From Gemmatimonadales bacterium (GTDB lineage: Bacteria; Gemmatimonadota; Gemmatimonadetes; Gemmatimonadales; GWC2-71-9): DNA of 64,000 nt. A model generated the notes under the pieces. It ran no database searches. It had not been told where the DNA came from and saw only the letters and a program-made list of their open reading frames with translations. This document shows, in pieces, positions 1-64,000 of this stretch; within the stretch, counting starts at the first letter, position 1, and the number at the start of each line of letters is the position of its first letter. Where the stretch lies: contig JAICWE010000007.1 in the NCBI GenBank assembly GCA_025934955.1, positions 1 to 64,000 of the forward strand, given 5' to 3'. The position numbers and the translations under genes are program-made.

Positions 1-631
1 CGAGCAGCGCGGCGCACGCGGCACGCGCACCGGCCACCGGCGCGGCGAGCAGGTCCGTGCCGTAGCGATGCGGACGCTTCGCCAGTGCCACCGGCGCCAG
101 CACGCTCACGCCCAGCGCCGCGACGCCGGCGCGAGACGAGGCGCCGACATCCACGAAGGCGTCGTCGAGCGCGAACGGCTCGTCGGCGGCGGGGGGACGA
201 CCGCGGGTGAGGTGCACCGAGCGCACGCCGACGACGCCGGGCACCTCGCCGCGCCGGCCGAATACCGTCACCCGCTGCCCCTCGAGCTGCTGATCGGTCA
301 GCGGCCCGCCGCGGCCGACGCGGCGGAGCGTGAGATACCCGTCGTCACGCACGCCGCCGACCACGACGCCCGGCTCGTCCACGCCGCACGCGACCAGCCG
401 CCGCGGCTCGCCCGAGCCGATCCGCAGCACCGCGTCGCCGGCGCGATCCCGCGCGGCGCCGGGAAGCAGCGCGAGCAGGGTGTCGATCATCGCCTGCTCG
501 TAGCCGCTCACCGCCGTGAGCCGGGCGAGCCGCTCGGCAATGGCCGCGGCACCGGGAGCGCTCTGCGCACGCAGCGGCGGCGCGAGCAGCGCGACCGCGG
601 TCGCGAGGAGGGAAGCGGAAACGCGTCGCAT
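1..631 (-). CDS. M42-like peptidase, secreted, partial (runs off left edge)
   Basis: The reading frame starts at an ATG at 631 and is still open at base 1, so only the first 210 residues are present. Residues 1-23 look like a Sec signal peptide ending near LRAQ. The rest resembles the start of M42 glutamyl aminopeptidases (PepA/FrvX type): a VSGYE-like beginning, a VDEPG segment, the GVVGV segment and FVDVGASS, which occurs in M42 proteins before the first metal-binding aspartate. In active M42 enzymes the segment reads AHMDEVG and its His binds metal. Here residues 81-87 read ACGVDEP, so that His is Gly83, although Asp85 is kept. The exported form and the lost ligand suggest an altered or inactive member. 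The catalytic C-terminal half lies outside the window. Confidence 0.7.
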   Translation of the reverse strand, partial: MRRVSASLLATAVALLAPPLRAQSAPGAAAIAERLARLTAVSGYEQAMIDTLLALLPGAARDRAGDAVLRIGSGEPRRLVACGVDEPGVVVGGVRDDGYLTLRRVGRGGPLTDQQLEGQRVTVFGRRGEVPGVVGVRSVHLTRGRPPAADEPFALDDAFVDVGASSRAGVAALGVSVLAPVALAKRPHRYGTDLLAAPVAGARAACAALL

Positions 632-744
632 GCGGCGGCCCCGGATCGGAGAGAGAGTGGCCGCAATCTACCTGCACCCGGGACGCAGATACACGAGCGG
701 CCCGCCGGTGCTCCGGCGGGCCGCATGGATTCCATACTGTGCGG

Positions 745-1044
745 TCAGGTCACGTCGAGGTCGTGGACGTACAGCGCCGATCCGTGGCCCTGGGTACTCT
801 CGCTGACGACCCGGCGCATGAGTTCGAGCGCCTCGGTGAGCGTCGGGGTGAAAGCGAATTCAACGGCCTGGGGCACCGGCTCCCCATCGCGCGCCTCGGG
901 CAGATAGGCGGCGAGGAATCGGTCTACGATGGCGGGGTGCAGATCTGGATGCGAGGGGTGTGGCAATCCGTGGCGGCGTTCGATTTCCGTGAGCAGGCGC
1001 TCGGCGAGCAGGAGCCGCTCCGTTTCCATGGCAAGCTCAGGCAT
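745..1044 (-). CDS. Small hypothetical protein (99 aa)
   Basis: I do not recognise this protein. It has no signal peptide or membrane segment. It is acidic and mostly helical in character, with a leucine-rich N-terminus (ERLLLAERLL) and an EALELMRRVV helix near the C-terminus, and it ends in YVHDLDVT. I chose the ATG at 1044 because GAGG lies about eight nt upstream. A GTG eight codons further upstream is possible. It stands alone between the M42-like gene and the hydrolase/MarR pair, all on the minus strand, with gaps of about 115 nt on each side, so it is probably its own transcript. The amino-acid composition is that of a real protein, unlike the Arg/Ala/Gly-rich overlapping frames. Confidence 0.6.
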   Translation of the reverse strand: MPELAMETERLLLAERLLTEIERRHGLPHPSHPDLHPAIVDRFLAAYLPEARDGEPVPQAVEFAFTPTLTEALELMRRVVSESTQGHGSALYVHDLDVT

Positions 1045-1166
1045 CACATAGGCCCTCTTCGGTGGCACCGACCGTTCCGGCGCGGTCGGCAGTGGGAGGC
1101 GGAGGGCGGCACCGGTCGCCCGGCGAGACGTACCCTCCTAGCAATGCTACAAACCATCGTCCCGCA

Positions 1167-1823
1167 CTAGAGAACAAACCCCGAACTCTCGCGCAACCAG
1201 CGCGCGGCGTCGCCGATGTCGGCCGGCGTGAGCCCGTGCCCGGCGTCCTGCCACCGGAGCGTGACCCGTGCGCCGGCGCGATCCAGCAGCGATGCGAGCC
1301 GGCCGGCCTCGTCCTCCGACACGATCGGGTCGTAGCGGCCTTCGCTCAGAAGCACCGGCGCGTCGGCCAGCCGCGGCAGCGGCTCCGGCTCGAACGGCAC
1401 CATTGCCCGGAACAGCACCGCGCCGGCGAGCACGCCGGGCTGCTGCAGCAGCACACTCGCGGCGATGTTGGCGCCGTTGGAGAAGCCGACGGCGACGACG
1501 CGCCGCGGGTCGAAGCCGTAGCGCCCCGCCGCCTGCCCGACGAACGTCGCCAGCTCGTCGGTGCGACGTCGCAGGTCGTCCAGGTCGAACACGCCCTCCG
1601 CGAGGCGGCGGAAGAAGCGGGGCATGCCGCGCTCGAGCACCCGGCCGCGCGGAGCGAGCCGCCCGGCGTCGGGCAGCAGCCGCTCGCCGAGCGGGAGCAG
1701 ATCGTCCTCATTGCCGGCGGTGCCGTGCAGCAGCAGGAGTGTGGGGAGCGCCGGGTTGCCCGGAGCGATCCAGCGGTGGACGAACTCGAGCGGATCGGCG
1801 GAGGCCACGTCGGATCCGCTCAT
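1167..1823 (-). CDS. Alpha/beta hydrolase, carboxylesterase/MhqD type
   Basis: This 218-residue cytoplasmic serine hydrolase belongs to the phospholipase/carboxylesterase (MhqD/YpfH-like) group. The nucleophile elbow is GFSNG with Ser115. The oxyanion loop LHGTAGNED sits at residues 33-41. The remaining triad residues are likely Asp165 (RYDP) and His196 (AGHGL). Its start codon overlaps the stop of the upstream MarR gene by four nt, so the two are translationally coupled. In Firmicutes a hydrolase of this family is controlled by the MarR repressor MhqR and induced by quinones and electrophiles. By analogy this pair may respond to such stress, but that is an inference from family and context. 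The natural substrate is unknown. Confidence 0.85.
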   Translation of the reverse strand: MSGSDVASADPLEFVHRWIAPGNPALPTLLLLHGTAGNEDDLLPLGERLLPDAGRLAPRGRVLERGMPRFFRRLAEGVFDLDDLRRRTDELATFVGQAAGRYGFDPRRVVAVGFSNGANIAASVLLQQPGVLAGAVLFRAMVPFEPEPLPRLADAPVLLSEGRYDPIVSEDEAGRLASLLDRAGARVTLRWQDAGHGLTPADIGDAARWLRESSGFVL

Positions 1824-2278
1824 CCGCGTTCGGTCTGCCGCAGGCCGAGGCGGCGGCAGAGCTGGCCGAGGAGACGCTGTTCCGGCTCGCTCAGGACCGC
1901 CAGCTCCTCGGTGATGGCCCGCGCCTGATCGGGGAAGATGCGGCGGATGATCCGCTCGCCCTCGGGCTGGAGCGCCACGCGCACGAACCGGCGATCGTCG
2001 GTCGAGCGCTCGCGCCGCACCAGGCCGCGGCGCTCGAGGTTGCCGACCACCATGGTGATGTTGCCGCTGCTCCGGAGGATCTTCTCGCCCAGCTCGCTTT
2101 GGTGCATCGGACCGATATGGTGCAGCGCCTCGAGCACGCCGAACTGGCTCTCGGTGAGCGACTCCGCGGCGAGCCGCGGCGCCAGCCGGGCGCCGAGCGC
2201 GCTGACCGCGCGGGTGAGCTTGACGTAGGTGCTGAGCGCGAGCACTTCGCGCGGCGCGCCGCGATACCTGCCGGGCAC
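1820..2278 (-). CDS. MarR-family transcriptional regulator
   Basis: This is a 152-residue winged-helix regulator. A recognition-helix region (SELGEKILRSSGNITMVVGNLERRGLV) is followed by the wing (RRERSTDDRRFVRVAL) with the MarR-typical DDRR motif, and a C-terminal dimerisation helix ends the protein. I chose the GTG at 2278 because GGAGG lies four nt upstream. An in-frame TTG at 2305 has no such signal. The gene is first in a two-gene operon with the MhqD-like hydrolase and is divergent from ompA. A perfect ten-base palindrome at 2345-2354 in the shared intergenic region could be its operator. It probably represses its own operon and releases DNA on binding a phenolic or oxidising signal, as related MarR proteins do. 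Confidence 0.88.
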   Translation of the reverse strand: MPGRYRGAPREVLALSTYVKLTRAVSALGARLAPRLAAESLTESQFGVLEALHHIGPMHQSELGEKILRSSGNITMVVGNLERRGLVRRERSTDDRRFVRVALQPEGERIIRRIFPDQARAITEELAVLSEPEQRLLGQLCRRLGLRQTERG

Positions 2279-2344
2279 GGACCCTCCCAGTTCGTTCGAG
2301 AGCAATGAACCCCGAGCGGCGTGCGGGATGCAAGGCCGTCTTCG

Positions 2345-2354
2345 GGAAATTTCC
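2345..2354. promoter_or_regulatory. Palindrome GGAAATTTCC, candidate MarR operator
   Basis: This is a perfect 10-bp inverted repeat, strikingly A/T-rich for this genome. It lies in the 170-nt region between the divergent MarR and ompA-like genes, 67 nt upstream of the MarR start. MarR dimers bind palindromes of this kind between or before the genes they control. Binding here is not shown by sequence alone. Confidence 0.35.
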
Positions 2355-2374
2355 GGGACAACTCGGGACGACTA

Positions 2375-2403
2375 TTGACTTCGCGCGCCCCCGCTTCAAC
2401 ACT
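2375..2403 (+). promoter_or_regulatory. Possible sigma-70 promoter of ompA-like gene
   Basis: TTGACT at 2375-2380 is a good -35 box. The best -10 match at a 17-nt spacer is AACACT at 2398-2403, which is weak (three of six). The gene start is at 2449 with GAGG seven nt upstream, so a leader of about 40 nt would result. Confidence 0.3.
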
Positions 2404-2448
2404 GCGGCGCGTGATGGTGTCCCGTTTCCCCCTGACCGAGGTGTGCGC

Positions 2449-3795
2449 ATGCAGGTCCGCAGCGTCTGTCTCGCCGCCGCGCTGATGGCATCGGCGACCG
2501 TCCCCGCGCTGGGGCAGAGTTCCGGTTCGATCGAAATCGGCGCGTTCGGTCGCCGGACGTGGTTCGACAAGAGCTACCTGCTCGACAACGCCATCGGCGG
2601 CGGCGGGCGGCTCGGCTTTTTCCTCGCCCGGCCGTTCGAGATCGAAGGCGACGCCTCGTACAACCCGACCGAATTCAACTTCGCGAAGACTTCCGGTCGC
2701 GTGTCGCAGTGGGCCTTTCACGGCCGGCTGGTCTGGAACGCCGACCTCGGCGGTGGTCTCGGCTTTCTGCTCGGCGGCGGCGTCGCCTACAACACCTATG
2801 GCCGCACCGCGACCGGGCACGAGGTCGGCCCCGGCGGCCTGGCCGGCTTCCGGTTCGGCACGGGTGGACCGCTTCAGGCGCGGGTCGAGGTCACCGGCGA
2901 TTACTTCGGCAGCCCGGACGTGAATCTGACGGCCAGGGACCATGCGTGGCATTGGGGCCTTCAGGCGGGGTTGAGTCTCGTGTCCGGCACCCACCACAAG
3001 GCGGCGCCCGCACGCGCCGCCGCACCCGTGGCGCCCGTCGCGCCGGCCGATGCCGACAACGACGGCGTTCCCGACACCGCCGATCGCTGTCCCGGTACGC
3101 CGGCCGGCGAGCAGGTAGACGCGAACGGTTGCGCCGCGAGCCAGCGCGACACCGACAAGGACGGCGTGACCGACGACAAGGACAAGTGCGCCGATACGCC
3201 CGCGGGCGACAAGGTGGATGCCAACGGCTGCACGCTTCCCAAGGACGCCGACAACGACGGCGTCACCGACGACAAGGACAAGTGCCCCAACACGCCGGCG
3301 GGCGAGAAGGCCGACGAAAACGGCTGCAGTCCGAGTCAGCTCGACAGCGACAGCGACGGCGTGCCCGACGACAAGGACAAGTGCCCCAACACCGCAGCCG
3401 GCTCCAAGGTGGATGCCAACGGCTGCACCATCCTGTTCGAGGAGAACAAGAAGGGCGCGGCGCTGATCCTCAAGGGGGTCAACTTCGAGACCGGCAAGTC
3501 CGCGCTCCTGCCGGAGTCGCAGGCGACGTTGAACGACGTCGCGGGCTCGCTCAAGGCCAACGCCGACATCCGGGTTGAGGTCCAGGGTCACACCGATAAC
3601 ACCGGCTCGGCGGCGACCAACCGCCGGCTCTCGCTGGCCCGCGCCAACGCCGTGCGGCAATACCTGATCGACCAGGGCGTGGACGGCAGTCGTCTCGTGG
3701 CGAAAGGCTACGGGCCGAGCAAGCCGGTCGCGTCGAACAAGACCGCGGACGGCCGCGCGCAGAACCGGCGGGTCGAGCTGGTGCGGTTGAACTGA
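2449..3795 (+). CDS. OmpA-family outer-membrane protein with TSP type-3 repeats
   Basis: This 448-residue protein anchors the outer membrane to peptidoglycan. A signal peptide covers residues 1 to about 22. A region with alternating-polarity strands at about 25-185 is likely an eight-stranded barrel. An Ala/Pro linker follows, then four thrombospondin type-3 calcium-binding repeats at about residues 201-326 (DxDxDGVxDDxDKC pattern). The OmpA peptidoglycan-binding domain runs from about 340 to 448, with NFETGKS, GHTDNTG and the conserved NRRVEL end. The start at 2449 has GAGG seven nt upstream; an upstream in-frame extension lacks a signal peptide. Cysteines in each repeat (DKC and NGC) could pair. 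A strong hairpin follows the stop. Confidence 0.93.
   Translation: MQVRSVCLAAALMASATVPALGQSSGSIEIGAFGRRTWFDKSYLLDNAIGGGGRLGFFLARPFEIEGDASYNPTEFNFAKTSGRVSQWAFHGRLVWNADLGGGLGFLLGGGVAYNTYGRTATGHEVGPGGLAGFRFGTGGPLQARVEVTGDYFGSPDVNLTARDHAWHWGLQAGLSLVSGTHHKAAPARAAAPVAPVAPADADNDGVPDTADRCPGTPAGEQVDANGCAASQRDTDKDGVTDDKDKCADTPAGDKVDANGCTLPKDADNDGVTDDKDKCPNTPAGEKADENGCSPSQLDSDSDGVPDDKDKCPNTAAGSKVDANGCTILFEENKKGAALILKGVNFETGKSALLPESQATLNDVAGSLKANADIRVEVQGHTDNTGSAATNRRLSLARANAVRQYLIDQGVDGSRLVAKGYGPSKPVASNKTADGRAQNRRVELVRLN
3049..3435 (+). repeat. Four tandem TSP type-3 coding repeats
   Basis: Four in-frame units of about 75-100 nt, each coding for an Asp-rich DxDxDGV-x-D segment followed by DKC-PxTPAG and DxNGC, lie in tandem inside the OmpA-family gene. 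Several share long identical stretches such as GACGACAAGGACAAGTG. Such DNA repeats can gain or lose units by recombination, so the copy number may differ among strains. Confidence 0.8.
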
Positions 3796-3818
3796 CGACC
3801 GGCGGGTCGCCGGACCGG

Positions 3819-3847
3819 CGGGGGCTCCGGCATCGCCGGGGCCCCCG
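3819..3847 (+). terminator. Hairpin terminator between ompA-like and eamA genes
   Basis: A 12-bp stem (CGGGGGCTCCGG with CCGGGGCCCCCG, one G-U wobble) and a five-base CATCG loop follow the ompA-like stop by 23 nt. There is no long T-run, only CTTCG. It sits between convergent genes and may stop transcription from both sides. Confidence 0.6.
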
Positions 3848-3866
3848 CTTCGCGTTCCGCGCGCGG

Positions 3867-4760
3867 CTAGCGGCGCTCGTTGGTGATGAGGATGACGCCG
3901 CCGACGATCACCGCCGCCGCGACGAGACTGCGCGGCGTGAGCGGCTCGCCCAGCACCGCCCAGCCGAGCACCATGGCGACGGCGGGATTGACGTAGGCGT
4001 AGGTGGCGACGCGGGTCGCCGGCTCCACCCGCAGCAGCCAGGCAAAGGCGGAGAAGCCGACCAGCGAGCCGAAGACGATGAGGTACCCGAACGCGACGAG
4101 CGATGTCGCGCTCACCGCACCCACGCTGAGGGCGGCCGGCTCGCCGGTGACGAGCGCCAGCAGCAGGAGCCCCGCGCCGCCGCCGAGCATCTGCACGCCG
4201 GCGCTCATCGGCGGCGACGGCGGCAGCGTCGCCCCGCGGCTCAGCACCGAGCCGAGCGACCATGCGACCGAGCCGAAGAGCAGCGCCATCGCACCGACCG
4301 GATCGATCGCGGCTCCCCCGGCGACGTGTCCCGGCGCCGCGAGCAGCGCCACGCCGCCGAGGCCGAGGACCAATCCGGCGACGGTGCGCGGGCCGGGGCG
4401 CCGGCTGTGGCGCAGCCATTCGAGCAGCGCGGTCCATAGCGGCACCACCGCGACGAACAACGCCGCCAATCCCGACGCCACCCGCTGCTCCGACCAGACC
4501 AGCGCGCCGTTGCCGAAGAGCAGGAGCAGCGCGCCGATGAGGGCGCCGCCGCGCCACTCGGCCGCGCTGGGCAGCGCCGCGCCGCGGCGGCGGCTCCAGA
4601 GGAACAGCAGCGTCCCCGCGATCGTGAAGCGCACGCCCGCCATGAGAAACGGCGGCAGCGTCGTGATCGCGACGCGGATGGCGAGGTAGGTGGAGCCCCA
4701 GATGATGTAAACCGCGGCGTACGCCGCGAGCACGCGCCAGCGCGCAACGGAATCAGCCAT
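3867..4760 (-). CDS. EamA/DMT-family transporter
   Basis: This 297-residue inner-membrane protein has ten predicted membrane helices arranged as two EamA repeats of five. It starts with the typical AAYAAVYIIWGSTYLAIRVA helix. The second repeat contains the PAxRVATYAYVNPAVAMVLGW segment common in RhaT/YdcZ-like metabolite exporters. Family members export amino acids, nucleosides or drugs; the substrate here cannot be read from the sequence. I chose the ATG at 4760, directly before the first helix; longer in-frame versions only add an Arg/Pro-rich stretch. It is convergent with the ompA-like gene and divergent from the Hpt gene. TAGAAT in the upstream region is a plausible -10 box. Confidence 0.9.
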   Translation of the reverse strand: MADSVARWRVLAAYAAVYIIWGSTYLAIRVAITTLPPFLMAGVRFTIAGTLLFLWSRRRGAALPSAAEWRGGALIGALLLLFGNGALVWSEQRVASGLAALFVAVVPLWTALLEWLRHSRRPGPRTVAGLVLGLGGVALLAAPGHVAGGAAIDPVGAMALLFGSVAWSLGSVLSRGATLPPSPPMSAGVQMLGGGAGLLLLALVTGEPAALSVGAVSATSLVAFGYLIVFGSLVGFSAFAWLLRVEPATRVATYAYVNPAVAMVLGWAVLGEPLTPRSLVAAAVIVGGVILITNERR

Positions 4761-4852
4761 CGGCACTGCGGCGGGAGGCGCGCGGCACGGCGGGATTCTA
4801 GCGGGCGCGGTGGCCCGGTGCCAGATTGCAGCGCAATGAGAGGAGTAGATCG

Positions 4853-5218
4853 ATGCCGGTGGACGACGCGATCGATCCCAGCGCGATCGAGCGGCTGGAG
4901 CGACTGGGCGGACGCAGCTTCGTGGCACGCGTCATCGGCGCGTTCCTTCGCGACGCGCCGCAGAAGGTGGCGGGCGCGCGTGCGGCGCTCGCGACCCGGG
5001 ACGTCGAGGCGCTCGCCGCCAGCGGGCACGGGCTCATCTCGAGCGCCGGCAACCTCGGCGCCAACGGCGTGTCGGAGCTGAGCCGCAACATCGAGCGGGC
5101 GGCGCACGGCGGGCACTGGGACATCCTGCCCGGCATGGTCACGCGGCTGGAGACGGCCTTCGCGAGCGTGCAGGCCCGGCTCGTCGAGTACGTCGACGGA
5201 GCGCGCGCGTCCGAGTGA
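4853..5218 (+). CDS. Hpt (histidine phosphotransfer) domain protein
   Basis: This is a single-domain, 121-residue four-helix Hpt protein of the kind that relays phosphate between response regulators. The likely phospho-accepting residue is His59 in GHGLISSAGNLGA. The consensus is HxLKGSSxNLGA, so the usual Lys is Ile and the following Gly is Ser, while the NLGA end is kept. The ATG at 4853 was chosen because AGGAG lies seven nt upstream. The stop overlaps the GTG of the next gene, an APC permease, by four nt, so the two are co-translated. No histidine kinase is adjacent. Its partners may be the hybrid kinases further downstream in this window, but this is speculation. Confidence 0.85.
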   Translation: MPVDDAIDPSAIERLERLGGRSFVARVIGAFLRDAPQKVAGARAALATRDVEALAASGHGLISSAGNLGANGVSELSRNIERAAHGGHWDILPGMVTRLETAFASVQARLVEYVDGARASE

Positions 5219-6552
5219 GCGCCGGCGTCGGCTACGCACGCCGGCTCGGACTCTTCTCCGGAGTGATGTCCGTCATCGGCGGCATCATCGGCTCCGGCAT
5301 CTTCCTCAATCCCTCCATCGTCGCGCAGCGCGTCCCCGCCCGCGGGCTCACCCTCGGCGTGTGGCTGCTCGGCGGCGCCGTGGCGCTCATCGGCGCGTTC
5401 ATCTACGGCGAGCTGGGCGCGCGGGCGCCGCGCGCCGGCGGCGGGTATGTCTACCTGCGCGACGCTTTCGGCCCGCTGCCGGCGTTTCTCTACGCCTGGG
5501 CCATCCTGCTCATGATCGCGAGCGGCGCGATCGCCGCCGTGGCCGTCGCCTTTGCCAATTATGCGCTCGCGCTGGTCGGCCATCCGATGGCGCCGGCGCT
5601 CCCGGTCGCCATCGCCGCCATCGTGCTGCTCTCAGCGGTGAACTACGTCGGCGTGAAGCCCGGCGCGCTGGTGCAGAACACCTTCACCGTGCTCAAGCTG
5701 CTGGCGCTCGCCGGGCTGATCGTGGTCGGACTGTTCGCCGCGCTGCCGCCGGCGGCGCCGCCGGCCGCGTCGGGCGGACTCGCCGGCCGGTCGGTGGTGC
5801 TCGCGATCGGCGCGGCGCTGGTCCCGGTGCTCTTCAGCTATGGCGGCTGGCAGCAGACCAATTTCATCGCGGAGGAGATGGTCGAGCCCGAGCACAACCT
5901 CCCCCGCGCGCTGGTGCTCGGCGTGATCGGCGTGGTGACGGTCTACGTCCTGGCGAACGTCGCCTACGTGCGGGTGCTCGGCGTCGGCGGCCTCGCGGCC
6001 AGCCGCGCACCGGCGGCGGACACGGTCGAGCAGGTGGTCGGGCCCATCGGGCGGACGCTCATCACGCTCGGCATCGCGCTCTCCGCCTTCGGCTTTCTCA
6101 ATCTGGTGATCCTGGTGTCCCCGCGGGTGTATCAGACGATGGCGGCCGACGGGCTCTTCTTCCCCGCGCTCGCCCGGCTCGACCCGCGCTTCCGCACGCC
6201 GACCGCGGCGATCGTGGTGCAGTGCGCCTGGGCCATCGTGCTCACCTGCACCGGCACCTACGGGGACCTGCTCGACTACGTCGTCTTCGCCGACTGGCTG
6301 TTCTTCGGGACGACGGCGGCGGCGCTATTCGTGTACCGCGCGCGCGAACGGCGCGGCGAGACGCCGCGGGTCGGGACGCGGGTACCGGGTTATCCGGTGA
6401 CGCCCGCGATCTTCATTCTGATCGCGGCGTACGTCGTGGTGGGGTCGGTGGCGTCGAACCCGGCGAACGCGGTGCGCGGGATCGGACTCATGCTGCTGGG
6501 CGTGCCCGTCTATCTCTACTGGCGCGGTCGCGGGCGGCCGCACGCTCTCTGA
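5215..6552 (+). CDS. APC-family amino-acid permease
   Basis: This 445-residue inner-membrane transporter has about twelve helices. The first holds the APC signature GVMSVIGGIIGSGIFLNP, where the unwound G(S/A)G segment binds the substrate's amino and carboxyl groups. The sixth contains SYGGWQQTNFIAEEM, like LAT/SteT-type exchangers (YxGW...EE). Family knowledge suggests uptake or exchange of neutral amino acids. The GTG start overlaps the stop of the Hpt gene (GTGA). This is an unusual pairing of a phosphotransfer protein with a transporter. No binding protein or ABC subunit is nearby, so this is a secondary transporter. A GC-rich palindrome follows the stop. Confidence 0.92.
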   Translation: MSAGVGYARRLGLFSGVMSVIGGIIGSGIFLNPSIVAQRVPARGLTLGVWLLGGAVALIGAFIYGELGARAPRAGGGYVYLRDAFGPLPAFLYAWAILLMIASGAIAAVAVAFANYALALVGHPMAPALPVAIAAIVLLSAVNYVGVKPGALVQNTFTVLKLLALAGLIVVGLFAALPPAAPPAASGGLAGRSVVLAIGAALVPVLFSYGGWQQTNFIAEEMVEPEHNLPRALVLGVIGVVTVYVLANVAYVRVLGVGGLAASRAPAADTVEQVVGPIGRTLITLGIALSAFGFLNLVILVSPRVYQTMAADGLFFPALARLDPRFRTPTAAIVVQCAWAIVLTCTGTYGDLLDYVVFADWLFFGTTAAALFVYRARERRGETPRVGTRVPGYPVTPAIFILIAAYVVVGSVASNPANAVRGIGLMLLGVPVYLYWRGRGRPHAL

Positions 6553-6566
6553 GCGGCGGCCGCCGC
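6553..6566. terminator. GC palindrome after APC permease
   Basis: GCGGCGGCCGCCGC is a 14-base perfect palindrome directly after the permease stop, followed by CTTTG and then a GCGGC that could pair with the preceding GCCGC. It lies between convergent genes only 22 nt apart and may serve as a bidirectional terminator. There is no T-run. Confidence 0.35.
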
Positions 6567-6574
6567 CTTTGCGG

Positions 6575-7237
6575 CTATGCCTCGGGGTCGCCGGCAGCGC
6601 ACTTGGCGCTCCAGTCCTCGATCGTCAGGCAGCCGCCTTCCTGCTCGGCGCGGCCATGATCGCGCTCCGGCAGCGCTTCCTGGATCAGGTCGATCCGCTT
6701 CCATCCGGCCAGCGGCGCCCGGCCGTCGGCGGCGGGCACGTAGCGCGACGACTCCACTCGCCGGTGGCGATGGATGTAGCGCGGGCAGTTCTGGAAGATG
6801 TGTGTGATCGCGACGCGGACGACCAGTTGGGCACCGGGCATCCCGGCCAGGAGCGGATCGTCGCTCCGCACGCTCGCCTCGCCCTGCACCCGCAGGCGGA
6901 ACGGCTTCTCCAGATCCATGAACAGCATCCCGACGCTCGACGTCGCCGCAATGTTGCCCATGGAGTAGAACATCCCGTTGCCGTCGTAGCAGGGGAACGC
7001 GAGCGTCCCCGCGTCCACCGCGCGCACGAAGCCGGGCGCGCCGCCCTTGTACGATACCGTCGGCCGACCCGCGGGGTCGACCGTCGCGAGCCAGAACATG
7101 TCGCGGCTTTCGATGAAGGCGCGGTCGCCGTCGTCCAGCTCGCCGTGGATGATGAGTCCGCCCACCTTGTCGGCGAGGCGGCGGGTGTCGAACTGGTCCT
7201 GCAGGGCGCGCTGGGTGTCGCCGTACAGATCGCTCAT
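6575..7237 (-). CDS. Pyridoxamine 5'-phosphate oxidase-like flavin protein
   Basis: This is a 220-residue split-barrel FMN/F420-binding protein of the PNPOx-like superfamily. The core segment (residues about 38-140) contains RDMFWLATVDPAGRPTVSYKGG, where the flavin phosphate-binding loop lies, and FPCYDGNGMFYSMGN. Family members of this length (COG3576-like) reduce small molecules or sense flavin. The true substrate is unknown, and it is unlikely to be the vitamin B6 enzyme itself because the PdxH C-terminal signature is absent. GGAG lies eight nt before the ATG. It sits 16 nt downstream of the RhlE gene on the same strand, so the two probably share a transcript. Confidence 0.85.
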   Translation of the reverse strand: MSDLYGDTQRALQDQFDTRRLADKVGGLIIHGELDDGDRAFIESRDMFWLATVDPAGRPTVSYKGGAPGFVRAVDAGTLAFPCYDGNGMFYSMGNIAATSSVGMLFMDLEKPFRLRVQGEASVRSDDPLLAGMPGAQLVVRVAITHIFQNCPRYIHRHRRVESSRYVPAADGRAPLAGWKRIDLIQEALPERDHGRAEQEGGCLTIEDWSAKCAAGDPEA

Positions 7238-7253
7238 GTCGGATTCTCCGGGT

Positions 7254-8537
7254 TCAGTTGCTGCGTCGTCTGCGGCTCGGTCCGCCGCGTCCGGCCTCCT
7301 GCGCCGCGCGCCGCGCCGCTTTGGCTTCGGCCCGGGCGCGGTCTTCGGCCTTCTTCTGGCGGATCGCCGCGATCCGCTCTGCGAGCGGCGTCTCGAGGCG
7401 CGCCGCCGGGCGCGCCTGGTAATCGAAATCGGGAACCACCACCCGCGGCAAGCGCTTCCCCACCGCACGCTCGATGCGCTTGAGGTCGTCTTCCTCCTCG
7501 GGCGCCACGAAGGTGAAGGCGTCGCCCACCGCATCCGCCCGCGCCGTGCGGCCGACGCGGTGGACGTAGTCCTCCGGCACGTTCGGCACGTCGAAGTTCA
7601 CCACATGACCGAGCGCTTCGATGTCGATCCCGCGGGCGGCGATGTCGGTGGCGACGAGGACCCGATAGGTGCCGGCCTTGAAGCCGGCGAGCGCCTGGGT
7701 CCGCTGGGCCTGCGAGCGGTTGCCGTGGATCCGCTCCGCCCGGATGCCGTGATCGACGAGATGCTTCGCCAGCCGGTTGGCGCGATGCTTGGTGCGGGTG
7801 AACACCAGCGCCTCCCGCATGTCGCCCCGCTGGAGCAGCGCGAGCATCAGCGCGGCCTTGAGCTCCTGCGCCACCGGGTACACCGCCTGGGTGATGCCGA
7901 CCGCCGGTGCCGAACGCCGTCCGATGTTGATGCTGACCGGATCGCGCAGCATGTCCCGGGTGAGCGCCAGGATCGGCTCCGGCATCGTGGCGCTGAAGAA
8001 CAGGGTCTGCCGCCGCGGCGGCAGGTGCCGCAGGATCTTCCGGATCTCGGGAAGAAAGCCCATGTCCAGCATCCGGTCCGCCTCGTCGAGCACCAGCACC
8101 TCGAGCGCGGGCAATTTGGCGTAGGGCAGGCGGAAATGGTCGAGCAGGCGTCCCGGCGTGGCGATGAGGATGTCGGTGCCGCTGCGGAAGGCGTGCTCCT
8201 GCGGCCCCATGCCGACGCCGCCGAAGATGGACGCCGCGGTGACCGGCGTATGCATCGCCAGATCGTTCACGTCCTCCAGGATCTGCGCGGCGAGCTCGCG
8301 GGTCGGTGTGATCACGAGTGCGCGGGTGGCGCCGCGCGGCTTGCCGATCAGGCGTTGCAGGATCGGCAGCACGAAGGCCGCCGTCTTGCCGCTGCCGGTC
8401 ATCGCACAGGCGAGAACGTCGCGTCCGGCGAGCGCGGGCGGCACCGCCTCGACCTGGATCGGCGTCGGGCGAACGAAACCCAGCTCCTTGATGCCCCTGA
8501 GCAGCGTGGGATGGAGCTGGAGTGAGGCGAACGGCAA
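7254..8537 (-). CDS. rhlE: DEAD-box ATP-dependent RNA helicase (RhlE type)
   Basis: This 427-residue RNA helicase contains every DEAD-box motif in order: Q motif (GFVRPTPIQ), motif I (AMTGSGKT, residues 46-53), Ia (PTRELAAQI), GG, TPGR, II (DEAD), III (SAT), IV (LVFTRT), V (ARGID) and VI (HRVGRTAR). A basic Arg/Lys/Ala-rich tail of about 50 residues, typical of RhlE, probably binds RNA. RhlE proteins act in ribosome assembly and mRNA turnover. I propose a TTG start at 8537, giving MPFASLQLHP, because AGGA lies eight nt upstream and RhlE proteins begin close to that point. The upstream frame adds only 17 unconserved residues from a GTG. Confidence 0.93.
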   Translation of the reverse strand: MPFASLQLHPTLLRGIKELGFVRPTPIQVEAVPPALAGRDVLACAMTGSGKTAAFVLPILQRLIGKPRGATRALVITPTRELAAQILEDVNDLAMHTPVTAASIFGGVGMGPQEHAFRSGTDILIATPGRLLDHFRLPYAKLPALEVLVLDEADRMLDMGFLPEIRKILRHLPPRRQTLFFSATMPEPILALTRDMLRDPVSINIGRRSAPAVGITQAVYPVAQELKAALMLALLQRGDMREALVFTRTKHRANRLAKHLVDHGIRAERIHGNRSQAQRTQALAGFKAGTYRVLVATDIAARGIDIEALGHVVNFDVPNVPEDYVHRVGRTARADAVGDAFTFVAPEEEDDLKRIERAVGKRLPRVVVPDFDYQARPAARLETPLAERIAAIRQKKAEDRARAEAKAARRAAQEAGRGGPSRRRRSN

Positions 8538-8739
8538 ATGGAATTCCTGGTGACGAGGCGGGGGATCGGCGCGGCGGTCGACCCGCAAAGCTTACCGACG
8601 CCGCGAAGCGGCGGCAACCGGGCGGCAGCCGAGCGTTGGTGTCGCTCTGACTCGCTCCCGATCGTCCCCGTCGTGTTCCCGCTGCATCACGCCGCCGCCC
8701 CGACCGGCCGCGGTCCACATCCGCTCACGGAGCGTCCGT

Positions 8740-9231
8740 ATGCGAGGTTTCTGCAGTGCGCTGCTGCTGCTGTGCGCCGCCCCCGGCCTTGTGGTCGCGC
8801 AGACGAGTGCGCCGGACCCGCGGGCGGGGATCGACAGCTTCAACGTGGCGTTCGATGCGGCGACGCGGCACATGGACAACGCGGCGACCGTCGCCCTCTG
8901 GGAGGACGACGGCATCAGTCTCCTGCCGAGCGCGAAGCCGGTCGTCGGCCGGAAGGCGATCGGCGACCTGATCGACGCCGTCACCCGGCAGTTCCCCGGC
9001 GCCACGATGGAGAAGTTCGAGAGCGCGTGTCATGACATCGAGATCGCAGGCCCCTGGGCATCGGAGTGGTGTACCGAGCACCAGATCGTGCGGCTCTCGG
9101 CCGACAGGACGTTCGACGGCTGGGGGAAGATGCTGCTGGTGCTGCACCGCGGCACGGACGGGCGGTGGCGGCTCAGTCGCGAGATGTGGAACCAGGCGGT
9201 GCCGGCCGATTCCAGCTCAGCGTCACACTAG
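8740..9231 (+). CDS. Secreted SnoaL/DUF4440-like protein
   Basis: This 163-residue protein has a clear signal peptide (residues 1-20, ending LVVAQ) and a single SnoaL/NTF2-like domain. The pattern is an N-terminal helix (IDSFNVAFDAATRHMDNAATVALWEDDGISLLP), a VVGRKAIGDLIDAV helix, and strands ending in WRLSREMWN. These are cone-shaped folds that bind small hydrophobic ligands, and many such exported members have no known activity. GGAG lies seven nt before the ATG. The stop overlaps the stop of the convergent hydrolase gene by four nt. Two cysteines (in ESACHD and SEWCTE) may form a periplasmic disulfide. Confidence 0.8.
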   Translation: MRGFCSALLLLCAAPGLVVAQTSAPDPRAGIDSFNVAFDAATRHMDNAATVALWEDDGISLLPSAKPVVGRKAIGDLIDAVTRQFPGATMEKFESACHDIEIAGPWASEWCTEHQIVRLSADRTFDGWGKMLLVLHRGTDGRWRLSREMWNQAVPADSSSASH

Positions 9232-9950
9232 CGCCCCGGCAGCCGGTAGGTGGAGAGAAAGCTCCAGGCGTCCTCATCGATCCGGGCGGCCACGGGCGTG
9301 TAGCCGTGGTCCTGTCCGGGAATCTCCAGGTAGCGCACCGGAAATCCCTTCCCCGCCAGGAGGTCGCGGGTGCGTTGGACCTTCGCCGGCGGATAGTACG
9401 GGTCCCGCTCGCCGACGTAGAGGGCGACCGGGACCTTGCGCGTGGCGCTGTCGACGATCGGGTAGAAGTCATCCGCGATCGCGGCCGCATACACCGCCGC
9501 CGCCGCGAAGTAGTCCGACGCCAGCATGGCGCCGTCGAACGCCAGATAGCCGCCCATCGAGTAGCCGAAGAGATACACCCGGTCTGCATCCACCCGGACT
9601 CTGCGCTTCGCGTCATCCACGACGCAGCGGAACACCGCCGGCGCCACTGCCTCGAACCACAGCTCCCGGGGAATCTGCGGGGCGATCAGCACCACCCGCT
9701 CCCGCGCGGCGAGCGGACCCCAGGGCTGCATGAGATCGCTGCTCAGCCCGCCGGCGCCGTGCAGCAGCAGGATCGCGGGCAATGCGGCGTGCCGGTCGGG
9801 CGAGGACAGCTCGTACTGATAGGATCGCCCGGCGCATTTGACGTTGCGCGTCTCGGGTCGCGGGACGCTCGCCGCACGCGCGCTCGGACTCACGCCGCCG
9901 CCCGATGACGCGATCCACACGGCGGCGACGCATGTCGCGAGATGGCGCAT
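9228..9950 (-). CDS. Secreted alpha/beta hydrolase (PHB-depolymerase/LpqC-like)
   Basis: This 240-residue exported serine hydrolase has a signal peptide at about residues 1-27, an oxyanion loop LLLHGAGG at 61-68, the nucleophile elbow GYSMGG with Ser131, an acid in GERDPYY and a catalytic His in GQDHGYTP. The arrangement fits the esterase/poly(3-hydroxybutyrate) depolymerase-like (COG3509/COG4099) group, which cleaves short esters. The substrate is not identifiable. GGAG lies seven nt before the ATG at 9950. It is transcribed away from its neighbour on the left, with which it shares overlapping stop codons, and in the same direction as the AI-2E permease gene 78 nt upstream. Confidence 0.85.
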   Translation of the reverse strand: MRHLATCVAAVWIASSGGGVSPSARAASVPRPETRNVKCAGRSYQYELSSPDRHAALPAILLLHGAGGLSSDLMQPWGPLAARERVVLIAPQIPRELWFEAVAPAVFRCVVDDAKRRVRVDADRVYLFGYSMGGYLAFDGAMLASDYFAAAAVYAAAIADDFYPIVDSATRKVPVALYVGERDPYYPPAKVQRTRDLLAGKGFPVRYLEIPGQDHGYTPVAARIDEDAWSFLSTYRLPGR

Positions 9951-10028
9951 GATGATGCTCCGGAGGAAGGATCGCTCTCAGCCGGGGAGGTGACGCCGCG
10001 AGGCGCCGCTCGCGCACACGCGGCGTCG

Positions 10029-11039
10029 CTAGTCGGTGATGTCGGCGTCGCCCTCCAGATACTCCGCCCGGTACATCCGGATCAGCTCGAAGAAGTACGA
10101 GATGGCGAGCGGCCCCACCAGCAGCCCCAGCAGCCCGAAGTAACGGATTCCGGCGAACGCGCCGATAACGGTGACGAACGGATGGATCTGCGCGTAGCGG
10201 CGGAACACCCAGGGCCGGATCAGGTTGTCCACCTGCCCGAGCACCAGCAGGCCCCAAAGCGCGAGCGCCACGGCCCAGGCATAGCGATGGTCGAGCGCGA
10301 GCGACAGCACGCCGGGGATCCAGATGATCCCGCTGCCGATGACCGGAAGGATCGCGAACAGCACCGTCACCACGCCCCAGAAAAGCGGATTGGCGAGGCC
10401 GGCGGCCCAGAAGGCGAGGCCGAGCAGCAGGCCCTGGATCGCGGCGGTCAGGAACGTGCCGATGAGCGTGCTGGCGGTGACGTTCCGGAACCGCGTGCGC
10501 AATGCCTCCGCGTTGGCGCGCGAGAACGGGATGAAGGGTCGGAGCCCGCGCCACGCTTCTTCCGGCGCGCGCAGGAGGTAGAAGAGGCCGAACACGGCGA
10601 CGGTGAGCTGAATGCCGACGCGGGTGGCGGTGCCGAGCAGACTGAGCGCGCTCGCGCCGAGCCAGGAGACGGCGCGCGCGCCGAGCTGCTGGATCTGCTC
10701 GCCGACCTGATACGGCCCGATGCGAAGCTCGGCGATTCGCTGGGTGAGCGGGCTCTCGACCACCGTCGCCGCCATGCCCGGCGCCTGGGTCGCAACCAGC
10801 GTCACGAAGGAGATGCCGGGCCCGAGCACCAGCAGGATCGCGAGCAGGATGACGATGATCGCGGCGACGCCGCGCGGGATCCTCCGAGCGAGCCAGCGAT
10901 AGAGCGGACGGAAGACGACGTAGAACACCGCCGCGCCCACGAGCCCCGTCGCGAACGGCCACACCGCGATCGCGAGCGCCACGCCGAGTACGATGATGAG
11001 CAGAGCCGCCTGGCGCTGCCGGGTATCCAGAAAGGGCAT
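10029..11039 (-). CDS. AI-2E family transporter (PerM/YdiK type)
   Basis: This 336-residue inner-membrane protein has about eight helices. It has the family layout: two pairs of N-terminal helices (ALLIIVLGVALAIAVWPF and AAIIVILLAILLVLGPG), a large periplasmic region, and a C-terminal helix cluster containing the conserved GSGIIWIPG and GLLGLLVGPLA segments. Despite the name, members export varied substrates (autoinducer-2 in one case, Na+/H+ in others), so the function is open. There is no Shine-Dalgarno; TACTCT at 11046-11051 sits exactly six nt before the ATG, which suggests a leaderless mRNA. It is divergent from the hybrid kinase gene. Confidence 0.9.
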   Translation of the reverse strand: MPFLDTRQRQAALLIIVLGVALAIAVWPFATGLVGAAVFYVVFRPLYRWLARRIPRGVAAIIVILLAILLVLGPGISFVTLVATQAPGMAATVVESPLTQRIAELRIGPYQVGEQIQQLGARAVSWLGASALSLLGTATRVGIQLTVAVFGLFYLLRAPEEAWRGLRPFIPFSRANAEALRTRFRNVTASTLIGTFLTAAIQGLLLGLAFWAAGLANPLFWGVVTVLFAILPVIGSGIIWIPGVLSLALDHRYAWAVALALWGLLVLGQVDNLIRPWVFRRYAQIHPFVTVIGAFAGIRYFGLLGLLVGPLAISYFFELIRMYRAEYLEGDADITD

Positions 11040-11045
11040 CCGCCA

Positions 11046-11051
11046 AGAGTA
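11046..11051 (-). promoter_or_regulatory. Candidate -10 box (TACTCT) of leaderless AI-2E gene
   Basis: Read on the minus strand, TACTCT is followed by exactly six bases (TGGCGG) and the ATG at 11039. A transcript starting at the usual distance would begin at or next to the start codon. No purine-rich ribosome site is present. No clear -35 box is seen. Confidence 0.5.
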
Positions 11052-11213
11052 TCGGCCGACCGAAGGCGCCGCCAGCCGGGGCCTTGTTTGCGCCTCCGCC
11101 GCTGGCGATCTTGTTCGTCCCCTCCCTCACAGCTCGCATCCGGTCTGCGAGACGGTGTTGCCCGTGTCTCATCTCCAGCACCTTCAGCAACGCCCTTCCG
11201 GCCGGCCATCCCC

Positions 11214-14126
11214 GTGAGCGAGGTACCGGACGCGGGTCTCGACCGCATGACGCGGCTGGCCGATGAGCTCACCGCGCTGGTGGACGCGGCACCGCTGCCG
11301 ATCGTCACGCTCGAGCTGGACGGCACGGTCCTCAGCTGGAATCCCGCGGCGGAGCGGGTGTTCGGCTGGAGCGCCGCCGAGACAATCGGGCGGATTCTCC
11401 CGCTGGTGCAAGCCGGGGCCGAAGCCGATTTCCGCGCGCGGCTCGCACGGGTCGCGGGCGGCGAGCGGCTGGTGGATGAGGAGGTCGTTCGCCGCCGGGC
11501 GGATGGGCGGCCGATCGCCGTCGCCATCTCCACCGCGCTGCTTCCCGCCACGGCGGACCGGCCGCGCCGCCTCCTCGCCATCTACCAGGACGTCTCCGAT
11601 CGCCGCCGCGCCGAGCGCCTCTCCGAGTTGGAGCGCAGCGTCCTCGGCGCGCTCGCGACGGACACGCCGCTGCCCGACGTTCTGGCCGAGCTGGCGGCGT
11701 TCGTCGAGCAGACGAAGGATGACCAGCCGAGTATCGCCGCCGCCGCACGCCTCTCGGCCCTGGCCGTCGAGCAGCACGACGTCCGCTCGGCGCTTGCCGC
11801 GAGCGAGGCCCGCGCGCGGGAGCGGCTCCGCGAACTGGAGCACGTGTACCAGGGCGCGCCGATCGGCCTCGCGCTGATGGGACGCGACTATCGCTTCCTT
11901 CGCGTGAACGAGATGCTGGCCGAAATGAACGGTCTTCCCGCCACGGCGCATATCGGGCGCTCGCTACATGAGGTGGTGCCGCAGCTGGGCGACGAGCTCG
12001 CCGCGGCCTATCGCCACGTGTTCGAGACCGGGGAGCCGCTGCTGGACGTGGAGTTGAGCGGAATGACGTCGAAGATGCCGGGCGCGCGGCGGCACTGGCA
12101 GGTGAGCTTCGTGCCGGTGTTCGACGACGCTCGGCGGGTCGTCGCCGCGAGCGCGTTCGTGGTCGAGATGACCGCGCACCGTGAAGCCGAGGCGCGGCTC
12201 CGCGAGAGCGAGGAGCGCTACCGGCTCGCCACCCACGCGATGAGCGGCTTCATCTACGACTGGGACGTGGCGGCGGGCCGGGTCGCGCGGTCCGGCCGGA
12301 TGCACGACCTGCTTGGCTTCGCCATCGGCGACGCGTCACCCGACGCGGAGTGGTGGCTGAGCCGAATACATCCCGACGACGCGGACGAGATGGACCGGCG
12401 GGTCGCCGCCGCGCTGGCGCAGGGCTCGGGCTTCGGTCTGCAGTACCGCATGCGCCATCGCGACGGCAGCTGGATCCACGTGTGGGACCAGGGGCTCATC
12501 GTGCGCGACGCCGACGGCCGCGCGGCCCGCGTGGTGGGGAGCTGCAGCGACGTGACGCCGCTCCGGCGGGCGCAGGCCGCGCTCATTGCGTCGTCGCGCC
12601 GCTACGAGTCGGTGGTGGAGTCGCTCGACGGGATCATCTGGGAGGCGGACGCGGCGACGCCGCGCTTCACCTTCGTGAGCCGGCAGGCCGCCCGTCTCCT
12701 GGGCCACCCGACCGAGCGCTGGCTCGAGCCGGAGTTCTGGCCGGCGCACCTCCATCCCGAGGACCGGGAGCGCGCGCTCCGCTTCTGGGCCGACGGCGCG
12801 ACCGACGACCGCAATCGCGAAATCGAGTACCGCTTCCGCCACGCGGACGGCGAGTATCGCTGGGTGCGCGACATCGTCACCGTGGCACGCGAGGCCGACG
12901 GCACCCGGATCCTGCGCGGGCTCATGCTCGACCTGACCGAGCAGAAGCGGCTGGAGGAGCAGCTCCGCCAGTCGCAGAAGATGGAGGCGGTCGGCCGGCT
13001 GGCCGGCGGGATCGCGCACGACTTCAACAACCTGCTGACCGGGATCCTGAGCTACAGCGAACTCGTGCTGGAGCAGCTTCCGGCCGACGATCCGCTGCGG
13101 GAGGACATCCACGAGATCCGCTCCTCCGGCGAGCGGGCGGCCAATCTCACCCGCCAGCTCCTCGCCTTCAGCCGGCGCCAGGTGCTGCAGCCGAGGCCGC
13201 TGGTGCTGAACGACATCGTGGCCGGGCTCGACCGCATGCTGCGCCGATTGCTGGGCGAGGACCTCGAGCTGCGCACCGAACTGGCCGATGATCTCTGGAC
13301 CACGCTCGCCGACGCGAGTCAGATCGAGCAGGTGCTGATGAACCTCGCGGTGAACGCGCGCGACGCGATGCCGGACGGCGGCACCATCACGATCACCACG
13401 AGCAACGCCGCCGTCGGCGCTGAAGAGTCGAAGCAGCTCGCGTACGTCGGCCCGGGAGAGTACGTCCGCCTCACGATGCGCGACACCGGCGAGGGAATGA
13501 GCGCGGAGACGATGGCGCGGGTCTTCGAGCCGTTCTTCACCACCAAGGAACCGGGCAAGGGTACCGGACTCGGCCTCGCCATGGTGTACGGCGTCGTGAA
13601 GCAGAGCGGCGGCTCGGTGCTGGTGGCGAGCGAGCCGGGCGCGGGCAGCGTGTTCACCATCTACCTTCCCCGCGCCGCGCAGGGAGTGGCGCAGCACGCG
13701 GCGCCGGTGCCGGAGCGGCGCGCCGCCGGCGGCAGCGAGACCATCCTGCTGGTGGAGGACGACGCGGTGGTGCGCCGGCTCGCGCGCGAGGTGCTCCGGC
13801 GCCACGGCTACCTGGTGCTGGAAGCCGCGGACGCCGCCGACGCGCTGGCGCACTGCGGCCGCGCCGACACCCGGATCGATCTCCTGCTCACCGACGTGGT
13901 GATGCCGCAGATGAGCGGGCGCGAGCTGGTGACCCGCGCTGCGCGCACCCGGCCGGAGCTGCGCGTGCTGTTCATCTCCGGCTACTCGCCGGAGGCGATC
14001 GAACACCATGGCGTCCTGGCGCCCGGCGCCGAGTTCCTCCCCAAGCCGTTCACCCCGCAGACGCTCACGACCAAGGTCCGCGCCGTGCTGGACGGGGTGA
14101 CGGCGGCGCCGGCCGCCGAGCACTGA
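11214..14126 (+). CDS. Hybrid sensor histidine kinase with four PAS domains and receiver
   Basis: This is a 970-residue cytoplasmic hybrid kinase without membrane helices. The order is PAS (about 11-125), a remnant of a GAF domain (about 136-205), PAS (206-320), PAS (332-445), PAS (460-580), HisKA with phospho-accepting His602 in GGIAHDFNN, HATPase with NARDAM, DTGEGM and TGLGL boxes (699-820), and a receiver (841-960) with Asp894 and Lys944. This is the HWE-distinct, NtrB/FixL-like hybrid layout. The GAF part has its first and last helices but lacks the roughly 110-residue core. The GTG at 11214 was chosen; the ATG at 11247 is an alternative. It heads a same-strand signalling run and could phosphorylate downstream partners through the Hpt protein. 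The sensed signal is unknown. Confidence 0.93.
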   Translation: MSEVPDAGLDRMTRLADELTALVDAAPLPIVTLELDGTVLSWNPAAERVFGWSAAETIGRILPLVQAGAEADFRARLARVAGGERLVDEEVVRRRADGRPIAVAISTALLPATADRPRRLLAIYQDVSDRRRAERLSELERSVLGALATDTPLPDVLAELAAFVEQTKDDQPSIAAAARLSALAVEQHDVRSALAASEARARERLRELEHVYQGAPIGLALMGRDYRFLRVNEMLAEMNGLPATAHIGRSLHEVVPQLGDELAAAYRHVFETGEPLLDVELSGMTSKMPGARRHWQVSFVPVFDDARRVVAASAFVVEMTAHREAEARLRESEERYRLATHAMSGFIYDWDVAAGRVARSGRMHDLLGFAIGDASPDAEWWLSRIHPDDADEMDRRVAAALAQGSGFGLQYRMRHRDGSWIHVWDQGLIVRDADGRAARVVGSCSDVTPLRRAQAALIASSRRYESVVESLDGIIWEADAATPRFTFVSRQAARLLGHPTERWLEPEFWPAHLHPEDRERALRFWADGATDDRNREIEYRFRHADGEYRWVRDIVTVAREADGTRILRGLMLDLTEQKRLEEQLRQSQKMEAVGRLAGGIAHDFNNLLTGILSYSELVLEQLPADDPLREDIHEIRSSGERAANLTRQLLAFSRRQVLQPRPLVLNDIVAGLDRMLRRLLGEDLELRTELADDLWTTLADASQIEQVLMNLAVNARDAMPDGGTITITTSNAAVGAEESKQLAYVGPGEYVRLTMRDTGEGMSAETMARVFEPFFTTKEPGKGTGLGLAMVYGVVKQSGGSVLVASEPGAGSVFTIYLPRAAQGVAQHAAPVPERRAAGGSETILLVEDDAVVRRLAREVLRRHGYLVLEAADAADALAHCGRADTRIDLLLTDVVMPQMSGRELVTRAARTRPELRVLFISGYSPEAIEHHGVLAPGAEFLPKPFTPQTLTTKVRAVLDGVTAAPAAEH

Positions 14127-14199
14127 CGCCGCTGGCGCGCGGCTCCGGTCGGGCCTACCTTCTCCCTTCGCCCGGACTCGTCCTCTCCACCGTAAGGTC

Positions 14200-16911
14200 G
14201 TGCCGGTCCCCGTGCTGATCGCTCCCGGGCGCCGGAGTCCGCTCCGCCCCGTCGCGGCTGTCGCCGCACCTCTTGTCGTGCCGCCGCTCGCGCCGGTGAC
14301 CCTCGCGGCGCTCGCGGTCGCCGCGCTCGTGCTGCTCCTCGCCTGGCTCGCCGTGCGCGAGCGCCGGCGCCGCCGCGGCGCGGAGCGTGTCGCCGCCGAA
14401 ATCGGCAGGCGGCTCCGCGCCATCAGCGGCCGGATGCGCGAGTCGGTCGTCGCCTACGATCTCCAGAACCGGGTCCTCTTCGTCAACCCCGCCTTCGAGA
14501 CGCTGACCGGCTTCACCCCGGCCGAGCTCCACGCCGGCCACTTCATCGACTACGTCCACCCCGACGACCGCACGGCGGTGCTGGCCGAGTGGGAAAGCGT
14601 GAAGAGCGGCAACTCGATGCTGGGCCAGGAGTACCGCATCGTGACCCGGGACGGGCGAATCCGCTGGGTTTCGGGCTCCTGGGAGCCGCTGCGCGACGAG
14701 GTGGGCCGGCAGATGGGCGTGCTCGGTGCCGAGCTGGACATCACCGAGCGGCGCCGCGGTGAGGAGGAGCTGCGGCGCGAGGCGGAGCTGATCGAGCAGC
14801 TCGCCATGGTCCAACGCACCGCCGCCGCCGCCGCGCTCGACCCCGACGCCGTGCTCCGCGTCGTGAGCGAGCAGGCCCGGGCGCTCACCGGTGCCACCGG
14901 CGTGACGCTCGAGCTGCGCAGCGGCGACACGCTGGTGCCGCGGGTGCAGCTCGGCGCGCGGGCGCCGCGGGTGGATCCGCGCCAGAGTCTCGCGTGGCTG
15001 GCGACCCGCACCGCCATGGTGCAGCGACTGGACGACGCCAATCTCTCCGCCGCCGACCGGCAGGCGTGGGCCGCGGCCGGCGCGCGCTCGATGATCGCGC
15101 TGCCCGTCACCGGCGGCGACGCGGTGGGCCCGGTCGGCGCGCTGGTGGCGGTCTCCAGCGAGCCCGACGCGTTCGGCGATCGGGAGCGGCGGGTGCTCGA
15201 CGTGCTCGGCGGGATGATCGGCGTCGCGCTGAGTCTCGCCGGCGCGGTCGGCGCCCGGCAGGTGCGGCTGGAGGAGCGCACCCGCGCGCTGCAGGAGAGC
15301 GAGGCGCGCTTCAAGCAGCTGGTGGATGCGGCGCAGGAAGGCATCTGGGTTCTGGACGATCGCGGCGTCACCACCTACGTCAACAGCCGACTCGCGACGA
15401 TGCTCGGTTTCGAGGGCGGCGAGATGCTGGGCCGCGCCCTCGGCGACTTCGCCGACTCGGGCACGCGACCGGAGATCCAGCGCCGGGTCGGCCGGGACAG
15501 CGGCCCGCGCGCGACCAACGGCGACGTGCGCCTGCGCCGGAAGGACGGCGCGGAGCTCTGGGCCATCATGGCGACGAGCCCGATCATCGGCCGCGACGGC
15601 ACCTGGGTCGGCACCGTCGGCATGCTGACCGACATCACCGAGCGGAAGCGCGCCGAGGAAGGGCTCCGCCACTCCGCCGAGCGGCAGCGCGTGCTGCACG
15701 AGATCGATCAGGCGGTGCTCGCCGCCCGCACGCTGGGCGAAGTCGGCCGCGTCGCGCTGTCGCGGCTGCGGCGCCTGGTCCCCTGCTATCGCTGCAGCGC
15801 GCTGCTGTTCGACTTCGAGCGGGGCGAGGCGCACCTCTTCGCCGGCTTCGTCGGCAGCGACGCGCTGACCGCCGCGCCGATCCCGCTCTCCGATCTCTCG
15901 CCGCCCGAGACGCTGCGGCTCGGTACGGTGCGCTACGTCGCCGATCTCGCCGCGGCCGCGTCGCGGGCACCGTACCTCGACCAGCTGGTGGCCGACGGCA
16001 TCCGGAGCGTGCTCACCGTACCGCTGCTGGTGGACGGCGACGTCGTCGGTGAGCTGAACCTCGCCGCCACTACACCCGACGCCTTCGGACCGGAGCATCG
16101 CGACATGGCGCAGGAGCTGGCGGTGCCGCTCGCCATCGCCGCGCAGCAGGCGCGGCTCCGGGGCGAGCTGCGGCAGCAGACGGCGGAGCTGGAGCGGCGC
16201 CTCGCCGAGCGCACCGCCGAGCTGCGCGGCGCGACCGGCGAGCTGGACACGCTCGCGTACGCGATCGCGCACGAACTGCGCGCGCCGCTGCGACAGGTGA
16301 GCGGCTTCGCCCAGATCCTGCTCGACGAGCACGCCGCCGCCTTGGGGTGCGACGCCGCGCATTACGCCGAACGGATCCGCGACGGCGCCGCCGCGCTGGG
16401 CGAGCTGCTCCACGGACTGGCGCAGCTCGCGCGCATCGGCCGGCAGGATCTCCTGCGCCGGCCGACGGCGCTCGGCCCGCTGGTCGAGGAGATCGGCCGC
16501 GAGCTCGAGCCGGACGCCGGCGCGCGCGATTTCCGCTGGCAGGTCGGCGAGCTCCCCGTCGTCATCGCCGACCCGGCGCTGCTCCGCGTCGCGATCACCG
16601 AGCTGATGCGGAATGCGGTCAAGTTCACCGCCACCCGCGAGCACGCGGTCGCACGGATCTTCTGCGTGCGGGAGGAGGAGCAGATCGGCCTCGCCATCGC
16701 CGACAACGGCGTCGGCTTCGACCCCGCGCAGGCCGAGCGGCTCTTCCAGCCGTTCCAGCGGCTGCACCGCGCCGACGAATTCACCGGGCTCGGGCTGGGC
16801 CTCGCGCTGGCCGATCGAGTCGCCCGGCGGCACGGCGGCGAGGTGCGCGCGGAAGCGGAGCCGGGCGGCGGAGCCACGTTCGTCTTCACCGTCGCCGCGG
16901 CAGGCCGGTGA
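14200..16911 (+). CDS. Membrane-anchored multi-sensor histidine kinase (PAS-GAF-PAS-GAF)
   Basis: This 903-residue kinase has one N-terminal membrane helix (about 26-53) followed by a basic stop-transfer stretch. The order is then PAS (about 70-190), GAF (200-345), PAS (367-480), GAF (495-645), coiled-coil and HisKA with His691 in AIAHELRAPLRQVSGF, and HATPase (790-900) with MRNAVKF, DNGVGFD and GLGLGLALA. The HisKA motif is that of bacteriophytochrome-like kinases, which normally signal to small Rcp1-type regulators. Exactly such a regulator follows, overlapping by four nt. The GTG start at 14200 is supported by reading into the helix; no good Shine-Dalgarno is seen. GAF ligands cannot be told from the sequence; the phytochrome bilin Cys is absent. 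Confidence 0.92.
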   Translation: MPVPVLIAPGRRSPLRPVAAVAAPLVVPPLAPVTLAALAVAALVLLLAWLAVRERRRRRGAERVAAEIGRRLRAISGRMRESVVAYDLQNRVLFVNPAFETLTGFTPAELHAGHFIDYVHPDDRTAVLAEWESVKSGNSMLGQEYRIVTRDGRIRWVSGSWEPLRDEVGRQMGVLGAELDITERRRGEEELRREAELIEQLAMVQRTAAAAALDPDAVLRVVSEQARALTGATGVTLELRSGDTLVPRVQLGARAPRVDPRQSLAWLATRTAMVQRLDDANLSAADRQAWAAAGARSMIALPVTGGDAVGPVGALVAVSSEPDAFGDRERRVLDVLGGMIGVALSLAGAVGARQVRLEERTRALQESEARFKQLVDAAQEGIWVLDDRGVTTYVNSRLATMLGFEGGEMLGRALGDFADSGTRPEIQRRVGRDSGPRATNGDVRLRRKDGAELWAIMATSPIIGRDGTWVGTVGMLTDITERKRAEEGLRHSAERQRVLHEIDQAVLAARTLGEVGRVALSRLRRLVPCYRCSALLFDFERGEAHLFAGFVGSDALTAAPIPLSDLSPPETLRLGTVRYVADLAAAASRAPYLDQLVADGIRSVLTVPLLVDGDVVGELNLAATTPDAFGPEHRDMAQELAVPLAIAAQQARLRGELRQQTAELERRLAERTAELRGATGELDTLAYAIAHELRAPLRQVSGFAQILLDEHAAALGCDAAHYAERIRDGAAALGELLHGLAQLARIGRQDLLRRPTALGPLVEEIGRELEPDAGARDFRWQVGELPVVIADPALLRVAITELMRNAVKFTATREHAVARIFCVREEEQIGLAIADNGVGFDPAQAERLFQPFQRLHRADEFTGLGLGLALADRVARRHGGEVRAEAEPGGGATFVFTVAAAGR

Positions 16912-17342
16912 CCGGCGCCGACCTGCTGCTGGCGCAGGAGGGCGACGCCGATCGCGAGCTGACGTTGCGCGCGCTCCGCCAGGCGGCGCCCGACGTGCGC
17001 GTCGCGGTCGCGCGGGACGGCGCGGAGGCACTCGACTTCCTGCTCGCGACCGGCGAGCACGCAGCGCGCGCGGCGCTTCCGCCGGTCGCGGCCGCGCTGA
17101 TCGATCTGCGCCTGGCGCGGCTCGACGGCTTCAGCGTCCTCGAGCGGCTGCGTGCCGAGCGGCGTACGGCGCTGCTGCCGGTGGTGGTGCTGAGCGCATC
17201 CACCGACGCCGCCGACCGCGAGCGCGCGTATCGCCTCGGCGCCAACAGCTACGTCGAGATCGGGCTCGACTACCCCACGTTCGCCGGTGCCATCGGCATG
17301 GCGGCGCGCTACTGGACCGGCGTAAACCGCCCGGTCCGCTAG
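16908..17342 (+). CDS. Rcp1-like response regulator lacking the conserved lysine
   Basis: This 144-residue protein is a single receiver domain of the Rcp1 group, the usual partner of phytochrome-type kinases. The phospho-acceptor is Asp66 (LIDLRL), and acidic residues are present at the start (QEGDAD). VVVLSAST supplies the conserved Thr/Ser. The nearly invariant Lys near the C-terminus, normally in NSYxxKP, is replaced: residues 114-119 read NSYVEI with Ile118 at the Lys position. Receivers without this Lys often fail to switch normally. The GTG start overlaps the kinase stop (GTGA), so the two proteins are made together. There is no DNA-binding output domain; output must be by protein contact. 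Confidence 0.88.
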   Translation: MTGADLLLAQEGDADRELTLRALRQAAPDVRVAVARDGAEALDFLLATGEHAARAALPPVAAALIDLRLARLDGFSVLERLRAERRTALLPVVVLSASTDAADRERAYRLGANSYVEIGLDYPTFAGAIGMAARYWTGVNRPVR

Positions 17343-17345
17343 ATT
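17340..17345 (+). promoter_or_regulatory. Possible -10 box (TAGATT) before MBL/rhodanese gene
   Basis: TAGATT lies five nt before the ATG at 17351 and overlaps the response-regulator stop codon. No Shine-Dalgarno precedes this gene. It resembles the leaderless pattern seen at four other genes here, but with five rather than six nt, and part of the match is the stop codon, so support is weaker. Confidence 0.25.
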
Positions 17346-17350
17346 CCGGC

Positions 17351-18778
17351 ATGCTGATCAGACGCCTCTTTGACCACCAGCTCGCGCAGGCGAGTTGGCT
17401 CGTCGGCTGCGCCGCGACCGGCGAGGCGATCATCGTGGACCCCAACCGCCGGATCGAGCAGTACCTCGATGCCGCGCGTGAGGCGGGGCTCCGCGTCACC
17501 CACGTCACCGAGACCCACATCCACGCCGACTTCGTCTCCGGCAGCCGCGAGCTGGCGGCGCGGACCGGCGCGCGGCTCCTGCTCTCCGCCGAAGGCGGCA
17601 CCGACTGGCAATATGGCTACGCCGCCGAGGCCAACGCCACGCTGCTGCACGACGGCGACAGCTTCATGGTGGGCCGGGTGCGCGTCGCGGCCAGGCACAC
17701 GCCGGGACACACGCCGGAGCACCTGAGCTTCCTCGTCACCGACACGGCGACGAGCGACCGGCCGATCGGCGCGTTCACCGGCGACTTCATCTTCGTGGGC
17801 GATGTCGGCCGGCCCGATCTGCTGGAGCGCGCGGCGCACGTCGCCGGCAGCATGGACGCGAGCGCGCGCGCGCTCTTCCGCTCGCTCCAGAGCTTCAGCC
17901 AGCTCCCCGATTACCTGCAGCTCTGGCCCGGCCACGGCGCGGGCTCCGCCTGCGGCAAGGCGCTGGGCGAGCTGCCGCAAACGACGCTCGGCTACGAGCG
18001 GCTATCGAATTGGGCGTTCGGCATTGACGACGAGGAGACGTTCGTGCGCGAGGTCCTCAGGGGCCAGCCGGAGGCGCCGCGCTACTTCGCGCAAATGAAG
18101 CGGATCAACCGCGACGGCCCGCGAGAGCGCGATGCGGGCCCCCCGCCGCCCGAGCTCGGCGCCGCAGCACTCGGCCCGCTGCTCGAGGCGCACGCCGTGG
18201 TCGTGGACCTCCGGTCCGCAACGCAGTTCGCCGAGCGGCACGTCAGCGGCAGCATCAACATCCCCGATGGGCGCCAGCTGCTCACTTGGGCCGGGTGGCT
18301 GCTGCCCTACGACCGCGACATCCACCTGCTCGGCGCAGAGCCGGCGCGCATCGGTGCGGTGCTCGCGGAACTCGCGACGATAGGACTCGATCGCGTCGCC
18401 GGATGGTTTCCTCCCGCGGTGGTCGATGCGTGGGCCCGATCCGGTGGTAGCATCGAGTCGGTGCCGCAGTGGACGCCGGCGCAGCTGGCCGCGGAGCGGA
18501 CGCGCGGCAACGTGCAGATCGTGGACGTGCGCTGGCCCCACGAATGGGAGACCGGACACATCGCCGGCGCCGCCCACGTACCGGTGCCCAACCTCGCCGC
18601 GCAGATCGCCGCGCTCCCGGCGGACGCGACCCTCGTGCTCCACTGCCAGGGCGGCGGCCGTTCCGCCATCGCGGCGAGCCTGGCGCGGGCGGCGGGGCGC
18701 AAGGCGGTCAATCTCGCCGGCGGCTACGGCGCGTGGGTGGCGGCCGGCCTGCCGACGGAGACTGGGCCCGGGGAGTGA
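17351..18778 (+). CDS. Persulfide dioxygenase-like metallo-beta-lactamase with two rhodanese domains
   Basis: This 475-residue cytoplasmic protein has an MBL fold (about 1-250) with the iron-binding ETHIHADF motif, HTPGHTPEH and GDFIFVGDVGRPD, as in ETHE1/CstB-like enzymes that oxidise glutathione or CoA persulfide to sulfite. Two rhodanese domains follow. The first (about 265-355) has no catalytic Cys. The second (about 365-470) has the active loop HCQGGGRS, which can carry sulfur. The Phe in place of the last His of HxHxDH matches the mono-iron members. It probably detoxifies sulfide and persulfide. It starts eight nt after the response-regulator gene, and its stop overlaps the ATG of the GGDEF gene. 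Confidence 0.88.
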   Translation: MLIRRLFDHQLAQASWLVGCAATGEAIIVDPNRRIEQYLDAAREAGLRVTHVTETHIHADFVSGSRELAARTGARLLLSAEGGTDWQYGYAAEANATLLHDGDSFMVGRVRVAARHTPGHTPEHLSFLVTDTATSDRPIGAFTGDFIFVGDVGRPDLLERAAHVAGSMDASARALFRSLQSFSQLPDYLQLWPGHGAGSACGKALGELPQTTLGYERLSNWAFGIDDEETFVREVLRGQPEAPRYFAQMKRINRDGPRERDAGPPPPELGAAALGPLLEAHAVVVDLRSATQFAERHVSGSINIPDGRQLLTWAGWLLPYDRDIHLLGAEPARIGAVLAELATIGLDRVAGWFPPAVVDAWARSGGSIESVPQWTPAQLAAERTRGNVQIVDVRWPHEWETGHIAGAAHVPVPNLAAQIAALPADATLVLHCQGGGRSAIAASLARAAGRKAVNLAGGYGAWVAAGLPTETGPGE

Positions 18779-19629
18779 TGCTGCTGGACGGCCTCGACGC
18801 GACGCCGCGCCGCACCGTCGTCGGCGGCGCGGTCGTGCTCGCGGTGCTCATCGGCGTTGCCCACGAGCTGGTCGGCGCCGAGTACTCGTTTCACCTCTTC
18901 TATCTGCTGCCGGTCTGCCTCGCCGCATGGCGCGCGGGCCAGCGTCCCGGACTCGCGGTTGCCGCACTCTGCGCGCTCGCGTGGCTGGCGGTGGACGCGC
19001 TGGCGCACCGGCCGGTCGGCCTTGTGCTGTGGAATGGCGCCGGGCGATTCGCGTCGTTCGCCGTGGTGGCCGTCGTCGTGGCGGCGCTCCGCTCGGCGGT
19101 GGAGATCGAAGCCGCCGCGGCGCGCACCGATTTCCTCACCGGTCTCCCCAACCTGCGCGCCTTCCGCGACGTCGCCGAGCTGGAGCTCAAGCGGCTGCAG
19201 CGCTTCCAGCAGCCGCTGACCGTCGCGTATCTCGACCTCGACAACTTCAAGTCGGTGAACGACCGTTACGGGCACCCCGAGGGCGACAAGCTCCTCCGCC
19301 GCGTGGCCGAGGTGCTGCGCGACACGCTGCGCGCGACCGACGTGATCGCGCGGGTCGGTGGCGACGAGTTCGCCATCCTGCTGCCGTTCACCGGCACCGA
19401 CCCGGCCTGGGTGGTGCTCCGGAAGCTGCACAATGCCGTGCGGATCGCCATGCAGGAGGGCGACTGGCCGGTTACCGCGAGCGTCGGCGCCCTCACCTGC
19501 GCACAGGCCCCCGAGAGCGTGGAGGAGCTGCTCCGCATCGCCGACGATTTGATGTACGGCGCCAAGCGCACCGGCAAGAACCGGGTGACGCTGGAGATCT
19601 ACCGGCCTCCGGCAGCAGCGGCCGGCTGA
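18778..19629 (+). CDS. Membrane diguanylate cyclase (GGDEF)
   Basis: This 283-residue protein makes the second messenger cyclic di-GMP. About four membrane helices (residues 14-105) form a compact sensor region like MASE-type domains and are followed by the GGDEF domain (115-275). The active-site loop is intact (GGDEF, 194-198). An inhibitory I-site RATD (185-188) stands exactly five residues upstream, so the enzyme should be active and feedback-inhibited by its product. The ATG shares bases with the upstream stop (TGATG). The position after the sulfide enzyme and kinases suggests it is one output of this signalling run, but co-regulation is inferred only from spacing. Confidence 0.93.
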   Translation: MLLDGLDATPRRTVVGGAVVLAVLIGVAHELVGAEYSFHLFYLLPVCLAAWRAGQRPGLAVAALCALAWLAVDALAHRPVGLVLWNGAGRFASFAVVAVVVAALRSAVEIEAAAARTDFLTGLPNLRAFRDVAELELKRLQRFQQPLTVAYLDLDNFKSVNDRYGHPEGDKLLRRVAEVLRDTLRATDVIARVGGDEFAILLPFTGTDPAWVVLRKLHNAVRIAMQEGDWPVTASVGALTCAQAPESVEELLRIADDLMYGAKRTGKNRVTLEIYRPPAAAAG

Positions 19630-19632
19630 TCG

Positions 19633-19660
19633 GTCAACCCTCGCGTCTCGAGCGGCATCC
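19633..19660 (+). promoter_or_regulatory. ECF-type promoter motif, copy 1 (before sigma gene)
   Basis: The pattern is GTCAACCC (19633-19640), 11 nt, GCGGCATCC (19652-19660). Measured as AAC-N17-CATCC, this matches the spacing of ECF sigma promoters (AAC-type -35 and short -10). The same two blocks at identical spacing recur at 21765-21792. The -10-like block ends seven nt before the proposed GTG start, so the sigma mRNA may be leaderless, or translation may begin further downstream. Confidence 0.65.
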
Positions 19661-19667
19661 CAGCGAC

Positions 19668-20270
19668 GTGCCCGCGATCTCTCCCGCCGTCTTCGGCCTG
19701 CCGCTTCCCGCGCTCCGTCGCGATGCCGACCCCGCGTCGCCGCCGTCCGCCGACCGTCTGCCGGCATTGGTGAAGCGGGCCCAGGCCGGCGACGACGCCG
19801 CATTCGGCCTGCTCTACCGCGAATGCCGCGGCCGGATCTACGCGCTCTGTCTCCGACTCGAGGCCGACGCGGCGCGGGCCGACGAGTTGATGCAGGACGT
19901 CTTCGTCCGGGCGTGGGAACGGCTTGGCAGCTTCCGGGGCGAGAGCCGCTTTTCGACGTGGCTGCACCGGCTGGCGGTGAACGTGGTGCTCCAGGATCGG
20001 CGTGCGAGCTGGCGGCGGGAGCGCCGGGTGCTCGCCACGCCGGACGATCAGATCGAACGCCTGCCTGCCGTCGCCCGGCCGACTCCGCCATCCGGTGACC
20101 TCGACGATGCGCTGCCGCGGCTTCCACCCGGCGCGCGCGCCGTCTTCGTCCTGCACGACATCGAGGGCTATCCGCACGAGGAGATCGCCGCGATGCTCGG
20201 CGTCGCCGTGGGCACCAGCAAGACCCAGCTCTTCCGTGCGCGGCGCATGCTGCGGGAGGCACTCGGATGA
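19668..20270 (+). CDS. ECF sigma factor (RpoE-like)
   Basis: This 200-residue sigma-70-family protein has region 2 at about residues 30-98 (AFGLLYRECRGRIYALCLRL, the DELMQDVFVRAWE promoter-opening helix, FSTWLHRLAVNVVL) and region 4 at about 140-195 (LPPGARAVFVLHDIEGYPHEEIAAMLGVAVGTSKTQLFRARRMLRE). Its four-nt overlap with the next gene, a zinc-finger anti-sigma factor, is the standard ECF arrangement. The GTG at 19668 gives a rather long N-terminus of about 30 residues before region 2; a start further in, for example GTG at 19770, cannot be excluded. An exact copy of a promoter-like motif before this gene and before 21820 suggests it drives its own operon. Confidence 0.93.
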   Translation: MPAISPAVFGLPLPALRRDADPASPPSADRLPALVKRAQAGDDAAFGLLYRECRGRIYALCLRLEADAARADELMQDVFVRAWERLGSFRGESRFSTWLHRLAVNVVLQDRRASWRRERRVLATPDDQIERLPAVARPTPPSGDLDDALPRLPPGARAVFVLHDIEGYPHEEIAAMLGVAVGTSKTQLFRARRMLREALG

Positions 20271-20893
20271 CGGGCTGCGAGCGGGCGCGCGAGCGGGTGG
20301 ATGCGTACGTCGCCGGGCGGCTCACGGCCGACGAGGCGGCGGAGCTCGAGACCCACCTCACGATGTGCGATGCGTGCCGGCGGGACGAGCAGGCGGCGCG
20401 TGCCCTTGCGCCGATGATCGCGCGGCTGCCGCGCGAGATCGAGCCGCCGACCGATCCATGGCCCGCCATCCGTGGCCGCCTGCACCCACGGCCGCGCCGC
20501 GCTCGCCCGCTGCTGCTCGCCGCCGCGATCGCCGCGTCGCTCCTGCTGGCGGCCCTGGGCGCGCTGCGACTCACCCGGCGTGCCGCGCGCCCGCTCGCCG
20601 TCGCGCCGCCGCCCGCGCCGTCATTCGTGGCGATCTCCGCCGCCGGCGCGCGGACCTACGCCGCGGCGGACGCGGAGGCGAGTGCGGATCTTCAGCGACG
20701 GGGTGCCGAGTCGCGCTCGCCCGCCGCCTCGTCGCTCGCGCGTCATCTGCGCGCGGTGGATCAGGCCATCGCCGAGTCGCGCGCCGCGCTGGCGGCGGAC
20801 CCGCACAACCCCGATCTCGCCGCGCTGCTTCGCGGGGCGTACCGCCAGAAGCTCGACCTGCTGCTCGCGGCCTCGCTGCCGCCGCGGAGCTGA
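20267..20893 (+). CDS. Anti-sigma factor with zinc-binding ASD and one membrane helix
   Basis: This 208-residue protein has an N-terminal zinc anti-sigma domain with the HxxxCxxC signature (His30, Cys34, Cys37) and a further Cys4. A membrane helix follows at about 78-100, then a periplasmic region rich in helices (SLARHLRAVDQAIAESRAALAADP). It should hold the ECF sigma factor at the membrane until an envelope or redox signal releases it. Its ATG overlaps the sigma-factor stop (ATGA). The periplasmic part ends in a hydrophobic LDLLLAASL helix. The signal could act through the periplasmic part or through zinc-thiol oxidation; the sequence does not say which. Confidence 0.88.
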   Translation: MTGCERARERVDAYVAGRLTADEAAELETHLTMCDACRRDEQAARALAPMIARLPREIEPPTDPWPAIRGRLHPRPRRARPLLLAAAIAASLLLAALGALRLTRRAARPLAVAPPPAPSFVAISAAGARTYAAADAEASADLQRRGAESRSPAASSLARHLRAVDQAIAESRAALAADPHNPDLAALLRGAYRQKLDLLLAASLPPRS

Positions 20894-20895
20894 GC

Positions 20896-21762
20896 GTGCG
20901 CGCCGTCGCCTCACTCATTGTCCTGCTGCTGCCGGCGCACGCGGTGCTGGCGCAGCTGCCGGCCGCGCGGGGACTCGCCGTCGATCGCGACGTCGCCGTG
21001 CGGGTCTACAATCCGTCCGGGGACACGCGCATCACCGGCTGGGATCACGACAGCGTCGCGGCGGTCGCGGCGCCGGCCACCGGTGCCCTCGTGTTCGTCG
21101 GCAGCCGCGGTGCGGTCAAGGTCGGGCTCGACTCCATCGCCGCGGCGGCGGGCGGTACGCCGCTCGAGGTGCGGGTGCCGGCGGGTGCCCGGGTGTGGGT
21201 GCAGGGCGGCAGCGGCACGGTGGAGGCGACCGGCATCACGGGCGAGCTCGACCTGCACACCGTCGAAGGCCACATCCGCGTCGAAGGCGCGCCGGCGCGC
21301 GTCACGGCGGAGGCGGTGGACGGCGACATCGACGTCGAGGGGCGCGCCGCGACCACCGATGTGCGGACCGCCGGCGGCACGATCACGCTCCGCTACCTGC
21401 GCGGCGAATGCACCGCGACTTCGGTGAGCGGGCCCATTCGCCTCGGCGGCGCCGATCTGCTGCGGGGGCGGCTGGAGACCATCTCGGGCGAGATCTCGTT
21501 CAAGGGACGAATCCAGCGCGGTGGCGTGGTGGAGGCGCAGTCGCACAGCGGACTGATCGAACTGCGCCTCCCGCCCGACGTCAGCGCCGACTTCGATCTC
21601 ACGGCGTATCAGTCGTCGGTGGAGAGCGAGCTGGGACCGGCGAGCGCGGCGGCCCGGCATCGCCACTTCTCGCTCAACGGCGGCAGTGCGCTCATCGTCG
21701 CGCGCACCTTCAAGGGCGCGGTGCGCGTGGTGAAGCAGCCGCTGCCCGAGACGCTTCCCTAG
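20896..21762 (+). CDS. Exported DUF4097-type beta-helix adhesin-like protein
   Basis: This 288-residue protein has a signal peptide (residues 1-19, ending HAVLAQ). It is followed by repeating short beta strands of the DUF4097/DUF4098 type, with units such as VEVRVPAGARVWVQGGSG, ITGELDLHTVEGHIRVEG and AVDGDIDVEG that stack into a right-handed parallel beta fold. It has no catalytic motif. It starts two nt after the anti-sigma stop and completes the sigma/anti-sigma operon. In other bacteria DUF4097 proteins are often placed next to ECF sigma/anti-sigma pairs. It may be the envelope-facing partner or sensor of that pair; this is inferred from position. Confidence 0.8.
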   Translation: MRAVASLIVLLLPAHAVLAQLPAARGLAVDRDVAVRVYNPSGDTRITGWDHDSVAAVAAPATGALVFVGSRGAVKVGLDSIAAAAGGTPLEVRVPAGARVWVQGGSGTVEATGITGELDLHTVEGHIRVEGAPARVTAEAVDGDIDVEGRAATTDVRTAGGTITLRYLRGECTATSVSGPIRLGGADLLRGRLETISGEISFKGRIQRGGVVEAQSHSGLIELRLPPDVSADFDLTAYQSSVESELGPASAAARHRHFSLNGGSALIVARTFKGAVRVVKQPLPETLP

Positions 21763-21764
21763 CC

Positions 21765-21792
21765 GTCAACCCGCCGCGCGCGGGCGGCATCC
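21765..21792 (+). promoter_or_regulatory. ECF-type promoter motif, copy 2
   Basis: GTCAACCC (21765-21772), 11 nt, GCGGCATCC (21784-21792): identical blocks and spacing to 19633-19660, with a different spacer sequence. The ATG of the next gene is 27 nt downstream of the -10-like block, and CGGAGG lies between, so a normal short leader would result. It starts two nt after the stop of the preceding gene. Confidence 0.7.
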
Positions 21793-21819
21793 GAGAAGTA
21801 CACCTTTTCGGAGGCTCCC

Positions 21820-22284
21820 ATGCCGCTCGCACTGCTCCGCGCCGTTGCGTTCGCCGCCACCCTCGCCGCCGGACCGCCCTGGATCTCGATCGAGCTCCCC
21901 GCCAACCCGATGGACCCGTCCGCCCACGGCGCCTTCCTGCTGGTACACACCTATCACCATCGCGCCGTCACCGGTGACATGCCGCACGGCCGCGCCGTCG
22001 GCGTGGTGGACGGGGAGCGCCGCACCGTCGAGCTGTCGTTCGAGCGGACCGGGACGCCCGGCGTGCTCGCGCTGCGCAAGAGCTGGCCATCGGAGGGAAG
22101 CTGGGTGCTGGTGATCAGCGTCGGCGAGGAGCACGGCAGCGCCACGGCGCTGGTGCGGCTGGCCGCCGACGGCAGCGTGCGCGGAGTGGACGTGCCGACG
22201 GAGCAGCGGAACGGCTACCTGCTGCCGAAGCAGGTGAGCGACGCGGACGTGGACGCGGCGCTCCGGACGCTCGCCGCGCGCTGA
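21820..22284 (+). CDS. Small exported protein, putative ECF target
   Basis: This 154-residue protein of unknown function has a short signal peptide (residues 1-17, ending in LAAGP). The mature part is mostly beta, with one His-rich spot (TYHHRAV) and a C-terminal helix (SDADVDAALRTLAAR). CGGAGG lies five nt before the ATG. It follows the ECF operon after 57 nt. The gap holds the same bipartite promoter motif that precedes the sigma gene, so I infer that it is transcribed by that sigma factor. The charge and strand pattern would suit a ligand-binding or protective envelope protein, but no domain is recognised. Confidence 0.7.
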   Translation: MPLALLRAVAFAATLAAGPPWISIELPANPMDPSAHGAFLLVHTYHHRAVTGDMPHGRAVGVVDGERRTVELSFERTGTPGVLALRKSWPSEGSWVLVISVGEEHGSATALVRLAADGSVRGVDVPTEQRNGYLLPKQVSDADVDAALRTLAAR

Positions 22285-22297
22285 CGCCGTAGCGGCG

Positions 22298-22311
22298 GGC
22301 GGGCGCCCGCC
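22298..22311. terminator. GC palindrome between convergent genes
   Basis: GGCGGGCGCCCGCC is a 14-base perfect palindrome located between the stop at 22284 and the convergent lipoprotein stop at 22311. It could form a short hairpin terminator on either strand. It lacks a T-run. Confidence 0.35.
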
Positions 22312-23519
22312 TAACGCCTCAGCGCGTAGAGTCGCACGTGGTCGACGTCGTCCGCGTCCTTCCAGCGCCCCAGCAGGTAGTCGCGGCCGACGTCGTACAG
22401 CGTGAACCGGTCCGGCAGCGCCACCGTACCGAGCCAGCGCCCGTCCGGTGCGAAGACGTCGCGCCGCGGCGGGCGCTCCGCGACGTGGCGGCTCCGGTCC
22501 ACCCACAGCTCGCCGCCGGGACCGAACACGAGGTCGCCGAACGCGGGCATCGTCTTCGGATACGGAATGGAGCTCCAGAAGCGCCGCAGCGGCGCCCGTT
22601 CCTCCGGCATCGCCACCGGCGCGAGCACGCCGGCGATCACCCGCGTCGTGTCGTCCGCCGTCACCGCCATCGCCCGCGCCGCGCGGCGCACGCTTCGACG
22701 CAACCGCCCGTCGCCGCCGTACACCCCGATCTCGTAGCGGCTGCCGTCGCCATACGCGAAGAGGTCGCCGGACACCGCCGTTTGCGCCGCGCGCCCGAAT
22801 GGGAGCCGCACCGGGCGCACGCCGTTGGGCAGCCGCTCGACGTACAGCTCGTCACTCCAGAACGCGCCGATCTCGCGAGGCACGCCCTCGGGACCGATTG
22901 TCCAGTAGCGCACCCGCTGCCGCACCACACCGGTTCGGCGCACGCTGTCCAGGTTGACCAGCGACGCGGCCAGCAACGTGCTCGACCCCAGCACGCCGAT
23001 GCCCTGGCGCGCGGCCGCGGTATCCGGCAGCGTGAGCGTCCGCGCGACGCGCCCGTCGGGCGCGAACACGGTCAGCCGGGCCGCGTCACGGTCCCACGCG
23101 GCCAGCGTGTCGCCCGCGAGCGCCTGGATCCACATCAGCGCGCGGAAGTGGCCGGACTCCGCGCCGCGTCCGCCGAAGCGCCGCAGCAGCACGCCGCGGC
23201 TGTCGAAGACGCGGATCTGTCCCGCCCCGCCGTCCGCGACCGCGATGCGCCCGCTCGGCAGCCGCACGGCGTCGGTGACGGCGATGAAGTCCTGGGCCGA
23301 GTCGCCGGCGACGCCGCCGAGATCGAGTAGCGGCCGCTCGACGACCTGATAGCCGCCGCCCGCAGGCCACGCCGGCGCGGTGCTCTCGACGATGGTGACG
23401 CCGGCGCTGTCGCGCGTGATGGACCGCCCCGCCGGCGCCGCCCGGTGCTCGCACGCCGACAGCACCAGCAACGACAGGAACCCGCATGCGGCCGGCGCGA
23501 GGGAACCCGCCACCCTCAC
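22311..23519 (-). CDS. Lipoprotein with 6-bladed beta-propeller (NHL-like)
   Basis: This 402-residue protein has a lipoprotein signal (lipobox LSAC, Cys at about 23). It is followed by repeating propeller units of the NHL/6-bladed type (FIAVTDAVRLPSGRIAVADGG, IRVFDSRGVLLRRFGGRG, LTVFAPDGRVARTLTLP). Such lipoproteins are common in Gemmatimonadota and Bacteroidota and may act as scaffolds or binding proteins; no enzyme site is seen. The GTG at 23519 overlaps the stop of the kinase gene by four nt, so it is translated after the kinase. This raises the possibility of a kinase-linked envelope sensor. Two blades near the C-terminus are less regular. Confidence 0.8.
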   Translation of the reverse strand: MRVAGSLAPAACGFLSLLVLSACEHRAAPAGRSITRDSAGVTIVESTAPAWPAGGGYQVVERPLLDLGGVAGDSAQDFIAVTDAVRLPSGRIAVADGGAGQIRVFDSRGVLLRRFGGRGAESGHFRALMWIQALAGDTLAAWDRDAARLTVFAPDGRVARTLTLPDTAAARQGIGVLGSSTLLAASLVNLDSVRRTGVVRQRVRYWTIGPEGVPREIGAFWSDELYVERLPNGVRPVRLPFGRAAQTAVSGDLFAYGDGSRYEIGVYGGDGRLRRSVRRAARAMAVTADDTTRVIAGVLAPVAMPEERAPLRRFWSSIPYPKTMPAFGDLVFGPGGELWVDRSRHVAERPPRRDVFAPDGRWLGTVALPDRFTLYDVGRDYLLGRWKDADDVDHVRLYALRR

Positions 23520-25324
23520 GCGCCCAGCTCCGCCTCGACGTCCTCGGGCCGGCCGAGTCCGCTGCGCAGCCGGAGCAGCTGGAGGCGCGTGCGCTCCAGC
23601 GTCGCTCCGATCGCGGTCCGCCGCTCGCGCGCCGCGTCGCGCGCCGCGGTGAGCTCGTGCACCAGCGCGTTGCGCGCCGCATCGGCGCCGGCCCCGCGCT
23701 TCGCTTCGGCGAGCGTCGCCTCCAGCTCCCGCTCGCGCGCGGCGAGCCCCACCTCCTCGGCCTCGAGCGCCTCCAGCCGTCGCACGGCGCCGGTGAGCCG
23801 CCGGCGCACCGGTTTCGGCAGCGACTCGATCGCGGTGACCGGCCCGCGGTTCCCCGCGGGCGTCGGCAGCGGCGCCGAGCGCGATGCCCGGAGTCCGCGA
23901 GAAGCGAAGGCGAACGCTCGCCGCGCCAGCCCGCCGCTCAGGAGCGCCACGATGCGCCCCTCGAAGCGCTGGGGTGCACGGCTTCCCGCGACCGCGCTGA
24001 CGAAGGCGAGCATCACGAGCACCGCCCCGGCAATCGCGACGACGAGGCCGAGCCAGCTGATGGCATGCCCGCCCGGCTGGCCCGGCAGCGGCCGGCGCAT
24101 CGCGAACATCGCGAGCGCCAGGAGCCCCGCGCCCAACAGCGCGACGAGCACGAGGATGACAGCGCGCCGCCGGCGGCGGATGCGCCAGTCGGGCGCCGCC
24201 CGCCGCTGCGCGACCGTGTCACGCTGCTCCTCCCGGATGATGCGCATCGCCTGCTGCAGATCGCCGAAGCTGAAGCCGGAGCGGGCCAGCTCGCGCATCT
24301 CGGCGCCGACCTGCAGCACCAGCCCGGCGGCAACTGCGAGGAACACCATCATGTCGACGATCCGGTCCGCGTCGCTCTTCACCCGTGACGAGAGCGCCCA
24401 GCCGATGACGAGCAGGATGAACGCATTGCGGAGCAGGCCGCCGGCCTTCACGTGGAAGACCCGCAGCGCCGGCGCCACCTCCGGCCGGGCGATCCGCGCG
24501 GCATCGAGTGCTTCCACCAGCGCCTCGCCGCTGGCGAACCGCTCGGCCGGCTCCTTCAACAACAGGCGATCGATCGCCGCGGCGAGCGGCGCGGGCAGGT
24601 CGGGCCGGAGGGCCGCGACCGCCGGCGCGGCTTCGGTGAGATGCTTCGCCAGCACGGCCTGGCTGCTGGTGCCGTCGAACGGCACCCGTCCCGTCACGGC
24701 ACAGAACGCGACCACGCCGAGGGAATAGAGATCGCTGCGGCCGTCCACCGTCTCGCCCGCCGCCTGCTCGGGGCTCATGAAGTGCGGCGTGCCGACTACC
24801 TCGCCCACCGCGGTCAGGCCGGATGCCGCCGTCGCCCGCGCAATGCCGAAGTCGGTCACCAGCGCGCGGCCGGTGGCGCGCTCGAGCAGGATGTTGTCGG
24901 GCTTCACGTCCCGGTGCACCACGCCGCGCCCGTGCGCGTAGGAGAGCGCCCACGCCGTCTCCTGCAGCAGCCGCACCGCCTCGCTCGCGCCCAGCGGTCC
25001 CGCGCGCCTGAGCCGCTCGGCCAGCGTCTCGCCGTCGACGTAACCCATGACGAAGCAGAGCACGCCGCCGCGCGCCTCGACGGCGTGCACCGGGACGATG
25101 TTCGGATGGGAGAAGGCGGCGGCGGTGCGGGTCTCGCGCAGGAATCGCTCGCGCAGCTCGGGCCGCGCGGCGAGCTCCGGTGGCAGCACCTTGATCGCCA
25201 CCGGCCGGTCGAGCGCCAGATCGCGGGCGAGGAAGACGGCGCCCATGCCGCCCCGGCCCAGCTCGCGCTCGATTGCGTATGCGCCGTCCAGCGCGTGCTG
25301 CAACTCCTCGCGCAGGTCGGTCAG
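23516..25324 (-). CDS. PknB-type Ser/Thr protein kinase with four membrane helices
   Basis: This is a 602-residue kinase. The N-terminal catalytic domain (about 18-275) is complete: glycine loop GRGGMG, Lys45 in VAIKVL, HRDVKPDN, TDFG, and the activation segment ending GTPHFMSPEQ. Four membrane helices follow (near ILLVIGWALS, MVFLAVAAGLVL, LVLVALLGAGLLALAMF and LGLVVAIAGAVLVMLAF), then a C-terminal coiled coil rich in Glu/Arg. I propose a CTG start at 25324: it gives MTDLREEL, the usual start of such kinases, GGAG lies eight nt upstream, and CTGA overlaps the stop of the preceding gene. A TTG at 25303 is the alternative but has no room for a ribosome site. Confidence 0.9.
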   Translation of the reverse strand: MTDLREELQHALDGAYAIERELGRGGMGAVFLARDLALDRPVAIKVLPPELAARPELRERFLRETRTAAAFSHPNIVPVHAVEARGGVLCFVMGYVDGETLAERLRRAGPLGASEAVRLLQETAWALSYAHGRGVVHRDVKPDNILLERATGRALVTDFGIARATAASGLTAVGEVVGTPHFMSPEQAAGETVDGRSDLYSLGVVAFCAVTGRVPFDGTSSQAVLAKHLTEAAPAVAALRPDLPAPLAAAIDRLLLKEPAERFASGEALVEALDAARIARPEVAPALRVFHVKAGGLLRNAFILLVIGWALSSRVKSDADRIVDMMVFLAVAAGLVLQVGAEMRELARSGFSFGDLQQAMRIIREEQRDTVAQRRAAPDWRIRRRRRAVILVLVALLGAGLLALAMFAMRRPLPGQPGGHAISWLGLVVAIAGAVLVMLAFVSAVAGSRAPQRFEGRIVALLSGGLARRAFAFASRGLRASRSAPLPTPAGNRGPVTAIESLPKPVRRRLTGAVRRLEALEAEEVGLAARERELEATLAEAKRGAGADAARNALVHELTAARDAARERRTAIGATLERTRLQLLRLRSGLGRPEDVEAELGA

Positions 25325-25872
25325 CGGAGCTTCTCCGCCATCGCGACGTAGCCCTCGATCATCGCGCGGAGCCGCGCGAGGGCGCCGGCATCGGCCAGCT
25401 GGCCGTCCGGCGTGAACGCCTGGTCGGCCTGCGACAGCGTGTACATGTCGGGATACACCAGCACGCCGTTGCCCTCCAGTGGAATGCGAAGCTGCCAGAG
25501 GCCGCGGATGCCGCCGGCCATCGCGCCGGAGGCGGCCAGCAACAGTGCGTGCTTGCCGCGGAACGGGACCGGCCGCATGCGCGAGACCCAGTCGATGGCG
25601 TTCTTGAGCGTCCCCGGCATCGAGAAGTTGTACTCCGGCGAGACGATCATCATGCCGTCGGCCGCGCGTACTCGCGCGGCGAGCGCCTGTGCGCCGGGCG
25701 GAAAACCGGTCGCCGCCTGCGCGTCGGCGTTGTAGAGCGGCATGTCGAACTCGGCGAACTCGGCGACGTCCATCCCGGCGCCGGCAGAGCGCGCCACCTC
25801 TACCGCGACGCGGAGCAGCTTCCGGTTGAGCGACTCGCGCCGAAGCGATGCCGCGAAGGCGAGCAGCCTCAT
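25321..25872 (-). CDS. NADPH-dependent FMN reductase
   Basis: This is a 183-residue flavodoxin-fold oxidoreductase of the ArsH/ChrR/WrbA-like NAD(P)H:FMN group. It has the FMN phosphate loop SLRRESLNRKL (residues about 9-19) and the signature SPEYNFSMPGTLKNAIDW, which binds the flavin ring. Such enzymes reduce quinones, chromate, azo dyes or free FMN. The stop overlaps the proposed CTG start of the kinase gene (CTGA). Ten nt separate it from the upstream exported-protein gene. The four genes from 26776 down to 22311 therefore look like one operon. The link between a quinone-type reductase and a membrane kinase suggests redox sensing, as an inference from position. Confidence 0.9.
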   Translation of the reverse strand: MRLLAFAASLRRESLNRKLLRVAVEVARSAGAGMDVAEFAEFDMPLYNADAQAATGFPPGAQALAARVRAADGMMIVSPEYNFSMPGTLKNAIDWVSRMRPVPFRGKHALLLAASGAMAGGIRGLWQLRIPLEGNGVLVYPDMYTLSQADQAFTPDGQLADAGALARLRAMIEGYVAMAEKLR

Positions 25873-25882
25873 GCCGGGAGCA

Positions 25883-26776
25883 CTACTCCGACGCGATGGT
25901 GAAGCGCACCAGCACGCCCTCGACGAACTCGGCCGTGACCCGCTGCGCGCCGGCGCTGTAGCTGCGGACCGACACCTTGAGCGTCCCTTCCTTGCGCTCG
26001 GTTGCGCCGGCGGCCGGCCCGTACATGGACTCGACGTCGGCGATCAGCAGACCTTTCCGCAGCTCGCCCGCTACCGGCGCCGGCGCGCTGGCTACCGGCG
26101 ATGCCGCCGGCGCCGGTTCGGAGTCCGGGAAGTCCACGTACTTCGCCAGCGCGGCGCGCACCGCTTCCGGGGTCAGCGCGTCCACCGGCACACCGCGGTC
26201 GAAGCGCAGGTTGAAGCGGCTGCCGCCTTCGAGCCGGCGCTCGCGGACGTTGGCCTTCTTCGCCTCGTTCGCCGCGGCGAGCGCCGCGGCATTGCGGCGG
26301 TCCTGGTTCTCGCGCCGGGTACGGAGGTCGTCCAGCTCGTTCTGCATGTCGCGCCGCCGCGCCGGATCGGGCTCGTTGCGCACGCCCTTCTCGAGCGCCC
26401 GCTCGCGGTCGCTCTTCGGGGTGGCGCCCACGCTCACCGACGTTCCCGCGTCGTCGCCGAACGTCCCGAAGCCGCCGCCGCCGAGCTGGAACTCGATCAG
26501 CTTGGACTTGACCTTCACCTTCGTGATCATGCTGCTCTGTCCGGCGTGGATCGCGGTGCCGTTCTGCTTGAGCCGCGTCGCGACCTTCGCGAAGTCCACC
26601 GGCCGCTCGGTGCCGGGACGGACGTCCACACCGTCGTCGGTGCCCGGCATGTCGATGCGGACGACGATGGCCTGCCCTTCGAAGGCGGCGCGGAGCGCCT
26701 CCTCGCTCTGCGCGGCGAGCGCGAGCGGAGACGCGAGCAACAAGGCGGCGGCGAACGCGAGCGGCGCCGGTCGCAT
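25883..26776 (-). CDS. Exported hypothetical protein (297 aa)
   Basis: I do not recognise a domain. It has a signal peptide at residues 1-22 (ALLLASPLALAAQ) and an N-terminal region with IVVRIDMPGTDDGVDVRPG. A long charged helical segment around 130-190 (RERALEKGVRNEPDPARRR, LDDLRTRRENQDRRNAAALAAANEAKK) could form a coiled coil. An Ala/Pro linker is followed by a C-terminal all-beta part that ends in VRFTIASE. AAGGA lies six nt before the ATG. It is the first gene of the operon with the flavin reductase, kinase and lipoprotein, and is divergent from the aminotransferase gene. It might be a periplasmic partner of the kinase. Confidence 0.75.
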   Translation of the reverse strand: MRPAPLAFAAALLLASPLALAAQSEEALRAAFEGQAIVVRIDMPGTDDGVDVRPGTERPVDFAKVATRLKQNGTAIHAGQSSMITKVKVKSKLIEFQLGGGGFGTFGDDAGTSVSVGATPKSDRERALEKGVRNEPDPARRRDMQNELDDLRTRRENQDRRNAAALAAANEAKKANVRERRLEGGSRFNLRFDRGVPVDALTPEAVRAALAKYVDFPDSEPAPAASPVASAPAPVAGELRKGLLIADVESMYGPAAGATERKEGTLKVSVRSYSAGAQRVTAEFVEGVLVRFTIASE

Positions 26777-26851
26777 CGGTGGTCCTTTCGTGTGGGGCGC
26801 GGTGATGAAGGATGATCCGCGGGCGCCCTTCCGGCAAGCGAGAGCGGCCTC

Positions 26852-26857
26852 TAGACT
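26852..26857 (+). promoter_or_regulatory. Candidate -10 box (TAGACT) of leaderless aminotransferase gene
   Basis: TAGACT is followed by exactly six nt and the ATG at 26864. No Shine-Dalgarno is present. TTCCGG stands at the 17-nt -35 position but is a poor match. The pattern equals that at 11039, 28778 and 60014. Confidence 0.5.
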
Positions 26858-26863
26858 TTGCCG

Positions 26864-28078
26864 ATGCCGACCACGACCGCCGCCGACACCGCTGACGCCG
26901 AGCTTGCCCGCTGGCGCGCCGACACGCCGGGCATTGCCAGCCGCGTCCATCTCAACAACGCCGGCGCCGCGCTGATGCCGCGGCCGGTGTACGACGCCGT
27001 CACCGCACACCTGGCGCTGGAGCTGGAGCGCGGCGGCTACGAGGCGGCGGACGCGCGGGCCGACGCGCGTGACGCGGCCTACGCGGACGTCGCCCGCCTC
27101 CTCGGCGCCGCGCCGCGCAACATCGCCGTGGTCCAGAACTCCACCGTCGCCTTTGCCCAGGCACTCGCCGCGTTCGACTTCGCGCCGGGCGACGTGATCC
27201 TCACCACCCGCGACGACTACGTCTCCAACCAGATCGCCTGTCTCTCGCTCGCGCGGCGGCGCGGCGTCGTGGTCGAGCGCGCCGACGAGCTGGCGTCGGG
27301 CGGTGTGGATCCGGACTCGGTCCGCGCCCGGATCCGCCGACGCCGCCCTGCGCTGGTCGCCCTCACCTGGATACCGACCAACTCCGGGCTGGTGCAGCCG
27401 GCGGAGGCGGTGGGCGACGTCTGCGCCGATGCCGAAGTGCCGTACCTGGTGGACGCCTGTCAGGCGGTCGGCCAGATGCCGGTGGACGTCATGCGGCTTC
27501 GGTGCGACTACCTCGCGGCGACGGCGCGCAAGTTTCTCCGGGGTCCCCGCGGCATCGGCTTGCTGTACGTCGCCGACCGCGCGCTCGAGCGCGGCGCGCA
27601 CCCGCTCTATCCCGATCTCCACGGCGCCACCTGGACCGACGCGGACAGCTTCGAGTTGGCCCCCGATGCGCGGCGGTTCGAGAGCTGGGAATTCCCCGTC
27701 GCCAACGTGCTCGGCCTCGGCGCCGCGGCCCGCTACGCCCTGGAGGTGACGCTGGCGACGGCGCGCGATCGGGGCCGCGCGCTCACCGAGCTGGCGCGCT
27801 CCCGGCTGTCGGAGCTCCCCGGGGTGCGCCCGCTCGATCGCGGCGCCGAGCGCGGCGCCATCGCGACGTTCGCGCTGGAGGGACGCGACGCGGACGCGGT
27901 GAAGCTCGCGCTCCGTGCGCGCGGCATCAACACCAGCTCGGCCGACCGGACCGTCGCCGTGATCGACATGGATGCCAAGGGAGCGACGACGCTGCTGCGA
28001 GTCTCGCCGCATTACTACAACACCGCGGAAGAGATCGAGCTGCTCGCGGCCGCGCTGGGCGAACTGCTCGGGGAGTGA
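26864..28078 (+). CDS. Class V aminotransferase (PLP enzyme, cysteine desulfurase-like fold)
   Basis: This 404-residue fold-type I PLP enzyme has an N-terminal LNNAGAALMPRPV segment typical of class V members such as EgtE, NifS-like and isopenicillin-N epimerase. The cofactor aspartate lies in PYLVDACQAVGQMPVDV, and the Schiff-base Lys223 in ATARKFLRGPRGIG. The active-site Cys loop of true cysteine desulfurases is not evident, so it probably acts as a lyase or transaminase on an amino acid. EgtE-type C-S lyase is possible, but no ergothioneine genes are nearby. The start is ATG 26864 without a Shine-Dalgarno (leaderless candidate); an in-frame TTG lies two codons upstream. Its stop directly abuts the convergent tesA stop. 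Confidence 0.88.
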   Translation: MPTTTAADTADAELARWRADTPGIASRVHLNNAGAALMPRPVYDAVTAHLALELERGGYEAADARADARDAAYADVARLLGAAPRNIAVVQNSTVAFAQALAAFDFAPGDVILTTRDDYVSNQIACLSLARRRGVVVERADELASGGVDPDSVRARIRRRRPALVALTWIPTNSGLVQPAEAVGDVCADAEVPYLVDACQAVGQMPVDVMRLRCDYLAATARKFLRGPRGIGLLYVADRALERGAHPLYPDLHGATWTDADSFELAPDARRFESWEFPVANVLGLGAAARYALEVTLATARDRGRALTELARSRLSELPGVRPLDRGAERGAIATFALEGRDADAVKLALRARGINTSSADRTVAVIDMDAKGATTLLRVSPHYYNTAEEIELLAAALGELLGE

Positions 28079-28771
28079 TCAGCGCGCCCGCCGGAGCACC
28101 GGCTCCAGCACCTTCCAGACGTTCGCCGCCAGGACCCGCTGGCCCGCCGCGGTGGGATGCACGCCGTCGGGCTGGTTGAGCCCCGCATGTCCGCCGACGC
28201 CGGCGAGGAGAAACGGCACCAGCGGGACGCCGTTGGCCCGGGCGATCGCCGGATACACCGCGGCGAACCTCTCGCCGTATACGGCGCCGTAATTCGGCAG
28301 CGTGCGCATGCCGACCAGCACGATCGTCGGCGCCGGCGTGTGCGCCTTCGCGCGGTCCATGATGGCCTGGATGTTGGCGCGGAGCGAGTCCGGGTCGAGG
28401 CCACGGAGGCCGTCGTTGGCGCCCGTCTCCACCACCAGCACCGCCGCGGGCTGCCGCAGCACCCAGTCGATCCGCCGGCGCGCGTCGGCCGAGGTCTCGC
28501 CGCTCACGCCGGCGTTGACGACCCGATAGCGGAGCCCGGCGGAGTCGAGCTTCTGCTGGATCAGCGCGGGGTACGCCTGGTCGGGTGACGGGAGGCCGTA
28601 GCCCGCGGTGAGACTGGTGCCGAGAAAGACGATGGCCGGCGCGCTCGTCCCGGCGTCCGCCGCCTCGCCGCGCGCCTCACGCACGCCGTCGCCGCGCGGT
28701 GCGTCGCCGCATGCGGCCATCACCATCGCGGCGGCCGTCGCCACGAGCGTCCACCCGAGTCTCGCTATCAT
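28079..28771 (-). CDS. tesA: SGNH-type arylesterase / acyl-CoA thioesterase I (TesA-like)
   Basis: This 230-residue exported lipoprotein-type esterase has an N-terminal signal with a lipobox (VMAAC, Cys near 21). It is followed by the SGNH blocks: FLGTSLTAGYGL (nucleophile Ser, Thr replacing the common Asp), NAGVSGETSADAR, VVETGANDGLRG and DGVHPTAAG with the catalytic Asp and His. TesA homologues hydrolyse thioesters and aryl esters in the periplasm. It is divergent from an ABC ATPase and permease of the YbbA/YbbP type, six nt apart, the same arrangement as tesA-ybbAP in enterobacteria. That order suggests a shared function in lipid or lysophospholipid export and turnover. Confidence 0.9.
   Translation of the reverse strand: MIARLGWTLVATAAAMVMAACGDAPRGDGVREARGEAADAGTSAPAIVFLGTSLTAGYGLPSPDQAYPALIQQKLDSAGLRYRVVNAGVSGETSADARRRIDWVLRQPAAVLVVETGANDGLRGLDPDSLRANIQAIMDRAKAHTPAPTIVLVGMRTLPNYGAVYGERFAAVYPAIARANGVPLVPFLLAGVGGHAGLNQPDGVHPTAAGQRVLAANVWKVLEPVLRRAR
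28766..28771 (+). promoter_or_regulatory. Candidate -10 box (TATCAT) of leaderless ABC gene
   Basis: TATCAT is followed by six nt (TCCGTG) and the ATG at 28778, with no Shine-Dalgarno. Its last three bases are the reverse complement of the tesA start codon, so both start sites are packed into 13 bp. A bidirectional promoter core is likely. Confidence 0.5.
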
Positions 28772-28777
28772 TCCGTG

Positions 28778-29464
28778 ATGCTGCGCTGCGAATCGCTCAC
28801 CCAGACCTATCGTTCCGGCGGCCGTGAGCTGACCGTGCTGAAGGATATCAGCTTCACGCTGGAGCCGGGCGGCTTTCTCGCGATCGTCGGACCGTCCGGC
28901 AGCGGCAAGACGACGCTGCTCGGGCTGCTCGCCGGACTCGATCGTCCCGCGCACGGCCGCGTGTGGCTCGACGGCACCGAGCTCGGTCCGCTCGATGAGG
29001 ACGCCCGCGCGCGGGTGCGGGCCGAGAAGGTCGGGTTCGTCTTCCAGTCGTTCCAGCTGATTCCGACGCTGACGGCCCGGGAGAACGTCGAGATCCCGCT
29101 CGAGCTGGCGCCCGCCAACGGCGGCGGATCGTGGAAGGGCCGCGCCGACGACCTCCTCGCCCGCGTCGGGCTGGCCGGCCGCGCGCACCACTACCCGGCG
29201 CAGCTCTCCGGCGGCGAGCAGCAGCGCGTCGCCCTCGCCCGCGCCTTCAGCAACCGGCCGCGCATCCTCTTCGCCGACGAGCCGACCGGCAACCTCGACG
29301 CCCGCACCGGTGCGTCGGTCATCGACCTGATGACCGAGCTGAACCGCGAGCTGGGTACGACGCTCGTGCTCGTCACCCACGACGCGGAGCTCGCCGCGCG
29401 CGCCCGGCGCACCGTGCGCCTCGCCGATGGCGTGGTCGTGGCCGACAGCGCGGCCGCGGCCTGA
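28778..29464 (+). CDS. ABC transporter ATPase (YbbA/LolD type)
   Basis: This is a 228-residue ATP-binding subunit with Walker A GPSGSGKT (residues 38-45), Q-loop VFQSFQLIP, signature LSGGEQQR, Walker B ILFADEP and the H-loop VTHD. It is in the LolD/MacB/YbbA group that powers FtsX-like permeases moving lipids or lipoproteins from the inner membrane. The ATG at 28778 is preferred over the GTG just before it. There is no Shine-Dalgarno, and a TATCAT box six nt upstream points to a leaderless mRNA. Eleven nt separate it from the permease gene, with which it forms the transporter. The tesA gene lies divergently upstream. Confidence 0.94.
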   Translation: MLRCESLTQTYRSGGRELTVLKDISFTLEPGGFLAIVGPSGSGKTTLLGLLAGLDRPAHGRVWLDGTELGPLDEDARARVRAEKVGFVFQSFQLIPTLTARENVEIPLELAPANGGGSWKGRADDLLARVGLAGRAHHYPAQLSGGEQQRVALARAFSNRPRILFADEPTGNLDARTGASVIDLMTELNRELGTTLVLVTHDAELAARARRTVRLADGVVVADSAAAA

Positions 29465-29475
29465 CGTCGCCCTCG

Positions 29476-32094
29476 ATGTCGCTGCCGTTCGTCCTCCGCA
29501 CCGCCGCGCGGGAGCTGCGTGCCGCACCGCGCCGGCTGCTGCTGCTCACCGCGAGCATCGCCGCGGGCGTCGCCGCGCTGGTGGCGATCGACTCCTTCAC
29601 CGCCAACCTGCGCACCTCGGTGCGCGACCAGGCACAGGCGCTCCTCGGCGCCGACCTGTCGGTCACCTCGCGCCAGCCGCTCACGGCGCACGCCGCTGCC
29701 GTCGTCGACACGCTGGCCCGCGGCGGCGCGGTTGCCCGGGTCACCGGATTCGGCGCCATGGCGTACGTGCCGCGCACCCGGGGCACGCGCCTGGTGCAGG
29801 TGAGCGCGGTGGAGGGAGGCTACCCGTTCTACGGCGAGATCCGCACGGCGCCGGCGGGCGCGTGGCGCGAGCTGCAGCGCGGCCGGAGCGTCCTGGTCGA
29901 GCCCGCGCTCCTCACCGCGCTGAACGCGCATCTGGGCGATACGCTGGCGTTAGGCGACGGCCGCTTCCGCATCATCGGCACCGTCGTGAGCGTGCCCGGC
30001 GACGTCGGGATCCGGACCGCGTTCGGCGCGCGGGTCTGGATTCCCGGCAGCTACGTGAGCGAGACCGGGCTCCTCGGTTTCGGCAGCCGGGCGGAGTACG
30101 AGACGTTCATCAAGCTCCCCGCCGGCGTTGCCGCAGAGCCGCTCGCCGAGCGCTACCGCCCCGCGCTCCGGGCCGACCGCGTGCGCCTTCGCACCGTCGC
30201 CGACGATCGGCAGGACCTCACCGACGCTCTCACCCGGCTCTCCAACTATCTCGGCCTCGTCGGCCTCACGGCGCTGCTGCTCGGCGGCCTCGGCGTCGCC
30301 AGCGCCGTGCACGTCCTCGTGCGACGGAAGCTCGACACCATCGCCGTGTTCCGCTGCCTCGGCGCGTCCGCGGCCGAGGTGTTCGCCGTGTACCTGCTGC
30401 AGGCCGCGGCGATGGCGCTGGTCGGCAGCGCCATCGGCGTGGCGCTGGGGGTCCTCACCCAGCAGCTCCTGCCCCATGTGCTGCACGACCTGCTGCCGGT
30501 CGAGGTCTCGGCCACGCCCTCGGCCGCGGCAATCGTCGAGGGGTTGCTGATCGGCCTCGGCGTGGCGCTCGCCTTTGCGCTGCTGCCGCTGCTCGCGGTG
30601 CGGCGAGTGCCGCCGCTCGCGGCGCTGCGCCGCGATGTCGAGAGCGGCGCCGCGCGCGGTGATCGGAGCCGCTGGGTCGCGGGCGCGGTGCTCGCGCTCG
30701 GTGTCGTGGCGCTCGCGGCGCTCGAGGTGGGGAGTTGGCGCCGCGGGGCAGCGTTCGCCGGTGGAGTGGCCGTCGCGCTGCTGGTGCTGTGGGGCGCGGC
30801 GTGGCTCGCGGTCCGACTGCTCCGGCGCCGGCTGCCGCCGCGCTGGCCGTTCGCCTGGAGACAGGGACTCGCCAACCTGCATCGGCCGGGCAACCAGACG
30901 GCGACCGTCGTGCTCGCCGTCGGCTTCGGGGCATTCCTCCTCGCCACGCTGCTCCTGGTGCAGCACGTCCTGTTGCGGCAGCTCGCGACTACCGGCGGCG
31001 CGACGCGGCCCAACCTCGTGCTGCTCGACATCCAGCCCGATCAGGCGCGCGCGGTGGACTCGCTGCTGCACGCCCAGGGCTTCGGCGCGCCCGCGATGAC
31101 GCCGATCGTGCCGATGCGCATTCAGTCGGTGAAGGGACGCGCGGCGACCGAGCTGCTCGCCGCGCGGGCCGACAGCGCCGGGCCGCCGATCGAGCCGGCC
31201 CAGCCGCGGACCGCGGGCGGCGGGACACGCGGTCGCGCCGGAAGACGCGGAGCGGACGGCGAGCCCGGCAACGCGTGGGCGCTGCGCCGCGAATACCGCT
31301 CGACCTATCGCGACACGCTGGTCGGCTCCGAGCGCATCGTCGCCGGGCGCTGGTGGAGCAGGCGCGACGCGAGCGTGCCGGTCGCGGTCTCGCTGGAGCA
31401 GGGTCTCGCGAGCGAGCTCGGGGTCAAGGTGGGCGACGAGATCGTGTGGGACGTGCAGGGACTTCCCGTGCCGACCCGCGTCGCCAGCCTGCGCGAGGTG
31501 GACTGGGCCCGCTTCGAGCCCAACTTCTTCGCGGTCTTCGCACCGGGCGCGCTGGAGCAGGCGCCGCAGACGATGGTCGCGCTGGTGCGCGTCACCGACC
31601 CGCTCGCCCGCGGCACGCTGCAGCGCCGCCTCGCCGAGCGGTTCGCCAACGTGTCGTCGCTCGATCTGGCGCAGGTGCAGCAGGCGATCGAGCGGCTGAT
31701 CGAGCGCGTCATTCTCGCCATTCGCTTCATGGCGCTCTTCACCCTCGCGACCGGCGCCATCGTGCTGGTCGGCGCCGTCGCGACGACCCGCGATCAGCGG
31801 GTGCGCGAAGGCGCCCTGCTCCGCACCCTCGGCGCCACCCGCGGCCAGGTGCTCCGCGTCGTGCTCGCCGAGTACCTGGCGCTCGGGTTGGTCGCGGCGC
31901 TGGTCGGAGTGGTGCTCGCCATCGGTGCCGGCTGGGCGCTGGCGCACTGGCTGTTCGAGACGCCGTTCGCCTTCCCCGCTCTTCCGCTCGCGGCGCTTGC
32001 CGCGCTCGTGGCCGGTGGTGCTGCGGTGATCGGGTTGAGCGGCAGCAGCGACGTGGTGCGGCGCACGCCGCTGGAGGTTCTGCGGGCGGAGTGA
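29476..32094 (+). CDS. FtsX-like ABC permease (YbbP type)
   Basis: This 872-residue inner-membrane protein has the YbbP layout: an N-terminal helix (LLLLTASIAAGVAALVAIDSF), a large periplasmic MacB-like domain, a block of three FtsX helices (about 255-375), a central helix region with a second periplasmic domain, and three C-terminal FtsX helices (about 745-860) ending in VVRRTPLEVLRAE. About ten helices are expected. A low-complexity Gly/Arg stretch (near residues 575-595) interrupts the second periplasmic domain. With the ATPase it would extract or export a lipid-like substrate. The ATG at 29476 was chosen because the frame upstream overlaps the ATPase gene and has no helix. Confidence 0.92.
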   Translation: MSLPFVLRTAARELRAAPRRLLLLTASIAAGVAALVAIDSFTANLRTSVRDQAQALLGADLSVTSRQPLTAHAAAVVDTLARGGAVARVTGFGAMAYVPRTRGTRLVQVSAVEGGYPFYGEIRTAPAGAWRELQRGRSVLVEPALLTALNAHLGDTLALGDGRFRIIGTVVSVPGDVGIRTAFGARVWIPGSYVSETGLLGFGSRAEYETFIKLPAGVAAEPLAERYRPALRADRVRLRTVADDRQDLTDALTRLSNYLGLVGLTALLLGGLGVASAVHVLVRRKLDTIAVFRCLGASAAEVFAVYLLQAAAMALVGSAIGVALGVLTQQLLPHVLHDLLPVEVSATPSAAAIVEGLLIGLGVALAFALLPLLAVRRVPPLAALRRDVESGAARGDRSRWVAGAVLALGVVALAALEVGSWRRGAAFAGGVAVALLVLWGAAWLAVRLLRRRLPPRWPFAWRQGLANLHRPGNQTATVVLAVGFGAFLLATLLLVQHVLLRQLATTGGATRPNLVLLDIQPDQARAVDSLLHAQGFGAPAMTPIVPMRIQSVKGRAATELLAARADSAGPPIEPAQPRTAGGGTRGRAGRRGADGEPGNAWALRREYRSTYRDTLVGSERIVAGRWWSRRDASVPVAVSLEQGLASELGVKVGDEIVWDVQGLPVPTRVASLREVDWARFEPNFFAVFAPGALEQAPQTMVALVRVTDPLARGTLQRRLAERFANVSSLDLAQVQQAIERLIERVILAIRFMALFTLATGAIVLVGAVATTRDQRVREGALLRTLGATRGQVLRVVLAEYLALGLVAALVGVVLAIGAGWALAHWLFETPFAFPALPLAALAALVAGGAAVIGLSGSSDVVRRTPLEVLRAE

Positions 32095-32128
32095 TATTCT
32101 CCCACCGCCTCCAAACCCGGGACCCTGC

Positions 32129-33031
32129 ATGCTCGCGATCGATCTGACCGGCAAGCGCGCGCTCGTGGCCGGCGTCTCGGACGACGGCGGCTTCGGCTTC
32201 GCCATCGCGAAGGCGCTGGCGGAGGCGGGCGCGTCGGTCTGCGTCGGGAGCTGGCCGCCGGCCCTCGGCATCTTCCAGAAGCTGCTCGAGCGCGGCAAGA
32301 TGGACGACTCGATGACGCTGTCGAGCGGCCGCAAGCTGGAGTTCGAGCGGATCTATCCGCTGGACGCCGCCTACGACACCATGGATGACGTGCCCGACGA
32401 CGTGCGCGAGAGCAAGCGCTACAAGGAGCAGGGCGACTTCACCATCGCGGGCCTGACGGCGCGGATCCGCGACGACTTCGGCGAGCGCGGCCTCGATGTC
32501 GTGGTGCATAGTCTCGCCAACGGCCCCGAGGTGAAGAGCCCGCTGGTCGATACCTCGCGCAAGGGCTACCTGGCCGCGGTGAGCGTGAGCGCCTACAGCA
32601 ACGTGTCGCTGGTGCGGCACCTCGCGCCGCTCATGCGGCCGGGCGGAAATTTCCTCTCCCTCACCTACATGGCGGGCGAGCGGGTGATCCCGGGCTACGG
32701 CGGCGGGATGTCGTCGGCCAAGGCGGCGCTGGAGGCCGACACCCGCACGCTGGCCTACGAAGCGGGCCGCCGCTGGGGCGTGCGGGTCAACGCGATCAGC
32801 GCCGGGCCATGGGCGTCGCGCGCCGCATCGGCGATCGGCTTCATCGACACGATGATCACCTATTGCGAGGCCAACGCGCCGCTGCCACGCCGGCTCGACG
32901 CCTCGGAAGTCGGCGGCACCGCCGCCTTCCTCGCGAGCCCGCTCGCCGCGGCGATCACCGGCAGCGTGGTGTACGTGGACAACGGTTATCACGCGATGGG
33001 CATGGCGGTCCCGCCGCCCGCCGCCGGATGA
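32129..33031 (+). CDS. fabI: Enoyl-[ACP] reductase, plastid-type FabI
   Basis: This 300-residue NADH-dependent enzyme makes the last reduction in fatty-acid elongation. The N-terminal dinucleotide site is VAGVSDDGGFGFAIA. The active site has Tyr180, Tyr190 and Lys198 in the YMAGERVIPGYGGG...SSAKAAL region. The sequence is of the longer plant/apicomplexan/Chlamydia type: it has the inserted segment with SWPPALGIFQKLLERGK and YPLDAAYD-MDDVPDDV, HSLANGPEVKSPL, TSRKGYLAAVSVSAYS and AISAGPWASRAASAIGFID. Escherichia-type FabI lacks these. It is followed six nt later by an enoyl-CoA hydratase gene and then a dienoyl-CoA reductase gene, forming a lipid-metabolism operon. Confidence 0.95.
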   Translation: MLAIDLTGKRALVAGVSDDGGFGFAIAKALAEAGASVCVGSWPPALGIFQKLLERGKMDDSMTLSSGRKLEFERIYPLDAAYDTMDDVPDDVRESKRYKEQGDFTIAGLTARIRDDFGERGLDVVVHSLANGPEVKSPLVDTSRKGYLAAVSVSAYSNVSLVRHLAPLMRPGGNFLSLTYMAGERVIPGYGGGMSSAKAALEADTRTLAYEAGRRWGVRVNAISAGPWASRAASAIGFIDTMITYCEANAPLPRRLDASEVGGTAAFLASPLAAAITGSVVYVDNGYHAMGMAVPPPAAG

Positions 33032-33037
33032 CCGGTC

Positions 33038-33820
33038 ATGCCCGACGAGCTCCTCTCCCGCGCTGAAGATTCGGCTCACCGGCTCACGCTCAACCGCCCC
33101 GCCCGCCGGAACGCCCTCACCCCCGAGCTCGCCCGCGCCGCCGCCGACGAGATCGATCGCGTGAGCGCGCTCGGCGAAGCGCGCTCCATCTTCCTCGACG
33201 GTGCCGGCGGCCACTTCTGCGTCGGCCTCGATCTGCACTGGTTCGCGTCGCTCGGCCGCGCGCCGGCGACCCCACTACTCCAGCGCGGCCTGCACGACTT
33301 CCAGTCGGTGGTGCTCGCCATCGTCCGCTCGCCGCTGCCGGTCATCGCGCTCGTGAGCGGCAGCGCGGCGGGCTTCGGCCTCGATCTCGCCCTTGCCTGC
33401 GACATCCGCATCGCGGCGCGCGGTGCGACCTTCAGCTCGGCGTTCGCGCACATGGGTCTCGTGCCCGACGGCGGCTCGACGCTGACGCTCCCCCGGCTGG
33501 TCGGCCCCGGGCGCGCGCTGCGCTTCCTCCTCGCCGGCGAGACGCTGGACGCGGGCGACGCGCTGCGCGCCGGTATCGTGGACGAGCTGGTGGACGATGC
33601 CGAGCTCGACAGTGCGGCGCGCCGGCTGGCAGGCGGGATCGCCGCGAGCGCCGCGAGCAGCGCCCATACCATCAAGCGCCTGATCCGCTCCGACGAGCTC
33701 GGCGCGCTGGAGCAGACGCTCGCCGCCGAGGGCGCGGCCCAGCTCCACGCGCTGCAGAGTGACGAGTTTGCCGACCGACTCCAGGCATTCGCGGCACGCA
33801 GCAGAGCCGGGCGGCCGTGA
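33038..33820 (+). CDS. Enoyl-CoA hydratase/isomerase family protein
   Basis: This 260-residue crotonase-fold protein has the oxyanion-hole segments GHFCVGLDL and SGSAAGFGLDLALACDIRIA. At the second catalytic position it has HMGLVPDGGST, where the acid expected in hydratases (E in GxxPxxG) is replaced by Asp in PDGG. That fits isomerase or other crotonase activities as well as hydration. It acts on acyl-CoA in beta-oxidation or a related pathway. Its stop overlaps the start of the dienoyl-CoA reductase gene by four nt. Together the pair could process unsaturated fatty acids, while FabI upstream belongs to synthesis. The specific substrate is not clear. Confidence 0.88.
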   Translation: MPDELLSRAEDSAHRLTLNRPARRNALTPELARAAADEIDRVSALGEARSIFLDGAGGHFCVGLDLHWFASLGRAPATPLLQRGLHDFQSVVLAIVRSPLPVIALVSGSAAGFGLDLALACDIRIAARGATFSSAFAHMGLVPDGGSTLTLPRLVGPGRALRFLLAGETLDAGDALRAGIVDELVDDAELDSAARRLAGGIAASAASSAHTIKRLIRSDELGALEQTLAAEGAAQLHALQSDEFADRLQAFAARSRAGRP

Positions 33821-34623
33821 GCGGCGTCTTCCGGCCCGAGCTGCTCGCCGGCCGCGTCGCGCTCGTCACCGGCGGCGGCACCGGCATCGGCCGCGGCGTC
33901 GCGGAGACGCTCGCGTCTCTCGGCGCCGACGTCGCGATCGCGAGCCGCAAGCCGGCCCACCTCGAGCCCGCGGCGGACGCGCTCCGCCGCCACGGCACCC
34001 GGGTGATCGCGGTCGAGACCAACGTGCGCGAGCCGGAGTCGGCGCGGCGCGCGGTCGAGCGGGTGACCGCGGAGCTCGGCCGGCTGGACCTCCTGGTGAA
34101 CAACGCCGCCGGTAACTTCTACGCGCCCACGGCGACGCTGTCGCCTAACGCCTGGCGCGCGGTGGTCGAAACCGACCTCTACGGCACTTTCTTCTGCTCC
34201 CAGGCCGCGTACCCGGCGCTCCGCGCGTCCGGCGCGGGACGGGTGATCTCGATTTCGATGACGCTGCACTACCGCGGCTGGCCGCAGATGGCCCACGCGA
34301 CCGCGGCCAAGGCCGGCGTGGATGCGCTCACCCGTACGCTGGCGCTGGAGTGGGCGCCCGACGGCATCCGGGTGAACGCCATTGCCCCCGGACCCATCCC
34401 GACCGAAGGCGTGAAGCAGGCGTTCACCCCGCCCGACGCCGCCGCGCCCGACGTGTTCGGCATGGAGAGCTACGCCCGCCGCACCATCCCCGGCGGCCGC
34501 TGGGGCACGCCGGAAGACATCGGCCAGATGGTGGCCTACCTCGCCAGCCCGGCCGGTGACTGGATCACCGGCCAGATCTTCGTGGTGGACGGCGGCGCCT
34601 GGCTGGCCGGCGGGCGCGAGTGA
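33817..34623 (+). CDS. SDR oxidoreductase, 2,4-dienoyl-CoA reductase type
   Basis: This 268-residue short-chain dehydrogenase has a cofactor site TGGGTGIGRG and NNAAGNF. The active-site stretch is SISMTLHYRGWPQMAHATAAKAG. As in eukaryotic-type 2,4-dienoyl-CoA reductases, the usual SDR tyrosine four residues before the Lys is absent (His stands in its place) and Lys is kept. The segment APGPIPTEG and the C-terminal GQIFVVDGGAWL are family features. It would use NADPH to remove conjugated double bonds so that unsaturated acyl-CoA can enter beta-oxidation. Its GTG start overlaps the stop of the crotonase gene (GTGA). Confidence 0.88.
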   Translation: MSGVFRPELLAGRVALVTGGGTGIGRGVAETLASLGADVAIASRKPAHLEPAADALRRHGTRVIAVETNVREPESARRAVERVTAELGRLDLLVNNAAGNFYAPTATLSPNAWRAVVETDLYGTFFCSQAAYPALRASGAGRVISISMTLHYRGWPQMAHATAAKAGVDALTRTLALEWAPDGIRVNAIAPGPIPTEGVKQAFTPPDAAAPDVFGMESYARRTIPGGRWGTPEDIGQMVAYLASPAGDWITGQIFVVDGGAWLAGGRE

Positions 34624-34729
34624 CACGGGCTGGACCCCGGGCCCAATCGGAGCCAACTTGCGCAGGCAGGGCATGCCGCTGCCCGCGCCCCCCTACGTCT
34701 GATCCTCGCCACGACCGGAGTCATCCTCG

Positions 34730-35428
34730 ATGTTCCTCGGACATTATGGCGTCGCCTTCGCGCTGAAGCGCGCGGAGCCGAAGGTATCCCTCGGCACGCT
34801 CTTCCTCGCCGTGCAACTGGTGGATCTGCTCTGGGGCATCTGTCTGCTGCTCGGCTGGGAGCAGGTGCGGATCGTGCCCGGCTACACCGCGGCCAGCCCG
34901 CTGGAGTTCGTGAGCTACCCCATCACCCACAGTCTGCTCGCCGGCCTCTTGTGGGGGGTCGCCGCCGCGGCGCTCTATTACTCCTGGCCGACCACCGACA
35001 CCGCGCGCCACTGGCAGGCGTCCGCCGTCGTCGGCGTCGCCGTGCTGTCGCACTGGTTCCTCGATCTCGTGGTCCACGTCCGCGATCTCCCGCTCGCCAG
35101 CGATGACTCGGCCAAGCTGGGCCTCGGTCTCTGGCGCAGCGTCGCCGGAACGACCGCGGTGGAGCTCGTCGTCTTCCTCGGTGGGCTCGCGCTCTACCTC
35201 ACGCTGCGAACCCGGCGCCAGGTCGTGCCCCGCGCCCGCACGCTGGTCGTCGCGGCGCTGCTGCTGATCGTGTACTTCGCCGCGAGCTTCGGTCCGAAGC
35301 CGGCGTCGGTGCGCGAGATCGCCATCGCGGACATCGCCTTCATCATCATCGCGGCGCTCCTCGGCGGCTGGGCCAACGTGCGTGCCGCGGCGCCGGAGCC
35401 GCATCCGCGGCACGCCCACGCGCACTAG
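34730..35428 (+). CDS. Polytopic membrane protein, possible YdjM-like metal-dependent hydrolase
   Basis: This 232-residue protein has about six membrane helices. Conserved-looking histidines sit next to helices (GHYGVAF, PITHSLLAG, LSHWFLDLVVH), together with Asp in VQLVDLLWG and HWFLDL. This is the pattern of the YdjM/YbcI (DUF457-like) membrane metal-dependent hydrolase group, whose function is mostly unknown. The C-terminus is His-rich (PEPHPRHAHAH) and may bind metal. GGAG lies nine nt before the ATG. It stands alone after the lipid genes, and a small DUF423 gene begins 14 nt after its stop. The YdjM assignment is an inference from motif spacing. Confidence 0.65.
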   Translation: MFLGHYGVAFALKRAEPKVSLGTLFLAVQLVDLLWGICLLLGWEQVRIVPGYTAASPLEFVSYPITHSLLAGLLWGVAAAALYYSWPTTDTARHWQASAVVGVAVLSHWFLDLVVHVRDLPLASDDSAKLGLGLWRSVAGTTAVELVVFLGGLALYLTLRTRRQVVPRARTLVVAALLLIVYFAASFGPKPASVREIAIADIAFIIIAALLGGWANVRAAAPEPHPRHAHAH

Positions 35429-35441
35429 CGGCGGCGGAGGC

Positions 35442-35804
35442 ATGGACCGGACCTTCGCCGTACTGGGCGCGCTTTCCGGATTCGTCGCGGTGGCCGCGGG
35501 TGCGTTCGGTGCCCATGCGCTGCGCGCGCGCCTGTCCCCCGATCTCCTCGCGGTCTTCGAGACCGGCGCGCGCTACCAGATGTACCACGCGCTGGCGCTG
35601 CTCGCGGTCGCATGGGTCAGCTCGCGCGCGGTGGGGCCGCTCATCGGCTGGGCAGGGTGGCTCTTCGTGGCGGGGACGGTGCTCTTCTCCGGCAGCCTCT
35701 ATGCGCTCGCGCTGAGCGGCGTGCGGCAGCTCGGCGCCATCACGCCGCTCGGCGGACTCTGTTTTCTCGCCGGATGGATCTGCCTGGCATTGGCCGCGCG
35801 GTAG
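35442..35804 (+). CDS. DUF423 membrane protein (YgdD-like)
   Basis: This 120-residue inner-membrane protein has four helices and the family motifs GAFGAHALR, TGARYQMYHALALL and LFSGSLYALALSGVRQLGAITPLGGLCFLAGW. DUF423/YgdD proteins are widespread but not functionally defined. The ATG at 35442 was chosen because the helix begins there and a purine stretch (GGCGGAGG) lies just upstream; a longer frame would add Arg-rich residues. It follows the YdjM-like gene by 14 nt and probably shares its mRNA. It is convergent with the cta operon, 160 nt away. Confidence 0.9.
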   Translation: MDRTFAVLGALSGFVAVAAGAFGAHALRARLSPDLLAVFETGARYQMYHALALLAVAWVSSRAVGPLIGWAGWLFVAGTVLFSGSLYALALSGVRQLGAITPLGGLCFLAGWICLALAAR

Positions 35805-35946
35805 GCGACGCGGTGGAAGTGGCCGCCGCGTACCCGAAGCCACGGCCCCCGCCGATGCCGCCGTCGAGCTCTTTGGAAGTGCGGCGTCCCACGACGTCGC
35901 GATGTTTGGCGCCGCTGCCGTGGCGGGCGCACGCCGGCTGGCACCC

Positions 35947-35963
35947 GGCCGAACTGCTCGGCC
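35947..35963 (-). terminator. Hairpin after ctaG
   Basis: GGCCGA-ACTGC-TCGGCC forms a perfect six-base-pair stem with a five-base loop, one nt after the ctaG stop on the minus strand. There is no T-run after it in that direction. It may be a weak terminator of the cta operon or a stabilising 3' hairpin. Nothing else recognisable lies in the 160-nt gap to 35804. Confidence 0.35.
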
Positions 35964-35964
35964 G

Positions 35965-36792
35965 TCACGCCTCCCGCTTGGCCCAGCGGAAGAACAGGAT
36001 CGCGATCGCGCCGAAAATCCAGAGATTGGCCGGGACCCACATCATCAGGCCGCCGATCTTCTGGTCGTCGAGCGGACTCAGCCCCCAGGTCCTCGGGGCG
36101 TCCACATACCACAGGTACAGCGGGTCGTCGGCCAGGCTGATGAGCGCCGCCACCAGCTGCATCGGGATGCTCACCAGGAAGAGGTAGAGCATCGCCGGGC
36201 CCTCGCTGAGCCGCGGCACCTCGGGTACCGGGCTCATCACCGGCCACCACATGATCACCGCCGACACCATGAACAGGATGTGGGTCAGGATGTGCACGTC
36301 GTGGTCCCGCATCATCAGCTCGTAGAACGTCACCACGTGCCAGATGGTGATCGTCACGGTGAAGATGATCGCGGCGACGAGCGGCCGGGTGAGTACCCGA
36401 CCCGCGCGCGCCGCGCCGGGATGGCGGCGCAGGACCGGCGACAGAAGCCATCCGGGAATGCCGGCGATGAGAAGCGGCGGGAAGAGCAGCGTCAGCACGA
36501 GGTGCTGGAACATGTGCGCGCTGAACAGGTAGTAGTCGCTCAGGTCGTGCACCGGCCCGTTGAGCGACAGGAGCAGCGTGAGGAGCGCGCCCGCGAAGCA
36601 GACGATCCGCCACGGCTCCGCCGGTGCGTCGCTCAGCCGCCAGCGCCGGCGCGCCGCCGTGATCCCCCAAACGTAGAGGGCACCGAGTAGCACGGTGCCC
36701 ACGACGACCGACGGATGCAGGCCCCAGTCCGGCTGAAATGGACCGGTGGGCCGCTCCCGGTCGAGCAACAGCAGCGGGAGCGCCGCCGGCAT
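35965..36792 (-). CDS. ctaG: Cytochrome c oxidase assembly factor CtaG (caa3 type)
   Basis: This 275-residue inner-membrane protein has seven predicted helices and the caa3_CtaG family features: HDLSDYYLFSAHMFQHLVLTLLFPPLLIAGIP, then HILTHILFMVSAVIMWWPV, and the histidines that probably handle copper. In Bacillus, CtaG is needed to form active caa3 oxidase. GGGAG lies about five nt before the ATG at 36792. It is the last gene of the ctaCDEF-ctaG operon and follows subunit IV by 11 nt. This is the Bacillus-type CtaG, not the Cox11-type CtaG of proteobacteria. Confidence 0.92.
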   Translation of the reverse strand: MPAALPLLLLDRERPTGPFQPDWGLHPSVVVGTVLLGALYVWGITAARRRWRLSDAPAEPWRIVCFAGALLTLLLSLNGPVHDLSDYYLFSAHMFQHLVLTLLFPPLLIAGIPGWLLSPVLRRHPGAARAGRVLTRPLVAAIIFTVTITIWHVVTFYELMMRDHDVHILTHILFMVSAVIMWWPVMSPVPEVPRLSEGPAMLYLFLVSIPMQLVAALISLADDPLYLWYVDAPRTWGLSPLDDQKIGGLMMWVPANLWIFGAIAILFFRWAKREA

Positions 36793-36803
36793 CGCGGCTC
36801 CCG

Positions 36804-37172
36804 CTAGTAGTGGAGTGAGTGCAGGTAGAAGAACAGCGCCACCAGCGCGCAGATGATCACCGCCGCGATGACGAGCGGGAAGACGAACACGCCGCTGAAC
36901 AGCCGGCTGTCCGACTTGAGGTGCATGTAGAACATGGCGACGAGCGCGAACTTGCACGCGCTCAGCAGGAGCAGCACCGGCACCACCACCGGGTGGAGCA
37001 CCGCGCCGAAGCCGGCGTCCGCGTGGTTGTAGCCGACCTCGTACACCGCCACTTCCAGCGCGGTGAGGATGAACAGTATGATGCCGATCTTGACGTAGAC
37101 CGCCGGCCCCGGATGGTCGTGGTCGTGGTCCAGCGGGGTCGTGCCCGGCGTGGCAGCTACCTGCGCGTCCAT
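36804..37172 (-). CDS. ctaF: Cytochrome c oxidase subunit IV
   Basis: This 122-residue protein has three membrane helices: near VYVKIGIILFILTALEVAVY, VVVPVLLLLSACKFALVAMFYMHLK and LVIAAVIICALVALFFYL. It has the typical FYMHLKSDSRLF junction of the COX4_pro/CtaF family. An N-terminal Asp/His stretch (DHDHDHP) precedes the first helix and might bind metal. Subunit IV stabilises the oxidase and is not catalytic. GAGG lies eight nt before the ATG. It lies 10 nt downstream of the ctaE stop and 11 nt before ctaG. Confidence 0.9.
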   Translation of the reverse strand: MDAQVAATPGTTPLDHDHDHPGPAVYVKIGIILFILTALEVAVYEVGYNHADAGFGAVLHPVVVPVLLLLSACKFALVAMFYMHLKSDSRLFSGVFVFPLVIAAVIICALVALFFYLHSLHY

Positions 37173-37182
37173 GTGACTGGCC

Positions 37183-37833
37183 TCACTTCATCAGGTAAAC
37201 GACGGGGAAGATCACGACCCACACCACGTCCACGAAATGCCAGTACAGCGCGGCGATCTCGAGATTGAGCGCCTTCTCCGGCGGCAGCTTTCGTCGCAGT
37301 GCCAGGATGAACACGGTGATGAGCCAGATGACGCCGATGGTCACGTGGGTGCCGTGGAACCCGGTCAGCGTGAAGAATGACGCGCCGAACAGGTTGGTCT
37401 TGATCGTGAGGCCCTTGTGCACGAAGTGGGTGAACTCGTACACCTGCATCCCGATGAAGAACATCCCGCACAGGATCGTCATGCCGAGCCACGTGAGCAG
37501 CTGCCCGCGCCGCCCGCGCTGCGCGCCATTGAGAGCCAGCACCACAAAGAGCGAGCTGAACAGCAGCAGCGCCGTGCCCACGGTGACCAGCTTGATCTCG
37601 AGGATCGGCTCGAAGTGCACCCCCGCCGGCGACACCCACTCCTCGTGCGGAAACGGGCCGACCAGGCTGCGTCCGCGGTACACGAGATAGGTCCCGATCA
37701 GCGAGGCGAAGAAGAGGCACTCCGACCCGATGAAGGTCCAGATGGCCAGCTTCCGGCTGTCGAGGCCGGTGCTGGTCTCGCTGTGGGTCTCCAGGTGGGC
37801 TCCCACGTGCGCGGCGTGCGCGGTGTCTGCCAC
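37183..37833 (-). CDS. ctaE: Cytochrome c oxidase subunit III
   Basis: This 216-residue protein has five membrane helices and the conserved end of subunit III: FFTLTGFHGTHVTIGVIW, EIAALYWHFVDVVWVVIFPVVYL. The length with five rather than seven helices fits caa3-type or cta operons of Bacillus and related groups. It supports subunit I and proton uptake. The start is a GTG with GGAG six nt upstream. It lies 57 nt downstream of ctaD and 10 nt before ctaF. No residues required by the family appear to be missing. Confidence 0.94.
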   Translation of the reverse strand: MADTAHAAHVGAHLETHSETSTGLDSRKLAIWTFIGSECLFFASLIGTYLVYRGRSLVGPFPHEEWVSPAGVHFEPILEIKLVTVGTALLLFSSLFVVLALNGAQRGRRGQLLTWLGMTILCGMFFIGMQVYEFTHFVHKGLTIKTNLFGASFFTLTGFHGTHVTIGVIWLITVFILALRRKLPPEKALNLEIAALYWHFVDVVWVVIFPVVYLMK

Positions 37834-37890
37834 GTCGGTCTCCGCTTGCGGTGAAGGTACGTCAGGGCCGCCGGCTCGCGCCGGCCCGGC

Positions 37891-39729
37891 TCACGCCGGT
37901 TCGAACGCCCAGTTGAAGACGCCGAACAGGAGCAGCGCCCCGCCGGCGATGATGCCCCACGGGCCCAGCTTCGGCAGCAGCATGACGCCGATCAGCATCG
38001 CCGCCACGCCGCACGCCGTGAGCGCCGGCCAGAACGACGGGTTCGGCATGTGAATCCCGGCGCCGCTCACTCGCGCCGGCTCCGGCAGCGGCCCGCCCCG
38101 CTCGCGCTTCAGCTCCCACAGCGGGTCGCGGCTGTGCACCACCGGGATCTCGGCGAAGTTGAACGGCTGCGGCGGCGACGGAATCGCCCACTCCAGCGTC
38201 GCGCCGTTCCACGGGTCGGCCGGAGCGTTCCGCGGGCCGGCCCACGCCTTGAGGATGTTGTAGAGGAACGCCGCGATCGCCAGGAACAGCACCAGCGCGC
38301 CGACCGTCTCCAGCTGGTTGAGCCAGGTGAGACCGGTCTCCGCCGAGTAGGTGTAGACCCGCCGCGGCATGCCGAGCAGCCCGGCGAAGTGCATCGGGAA
38401 GAACGTGAGGTTGAAGCCGATCAGCATGAGCCAGAAGTGGATCTTGCCGATCTTCTCGTCCAGCATCCGGCCGAACATCTTGGGCCACCAGTAGTACGCG
38501 CCCGACGTCAGCGCGAAGATGGACCCGCCGAACAGCACGTAGTGGAAGTGCGCCACGATGAAGTAGGTGTCGGTCTGCTGCAGGTCCGCCGGCGGCGAGG
38601 CGTGCATCACGCCCGAAAGGCCGCCCATGATGAACATCGCGATGAAGCCCAGCGCGAAGTACATCGGTGTCTTGAGCTGGATCGAGCCGCCCCAGATGGT
38701 GCCGATCCAGTTGAAGATCTTCACGCCGGTGGGAATCGCGATCAGCATCGTCGAGAGCGAGAACACCGTGTCCGCGATCGGCCCCATGCCGGTCGAGAAC
38801 ATGTGGTGGCTCCACACGCCGAAGCCGAGGAAGGCGATGAACGCGCCGGAGAACACCATCGCCGCGTAGCCGAACAGCGGCTTGCGCGAGAACACCGGCA
38901 GCACTTCGCTCACGATCCCGAACGCCGGCAGGATCAGGATGTACACCTCGGGATGGCCGAAGATCCAGAACAGGTGCTGCCACAGGATCGGGTCGCCGCC
39001 GGCGCTCGGCACGTAGAAGTGGGTGCCGAAGAAGCGGTCGAACATCAGCAGGATCAGGGCGACGGTGATCACCGGGAAGGCGAGCAGCAGCAGCGCCTGG
39101 GTGATGAAGCTCATCCACACGAACATCGGCATCCGCATCAGCTTCATGCCCGGCGCCCGCAGGTTGAGCACCGTCACGAAGAAGTTCACCGCCGCCGCCA
39201 GTGACGCGATACCGAGGATCTGGAGGCCGATCATCCAGAAGTCGATGTTGAGCCCCGGCGAATACTGGGTCGACGTCAGGTTGGCGTAGCCGAACCAGCC
39301 GGCGTTGGGGGCCGCGTGGAACAGGAAGCTGGCGTTGAGGAAGAGGCCGCCCAGGATGAACACCCAGTAGCTGAACGCATTGAGCCGCGGGAACGCCACG
39401 TCCCGCGCGCCGATCAGCAGCGGGATGAAGAAGTTGAAGAACATCGCGCTCAGCGGCATCACGGCGAGGAAGATCATCGTGGTGCCGTGCATCGTGAACA
39501 GCTGGTTGTACGCGTCCGGCGAAAGGAACGTGTTGTCCGGCCGCCCGAGCTGGATTCTGAGCAGCAGCGCTTCGAGGCCGCCGATCAGGAAGAACATGAA
39601 GGCGGACGCGCCGTACAGGATGCCGATCCGCTTGTGGTCGACCGTGGTGATCCAGCTCCACAGTCCCGTCGGCTCGGCGTGCGCGTGCGCGGCTTGAGTA
39701 CGGAGGTCGCCTGTAACCGTGGTGGCCAT
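37891..39729 (-). CDS. ctaD: Cytochrome c oxidase subunit I (A1-type)
   Basis: This 612-residue catalytic subunit reduces O2 to water and pumps protons. It has a His-rich N-terminus, then 12 core helices with NQLFTMHGTTMIFLAVMPL (low-spin heme ligand), WQHLFWIFGHPEVYILILPAFG (the Cu-B His cross-linked to Tyr, and the A1-type glutamate of GHPEVY), FGVWSHHMFSTGM (Cu-B His pair), TIPTG-like GVKIFNWIG and HFHYVLFGG (heme ligands). C-terminal helices resemble a short fused subunit. The ATG lies nine nt after the ctaC stop, with AAGGGA upstream. The E of GHPEVY places it in the A1 class. Confidence 0.97.
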   Translation of the reverse strand: MATTVTGDLRTQAAHAHAEPTGLWSWITTVDHKRIGILYGASAFMFFLIGGLEALLLRIQLGRPDNTFLSPDAYNQLFTMHGTTMIFLAVMPLSAMFFNFFIPLLIGARDVAFPRLNAFSYWVFILGGLFLNASFLFHAAPNAGWFGYANLTSTQYSPGLNIDFWMIGLQILGIASLAAAVNFFVTVLNLRAPGMKLMRMPMFVWMSFITQALLLLAFPVITVALILLMFDRFFGTHFYVPSAGGDPILWQHLFWIFGHPEVYILILPAFGIVSEVLPVFSRKPLFGYAAMVFSGAFIAFLGFGVWSHHMFSTGMGPIADTVFSLSTMLIAIPTGVKIFNWIGTIWGGSIQLKTPMYFALGFIAMFIMGGLSGVMHASPPADLQQTDTYFIVAHFHYVLFGGSIFALTSGAYYWWPKMFGRMLDEKIGKIHFWLMLIGFNLTFFPMHFAGLLGMPRRVYTYSAETGLTWLNQLETVGALVLFLAIAAFLYNILKAWAGPRNAPADPWNGATLEWAIPSPPQPFNFAEIPVVHSRDPLWELKRERGGPLPEPARVSGAGIHMPNPSFWPALTACGVAAMLIGVMLLPKLGPWGIIAGGALLLFGVFNWAFEPA

Positions 39730-39738
39730 TGTCGTCCC

Positions 39739-40911
39739 TTACTTGTGAGTCCGCAGGTACGCGACCAGTGCCTTCGCCTCGTCCGGCTTGAGCATGAGGT
39801 TGGGCATGAGCACGCCCGGCTTCACCGCCTGCGCGTTGCTGATCCAGCGGGCGAGGTTCTCGTCGGTGTTGGGCAGCATGCCGGCGGCGATGTACGTCCG
39901 GCTGCCGACGTTCGCGAGGTTGGGACCGATGCCGGTCGGCTTGGTCGCGTCCAGCGAATGACAGCCGATGCAGCCCTTCATGGTGAAGAGCTTCTCGCCC
40001 TGCGCCACCAGCGGATCCGACGGCGCGGCCGGCGCGGCCGGAGCGGCCTGCACGCTCGCGGCGGCGGTGTCGCCCCTGGCCTTCTGCTGCGGTACGGTGG
40101 CCCCGCTGGTGGAGACCTGCACCGGCGTCGCCGGCGCGGCGCTCGAGACCATCCGCATCGTGGCGGAGCCCGGCGGCGCCGTCGCCTGGAGTCCCTTGAT
40201 GTACTTGTCGAAGTCGGCGGGCGATTCGGAGACGAGGCGATATCCCATGCGGCCGTGCTCGATGCCGCAGAACTCGGCGCACTGGCCGGAGAAGTTGCCC
40301 GTCACCTCGGCCCGGAACCAGAGCACGTTGTTGCGATTGGGGAAGACGTCGCGCTTGCCGGCGAACTGCGGCACCCAGAAGGAGTGCAGCACGTCCTGCG
40401 TCGTCATCCGGAGCGCCACCGGCTGGCCCATCGGCACGTGCATCTCGCCCGCGGTGACCACACCGGCCTTGGGGTAGCGGAACTCCCACCACCACTGGTG
40501 CCCGATCACCTCGATCTCGGTGACGTCGGGACCGACCGGAACCTCGTACGTCTTGAAGATGGCCCGCACCGTCGGCACCGCGATCATGGCGAGGATCAGC
40601 GCCGGGATGATGGTCCAGATGATCTCGACCGTCGTGTTGCCGTGGATCTGCTTCGGCTCCGGGTCGTCCGGCCGCCCCTTGAACCGGAAGACGGCGTAGA
40701 GCAGCGCACCTTCCACCAGCACGAACGCGAGCGCCGCCCACCAGACCGTGGTCAGGAAGACGTGATCCACCATGCGGGCGAAGTCGCCCCGGGGATTGAG
40801 CGTGTTCTGGGTGTAGGCCGGATCGGTGCACGCCGCGAGCGTCGCGGTCAGAAGCGCGCACAGCGGTGCCCAACCGAGATGCCGGCGGAGGGCGCTGTTC
40901 CTTTGGTGCAT
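39739..40911 (-). CDS. ctaC: Cytochrome c oxidase subunit II with fused cytochrome c (caa3)
   Basis: This 390-residue subunit has a lipoprotein-like signal (LTATLAAC, Cys near 27) and two membrane helices. The Cu-A domain has WWWEFRYP, HSFWVPQ and the metal site CAEFCGIEHGRMGY. A Pro/Ala linker is followed by a fused class-I cytochrome c domain with heme site CIGCH and a later methionine ligand near the PGVLMPNL segment. The fusion is what makes this a caa3-type oxidase that accepts electrons directly. The ATG at 40911 was chosen because the signal peptide begins there. It is the first gene of the operon, and a -35/-10 pair lies 59-87 nt upstream. Confidence 0.95.
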   Translation of the reverse strand: MHQRNSALRRHLGWAPLCALLTATLAACTDPAYTQNTLNPRGDFARMVDHVFLTTVWWAALAFVLVEGALLYAVFRFKGRPDDPEPKQIHGNTTVEIIWTIIPALILAMIAVPTVRAIFKTYEVPVGPDVTEIEVIGHQWWWEFRYPKAGVVTAGEMHVPMGQPVALRMTTQDVLHSFWVPQFAGKRDVFPNRNNVLWFRAEVTGNFSGQCAEFCGIEHGRMGYRLVSESPADFDKYIKGLQATAPPGSATMRMVSSAAPATPVQVSTSGATVPQQKARGDTAAASVQAAPAAPAAPSDPLVAQGEKLFTMKGCIGCHSLDATKPTGIGPNLANVGSRTYIAAGMLPNTDENLARWISNAQAVKPGVLMPNLMLKPDEAKALVAYLRTHK

Positions 40912-40969
40912 TACCAATTCATCCTGTGGACGTAGAGGAACGTACCAACCCGAGGTCTTGGCCGCCCCG

Positions 40970-40998
40970 AGTTTAGTTGATCCCGCACGGCAGGTCAA
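40970..40998 (-). promoter_or_regulatory. Sigma-70-type promoter of cta operon
   Basis: Read on the minus strand: TTGACC (40998-40993), a 17-nt spacer, TAAACT (40975-40970). This gives five of six and four of six matches to consensus. Transcription would begin near 40963, about 50 nt before ctaC. The 140-nt intergenic region holds no other gene. Confidence 0.65.
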
Positions 40999-41051
40999 TG
41001 AAATACCTGCTACTGCCGCTTCATCTTCATACAGTGGCCCGTCGCGCCGGC

Positions 41052-41792
41052 TCAGCGGACAACCCGGTCGAACGGCACCGGATTCGGCACATCATACGTG
41101 AAGTGCCACCACTCCTGGTCGTAGTTCTTGAACCCTTCCTCTTCCATGACCTTCACCAGGAGCTGCCGGTACCGCGCGGCGCGGCCGGTCGCGTTGGCGG
41201 TGTGCGCCGCGGCTGAAAAGGTATCGAACGGTGTCCCGAGGTCCAGCTCGAATCCGCTTTCCAGCTCCACCAGCGTCAGGTCCACCGCGACGCCCTGATT
41301 GTGGCGGCTCCGCCGGGCGATGTAGCCGTCGTCCAGGAGGTGGGTCTGCCCGGTCCGCTCGGCCCACGCCACCATCGCGAGCGTCGCGCGCACCGGCCGA
41401 TAGCCGTCGAAGACCTTGAGTCCGAGCCCGCCGGTCCCAAGCCGCGCCTGCACCCGGCCGAGCGCGACGGCCGCCTCACGGCGGAGGAAGGCGCGGTTCG
41501 CCTCGTAGCCGGGCAGCGGCGCGCCGGTGAAGTTGTGACTCCCGGCGTAGCGTGCCTCGACTCGGATCGTGCTGTCCACCGCCCGGACGTCCATCAGCAG
41601 CGAGTCGGCGAGGGCGTTGGAGGCGGTGGGCTGGGGCTGCGCGTTGACCGCGGCGGCCGGCGCGGCAGCGGGGTTCGTGGGCTCGGGCCGCGCTGCAGGG
41701 GCCGAGTGCGCACAGCCGGCGAGTGCCGCGGCCAGCGCCGCGGTTCGCGCCCGGCGAATCCGTCGAAATTCGCTCATGCGCAGAAAATACAC
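41052..41792 (-). CDS. D-Ala-D-Ala dipeptidase, VanX/DdpX family, lipoprotein
   Basis: This 246-residue zinc peptidase cleaves D-alanyl-D-alanine. The zinc-site motifs are complete: SRHNQGVAVDLTL (SxHxxGxAxD) and EWWHF (ExxH). The basic residue that stabilises the transition state lies in FDGYRPVRA. An N-terminal lipobox (ALAGC) and a Pro/Ala linker place it in the envelope, where it may recycle peptidoglycan peptides. No vanH/vanA ligase genes are nearby, so resistance to vancomycin is not suggested. I used the GTG at 41792, which has GAGG four nt upstream; the ATG at 41777 is a close alternative without a ribosome site. Confidence 0.9.
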   Translation of the reverse strand: MYFLRMSEFRRIRRARTAALAAALAGCAHSAPAARPEPTNPAAAPAAAVNAQPQPTASNALADSLLMDVRAVDSTIRVEARYAGSHNFTGAPLPGYEANRAFLRREAAVALGRVQARLGTGGLGLKVFDGYRPVRATLAMVAWAERTGQTHLLDDGYIARRSRHNQGVAVDLTLVELESGFELDLGTPFDTFSAAAHTANATGRAARYRQLLVKVMEEEGFKNYDQEWWHFTYDVPNPVPFDRVVR

Positions 41793-41923
41793 GCTCCCTC
41801 AAGCCCTCCCCGCATATGGCCGAAGCCGTTTCCGCGTGGTATCTTCCGATCCCTCTCACGGTGTTCGACGCCCAGGGATGCCAACGGCCCCCTGGGTTGA
41901 CCTTTTATGCGCCCGGCGTGCCC

Positions 41924-42403
41924 ATGATCCGTGAAATGCGCGAGAAGCTGAGCCGCGAGATCGACCAGCTCAGCCACGAGCTCAACGTGATGTTGCCCCA
42001 GGCGATCGCCCAGGCGGTCGAGCTGGGCGATTTGCGGGAGAACTCGGAGTACAAGGCGGCCCTCGAGCGGCAGCAGTTCGTCCAGGCTCGACTCGGCCAG
42101 CTGCACCAGCGACTCAACCAGTTGAGCCAGCTGGCCAACACCGAGGCGCCCACCGACCGGGTCGGCCTCGGCTCGCGGGTGACGGTGTTCGACCTCGAGA
42201 CCGAGGAGTACGACACCTACATGGTCGTACTCGCCGAGATGATGGACATCGACGCCGGACACATCTCGCTCGCCTCGCCCCTTGGGCGCGCGCTGTCCGG
42301 CGGGCGGGTGGGCGACGAGATCTCGCTCCGGCTTCCCACCATGACCCGGCGGATCCGGATCACCGAGCTGGTAACGGTGCACCAGGCCGGCGCGGAGGCG
42401 TAA
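41924..42403 (+). CDS. greA: Transcription elongation factor GreA/GreB
   Basis: This 159-residue protein has the N-terminal coiled-coil hairpin with the catalytic tip LGDLRENSEYKAALE (Asp36, Glu39), which supports RNA cleavage by stalled RNA polymerase. It has a C-terminal FKBP-like domain with SRVTVFDLETEEYDTYMVV and ISLASPLGRALSGGRVGDEISLRLP. It rescues backtracked polymerase. The start at ATG 41924 is preferred; a GTG at 41918 is also in frame. It is divergent from the VanX-like gene, and a GroES-like gene begins eight nt after its stop. The C-terminal signature is PLGRALSGGRVGDE rather than GreA's usual PxGxALLGKxxGD. Confidence 0.9.
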   Translation: MIREMREKLSREIDQLSHELNVMLPQAIAQAVELGDLRENSEYKAALERQQFVQARLGQLHQRLNQLSQLANTEAPTDRVGLGSRVTVFDLETEEYDTYMVVLAEMMDIDAGHISLASPLGRALSGGRVGDEISLRLPTMTRRIRITELVTVHQAGAEA

Positions 42404-42410
42404 GCGCAGC

Positions 42411-42770
42411 GTGGGGTTCCCCAAGAAGCTGGTCGTCGTCGGCGATCGAGTGCTGATCGCGCCGGAGGAGGGGGAGGACCGGACCCGCGTCGGCCTCTAT
42501 CTCCCCGCGACCGCGCTCGACGCCCAGCAGGTGCAGAGCGGCCTGATCGTGGCGGTTGGTCCGGGCGACTGGGTCGCCTCCGACACCGCGCCGGACGACG
42601 AGCCGTGGAAGGCGTCCGAGCGGCGCAAGAGCACCATGCAGGCCCGCGTCGGCGATCACGCGATCTTCTTCCGCAAGGCGGCGGTCGAGATCACCTTCGA
42701 GGACAAGCGCTACCTCGTCGTATCCCAGGCCGCCATCCTCGTTCTCGTGCGCGAGGACCTGCCGATTTGA
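42411..42770 (+). CDS. GroES-like co-chaperonin domain protein
   Basis: This 119-residue protein has the GroES/Cpn10 fold pattern: VVVGDRVLIAPEEGEDRTRVGLYLPATA, IVAVGPGDWV, and VGDHAIFFRKAAVEITFEDKRYLVVSQAAILVLV. The first segment matches the PLxDRVLV region of GroES, and the part after VKVGDxVxF matches its second half. It is about 20 residues longer than GroES, and no groEL is adjacent, so it is probably a paralogue. It may be a diverged co-chaperonin that does not serve GroEL. The GTG start lies eight nt after greA, with GGAGG overlapping the greA end, so the two share an mRNA. Confidence 0.78.
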   Translation: MGFPKKLVVVGDRVLIAPEEGEDRTRVGLYLPATALDAQQVQSGLIVAVGPGDWVASDTAPDDEPWKASERRKSTMQARVGDHAIFFRKAAVEITFEDKRYLVVSQAAILVLVREDLPI

Positions 42771-42778
42771 GCTGACGC

Positions 42779-43294
42779 GTGTGCTACTTCCTCCATCTCG
42801 CCACGCCGCTCACACTGAGCGAAGTGCGCTCGATGCTCCCCCGCGGGCTCACCGCCGATTCGCTCCCGACCCCCGACCAGCTGAAGCTTCGCCGCCTGCT
42901 TCCCGACGCGGTGACCGGCCTGCGGATCTTCCACGGCGCCTGCTCCTGCGATCTCTTCCTGAGCCGCGACGCCGACCGGAGCGACGAGCGCCACCTCCGC
43001 CGCCGCTACTTCGACGCCGGCGTGAGCCGCGACCGCGTGATCCGGCTGCTGGACCGCCATCGCCGCGCGCTCGAGCTGCGGCCGGAGCCCGCGGGGCACT
43101 GGCCCCGCGCGCTCGCTGCGTTCGTCGCCGAGCACGCGCGAAACGCCGGCTCCTCGCTCTACCTCAGGCAGTTCTCGATCGACGGCGAGCTGGGGCCGAT
43201 CGAGTCGGCGCCGGTGACGGTCACAGTCGACCAGGTCCGCGCCGACCCCGAGAGCTGGCTCCCCGAGAACCGCCCGACCATCGTCGAACGGTGA
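42779..43294 (+). CDS. Hypothetical protein (171 aa), Cys-containing
   Basis: I do not recognise this protein. It starts MCYFLHLATPL and contains HGACSCDLFLSR, a CxC spot that could bind metal or take part in redox chemistry. It continues with the helical stretches DERHLRRRYFDAG and RVIRLLDRHRRALEL and the beta-rich SLYLRQFSIDGELGPIES. It has no signal peptide or membrane helix. The GTG start follows the GroES-like gene by eight nt, and its stop overlaps the lipase start by four nt, so it lies in one operon from greA through DUF983. Lack of motifs gives no firm function. Confidence 0.65.
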   Translation: MCYFLHLATPLTLSEVRSMLPRGLTADSLPTPDQLKLRRLLPDAVTGLRIFHGACSCDLFLSRDADRSDERHLRRRYFDAGVSRDRVIRLLDRHRRALELRPEPAGHWPRALAAFVAEHARNAGSSLYLRQFSIDGELGPIESAPVTVTVDQVRADPESWLPENRPTIVER

Positions 43295-44118
43295 CGACTC
43301 AGCATCGCACCGAGCACTACCGCGGCAGCGGCGGGCTCAAGCTGTTCGTCCAGTCGTGGCATCCGGCCATGGCGAAAGGCGCGCTGGTCAACCTGCATGG
43401 GCTCGGCGATCACGGCGGCCTCCATCCAGGAGTCGCCTCACACTTCTCCGCCGCCGGATGGATCGTGTACGCCCCGGACCTCCGCGGCCACGGCCGCTCC
43501 CCCGGACAGCGGGGGTACCTCCGCCGCTGGTCCGAGTACCGGGGTGACCTCGGCGCCCTGCTCCGGCTGGTCGCCGGGCGGCATGGGACGCCGTTCGTGC
43601 TCTGTCACAGTCTCGGCGGGCTGGTCACGCTCGACTTTGCGCTGCACCATCCAGCCGAGCTCCAGGGCGCCATCGCCGCCGCGCCGCCGCTCGGCGAGCT
43701 GGGTGTGCCGCGCATCCTGATGGCGCTCGGCCGGGCGACGTCGCGCGTCGCCCCACGCTTCTCGCTTCGGGTCGGGATGGATCTCTCGGGCCTCTCGCGC
43801 GATCCATCGGTGATCGCGGCCGTCCTCGCCGACCCGCTGTTCCACCGCCGCGGCACCGCCCGGCTCTCGACCGAGGTGACGGCCGCCATCGCGAGGGTCC
43901 AGGCGCTGGCCCCAACGTTGGCGGTGCCTACGCTCCTCCTCCACGGCACCGCCGACCGCATGGTTTCCCCCGACGGGACCCGCCGCTTTGCCGGCCGCGC
44001 GCCCGCCGACCTGGCGACGCTCCGCGAGTACGCCGGCGCTTATCACGCGCTCTTTGCCGATTGGGATCAGGAAACCGTGCTCCGCGATGTCGAAGCGTGG
44101 ATGGTGGCGCGATGCTGA
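43291..44118 (+). CDS. Alpha/beta hydrolase, monoacylglycerol-lipase type
   Basis: This 275-residue cytoplasmic serine hydrolase is close to monoglyceride lipase (PldB/YhfN-like). It has the oxyanion loop VNLHGLGDHGG at about 33-43, APDLRGHGRSPGQRG, and the nucleophile elbow CHSLGG with Ser107. The acid lies in HGTADRMVSP and the catalytic His in AYHALFADWD. The GHGxSxGxRG element is typical of MAG lipases. It would cleave monoacylglycerols or lysolipids. The GTG start overlaps the preceding stop (GTGA), and its stop overlaps the DUF983 start by seven nt. Confidence 0.9.
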   Translation: MTTQHRTEHYRGSGGLKLFVQSWHPAMAKGALVNLHGLGDHGGLHPGVASHFSAAGWIVYAPDLRGHGRSPGQRGYLRRWSEYRGDLGALLRLVAGRHGTPFVLCHSLGGLVTLDFALHHPAELQGAIAAAPPLGELGVPRILMALGRATSRVAPRFSLRVGMDLSGLSRDPSVIAAVLADPLFHRRGTARLSTEVTAAIARVQALAPTLAVPTLLLHGTADRMVSPDGTRRFAGRAPADLATLREYAGAYHALFADWDQETVLRDVEAWMVARC

Positions 44119-44552
44119 AGCGAGCCTGTCGCCTGTACTGGCGAGCCGCGCGGCTCCGCTGCCCCAACTGCGGTGGTCGGCCGGTCTTCCTGACCTGGAC
44201 CCACATGAGCCCCAACTGCCCGGTCTGCGGACTTCGCTTCGAGCGGGGCGAGCGGGGCTATTGGGTCGGCGCCTACTTCTTCAACCTCATGACCATGGAG
44301 ACGGTCTTCACCGTCTGGTTCCTGGTCTTCCTCGTCGCGACCTGGCCCAACCCGCCGTGGGACACGCTTCAACGGGAGATCACGGTGCTGATGCTGTTGG
44401 TCCCGATCGCATTCTTTCCCTTCTCCAAGACCTTCTTTCTCGCCTTCGATCTGCTGGTGCGGCCGGCGACCGAGGAAGACTTTTCCGCGCCGCAGGAGGC
44501 GTCCCCGCTCAAGCGCCAGGAGGACAAGCCGCCTCGTGCCGCGGGTGATTGA
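44112..44552 (+). CDS. DUF983 protein, zinc-ribbon with two membrane helices
   Basis: This 146-residue protein begins with a four-Cys zinc ribbon (RCPNCGGRPVFLT and SPNCPVCGLRFERGERGYWVGAYF) followed by two membrane helices (ETVFTVWFLVFLVATW and VLMLLVPIAFFPFSKTFFLAFDLL). This is the DUF983 family, often found in operons with terminal oxidases or heme genes, though no oxidase gene touches it here. The role is not known. The ATG at 44112 lies within the last codons of the lipase gene. Its stop overlaps the -35 box of the next promoter (TTGACA at 44549). Confidence 0.88.
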   Translation: MLKRACRLYWRAARLRCPNCGGRPVFLTWTHMSPNCPVCGLRFERGERGYWVGAYFFNLMTMETVFTVWFLVFLVATWPNPPWDTLQREITVLMLLVPIAFFPFSKTFFLAFDLLVRPATEEDFSAPQEASPLKRQEDKPPRAAGD

Positions 44553-44577
44553 CAGCGCGATCGCCAGCCGATAGAAT
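44549..44577 (+). promoter_or_regulatory. Near-consensus sigma-70 promoter of zinc-ribbon/radical SAM operon
   Basis: TTGACA (44549-44554), a 17-nt spacer, TAGAAT (44572-44577): a perfect -35, a five-of-six -10 and optimal spacing. Transcription would start near 44584, giving a 32-nt leader with GAGG five nt before the ATG at 44616. It is the strongest promoter match seen in this window. Confidence 0.8.
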
Positions 44578-44615
44578 GGGAGCGGCCCGAAGAAATACCG
44601 AATGTCGAGGTGCCA

Positions 44616-44762
44616 ATGCCGCCGCTCGCAACCCCCGCTCCCCGCCTCACCGAATCCGTCAGCGTAGCGCAGCTCAGAGTCTGCCCCGAATGCGCCGGCC
44701 CGCTCGCCCGCAACTGCGGCTGCGTCACCTGCCTGGCTTGCGGCTGGGGACGCTGCGGGTGA
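44616..44762 (+). CDS. 48-residue zinc-ribbon peptide coupled to radical SAM gene
   Basis: This very small protein has seven cysteines in its last 26 residues: Cys23 and Cys26 (CPEC), Cys34 and Cys36 (CGC), Cys39 and Cys42 (CLAC), and Cys47 in the end WGRCG. The layout CxxC-x(7)-CxC-xx-CxxC-x4-C resembles the C-terminal zinc-ribbon tail of class II ribonucleotide reductases, here as a free protein. GAGG lies five nt before the ATG. Its stop overlaps the GTG of the radical SAM gene (GTGA), so the two are made together from a near-consensus promoter. It may be an electron or metal-carrying partner of the radical enzyme. It is too short to be called by most gene finders. Confidence 0.75.
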   Translation: MPPLATPAPRLTESVSVAQLRVCPECAGPLARNCGCVTCLACGWGRCG

Positions 44763-45742
44763 CCTCGCTCCCGGTGCTCGAGCAGGAGCAGCTCTCGCTC
44801 GCTGTCGAGTCAGGCTGGCGAACGCTCGATGCCCGGGCGCGCGGCACCCGCTTCCTCGAGCTGCCGGTGGCCTCGGCGCTCAATTCTCCGTCGGCCACCG
44901 GCATGAGCTTCTGGTCGCTCAATCCCTACATCGGGTGCGAGTTCGGCTGCACCTACTGCTATGCGCGCGACACCCACCGCTACGCCGTCGAGCGCGCCCT
45001 TGATGGCCACCGGCTGGGCGCCGCGGACGCTGCGGATTTCCGGTCGTTGGAAAACTGGGACGCGTTCGAGCGCCGCATCCTGGTGAAGAGCGGGCTGGAG
45101 CAGGCGCTGGTCCGCACCCTTGATCCCGCGCGGCTCAACGGCGCCATGCTGCTCATCGGCACCAGCACCGATCCCTATCAGCCGGCCGAGCGGCGCTTCG
45201 GCCGGACCCGCGCGGTGCTGGAGCGGCTGCTCGGCTGGCGCGGACTCCGCATCGGCATCACCACCAAGTCTCCGTTGATCCTGCGAGACCTTGCCCTGCT
45301 CCGGCAGCTCGCCGAGCGGCACGAGATCTCGGTGAGTGTGTCGCTCGCCACGCTGGATGCGCGCATCGCCCGCCGGCTGGAGCTCCGCTCGCCGGTGCCG
45401 TCGGCTCGCATCCGCGCGCTCGCGCGGCTCCGCGCGGCCGGCATCGATGCCGGCCTGATGATCGCGCCGGTCGTACCCGCCATCACCGACAGTCGCCAGG
45501 CGCTCGACGCACTCATCGGCGCGGCAAGGCAAGCCGGCGCCCGCTGGGTGGTCGGGTCGGCGCTCCGGCTCGGCCCCGCGGCGCGGCGCCGCTTCCTCCC
45601 CTACCTCGAGCGCGAATTCCCCGAGCTGGCCGCGCGTTACCATCGCGCGTACTCCCGGCGGAACAGCGCCGGCCGCGCGTACATTGACGCGCTGCACCGC
45701 CGTCTCCACGCGGTGAAGCGGCGGCACGGCTTCGAGAGCTAG
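44759..45742 (+). CDS. Radical SAM protein, SplB-like (COG1533)
   Basis: This 327-residue radical SAM enzyme has its 4Fe-4S cluster bound by Cys60, Cys64 and Cys67 in NPYIGCEFGCTYCYAR. It is followed by a TIM-barrel-like order with IGTSTDPYQPAERR, GITTKSPLILRDL and SVSLATLDARIARRLE. These segments fit the COG1533 group (spore photoproduct lyase relatives), but the extra Cys of true spore photoproduct lyase is not visible. The substrate is unknown. The GTG at 44759 was chosen because it overlaps the stop of the zinc-ribbon peptide; the frame further upstream overlaps that peptide and has an Arg-rich composition. Its stop overlaps that of the convergent 49-residue gene. Confidence 0.88.
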   Translation: MTSLPVLEQEQLSLAVESGWRTLDARARGTRFLELPVASALNSPSATGMSFWSLNPYIGCEFGCTYCYARDTHRYAVERALDGHRLGAADAADFRSLENWDAFERRILVKSGLEQALVRTLDPARLNGAMLLIGTSTDPYQPAERRFGRTRAVLERLLGWRGLRIGITTKSPLILRDLALLRQLAERHEISVSVSLATLDARIARRLELRSPVPSARIRALARLRAAGIDAGLMIAPVVPAITDSRQALDALIGAARQAGARWVVGSALRLGPAARRRFLPYLEREFPELAARYHRAYSRRNSAGRAYIDALHRRLHAVKRRHGFES

Positions 45743-45888
45743 TGCCGCTTGAAGAACTGCACCGCGCGCTCGTGCTTCTCCGCCGCCGCCCGCGTCTTGA
45801 AGGTGCCGAGATTGCGCCGCTTGCCGGTCTTCGGATTCTTCTTCTTCGAGTAGAGCCGGTACTCGCCGTTAGGCAGTTTCCGAATCAT
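45739..45888 (-). CDS. 49-residue strongly basic protein
   Basis: This tiny protein begins MIRKLPNGEYRLYSKKKNP and ends EKHERAVQFFKRH. The pattern YRLYSKKKNxKTGKxRNLGTF followed by a helix AAAEKHERAVQFFK resembles small proteins of actinobacteria and phages that are thought to bind nucleic acid (a three-stranded sheet plus helix like AP2/integrase N-terminal domains). No function is known to me. The ATG overlaps the stop of the upstream membrane-protein gene (ATGA), so it is translationally coupled. It is too short for standard length cut-offs. Its stop overlaps that of the radical SAM gene by three nt on the opposite strand. Confidence 0.75.
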   Translation of the reverse strand: MIRKLPNGEYRLYSKKKNPKTGKRRNLGTFKTRAAAEKHERAVQFFKRH

Positions 45889-46229
45889 GATTGCGTGCCT
45901 CCAGTGTCACGCTGACGATCGCGGCGGCGCGTCGTACGCGCGATCAGCCGCTCGATCCCGGTCCCGATCCAGAAGACCAGCCCCGCATTGATCAGAAATC
46001 CCACACCGATGCAGACCCACGCCGCCCACCCGCCGTTCGAGCCGACCACCTGACCCAGCAGGAGACTCCACGGCAGCGTCAGCACGATCAGATAGACGCC
46101 GAGCAGCTCGGAGTTCCGCGGCGCGTAGCGGAAGCGGTAGCCGACGTACGCGACCGCGACCAGCATCAGGAACGAATAGGCGAGCGCGAGCACCGCGCCC
46201 AGACGCGAACGGCGCCACCTCAGCTCCAC
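45885..46229 (-). CDS. Small membrane protein (114 aa)
   Basis: This 114-residue protein has three predicted membrane helices (AVLALAYSFLMLVAVAYVGYRF, ELLGVYLIVLTLPWSLLLGQVV and WVCIGVGFLINAGLVFWIG) and a basic C-terminus (RTTRRRDRQRD). No family is recognised; SdpI-like or DUF-type small membrane proteins have similar layouts. The GTG start lies within the end of the quinone oxidoreductase gene (10-nt overlap). Its stop overlaps the 49-residue protein's start. The three genes therefore form one coupled unit from 47203 to 45739 on the minus strand. Confidence 0.75.
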   Translation of the reverse strand: MELRWRRSRLGAVLALAYSFLMLVAVAYVGYRFRYAPRNSELLGVYLIVLTLPWSLLLGQVVGSNGGWAAWVCIGVGFLINAGLVFWIGTGIERLIARTTRRRDRQRDTGGTQS

Positions 46230-47203
46230 ACCAGCACCACCTTCCCGAACGTCTCGCTTGCTTCCATGGCACGGTGCGCGGCGGCGAGTTCGGTCATCGG
46301 CAGCACCAGCCCGACGACGGGACGCAGTGCGGCGGGCTCCTCCTCGCGTGCGATGAACAGCGGCAGCATCCGCTCGGCGAACTCCTGTGCCAGCAGGGCG
46401 CGCTCCGGCAGGGAGCGGGTGCGCATCACCGTTCCGACGATGGTGAGCCGCTTCCGCAGCACCACGTCCAGATCGGCGTCCGCCCGGCTGCCGGTGAGGA
46501 AGCCAAGCATCACCAGCCGGCCATGCGGGCCGAGCACGGCGAGATTGACGGCGAACGCGCCGCCGCCCAGCACGTCGAGGATGAGGTCCACCGGCTCGCG
46601 AACGGCGTCGCGGAATCCGGCCGACGAGGTGTCGATGCCGAGATCGAGCCCGTACTCCCGTGCACGCGCCAGCTTGGCCGCGCTTCGCGAGGTGCCGAGC
46701 ACCGTGGCGCCGAGCCGATGGGCGATTTGCGCCGCCGCTGTGCCTACGCCGCTCGCGACGGCGTGGATCAGGACCCGCTCGCCGGCGCGAAGCTGGCCCC
46801 GGGTGAGGAGCGCGTCGTACCCGGTGAGGAATGCTTCCGGAATGGCGGCGGCGTCGGTCAGTGTGAGCCCGTGCGGCACCGGCATCGCTTCGTCCTCGTG
46901 CACCACCACTCGCTCCGCCTGTCCACCGCCACCGACCAGCCCCATCACCTGATCACCCACGCCCCAACGCGCCACGTCGGCGCCGAGGGCTTCGACCTCG
47001 CCGGCATACTCGAGACCGGGAATATCCTGCGGCCAGCCGGGCGGCGCGGCGTAGCGGCCCCGGCGCTGCAGCAGGTCGGCGCGGTTGAGCGCGGAGGCGC
47101 GGACCCGCACCCGCACCTGGCGCGGCCCGGGCTCGGGATCGGGCCGGTGCTCGATCCGGATGACGTCGACGTCTCCAGCGGCGGTGTAGACGGCTGCGCG
47201 CAT
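46220..47203 (-). CDS. Zinc-free NAD(P)H quinone oxidoreductase (MDR family)
   Basis: This 327-residue medium-chain dehydrogenase is of the quinone oxidoreductase/PIG3 type. N-terminal GroES-like domain: NRADLLQRRGRYAAPPGWPQDIPGLEYAGEVEALG, with the NRxDLxxRxGxY element of PIG3. The nucleotide site is VASGVGTAAAQIAHRLGATVLGTSRS. Catalytic zinc-binding cysteines are absent. It reduces quinones with NADPH, mostly by one-electron transfer in PIG3-type enzymes. GGAGG lies four nt before the ATG. It is divergent from the sugar dehydrogenase gene and leads the coupled run with the membrane protein and the basic peptide. Confidence 0.92.
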   Translation of the reverse strand: MRAAVYTAAGDVDVIRIEHRPDPEPGPRQVRVRVRASALNRADLLQRRGRYAAPPGWPQDIPGLEYAGEVEALGADVARWGVGDQVMGLVGGGGQAERVVVHEDEAMPVPHGLTLTDAAAIPEAFLTGYDALLTRGQLRAGERVLIHAVASGVGTAAAQIAHRLGATVLGTSRSAAKLARAREYGLDLGIDTSSAGFRDAVREPVDLILDVLGGGAFAVNLAVLGPHGRLVMLGFLTGSRADADLDVVLRKRLTIVGTVMRTRSLPERALLAQEFAERMLPLFIAREEEPAALRPVVGLVLPMTELAAAHRAMEASETFGKVVLVWS

Positions 47204-47249
47204 CGCGCCTCCGATGTAAGCTGGGCATACGGCGATCAGGAGAAGGAAG

Positions 47250-48506
47250 ATGTCACCGATCAGCGCCCTTCGCTCCCTTGTGCTCGCGGCGGTTGCCGTC
47301 GTCGCGCTCGCCGCGCTCGCCTGCGGCAATTCGACCGGTACGCCGGGCACGGTGGGTGGCGGCCCGGCGCCGGGCACCGTCGGCGTCGCCCTCCAGCGAG
47401 TCGCGTCGGGCCTCGACCTGCCGCTCTTCGTGACGGCGCCGCCCGGCGATCCGCGGCTCTTCATCGTGGAGAAGTCGGGCCGCATCCGCGTGGTCGAAAG
47501 CGGCGCGCTCCGCCCGACGCCGTTTCTCGACCTCAGCACGGTCGTCTCCGCCGGCCCCGAGCAGGGCCTGCTCGGCCTCGCGTTCCATCCGGCGTATGCG
47601 CAGAACGGCCTCTTCGTGGTGGATTACACCGACCAGTCGGGCAACACGCAGGTCGTCACCTACAAGGTGTCGAGCGATCCGAACGTCGCCGACCCCGCGA
47701 CGGCGCACGTGATCCTCGGTGTGCCGCAGCCTTTCGCCAATCACAACGGCGGAGAAGTGGCGTTCGGCCCCGACGGCGATCTCTACGTCGGCCTGGGCGA
47801 CGGCGGCTCCGAGGGTGACCCGCAGGGCCACGGTCAGGACCGCACCGAGCTGCTCGGCTCGCTGCTCCGCATCGCGCTGAACGCCGACGGGGCGGGCTAC
47901 ACCACGCCGGCCGACAACCCCTTCGCCGCCGGCCCGGGCGGCGCGCGGGCCGAGCTGTGGAATTCCGGTCTGCGCAACCCGTGGCGCTTCAGCTTCGACC
48001 GCGCCACCGGCGAGCTCTACATCGCCGACGTCGGGCAGAATGCTTTTGAAGAGGTGAACGTGCTCCCCGCCGGCGATCGCGGCGGCGAGAACTTCGGGTG
48101 GAACATCATGGAAGGGATGCACTGCTACGCGGCGAGTAGCTGCGACCGGAGCGGGCTCACGCTCCCGGTGATCGAGTACGGCCACGACGCCGGCTGCTCC
48201 ATCACCGGCGGCTACGTCTACCGCGGTGCCGCGATCGCGGCGCTCCAGGGGACGTACTTCTACGCCGACTACTGCAGCGGGTTCGTGCGCAGCTTCCGCC
48301 GGCAGGCCGGCGCGGTCACCGAGGAGCACGCGTGGCCCGCCCTGGAGCCCGGGAGCGGCATCACCAGCTTCGGTGAAGACGCGGCGGGCGAGCTGTATCT
48401 GACCGCCGTATCGGGCGACGTTTACCGGATCGTGCCGGCGGCGGCCGCTACCAGCCGAGCAGGTTCACTTCCTCGAGCGACGCGGCCACTCCCACCAGCG
48501 CATTGA
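47250..48506 (+). CDS. PQQ-dependent sugar dehydrogenase-like lipoprotein
   Basis: This 418-residue secreted or lipid-anchored six-bladed propeller belongs to the GSDH (glucose/sorbosone dehydrogenase) family. The N-terminus has a hydrophobic signal ending in LAALACG. It has blades with LFIVEKSGRIRVVE, FLDLSTVVSAGPEQGLLGLAFHP, HNGGEVAFGPDGDLYVGLGDGG, LWNSGLRNPWRFSFD and ENFGWNIMEG, which carry the family's His and Arg contacts to PQQ and substrate. Substrate cannot be read; many family members act on aldoses or related polyols. AGGAG lies near the ATG. The last 20 residues are Arg/Pro/Ala-rich and overlap a convergent gene by 59 nt, so the functional end may be earlier. Confidence 0.88.
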   Translation: MSPISALRSLVLAAVAVVALAALACGNSTGTPGTVGGGPAPGTVGVALQRVASGLDLPLFVTAPPGDPRLFIVEKSGRIRVVESGALRPTPFLDLSTVVSAGPEQGLLGLAFHPAYAQNGLFVVDYTDQSGNTQVVTYKVSSDPNVADPATAHVILGVPQPFANHNGGEVAFGPDGDLYVGLGDGGSEGDPQGHGQDRTELLGSLLRIALNADGAGYTTPADNPFAAGPGGARAELWNSGLRNPWRFSFDRATGELYIADVGQNAFEEVNVLPAGDRGGENFGWNIMEGMHCYAASSCDRSGLTLPVIEYGHDAGCSITGGYVYRGAAIAALQGTYFYADYCSGFVRSFRRQAGAVTEEHAWPALEPGSGITSFGEDAAGELYLTAVSGDVYRIVPAAAATSRAGSLPRATRPLPPAH

Positions 48507-48804
48507 GACTCGGCGCGCGGCGGAACGCGATCGCGGCGGTGCGCACCGCCGGAAACGGTGCCTGGCCGCTTTCGCGTCGCATGGCGCGCTGGGTCCGGCC
48601 CATGTCGCGGAAGACCCAACGCAGGGCCCACACCTCGGGCGCCTTCGTGTCATTCTGCTCGGATGTATCGGTGCTGCGGCGGCGGCCGCCGTGCCCTCCG
48701 TGGTCGAGGCGTGAGGTCGCGGAGGCGACGCGCTCGCGCACCCGCTCGACCAGCGAGTCGGGAGCGGACGCGTCGGATGCGCGTGACTTCTGGGGTGTGG
48801 CCAT
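48448..48804 (-). CDS. Hypothetical protein (118 aa)
   Basis: I do not recognise this protein. A basic/Ser-rich N-terminus (ATPQKSRASDASAPDSLVERVRERVASATSRL) leads to a Gly/His/Arg stretch, then a more regular half, WALRWVFRDMGRTQRAM and APSLNALVGVAASLEEVNLLGW. The C-terminal half has normal hydrophobic spacing and looks real; the start at ATG 48804 with AGG upstream is less certain. It overlaps the C-terminal tail of the sugar dehydrogenase by 59 nt on the other strand, which makes one of the two ends doubtful. A 157-nt gap with no visible gene separates it from the aldose epimerase stop. Confidence 0.5.
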   Translation of the reverse strand: MATPQKSRASDASAPDSLVERVRERVASATSRLDHGGHGGRRRSTDTSEQNDTKAPEVWALRWVFRDMGRTQRAMRRESGQAPFPAVRTAAIAFRRAPSLNALVGVAASLEEVNLLGW

Positions 48805-48961
48805 GGATACCTGCCGGTGGCGGGAAGCGAGCCATGCCACAGAATGGGGCGCGGCTCGTCTCTGCAAGTTAGTCGAGCGTGCGGGCAGCGGCTCGCACGG
48901 ATGCGGCACGCGCTGCAGGCCCTTCCCGCCGGGCGAACGGGTGGCTCCGCTGCATGCCGCG

Positions 48962-49930
48962 TTAGGCGCTCGGGTCCGGGAGGTGCACTTCGAGCGACCA
49001 GCTCCGCTCCTCCCCGGGGGCGAGGGTCTGTGCCGTGCCCCATTCGAGCACCGCCCGGTCCAGCCGGTCCGGCGCGCCGATGCAGGGCTCCAGCGCCAGG
49101 TTGTAGTACGGCATGCGGCCCTCGGGCGCCCAGCCGGCGCAGTTGATCCAGATTCCCACCTGCGGCACCGTCGCGCGGTCCACCACGAACTCCAGGCGCT
49201 CGCCCGCGCGCGGATCGGTGAGCGTGATGCGGCCCTCCCTGCCCACGTCCCCAAAGCACTTGAGCGCCCAGTGTGCGTCCTCACCGGGCAGCCGCAGCCG
49301 GTCGGCGGAGCCGCCGATCGCGCCGGGCCACGATACGACGTCGCCGCTGGAGATATCACGACGCCCGTGCACCGCGTCGAGCCGTACCTGCGTCATGCCG
49401 GGCACATCCACCGCGCTCCCCCGCTGCACGTTGAACAGCGGGTGCGATGACCAGATCCACGGAAACGGCGCCGCGCCGGTATTGCGCACGCGATAACGGA
49501 ACCGCGCCACCGGCGCCTCGTGGTCCAGGGTGATCTCGCGCTGGAACTCGTACGGCAGCCGGCGGCCGGTGGCAAGCGCGCTGAGCACCGTGCCTTCGGC
49601 ACTCTCGCGGAGCGCGCTGGTCCATGCCGCGGTCCACAGCTCGCCGTGGTCCGGCAGCACGACGCCGGGATCGCCCGGCAGCGCGGACGGCCCCACCGTC
49701 GGGAAGCATTCGTCCCATCCGCCGCTGTCGGCGGTCTCGACGTAGTTCGTCGCGTCGCGATCGGCGCGCGCGAGCGGGATCTGCGCGCTTCGCCACAGCC
49801 ACTCGCGTCCGCGCCGCCGCCGCAGGTTGGTCAGCTTCATCCCGAGCGACGGCACGACGACGATCTCCAGCGATGCACCGCGCAGCGCGACGGCGGGAAA
49901 TCCGGCGACCGAGGTCTGCTGAAAGCTCAT
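48962..49930 (-). CDS. Aldose 1-epimerase/galactose mutarotase-like protein
   Basis: This 322-residue beta-sandwich protein is of the aldose epimerase superfamily. It has WDECFPTVGPS, DHGELWTAAW (a conserved His that acts as acid), WSSHPLFNVQRG (the second catalytic His) and PYYNLALEPCIGAPD (Glu as base). It is probably a sugar mutarotase or related sugar-binding protein; the exact sugar is unknown. The ATG overlaps the stop of the upstream cyclase gene by four nt. It is the last gene of the seven-gene run that begins at 56306. The core family residues (two His, one Glu) appear to be present. Confidence 0.85.
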   Translation of the reverse strand: MSFQQTSVAGFPAVALRGASLEIVVVPSLGMKLTNLRRRRGREWLWRSAQIPLARADRDATNYVETADSGGWDECFPTVGPSALPGDPGVVLPDHGELWTAAWTSALRESAEGTVLSALATGRRLPYEFQREITLDHEAPVARFRYRVRNTGAAPFPWIWSSHPLFNVQRGSAVDVPGMTQVRLDAVHGRRDISSGDVVSWPGAIGGSADRLRLPGEDAHWALKCFGDVGREGRITLTDPRAGERLEFVVDRATVPQVGIWINCAGWAPEGRMPYYNLALEPCIGAPDRLDRAVLEWGTAQTLAPGEERSWSLEVHLPDPSA

Positions 49931-50574
49931 GCGATCGCGAAGGCGCGCACCGGGAAGGTGCCGAAGGCGCGGACCCGCGGCGGCACCGCGAAGAAGCGCG
50001 CACCGCGCGCCGGCAGCTGCTGGAGACCGGTCAGGTGCTCGCAGATCGGAACGCCGGCGCCGAGGAGGATCGAGTGGGCCGGTCGCGCCAGGTCGCCCAG
50101 GTCGTCGACGTTGACGGAGTCGATGCCGACGAGTGCCGCGCCCGCGTCGGCCAGGTGCGCGCAGGCGTCGCCGGTGAGAAACGGGTTGTCCCTGAGGTAG
50201 CGCTCCGTGCGCCAGTGCCGGGCGAAGCCGGTATGGACCAGCACCGCGCGGCCGCGCAGGTCGAAGCCCTCGAACGCGCGCCGCTCGACCGCGCGGGTCC
50301 CGGGCGCGACGTCCACCACGACGGTCTCGAGATCCGCGAGCGACGAGAGCGGAAGCGCGTCGAGGTCGGCCCCGTCGGCGTAGCGATGGAATGGACTGTC
50401 CACGTAGGTGCCGGTGTTGCCCACCAGATCCATCCGGCCGATCAGGAACTCGACGCCGGGCGCGTAGCGAGCGCGGGACGCCTCGCGACTGAGGAAGTCG
50501 CACACCAGCGGTCCCGGCAATCCGGGATACGTCGTCATCCCCGCTTCGATCGTGTGCGACAGGTCGAGCAGCAC
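49927..50574 (-). CDS. Cyclase-family protein (kynurenine formamidase-like)
   Basis: This 215-residue protein is of the cyclase/KynB fold (PF04199). It begins VLLDLSHTIEAGMTTYPG, as in formamidases. The signature HxGTHxDxPxH appears as NTGTYVDSPFH: Asn53 and Tyr57 stand at two metal-binding His positions, while Asp59 and His63 remain. A sub-group of cyclase proteins carries this variation, so metal binding may differ and kynurenine hydrolysis is doubtful. The start is taken as GTG 50574, a few nt after the ispH stop. The stop overlaps the aldose epimerase start. No tryptophan-catabolic genes are nearby. Confidence 0.82.
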   Translation of the reverse strand: MLLDLSHTIEAGMTTYPGLPGPLVCDFLSREASRARYAPGVEFLIGRMDLVGNTGTYVDSPFHRYADGADLDALPLSSLADLETVVVDVAPGTRAVERRAFEGFDLRGRAVLVHTGFARHWRTERYLRDNPFLTGDACAHLADAGAALVGIDSVNVDDLGDLARPAHSILLGAGVPICEHLTGLQQLPARGARFFAVPPRVRAFGTFPVRAFAIA

Positions 50575-50579
50575 GCGGC

Positions 50580-51803
50580 TCAGCCGGCGTTCAGCACGCG
50601 GCGCAGCTCGTCCTCCAGCCCCGCCGTCACGCAGATCCGCGCGATCGTCTCGCCCACCTTGTTGTTCGGCGTGGACGCGCCGGCGGTGATGCCGATGACG
50701 CGCGCCCCCTCGAGCCAGTCGCGCTCCTCCGACTCGCGCTTGCCGCCGGCGGGCTGGTGCCGCACCGTCGCCGTCGCCGGCTCGATGCACTCGGCGTCCT
50801 CGATGTGATAGCCGCGCACACCGTTCGCCTGGACCAGCGCCGCCAGGTGGGTCGTGTTGCTCGAGTTGTAGCCGCCCACGATCACCATCACATCCAGCGG
50901 CTCGCGCAGCAACTGCACGATCGCGTCCTGCCGCTCCTGCGTCGCCGAGCAGATCGTGTCGAAGCTGCGGAAGTGCTCGGCCAGCGCGGCCTCCCCGTAG
51001 CGGCGCGCCATCGCGCGCCCGAACGCCGCGGCGATCGCGAGCGACTCGCCCGAGAGCATGGTGGTCTGGTTGGCCAGACCGATCCGTTGGAGATCCTGAG
51101 TGAAATCGAAGCCGGGGCTTGTTGCCGTCGCAAACCGCGCCCCGAGGGGGGACGCGTTCGCCGCGCCGTCGTGCTCGATGTAATCCATCACCAGCTGCGC
51201 TTCCGCCATATCGAAGACGACGAGATAACGGCCGCCGGAATATTTCATCACCTGGCTGGCGGTCGCCTTGGTCTCCTCGTGCCAGTGCTTGCCGTGGATG
51301 ATCGCCGTGAAGCCGTCGCGCGCGTAGCTCTCCACCCGCTTCCAGACGTTGAGCACCGAGCCGCAGGTGGTGTCCACCAGGATGCAGCCCTTCTCCCGCA
51401 GCCGCTGGAAGTCGCGCATGGTGACGCCGAACGCCGGCATGATCACGACGTCATCGGCCGAGAGGGCCGAGAAGTCGAAATCGCCGTCGGCGGCATGGGC
51501 CAGGATGGTGACGCCCATGTCGCGCAGCTTCTGGTTGACGTGCGGATTGTGGATGATCTCGCCCACGAGGAAGAGCCGGCGGTCGGGAAACTTGAGCCGG
51601 GTCTCGTAGGCGTACTCGACCGCGCGATCCACGCCGTAGCAGAACCCGAATTCGCGCGCGAGCCGGAAGGTGAGCGGGCCGACGGTGAGCGCGTAGTTCC
51701 CCGCGCGAAGCCGGTCCACGATGGTGCTTCCGTAGTCGACCCCGAGCTGCGCTTCGATCGCGCCGCGGAGTCCGAAGCCCTTTCGGAAATAGGTGCTTTC
51801 CAT
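50580..51803 (-). CDS. ispH: HMBPP reductase IspH, plant/cyanobacterial type
   Basis: This 407-residue iron-sulfur enzyme carries out the last step of the MEP isoprenoid pathway (HMBPP to IPP and DMAPP). The three cluster cysteines are Cys55 (FGFCYGVDRA), Cys147 (VDTTCGSV) and Cys285 (DTICSATQERQ). Active-site segments HNPHVN and HGKHWHEETKATAS are present. The length and inserts (a roughly 40-residue N-terminal extension and the HGKHWHEET form) are typical of plant and cyanobacterial IspH; Escherichia-type IspH is about 316 residues. The ATG at 51803 lies three nt after the stop of the lipoprotein gene upstream, so it is in the minus-strand operon. Confidence 0.95.
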   Translation of the reverse strand: MESTYFRKGFGLRGAIEAQLGVDYGSTIVDRLRAGNYALTVGPLTFRLAREFGFCYGVDRAVEYAYETRLKFPDRRLFLVGEIIHNPHVNQKLRDMGVTILAHAADGDFDFSALSADDVVIMPAFGVTMRDFQRLREKGCILVDTTCGSVLNVWKRVESYARDGFTAIIHGKHWHEETKATASQVMKYSGGRYLVVFDMAEAQLVMDYIEHDGAANASPLGARFATATSPGFDFTQDLQRIGLANQTTMLSGESLAIAAAFGRAMARRYGEAALAEHFRSFDTICSATQERQDAIVQLLREPLDVMVIVGGYNSSNTTHLAALVQANGVRGYHIEDAECIEPATATVRHQPAGGKRESEERDWLEGARVIGITAGASTPNNKVGETIARICVTAGLEDELRRVLNAG

Positions 51804-51806
51804 GGG

Positions 51807-52322
51807 CTAGAAGTTACACCCGCCGCTCCGCACCGGCACCGCGATGAGACGGCCGGTGAAATGCACGCTTCCGCTGCTCACGCCGGGGCCGGCGCGCGTC
51901 GCGTTCACCATCCGCAGCGTGACGTCGAAGCTGCCGGCGAGCCGGGCGCCGCGCCGCGCCAGCCGCACCGCGCCGGACGCGCCGGCGAACGCCGGAACCG
52001 ACACGCTGTCCACCCAACGGAGCGCGACCGCCGCCCGCGGGCGCACCGTGTCGGATGCGGTCGAGTCGAGCACGGCGACGGTGCCGCCGATGGTGTCGCC
52101 CGCCGGGAAGACGGTGAAGCCGATCGCGGTGTCGCCGTGGGTTCCCATGATGACGAGCCGCCGAGCCGACGCGCACCACGCTGCGCTCGCCGGCGGCGCG
52201 GCATGGCCGGTGCGGACGCCGGTCCACCGCGCTTCGATGCGGCCGTCGCGCGGCGGGGCCATGGAGCAGCCGGCGCACGTCGCGGCGAGCAGCACCGCCT
52301 TCACGGCGGCGAGGCGATCCAT
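51807..52322 (-). CDS. Small lipoprotein of unknown function
   Basis: This 171-residue protein has a signal and lipobox (LLAATCAGC, Cys19). The mature part is an all-beta domain with TGHAAPPASAAWCASARRLVIMGTHGDTAIGFTVFPAG, RLAGSFDVTLRM and HFTGRLIAVPVRSGGCNF; two of its Cys may form a disulfide. No family is recognised. The ATG at 52322 lies 21 nt inside the end of the upstream protease gene, and ispH follows after three nt. Because it lies between the exported metalloprotease and ispH, it is more likely linked to the former, as a co-exported partner, than to isoprenoid synthesis. Confidence 0.68.
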   Translation of the reverse strand: MDRLAAVKAVLLAATCAGCSMAPPRDGRIEARWTGVRTGHAAPPASAAWCASARRLVIMGTHGDTAIGFTVFPAGDTIGGTVAVLDSTASDTVRPRAAVALRWVDSVSVPAFAGASGAVRLARRGARLAGSFDVTLRMVNATRAGPGVSSGSVHFTGRLIAVPVRSGGCNF

Positions 52323-53695
52323 CCCGCTCCCTCGCGCCGGAGCAGCCAACCCGCCGGCAGCGTCAAGGTCCAATTCGTGGTGCGCCAGGTCGCCGGCGCG
52401 CGGAGCGTACCCTCGGTGATCGCCGCGTCGGCGACGTCGAGCCGGAGCTCGCGCCAGTCCGGCGTCACCAGTGCGCCGTCCGGTGCCGTGAGCGACGCGC
52501 CCTGCTCGTTCTTCCACACGAGATTCGCCATCACCGTTCCCGCGTCGCCCAGCGACACCTGGCCGCGGGGGTCGAAGCTGAGCTGCAGCGCGTGCGGCCG
52601 GAGCCGGAGCGTCGGTCCGGTCACGAATCGCGCGCGCAGCTCGGCGAGGCGCGCCTGGCGTCCCTGCCACCGCGCTTCCTCGGCGGCGCGCACGCTGTCG
52701 CCGCCTGACGCCTTCGCCTCGCGATCCGCGGTGGCGCGAAGCGCGGCGGTGTCGCCGTCGACCTTGAGCCAGTCGAGATAGCGCTGCCGCTCGGCGCCGA
52801 GCGTGCCGGCCAGCAGCTGCTGCAGGTCGGGCGTCCGCGCGAGTCGCCTGGTCCAGCGAGGGCCGAGCACGCGCTCCAGGAGAAAACCGTACGCGGGGCC
52901 GGTCTGATACGGGAAGGCGCGCACATAGCTGTCGAGCGTGCCGGCGACGGTGCGGAGCCGCGCCGCCAGTCGGCGGTCGCCGCCCGCGCCGGCCAGCCGC
53001 ATACCGGTGTACTCGGCCATGCCCTCGCTGAGATCCAGCACGCGTTCGCGCTGCCGCTCGTCGGGCGAGGCGACGAGATAGCGTCGGGCACGGAACAGGA
53101 GCGCGGCCCGGCAGGCGCGCCGCCGGGTCGCGGGCGACGTGACACCGAGCGCCGTCGTGAGCGCGCTCCACTCGAGCCGGAGCCACGTCCGTCCTTCCGG
53201 CTCATCGAGCAGCGCGGCGCCGGCACCGGTCTCGTTGGCGGCGGGGAGCGTCAACAGGCTGGGCTGAACCACGTGCCACGCCTCGTGAATCAGCAGCTCG
53301 GTCACGCCGCGCGGATCATCGTTCGGCAGCGGAAGGCGCACCATCGCCCAGCGCCGGCCGAACAGGTCGCTCGCGGTGTTGGCGACGAGAGTGCCCGCCG
53401 GCATCGGACCGCGCCACACACCGCTCGCGCTGTCGCGCCCGAACCCGGCATGCTCGGGGTCACGGGTGAAGTACAGCTCCGAGTCGCCGGCGCCGATCCA
53501 TTGCAGCGTGTCGAGGCGCACGCCCCACAGTCGGCCGTCGTCGAGCGCGAGCCGCGCGCGGGCGTCGCGTACCGCGTCGCCGAACCGTCGAGCGACGCTG
53601 TCCGCCGGCAGCGCACTCTGCTGGGCGGGCACCGGCTGCGCGTGCGACGACGTTAGCGCCGCCGCGATCAGCGTAGTCGCCGCCCAGCGCCTCAC
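52301..53695 (-). CDS. Exported HExxH zinc metalloprotease-like protein
   Basis: This 464-residue protein has a signal peptide (residues 1-25, ending PVPAQQ) and a gluzincin-like zinc motif: HEAWH at 137-141 in LLIHEAWHVVQ, with a likely third ligand Glu224 (or Glu228) in DLSEGMAEYTG, about 83 residues later. It is followed by a helical region and a C-terminal beta domain with TLPAGWLLRREG. I do not recognise the exact family; the protein is not the common M1 or M4 type. The GTG start overlaps the stop of the outer-membrane barrel gene (GTGA), so it is made together with that barrel. It may process or degrade envelope proteins. Confidence 0.72.
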   Translation of the reverse strand: MRRWAATTLIAAALTSSHAQPVPAQQSALPADSVARRFGDAVRDARARLALDDGRLWGVRLDTLQWIGAGDSELYFTRDPEHAGFGRDSASGVWRGPMPAGTLVANTASDLFGRRWAMVRLPLPNDDPRGVTELLIHEAWHVVQPSLLTLPAANETGAGAALLDEPEGRTWLRLEWSALTTALGVTSPATRRRACRAALLFRARRYLVASPDERQRERVLDLSEGMAEYTGMRLAGAGGDRRLAARLRTVAGTLDSYVRAFPYQTGPAYGFLLERVLGPRWTRRLARTPDLQQLLAGTLGAERQRYLDWLKVDGDTAALRATADREAKASGGDSVRAAEEARWQGRQARLAELRARFVTGPTLRLRPHALQLSFDPRGQVSLGDAGTVMANLVWKNEQGASLTAPDGALVTPDWRELRLDVADAAITEGTLRAPATWRTTNWTLTLPAGWLLRREGAGWIASPP

Positions 53696-55869
53696 CGCAC
53701 CGCCTGGAACACGACGTCGAAGCGCCACTTCCCGCCGCCCGGCGAAATCGGATGGCTCAGATTGAAGCGCACCAGGCTCATCCGGAGCAGCCGGCTGTAC
53801 ACCGAGAGTCCCACGCCGCCGCCCACCAGCGCGCCGGTGCCGAAGAGATCGCGCGGCGCCGCCGCGTGGCCGGCATCGATGAAGAACACCGGCCGAAAGC
53901 TCCCGCCGACGGGCGTCACGTCGAGCTGTGCGGTCCAGATCGCCTGGCCGATCTGCGTCGCGTAGCCGAAGCCGCGCACCGTATTGAGTCCGCCGGCCCG
54001 GAAGAGCATCTGCGGAAGCGTGGTGTCGGACGTGATCCCGGCCTGCACCTGCAGCGTCGCACCACGCGTCCCGCCGACCGATCGCTGCGCGGCGCCCCAA
54101 CCCCGCACCACGCTGCGGCCGGTCCCGCTCAGCCCGTCGGCGGCGAGCGTCCAGCGCAGCCCGCCGTAGCCTTCGAGCTGCACCGCGCCGGCGGCGTAAG
54201 TGTCCTCGGCGATCGGCGTCACCTCGGGAAAGCGGCCGTCGCCGCCGAGAAAGTCGTTCACGTGGGAGAACGCGCGCCGCACGACCGAGCGCTCCCGCTC
54301 GAGGCGCGCACTCACCCGGAGGTCGAGTCCGACGCCAAGTGCCGTCTCGTAGCTCAGGAGGCCGCCGGTGGCCAGCTCGTAGTCGGCCTCGTCGTGCGCG
54401 GTGAACATCGCGTTGGCCGAGTTGGCGAGGTTGCGGCCGGGCGACAGCGGGTCCACGTCGGCGAGGTCGTGATAGCCGCTCACCGTGAGCCGCCCCTGCG
54501 GCGCATCGCGGATGAACGACAGCCGGCCGGTGAATCGCCGATCGCTCAGGCCATAACGCACCGTGCCGTACACGTCGTTGAACCGCCCCGGCGCGCGCAC
54601 CTGGTAGCCCAAGCCGAACGAGAACCCCTGCACCCGGTTGTACTGGATCGCGTCGCTCACCCGCTCGTAGCCGAAGCCGTGCGCCCGCCGGCCGGTCAGC
54701 TCGTCGGGCAGGTCCTCGCTGAGCGCGGCGAGCTGGCGCTGCGCCTGGCGGAGCCGCGCGTCATCGGCCGCATCGCTCACGACGAGCGAATCCTTCCAGC
54801 CATGGTATTCCGCGAGCGAATCGTTCCCCGGCCGGTGCAGCTCGAAGCGGCCGCCCGGCCAGCGCTCGGCGTAGTCCCACGACCGGTCGCGGTCCCGGCG
54901 CCCGTCGCTCCGGCGCTCGGCCTCGACCGAGTCGCGCCGGGCGCGGCGCGTGGCGACCGTCGCCCCGGAGTCCGGCAGCGGCAGTGACCACGTGATCGGC
55001 GTGCCGGTGTTGATGTCGTAGTCGCGGAACGTAGTGACCGCCTGGAACGGGATCACGAGATCACTGACGATCGGGATTTCGACCCGGCCGGAGACCGTCT
55101 GACGATACGGCATCCAGAATCGTCCCTCCTGGATGGCGTACTCGAGGTCGGCGTCGAGGCTGAGCACCCGGTTGACCAGACGATTGATGCGCCGGGCGGA
55201 GCCGGAGTCGCGCCCCTCCTCGCCGGGACGCGCCCATAGCTCGGTGCCGACGTAGCGGAAGGTGAAGCGCACCACCTCCGCCGTCGCGACGTCGAGCCAG
55301 ATCCGGCCCGCGACGAGCGCCGGCCCGATCTCCCGCGGCCGAACCTCGATTGCCGTGAGACGAAGCCGGCGGCCGTCCGGCATCAGCACCTGCACGCTGT
55401 CCACGATGGCATAGTCGTAGCGCGTCTCGGCACCCGCGGCGAGCGGGTGCAGCGCGCCGGTCGCGGGGAAGTCGTTGCTGAAGATCCGAACCGAGTCGTC
55501 CACCGAGCGCGGCACGAACCACGGGTGGTCGAACACGCTGGAGAGCTCGAATCCATCCACCCGGCCCTTGAACCGCCGGCCGATGACGTCCACCCGCAAG
55601 TCACTCGGCCGCTGCCAGTGAATCGACGCCTCCTGCTCCTCGACGCCGGCGACCGGACTCCGACCCCACCGCCGACGGCCCACCGACACCGACAGCCGGT
55701 AGCGCAGCCGGGCCGTGTAGTCGCGCACCAGCGAGTCCTGCGCCTGCCGCCGCGCCATGGCGCGCTCCACCAGCACCCGCGTGGCGGGAGTGGCGAATGG
55801 TGCGGCGGTGTCGGATTGGGTGGCGGAGCTGAGAGCGGCGGCGAGCAGGATCAGGAGGTGTGCGCCCAT
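53692..55869 (-). CDS. Outer-membrane protein with Omp85-like C-terminal barrel
   Basis: This 725-residue protein has an N-terminal signal (MGAHLLILLAAALSSA), a region with many beta strands (about 60-290), a charged linker (SVEAERRSDGRRDRDRSWDYAERW), then a barrel from about 400 to the end. The barrel contains the Omp85/BamA-type motif RAGGLNTVRGFGYAT and a final strand of alternating hydrophobics, VRFNLSHPISPGGGKWRFDVVFQAV. It may be a surface-exposed TamA-like or DUF5686-like barrel. No POTRA repeats are obvious. The start overlaps the Fis regulator's end by 19 nt; the stop overlaps the protease's start. These overlaps make one operon. Confidence 0.8.
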   Translation of the reverse strand: MGAHLLILLAAALSSATQSDTAAPFATPATRVLVERAMARRQAQDSLVRDYTARLRYRLSVSVGRRRWGRSPVAGVEEQEASIHWQRPSDLRVDVIGRRFKGRVDGFELSSVFDHPWFVPRSVDDSVRIFSNDFPATGALHPLAAGAETRYDYAIVDSVQVLMPDGRRLRLTAIEVRPREIGPALVAGRIWLDVATAEVVRFTFRYVGTELWARPGEEGRDSGSARRINRLVNRVLSLDADLEYAIQEGRFWMPYRQTVSGRVEIPIVSDLVIPFQAVTTFRDYDINTGTPITWSLPLPDSGATVATRRARRDSVEAERRSDGRRDRDRSWDYAERWPGGRFELHRPGNDSLAEYHGWKDSLVVSDAADDARLRQAQRQLAALSEDLPDELTGRRAHGFGYERVSDAIQYNRVQGFSFGLGYQVRAPGRFNDVYGTVRYGLSDRRFTGRLSFIRDAPQGRLTVSGYHDLADVDPLSPGRNLANSANAMFTAHDEADYELATGGLLSYETALGVGLDLRVSARLERERSVVRRAFSHVNDFLGGDGRFPEVTPIAEDTYAAGAVQLEGYGGLRWTLAADGLSGTGRSVVRGWGAAQRSVGGTRGATLQVQAGITSDTTLPQMLFRAGGLNTVRGFGYATQIGQAIWTAQLDVTPVGGSFRPVFFIDAGHAAAPRDLFGTGALVGGGVGLSVYSRLLRMSLVRFNLSHPISPGGGKWRFDVVFQAVR

Positions 55870-56306
55870 TTGCTTCGGCCGTCCCGGTGGAGACCGTACG
55901 CCTTGAGACGGCGCCAGAGCGTCGTGCGGCTGATGCCGAGATACCTGGCCGTCTCCGCGAGCCTCCAATTATGCATGTCGAGGGTCTTCACGATAGCCTG
56001 CTTCTCCCGGTCGGCCAGTGTGGTCGGTCCCTCGACCGCCGGGATGAACATCGCCTCGCCCAGCTCCAGCGCGCCGATCCGGAGCGGCCGCAGCCGGCCG
56101 CCCAGTGCCGCCAGCCGCGGAAGCAGATCGCGCCCGCCCTCGGGCAGCTCCATGCCGCGGAGCGCATCCTTGGCCTGGGCATTCGCGTACAGCAAGCGTC
56201 CCTCGGTATCGAAGACGAGCACGCCCTCGCTGAAGCCGTCGAGCAGCGCCTTGGCGAGCGGCGAGAAGACGCCGGGGAGTGATTCGAGCTGCAGTGTGTC
56301 GGACAT
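55851..56306 (-). CDS. PAS-Fis regulator (NtrC-like HTH without AAA+ domain)
   Basis: This 151-residue regulator joins a PAS-like sensory part (residues about 14-75, LDGFSEGVLVFDTEGRLLYANAQAKDAL) to a Fis-type HTH (104-143, REKQAIVKTLDMHNWRLAETARYLGISRTTLWRRLKAYGL). The AAA+ domain that would contact sigma-54 is missing, so it is a DNA-binding regulator of the ActR/Fis type, not a sigma-54 activator. It is the first gene in the seven-gene operon, and its end overlaps the barrel gene by 19 nt. It may therefore control that operon. No -12/-24 promoter was found in the 159-nt region upstream (56307-56465), which otherwise shows nothing recognisable. Confidence 0.88.
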   Translation of the reverse strand: MSDTLQLESLPGVFSPLAKALLDGFSEGVLVFDTEGRLLYANAQAKDALRGMELPEGGRDLLPRLAALGGRLRPLRIGALELGEAMFIPAVEGPTTLADREKQAIVKTLDMHNWRLAETARYLGISRTTLWRRLKAYGLHRDGRSKWAHTS

Positions 56307-56465
56307 ATCGCTGCGCTACGCGCCTGTAGAGAGTCGGGTTTCAAATCTGGACGTCGGTCGGATCCAGCGCCAGCGCCGCGGCCCAGGGGAGGAACTCGAC
56401 GGCGGTTCCGCGGCGGTGACTGCCTTGTTGAGGACGACGGATCGCGGGCGCGAGTGCACAGCCCG

Positions 56466-57383
56466 CTACTCGCCCGGCAGCGCGACGACCGATGTCGCGC
56501 GCTCCGTCCCTCGCTCGGCCCAGACGACGGCGAGGAGACCGGCGAGGATCGCGAGTCCCGAGAGTACGGCGCGCGAGGTGAGCGCCTCGCCCCGCAGGAT
56601 CCGCGGCGCGACGGCCGCAGTGACGAGCGGCTGCAGGTAGATGTAGACCGCGACGAGGTTGGACGACGCCCGCCGGAGCGCCCAGATGTTCACCACGTAG
56701 GCGACGAGCGTGGGAAAGACGACGATGAACGCCACCCACCACCAGACCGTCGGCGCGATGGCCGATGGGTGGAGGTTCGGCGCGTCGAGGATTCCGAGCG
56801 GCAGCACGCCGACGACGGCGAAGCTCATCACGTAGGTACTCACCGTGAGCGAGTCGAGCCGGGTGAGCAGCGGCTTGGCGAGGAGGAAGTAGGCGGCGTA
56901 GCACAGCATCGCGACCACGATCATCGCGTTGCCGAGCGCCACGTCCGGCGCCAGCGAGATCCGGTCGAGCCCGATCAGGTGGACCGTGCCGACCGCGGCG
57001 AGCGCCACGCCGCCGAGCTTGGCGAACGACGGCGGCTCGCGCCGGAGCAGCACCGACCCGAGCACCGCGAACACCGGCGTCGTGGCGACGAGAATCGTCG
57101 CGTTGATGGCGGTGGTCCAGCGGAGGCCGAACAGGTAGAGCGACTGGTTCGCGGCGATGCCCAGCATGCCCAGCGCGAAGAGCCACGCGAGATCGCGCCG
57201 ATTGCGCACCCACGGTCCGCCGCGGGCCGCGTTGATGAGCAGCAGCGCCGCCGCGGCGCCCACCACGCGGAAGGTCACGAGGACGCCGGCCGGGACATGC
57301 GGGAGGACGTAGCGCCCGGCCATCGCCAGTCCGGCGAACAGGAGCTGCACGACGATGAGAGCGATGTGAACGGCGATCTGCAT
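56466..57383 (-). CDS. EamA/DMT-family transporter
   Basis: This 305-residue inner-membrane protein has ten helices in two EamA repeats, including LVVQLLFAGLAMAGRYVLPHVP, LWLFALG-like LAWLFALGMLGIAANQSLYLFGLRWTTA, and NLVAVYIYLQPLVTAAVAPRIL, which matches the family's second-repeat signature. It exports or imports small metabolites; the substrate is not known. It is not close to the 297-residue EamA protein at 3867-4760. The start at ATG 57383 has GGAGG about 14 nt upstream. The helicase gene on the same strand stops 27 nt before it, so the two may share a transcript. It ends in a short VVALPGE tail. Confidence 0.9.
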   Translation of the reverse strand: MQIAVHIALIVVQLLFAGLAMAGRYVLPHVPAGVLVTFRVVGAAAALLLINAARGGPWVRNRRDLAWLFALGMLGIAANQSLYLFGLRWTTAINATILVATTPVFAVLGSVLLRREPPSFAKLGGVALAAVGTVHLIGLDRISLAPDVALGNAMIVVAMLCYAAYFLLAKPLLTRLDSLTVSTYVMSFAVVGVLPLGILDAPNLHPSAIAPTVWWWVAFIVVFPTLVAYVVNIWALRRASSNLVAVYIYLQPLVTAAVAPRILRGEALTSRAVLSGLAILAGLLAVVWAERGTERATSVVALPGE

Positions 57384-57410
57384 CCGGCGCCTGCCTCCGC
57401 TGTCGGACGA

Positions 57411-60014
57411 TTACCGCCGCTTCCCCCTGCCCCGATGGCCCTGATGCCGCTGCCGCTGCGACTTCGATCCGCCCTTCCGCCGCGGGCCCTCGTTGCGGTC
57501 TTCATCCCACTTCTGACGCCGGAGCCCGCCGATCGCCTCCGCGAGCGTCGCGCCGAGTGCGGGCGGCTGGTGGCTGCGGGTGACGGCGAACCGGAGCGGC
57601 CGATCGAGTGCCGGCAGTTCATCCGGACGCAGGCGCCGCGCCTGGCCCTCGCGCAAGCTCACCCGCACCACGCCTTCGCCCTGTTCGATCTCGTAGCGGA
57701 GCGGCACCGCGTCGCCCTTGAGCCGGACCGACGACGGCAGCGCGCTGAGCCGCTCGCGCTCCGCGTCCGGAACCAGCGCCGCGACGTCCAGGCTGACGCG
57801 CGAGTGGAGGAACTCATCCCAGCTCTCGACCTGCTCCAGTTGCGCGCGGATCCGCGCGCGGAGCGCGCCCGGCGCTATCGGGGTGAGCGTCCCGCCGGAG
57901 CGGCGCCACAGCTCGTCCAGCTCCTCCAGCGCGCGGCGGACGCGCCCCTGGTCGGGATGCGCGGTTTCGCCCTCGATCAGCGCGGCCGCGAGCGCATCGC
58001 GCGCCGGCCCGAGTAGCGGCTCGGGAATCCGGCCGTCGAGGAACTCGATGCCTTCCTCGAGCTGAAAGCCGAAGTACTCGAGCATGCGGAAGACCGCGAG
58101 CCGCTGGTGCTTTCGCGGGCCGCTCACTCCGACGCGGGGCGAGCCCCACTGCGCGTGCTCGCGGACCAGGTCGTAGCCGAGCGTGGTGCCCTCGATGGCC
58201 GCGCGCGGAACGCCGAAGCGGTCGGCGAAGAAACGAAGATTGCCGGCGACGGCGCCCCAGCTCCCGGCCACCGAGCTCCTGGAGACGCGTGCCTCCTGTC
58301 CGTCGGCGGTGTGCTCGTCGATCACCAGGTCGAAGGGCATGATGCGCGCGAGCAGCTCGCTGAAGCCGCGGCGCACGTCCTTGCCGGCATACGGCAGCTG
58401 GCTCGGCAGCGGCAGCTCGATGGCGCGATACACCGACGCGGTGCCGAGCGCGATGTCCTCGATCGCCTTCACCAGCACGCCGCGGCGCTCGGCCCACTCG
58501 GCCAGCTCCTCCTCGTCGAAGACGTGGCGCGGGAGCCCGTAGACGTCGCCCATCCGGCCGTGCTGGTTCACCGCTTCGGCGAACAGGTTGTATGCGGTGA
58601 GGTGATCGCTCCCGTTCACCAGCACACCGTGGAGGTCTCGCTCCTCGCGGGTCATCCGGTGCAGGGAATCGATGTTGGACCCGACGGCGACGAACGGCGT
58701 CAACTCGGCGTCGGCGTGGACCAGCAGCTCGCCCCAGGGACGTTCCACCGGCATTGCCTCGACGTCGCGGCCGTAGCGGGTCAGCCGGCCGGCGTCGACC
58801 AGACCGCGACGGGTGAGCAGCTCGAGTGCCCGGCGATACGCGGTACGATCGAGGGGCACCGGCAGCTCGAGCTCGCGCGCGTCCACGCCGATCGCCGCGC
58901 AGGTCATGGCCACCCGCTCGGCATCGCCGGCGAGCTGGAACTCCGGCGGCGTCGGCCGGAGCGCGGCGAAGTCGAGCTCGCGGTCGCTCAGGATGTAGAC
59001 CTCGCCGCCGGCCACGCGGCCGTGCACACGTCCCGCCATCTGCAGAATCTCGTTGGCGCCCAGGTACATCCGGGTCAGCACGTTGCGGCCGCGCTCCACG
59101 ACGTTGCCGTAGCGCGCGTCGTAGATCACCACCGTGTCGAGCCCGCGCACGTTGAGCGCGCTCTGCCCCGCGGCGGTCATCGCCAGCAGAAAGGGGCGCG
59201 GCACCTCGTCCTCCAGGAAGGGACGGATGACCCGAATCGGCTCGCCGCCGTGGTAGAACGCCGTGGTGAGGCGCTTCCACTGTTCGCCGAGCTCGGCCGC
59301 GAGCTTCTCCACCTCCGCGCGGGTCGGCACGAAGACCGCGACGCCGCGCTTCTCCTTGATCACGTGCCGGATGAAGCGCTCGTGCAGGAACTCCTCGGGC
59401 CGCTGCGGCAACACCTCGACGCGCGCCTTGAGCCGCGGATCGAACGCGCGGGTGACGAGCACTTCCTCGCTCTCTAGGTAGCGGGCGTAGAACGCGGGGT
59501 CCACCGTCGCGCTGAGCCAGATGAAGCGGCAGCCCGCCCGCTTGCCGAGCGCCAGGCAGAGCTCGAGCTCGGCGGAGGTCTGGTGGATCTCGTCCACGAT
59601 GATCGTGTCGCGGCCGGTGATGAGGTCGTCCTGGAACCAACGCCGGGCGATGCCGGTGGTCACGATGACGACGTTCCAGCCCGGCGTCTCCGGCGTCGCC
59701 TCGCGCTCACGATTCACCACGCCGACTTTGAGCGGCTCGGCCAGCAGCGACTCGGCAATGGGACGGATGCCGAGCGTCTTGCCGGTGCCGGTTCCGGCGA
59801 CGATGCCGAAGGGTGTGCGCGCCGCGGCCCACGCGCGCAACTCGCCGCCGTGCTCCCGCTCGAGCAGGGTCTCGACGTGCAGGCCGAGCGCGAGCTCGAT
59901 CGTCTCGCAGGCGGCGCGGGTCGGCGCGATGACGACGATGCGGCCCTTGGGATGAGGCGCGTGCCGGAAGGCGTCGGGATCGGGCGGAAGGTTGTGGTCG
60001 CGGGCGGGGTGCAT
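57411..60014 (-). CDS. DEAH/DEIH-box helicase, HrpA/HrpB-like
   Basis: This 867-residue superfamily 2 helicase has Walker A GTGTGKT (residues 74-80), motif II DEIH (141-144), motif III SAT (168-170), motif IV AVFVPTRAEV, motif V NVRGLD and motif VI QMAGRVHGR. The second half has a winged-helix-like region and a VSRSSVAGSWGAV segment; no OB domain is obvious. A very basic C-terminal tail (RRKGGSKSQRQRHQGHRGRGKRR) probably binds RNA. It is closest to HrpA/HrpB-like RNA helicases but too diverged for a sure name. There is no Shine-Dalgarno; TACTTT stands exactly six nt before the ATG. Confidence 0.85.
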   Translation of the reverse strand: MHPARDHNLPPDPDAFRHAPHPKGRIVVIAPTRAACETIELALGLHVETLLEREHGGELRAWAAARTPFGIVAGTGTGKTLGIRPIAESLLAEPLKVGVVNREREATPETPGWNVVIVTTGIARRWFQDDLITGRDTIIVDEIHQTSAELELCLALGKRAGCRFIWLSATVDPAFYARYLESEEVLVTRAFDPRLKARVEVLPQRPEEFLHERFIRHVIKEKRGVAVFVPTRAEVEKLAAELGEQWKRLTTAFYHGGEPIRVIRPFLEDEVPRPFLLAMTAAGQSALNVRGLDTVVIYDARYGNVVERGRNVLTRMYLGANEILQMAGRVHGRVAGGEVYILSDRELDFAALRPTPPEFQLAGDAERVAMTCAAIGVDARELELPVPLDRTAYRRALELLTRRGLVDAGRLTRYGRDVEAMPVERPWGELLVHADAELTPFVAVGSNIDSLHRMTREERDLHGVLVNGSDHLTAYNLFAEAVNQHGRMGDVYGLPRHVFDEEELAEWAERRGVLVKAIEDIALGTASVYRAIELPLPSQLPYAGKDVRRGFSELLARIMPFDLVIDEHTADGQEARVSRSSVAGSWGAVAGNLRFFADRFGVPRAAIEGTTLGYDLVREHAQWGSPRVGVSGPRKHQRLAVFRMLEYFGFQLEEGIEFLDGRIPEPLLGPARDALAAALIEGETAHPDQGRVRRALEELDELWRRSGGTLTPIAPGALRARIRAQLEQVESWDEFLHSRVSLDVAALVPDAERERLSALPSSVRLKGDAVPLRYEIEQGEGVVRVSLREGQARRLRPDELPALDRPLRFAVTRSHQPPALGATLAEAIGGLRRQKWDEDRNEGPRRKGGSKSQRQRHQGHRGRGKRR

Positions 60015-60020
60015 CGGGGT

Positions 60021-60026
60021 AAAGTA
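60021..60026 (-). promoter_or_regulatory. Candidate -10 box (TACTTT) of leaderless helicase gene
   Basis: Read on the minus strand, TACTTT is followed by six nt (ACCCCG) and the ATG at 60014. No Shine-Dalgarno is present. The box lies in the tail of the terminator hairpin of the gene upstream. It is the same pattern as at 11039, 26864 and 28778. Confidence 0.5.
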
Positions 60027-60027
60027 A

Positions 60028-60049
60028 GGGCGGCCCCGAGGAGCCGCCC
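60028..60049 (-). terminator. Intrinsic terminator of the Arg/Tyr-rich protein gene
   Basis: On the minus strand a perfect seven-base-pair stem (GGGCGGC with GCCGCCC) with an eight-base loop is followed by CTTACTTTACC, a partial U-run. It starts 40 nt after the stop at 60089 and is directly before the helicase start. Confidence 0.6.
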
Positions 60050-60088
60050 CTTTCCGCGTCACGTCATACGGCCGATGCGGTCGTGCGG

Positions 60089-60493
60089 TCAGTCATCGTC
60101 CCAGTGGCGGCCGTGATCGCGATGACCATCGCCATCGGGCAGGTAGTAGTGGCCGCCGCGCTCGTACACGACCACCTCGCGGATCTCGCCGCGGCCGTCG
60201 AATCGGCGATCGTAGTAGCGGCCGTCGCGGTACCAGACCCGGATCTGACGGAAGCCGTCGCGCCGCCACTCGCGGTTCCAGCGGCCGTGGCCCCGCCACC
60301 GCTCCACCACGATGACGCGCGGTGCGTAGCGATCCACCACCACGACGCGCCGCTCCGGCGGCCGGCCGACCTCGACGTGCCCGTATACCGGGCCGCTCCG
60401 CACCACGACGTCCGCATCCACCCGCTGCGCGGCGGCGGGAGCGGCTGACACGACGGCCAGGACGAGCGCGGCGGCAATGCTCTGGACTCGCAT
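60089..60493 (-). CDS. Exported Arg/Tyr/Gly-rich protein
   Basis: This 134-residue protein has a signal peptide (residues 1-23, ending APAAAQ). The mature part is rich in Arg, Tyr, Trp and Gly (ERWRGHGRWNREWRRDGFRQIRVWYRDGRYYDRRFDGRG) and ends in an Asp/His tail (DGDGHRDHGRHWDDD). Such proteins of the envelope are known from several Gemmatimonadota and Bacteroidota genomes, but no function is assigned. The composition could bind polyanions such as DNA or polysaccharide. GAGG lies five nt before the ATG. It is a single gene with its own terminator. Confidence 0.75.
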   Translation of the reverse strand: MRVQSIAAALVLAVVSAAPAAAQRVDADVVVRSGPVYGHVEVGRPPERRVVVVDRYAPRVIVVERWRGHGRWNREWRRDGFRQIRVWYRDGRYYDRRFDGRGEIREVVVYERGGHYYLPDGDGHRDHGRHWDDD

Positions 60494-60555
60494 AGATACC
60501 TCGGCTGTGTTGGGAGAACGGAACTGCCGGGGTAGATGCGAGCGGCGTGCCATAG

Positions 60556-60855
60556 TTAGGCGGCGCGGCGCGCGCGGCGCGTCGGCTTGGCGGATTTGGT
60601 CCGGCCCGACGAGCTCTCGCGCGGGCCGGCGCGCCGCGGACGTGCCAGCGGCGGGGTTGGCGCGGGTGCGCGAGCGAGCTCCGGCGGTGCCGCGGCCTGC
60701 AGGTCTATCCACTCGCAGACGACGCGGAACGCCTCGTCGCGGCTCAGGGCGAAGGCGCTCGCGAGGTAGGGCACGGCGCCGTACATGTTGGTCCGCCCTC
60801 CGGCCTGGAGCCGCCGGAGGAAGACGTGATGGGGGTTCTTCCGCTTGTTTTGCAT
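60556..60855 (-). CDS. Hypothetical basic-tailed protein (99 aa)
   Basis: I do not recognise this small protein. The first half (residues 1-52) has a regular, helical composition, KNPHHVFLRRLQAGGRTNMYGAVPYLASAFALSRDEAFRVVCEWIDLQ. The second half is Pro/Ala/Arg/Lys-rich (PTPPLARPRRAGPRESSSGRTKSAKPTRRARRAA) and likely disordered, able to bind nucleic acid. The ATG at 60855 is near a good promoter (TTGTCG-N17-TATATT) whose TSS would be about 22 nt upstream. It is divergent from fae: the two -35 boxes are 35 nt apart. The role may be regulatory, but this is only an inference from location. Confidence 0.6.
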   Translation of the reverse strand: MQNKRKNPHHVFLRRLQAGGRTNMYGAVPYLASAFALSRDEAFRVVCEWIDLQAAAPPELARAPAPTPPLARPRRAGPRESSSGRTKSAKPTRRARRAA

Positions 60856-60883
60856 TGGCTTAGCTTGCGTTGCCGTGATACCG

Positions 60884-60912
60884 AATATACCCCGAAGATG
60901 GCGAGCCGACAA
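60884..60912 (-). promoter_or_regulatory. Sigma-70-type promoter of the 99-residue protein gene
   Basis: On the minus strand: TTGTCG (60912-60907), a 17-nt spacer, TATATT (60889-60884). The -10 has five and the -35 four of six matches. The start site would lie near 60877, 22 nt before the ATG at 60855. It faces away from the fae promoter. Confidence 0.6.
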
Positions 60913-60947
60913 GCCGCGCCCGCCGTCGGGGCGGAGCAACTGCCGCC

Positions 60948-60976
60948 TTGACACTCGCGCGGGTGATTCCCATACT
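60948..60976 (+). promoter_or_regulatory. Sigma-70-type promoter of fae
   Basis: TTGACA (60948-60953), 17-nt spacer, CATACT (60971-60976): a perfect -35 and a four-of-six -10. Transcription would begin near 60983, which gives a leader of about 170 nt before the fae start chosen here. The strong -35 suits a highly expressed C1 enzyme. Confidence 0.7.
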
Positions 60977-61028
60977 AGGGCCGCACTTTACCTCGCGCGT
61001 TCGGTCAGTAAGCCTCACAGAAGAGCTA

Positions 61029-61069
61029 CCCGCCCAGCGGGACAGCTTGGCGAAGGACTCCGCTTCGCC
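61029..61069 (+). other. Two hairpins in the fae leader
   Basis: CCCGC-CCA-GCGGG (61029-61041) and GGCGAAG-GACTCCG-CTTCGCC (61049-61069) are perfect stems in the untranslated leader between the fae promoter and gene. They could shape mRNA stability or be part of a regulatory leader. They do not match a known riboswitch that I can name. Confidence 0.4.
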
Positions 61070-61151
61070 GCGCCGCTCGTCTCCACGCAAAGGTTCTATG
61101 ATCAAACGCCTCTTTTCCTTCCTATCAGGACAACCGCAGACGGAGGCAAGT

Positions 61152-61664
61152 ATGGCAGCGGATTTCTTCATCGGCGAATCGCTCGTCGGCGAAGGGAATG
61201 AGATCGCCCACATCGATCTGATCATCGGTTCCAAGAGCGGCCCGGCCGGCGCCGCATTCACCCAGGCGCTCTCCCACAACACCGACGGCTTCACGACGCT
61301 GCTCGCGGTGGTCACGCCGAACCTTCCGTGCAAGCCGGATACGGTTCTCTTCAACAAGGTGACGATCAAGGGCGCCAAGCAGGCGGTGCAGATGTTCGGC
61401 CCGGCGCAGGCCGCCGTCGCGCGCGCGGTGATGGACAGCGTGGCCTCGGGCGTCATCCCGAAGGACAAGGCCAACGACTACTGCATCCTCGTCGGCGTGT
61501 TCATCCACTGGCAGGCCGAGAGCGACAAGAAGATCTACGATTTCAACTACCAGGCGGTGAAGGAGTCCATCCAGCGCGCGATGCAGGGCAAGCCGTCGCT
61601 GGACGAGGTCCTCTCCAAGTACAAGGCCGCGCGGCACCCGTTCGCCAGCGGCGCAGAGAGCTGA
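61152..61664 (+). CDS. fae: Formaldehyde-activating enzyme
   Basis: This 170-residue enzyme condenses formaldehyde with tetrahydromethanopterin to give methylene-H4MPT, the entry of the H4MPT C1 pathway. The catalytic stretch [11 protein letters not shown] holds the conserved His (His20). Further family blocks are [47 protein letters not shown] and [18 protein letters not shown] chose the ATG at 61152 because GGAGG lies five nt upstream and Fae proteins start 8-10 residues before the GE(S/A)LVG motif; an in-frame ATG at 61098 would add an unusual 18-residue extension. A terminator hairpin follows, and mtdB is next on the same strand. Confidence 0.95.
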
Positions 61665-61692
61665 TCGTACAGTCCCGCATTTCCTGACGTCC

Positions 61693-61730
61693 GACGAGGG
61701 GCGGCCCGTACGACAGGGGCGCCCCTCGTC
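61693..61730 (+). terminator. Intrinsic terminator after fae
   Basis: A perfect 11-base-pair stem (GACGAGGGGCG with CGCCCCTCGTC) with a 16-base loop ends in TTGCT. It begins 29 nt after the fae stop and lies before mtdB, so fae is probably made at a level of its own, with partial read-through into the rest. Confidence 0.7.
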
Positions 61731-61784
61731 TTGCTAACACAGCCTGGACATCACGCGCGCACCAGCGCGAGAAACACCCGTCCG

Positions 61785-62657
61785 ATGCGGAATCTCCTGC
61801 TCCAGCTCGATAGCTCCCGCCTGCCCAGCGTCTTCGACCGCGTCGTGGCCTACGACGCCGGCGCCGACGCGATCATGAGCTATGGCGGCGTCACCGAGGC
61901 CGACGTCCGCGACCTCGTGTACGGCTGCATGTTCACCCGCGGCCCCCGCGACCTGCACCACAGCGCGGTGTGGATCGGCGGTGCCGACATGAGCGCGGGC
62001 GAGAAGCTGCTCGAGGCGGCGCGGAAGACGATCTTCCCGCCCTTCACCGTCTCCATGATGCTCGACTCGAACGGCTCCAACACCACGGCGGTCGCGGCGG
62101 TGGTGAAGATCGAGGAAAGCCTGGGCGACGTGAAGGGCCGGAAGGCGCTGGTCACCGCCGGCACCGGCCCGGTGGGCCTGCGGGTCGCGGGCCTGCTGGC
62201 ACGCGACGGCGCCCTGGTCTGGATCACCTCGCGCAAGCCGGAAGACGGCGAGCGTGCCCGCGGACTGATCCAGCAGCGCTTCGGCGTCGAGGTGCAGGCC
62301 ATGGTCATGCGCGACCCGGCGCAGCTCGAGGCTTGCCTGAACGAGAAGGAGATGCTGATCAACTGCGGGCCGGCCGGCGTGCAGCTGGTCCCGAAGAGTG
62401 CCTGGACCGGCCGGCCCAAGCTCAAGATCGCGGTCGATCTCAACGCGGTGCCGCCGCTCGGCATCGAGGGCATCGACGTGAACGACGCCGGTGCCCGGCG
62501 CGAAGGCGTCATCGTCTATGGCGCGCTCGGTGTCGGCAACCTGAAGACGAAGCTCCACAAGGCGTGCATCGCCCGGATGTTCGAGCGCAACGACCTGGTG
62601 CTCGACGCCGAGACGATCGCCGACGTCGCGCGGGAGCTCGTCGCGGCGAAGAGCTGA
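61785..62657 (+). CDS. mtdB: Methylene-tetrahydromethanopterin dehydrogenase MtdB
   Basis: This 290-residue enzyme oxidises methylene-H4MPT to methenyl-H4MPT with NAD(P)+. The first half has LLLQLDSSRLPSVFDRVVAYDAGADAIMSYGGVT and TRGPRDLHHSAVWIGG, family blocks that bind the pterin. The Rossmann site is GTGPVG at residues 126-131. C-terminal blocks are PPLGIEGIDVNDAG and VIVYGALGVGNLKTKLHK. It is more like MtdB of methylotrophic bacteria than MtdA. I chose the ATG at 61785 because the conserved start LLLQLD follows; an upstream in-frame ATG would overlap the terminator. It acts directly after Fae in the pathway. The DUF1464 gene starts seven nt after its stop. Confidence 0.95.
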   Translation: MRNLLLQLDSSRLPSVFDRVVAYDAGADAIMSYGGVTEADVRDLVYGCMFTRGPRDLHHSAVWIGGADMSAGEKLLEAARKTIFPPFTVSMMLDSNGSNTTAVAAVVKIEESLGDVKGRKALVTAGTGPVGLRVAGLLARDGALVWITSRKPEDGERARGLIQQRFGVEVQAMVMRDPAQLEACLNEKEMLINCGPAGVQLVPKSAWTGRPKLKIAVDLNAVPPLGIEGIDVNDAGARREGVIVYGALGVGNLKTKLHKACIARMFERNDLVLDAETIADVARELVAAKS

Positions 62658-62663
62658 GGCGCA

Positions 62664-63719
62664 GTGCCGCGCGTCATCGGGATCGATCCCGGTACGGTCA
62701 GCATCGACGTCTGCGGCCTCGCCGACGGTGCGGTGATGCTGGAGCGGAGCTGGCCGACCGCGGAAGTCGCCGGCGATCCGGCCGGATTCCTCGCGGCCCT
62801 CGTGGCCGCCGGGCCGATCGACCTGGTGGCCGGTCCGTCAGGTTACGGACTGCCGCTCGTGCGAGCCGAGACGGTGAGCGACGCGGATCTCCGGCTCGCC
62901 TTCCTCGCGCCCCGCGGCGAGCAGGCCGGCATCATGGGGCTGCGCTCGCTGGTGCGCGGCCTCGTCGCCGCCGGGATGCCGACCGTGCTCTTGCCCGGCG
63001 TCATTCACCTCGACACGGTGCCGCCGCACCGGAAGCTCAATCGGGTGGATTTGGGCACCGCGGACAAGCTCTGCTCGGCAGCACTCGGGATTCACGATCA
63101 GGCCCGGCGGCTGGGCGGGCGGCCTGCTGACGCCGCGTTCATCCTGCTCGAGCTCGGTGGCGCCTTCACCGCGGCGGTGGCGGTTCAGGACGGACGGGTG
63201 GTGGACGGCATCGGCGGAACCGGTGGACCGATGGGCTGGCAGGCGGCCGGTGCGCTCGACGGCGAGGTCGCCTTTCTCGCCGGGGAGGTCACCAAGTCGC
63301 TGCTCTTCCACGGCGGCGTCACCACCATCGCGGGCGGTCGGCCGGAGCGGATGGGCGTCGCCTTCGACGCATTCATCGAGGGCGCGGTCAAGGCGGTGCG
63401 GCAACTTCAGACCTCGGCGCCGCTCGCGAGCGAGGTGCTCGTGTCCGGCCGGCTGGGCGGCGATCCCGCGGTCCGCGACCGTCTGGCCGAGGCGCTGCGC
63501 GACGTCGCGCCGGTGCGAGCCCTCTCCGGCTACGCTGCCGTCGCCAAGCAGGGCGCGCAGGGCGCGGCGCTCCTGGCCGACGGACTCGCCGGCGGCCACC
63601 ATGCCGAGCTCGTCGAGACATTGCGGCTCCGAGCGGCGAGCGGCACCGTGCTCGACTGGCTGCACGTCGTGACACCGGACGAGGCGCGCCGCCGCATCGG
63701 ACTCGAGGCCGCCGAGTGA
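62664..63719 (+). CDS. DUF1464 family protein (ASKHA-fold, predicted kinase)
   Basis: This 351-residue protein has an N-terminal GIDPGTVSIDVCGL phosphate-1-like loop, a second loop LLELGGAFTAAVAVQDG and a C-terminal segment VLVSGRLGGDPAV, the order of the acetate/sugar-kinase/actin ATPase fold. It matches the DUF1464 group (sometimes labelled a predicted butyrate kinase), known mainly from archaea and from organisms with H4MPT genes. The ATP-dependent reaction is unknown. It is placed between mtdB and an ATP-grasp gene, so a role in making or repairing methanopterin is reasonable but unproven. The GTG start has GAGG upstream, and its stop overlaps the next start. Confidence 0.85.
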   Translation: MPRVIGIDPGTVSIDVCGLADGAVMLERSWPTAEVAGDPAGFLAALVAAGPIDLVAGPSGYGLPLVRAETVSDADLRLAFLAPRGEQAGIMGLRSLVRGLVAAGMPTVLLPGVIHLDTVPPHRKLNRVDLGTADKLCSAALGIHDQARRLGGRPADAAFILLELGGAFTAAVAVQDGRVVDGIGGTGGPMGWQAAGALDGEVAFLAGEVTKSLLFHGGVTTIAGGRPERMGVAFDAFIEGAVKAVRQLQTSAPLASEVLVSGRLGGDPAVRDRLAEALRDVAPVRALSGYAAVAKQGAQGAALLADGLAGGHHAELVETLRLRAASGTVLDWLHVVTPDEARRRIGLEAAE

Positions 63720-64000
63720 CGGTGCGCGGGCGCCAAGTGGTGCTCGCGGGCATCTCGGTCCGTGCGATGGCGGAGTCGGCGGCGCGGGCGGGCTACCGGG
63801 TCTGGGCGGCGGACGGCTTCGGCGATCTCGACCTCGCCGCATGCGCCGCGGTGCTGCCGATCTCGAGCGCCGGAGCCGGTGAGGTCGCCAGAGCCGCCGT
63901 GGTTGCGGCGCGGCGCGCACCGGCTGAAGCGGCGGCGTACGCCGGCGGATTGGAGAACTGGCCCGATGCAGTCCGGGACCTCGCACGTGCGCGCGCGCTC
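63716..64000 (+). CDS. ATP-grasp protein of H4MPT cluster, partial (runs off right edge)
   Basis: The first 95 residues are present. The GTG overlaps the DUF1464 stop (GTGA). The N-terminus VVLAGISVRAMAESAARAGYRVWAADGFGDLDLA is the pre-ATP-grasp fold of the DUF201/OrfY-type proteins, and AAAYAGGLENWPDAV matches the family's GGLENxP motif. In methylotrophs a similar ATP-grasp gene (orfY) lies among the H4MPT genes and is thought to act in cofactor assembly by making an amide bond. The catalytic ATP-binding domain lies beyond the window, so the assignment depends on the N-terminal part and on the neighbours fae, mtdB and DUF1464. Confidence 0.8.
   Translation, partial: MTVRGRQVVLAGISVRAMAESAARAGYRVWAADGFGDLDLAACAAVLPISSAGAGEVARAAVVAARRAPAEAAAYAGGLENWPDAVRDLARARAL

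Follow-up and report, generated by a model that had tools for sequence, protein, structure and literature searches.

A bipartite element predicted to serve as the shared promoter of an ECF sigma factor operon and one secreted protein in Gemmatimonadales

Two exact copies of a bipartite motif flank the operon of a stress-type (ECF) sigma factor in a Gemmatimonadales genome, and both are very probably promoters read by the sigma factor encoded between them, which would drive its own operon together with a single secreted protein. The motif, GTCAACCC-N11-GCGGCATCC, occupies 19633-19660 and 21765-21792 on the forward strand of the stretch of DNA analysed (64,000 nucleotides, hereafter the window). 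Autoregulation and a direct target had been proposed in an earlier note on this DNA, and the proposal is supported by the evolutionary footprint described here, in which many genera carry the element at both of these positions. That this sigma factor recognizes both sites, and where transcription begins at each, we infer from sequence.

The duplication stands as first reported: the two blocks are identical, the gap measures 11 nt in each copy, and the spacer sequences are not alike. When the window was scanned with the 17 fixed positions, allowing three mismatches or fewer, three matches were returned against 0.5 expected, only two of them exact. A genome-wide scan, suggested earlier as a check, found these two copies in the block as the only exact matches in the home draft genome (3,053,534 bases, 88% complete), the next best match carrying two mismatches. 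Matrix scores were obtained for the fetched stretches and the window; searches of the home genome, an incomplete draft, used patterns and individual stretches. The predicted autoregulatory promoter (19633-19660; -35 AAC at 19636-19638, -10 GGCATC at 19654-19659, conserved A at 19662) is the best PWM site of the window at 25.0 bits, and its position is kept in relatives. The predicted target promoter (21765-21792; AAC at 21768-21770, GGCATC at 21786-21791, conserved A at 21794) is second best at 23.2 bits and is conserved before homologues, compared with 13.6 bits for the third site of the window. A near-copy on the reverse strand (41901 to 41876; GTCAACCC-N11-GGCATCC), lying upstream of a D-Ala-D-Ala dipeptidase-like gene with a greA-like gene on its other side, was not accepted; its spacer is shorter by 2 nt.

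The operon enclosed by the two copies begins with the sigma factor gene (19668-20270, 200 aa), whose GTG codon at 19668 is the first in-frame start past copy 1, lying 7 nt beyond the end of that copy and 8 nt past CATC; the start position is conserved. The product matches Pfam Sigma70_r2 and Sigma70_r4_2, and TIGR02937 (sigma70-ECF) above its cut-off, and thus has the ECF architecture of regions 2 and 4 without region 3 or 1.1 in about 200 residues; among its best 25 NCBIfam matches, no equivalog model reached its cut-off. Overlapping it is the gene for a class I-type anti-sigma factor (20267-20893). Zinc-type members of this class carry Hx3Cx2C in an N-terminal anti-sigma domain (PMC7406223), and the protein has both a zf-HC2 match in Pfam and the corresponding sequence HLTMCDAC; this motif, a hydrophobic segment and a C-terminal part following it were read from the sequence. 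The third gene (20896-21762) encodes a DUF4097 (toastrack) protein with an apparent signal sequence (PF13349, 39 bits against a cut-off of 22.9). Copy 2 then falls inside the 57-nt gap preceding a 154-aa gene (21820-22284), here called the target gene, whose product has an apparent signal sequence, the signature GPPWISIE and a beta-sandwich model. The ATG at 21820 lies 27 nt past the end of copy 2, and a Shine-Dalgarno sequence, GGAGG (21810-21814), stands between them, as expected of a leadered mRNA; comparable leaders are present in relatives.

Conservation was assessed on 40 homologous loci (213 kb) gathered by protein homology to the target gene, the motif playing no part in their choice. 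The gene order of ECF factor, anti-sigma factor, DUF4097 protein and target is kept in most relatives. On the forward strand, AAC-N16-GCATC occurs 49 times in these loci, and 44 of the 49 copies fall within the 18 kb directly before an ECF or target gene; spacers of N15, N17, N18 and N19 gave 2, 5, 2 and 4 copies, respectively, in the whole 213 kb. The dyad was absent from anti-sigma starts (0/31) and from DUF4097 starts (0/32). In an unbiased count of every 3-mer/5-mer dyad with spacers of 10-20 in upstream regions, AAC-N16-GCATC ranked joint first, present in 14 of 18 genera before the ECF gene and in 12 of 23 before the target, and the dyad tied with it was its own shifted twin, AAC-N15-GGCAT. 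Because the element recurs at both places in many related genera, it almost certainly marks a real and very local switch.

The 44 sites yielded a refined consensus, [CT][AC]AAC[CG]-N15-GCATC-N2-A, with AAC-N17-CATC spacing. The third base after CATC is A in 43 of the 44, even though this A was unspecified in the search pattern. All 17 positions originally taken as fixed are indeed identical in the two window copies; the functional motif is nevertheless smaller, as the flanking G, CC and GC vary across relatives. ECF promoters have AAC in the -35 element and typically CGT in the -10, and autoregulation is standard, though not universal, among the factors that read them (PMC3426412). The ECF-like geometry attributed to AAC-N17-CATCC therefore holds in part: both sites have an ECF-type AAC, many genera share the dyad and the spacing is conserved to CATC, yet the -10 has CAT at both sites in place of the typical, though not universal, CGT. 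CATC itself is contained in the top-ranking dyad of that unbiased count.

The element is not uniformly retained. A strict match is missing at one site in about half of the loci (15/34 ECF regions and 19/40 target regions), and many of the loci without one belong to the second family of the order, where the element appears to have diverged or been lost. Beyond the 40 loci, the element was found in L156, L173 and L177, with none in, for example, L157, L168 and L178. At four loci (L092, L093, L097, L099) the fourth gene stands in another gene order, the ECF gene being reversed or located on its other side, and a search for strict copies of the motif found none there.

The two sites differ in their distance to the start codon. 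Of the 28 sigma loci with a site, 22 have an in-frame ATG or GTG at 7-16 nt past CATC, compared with 0-9 loci for the other 10-nt stretches tested, and none of these 22 genes has a Shine-Dalgarno-like sequence before that codon. From this distance, the sigma transcript would begin at, or a few bases from, its start codon, and a leaderless sigma mRNA is predicted. The sigma start is harder to place in genus g18, where some species have the nearby GTG out of frame and an ATG beyond it. At the target gene, 28-71 nt separate CATC from the start and a Shine-Dalgarno-like sequence is present. Five g18 loci (L062, L065, L068, L069, L071) also have a short hairpin in the predicted 5' leader of the target mRNA, GGCAACC...GGTTGCC, that includes the Shine-Dalgarno sequence; a clear hairpin of this kind was seen in that one genus only.

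The motif, expected to define a regulon, does not lead to one larger than the block: in the home genome and in 11 relatives, other convincing sites were few or absent. In those relatives the degenerate motif gave 2-10 exact matches per genome, and in three genomes (G111, G131, G133) the two block sites are the only pattern matches genome-wide. A wider regulon in the home genome was considered and rejected: degenerate searches returned 58 and 75 loose matches, and those that were matrix-scored fell below both block sites. Loose versions of the motif also match apparent coding sequence, in which AAC...GGC-ATC reads as codons. Plausible promoter geometry was observed at just one of 14 extra sites inspected in relatives (L214, positions 40-68, in G163), where the first base of the motif is 62 nt upstream of an ATG; the gene, whose product has an apparent signal sequence, is a possible third target. 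The regulon thus seems to be the block itself, and a local switch is the simplest reading.

The home genome contains 12 ECF-like matches, this sigma factor included, and two of the others are 48-55% identical to it. The closest paralogue (contig C85, 113500-121500) is followed by an anti-sigma gene, two DUF4097-like genes and a tandem set of three related proteins, each about 200 aa long and with an apparent signal sequence; the paralogous operon on contig C25 (10500-17000) is followed by HEAT-repeat-like proteins. Such paralogues raise the question of whether the motifs might be ECF promoters read mainly by one or more of these other factors, the block being one output of a shared ECF network. 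In favour of this, of the sites found in the home genome the third best (20.3 bits) lies in the divergent region beside the C25 operon, pointing away from it, so that cross-recognition by a paralogue is possible, and upstream of the C85 paralogue there is a similar element whose spacer is longer by one base. Against it, the motif follows this block from genus to genus, and the upstream regions of the closest paralogues lack it at the same spacing: C25 has GAAACC...CGTGTC instead, and a possible reading frame overlaps the C85 element. The three genomes in which the two block sites stand alone point the same way, and we consider control mainly by paralogues unlikely.

Less likely still is that both blocks are binding sites for a transcription factor, activator or repressor, and contain no core promoter. 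A long exact bipartite duplicate can certainly be an operator, and the promoter role of the motifs is a prediction. However, the AAC-N17-CATC spacing is fixed, placement is directional, the AAC is of ECF type, the consensus forms no palindrome and no direct repeat, and the sigma/anti-sigma pair is the sole regulator recognized in the conserved block; moreover, the sigma start codons, at 7-16 nt downstream, come too soon to allow another core promoter in between. We give next to no weight to chance or to a duplicated gene end. The motif is short, the window is 72% GC and loose versions do turn up in apparent coding sequence, but the spacers of the two copies differ, as had been argued from the outset, both placements are conserved across genera together with positions that were never selected for, which excludes chance, and the unbiased dyad count speaks decisively against it. 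Promoters of the intervening ECF sigma factor remain the favoured reading of both motifs.

The target protein belongs to a lineage-specific family. Homologues were found in 68 of 201 sampled Gemmatimonadales genomes (about a third), and in a phylum-wide sample 43 of the 44 genomes with a homologue lay inside the order and one more inside the class. The home genome has a single copy of the gene, in this block. Neither Pfam nor NCBIfam gave a family match for the protein, and comparison of its sequence with solved structures gave no convincing one. An AlphaFold model built with 27 sequences (pLDDT 88.4) consists mostly of beta strands; a fold search with it returned nothing at E below 0.001. Its weak matches include CrdA (probability 0.98, E 0.12) and PcoC, both periplasmic copper proteins, a resemblance in the model that offers only a lead. 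The 27 aligned sequences share an invariant HH pair, which would fit metal binding but is no proof of it.

On the favoured reading, the switch would operate as follows. An envelope signal would release the sigma factor from its anti-sigma factor, and the freed sigma factor would act at promoter 1 to raise expression of its own operon (sigma factor, anti-sigma factor and DUF4097 protein), amplifying the response, which the extra anti-sigma factor would then reset. Promoter 2 would be switched on together with promoter 1, providing a separate, leadered mRNA for the secreted beta-sandwich protein on top of any read-through. The target protein is the likely effector, and the DUF4097 protein may serve as an extracytoplasmic accessory.

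Taken a step further, the block may represent a hitherto undescribed ECF group of Gemmatimonadales, with a CAT-type -10, a leaderless sigma mRNA and a reach limited essentially to itself and to one secreted effector specific to the lineage; we regard this candidate group as an evenly balanced proposition. Were it so, sigma synthesis would escape Shine-Dalgarno-dependent control and that of the target would not. Among the papers searched, we found none on an ECF promoter in Gemmatimonadota or on an ECF operon with DUF4097. The analysis supplies a profile of the promoter sequence, predicts a start site and points to one candidate effector, and so renders the function of an uncharacterized secreted family directly testable; the leaderless start and unusual -10 could in addition provide an orthogonal sigma/promoter pair.

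Compared with known systems, the block most resembles autoregulated ECF/class I anti-sigma operons, with which it shares a two-domain sigma factor, a zinc-finger anti-sigma gene after the sigma gene, a -35 AAC and an element before the sigma gene itself. It departs from them in having GGCATC-N2-A instead of a CGT -10, a predicted leaderless sigma mRNA, and DUF4097 and an undescribed secreted family within the block. In the ECF41 group a single, strongly conserved promoter motif precedes an adjacent target and in many cases the sigma gene too, the neighbour being the only detectable target (PMC3426412). The block has the same arrangement, a conserved motif before the neighbouring target and the sigma gene that would make a local switch. 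Unlike ECF41 factors, which carry a fused C-terminal regulatory extension, this protein ends right after region 4 (the match stops at residue 195 of 200) and is paired with a separate anti-sigma factor; the -35 also differs, being TGTCACA in ECF41, GTCAACCC here and [CT][AC]AAC[CG] in relatives. Closest to home, the paralogous operons at C85:115878 and C25:13115 share sigma factors at 48-55% identity and, in C85, DUF4097-like genes, whereas they have no target-family gene and their upstream elements differ in spacing or -10. Particular to this group are CAT for CGT in the -10, a predicted leaderless sigma start and an undescribed effector family.
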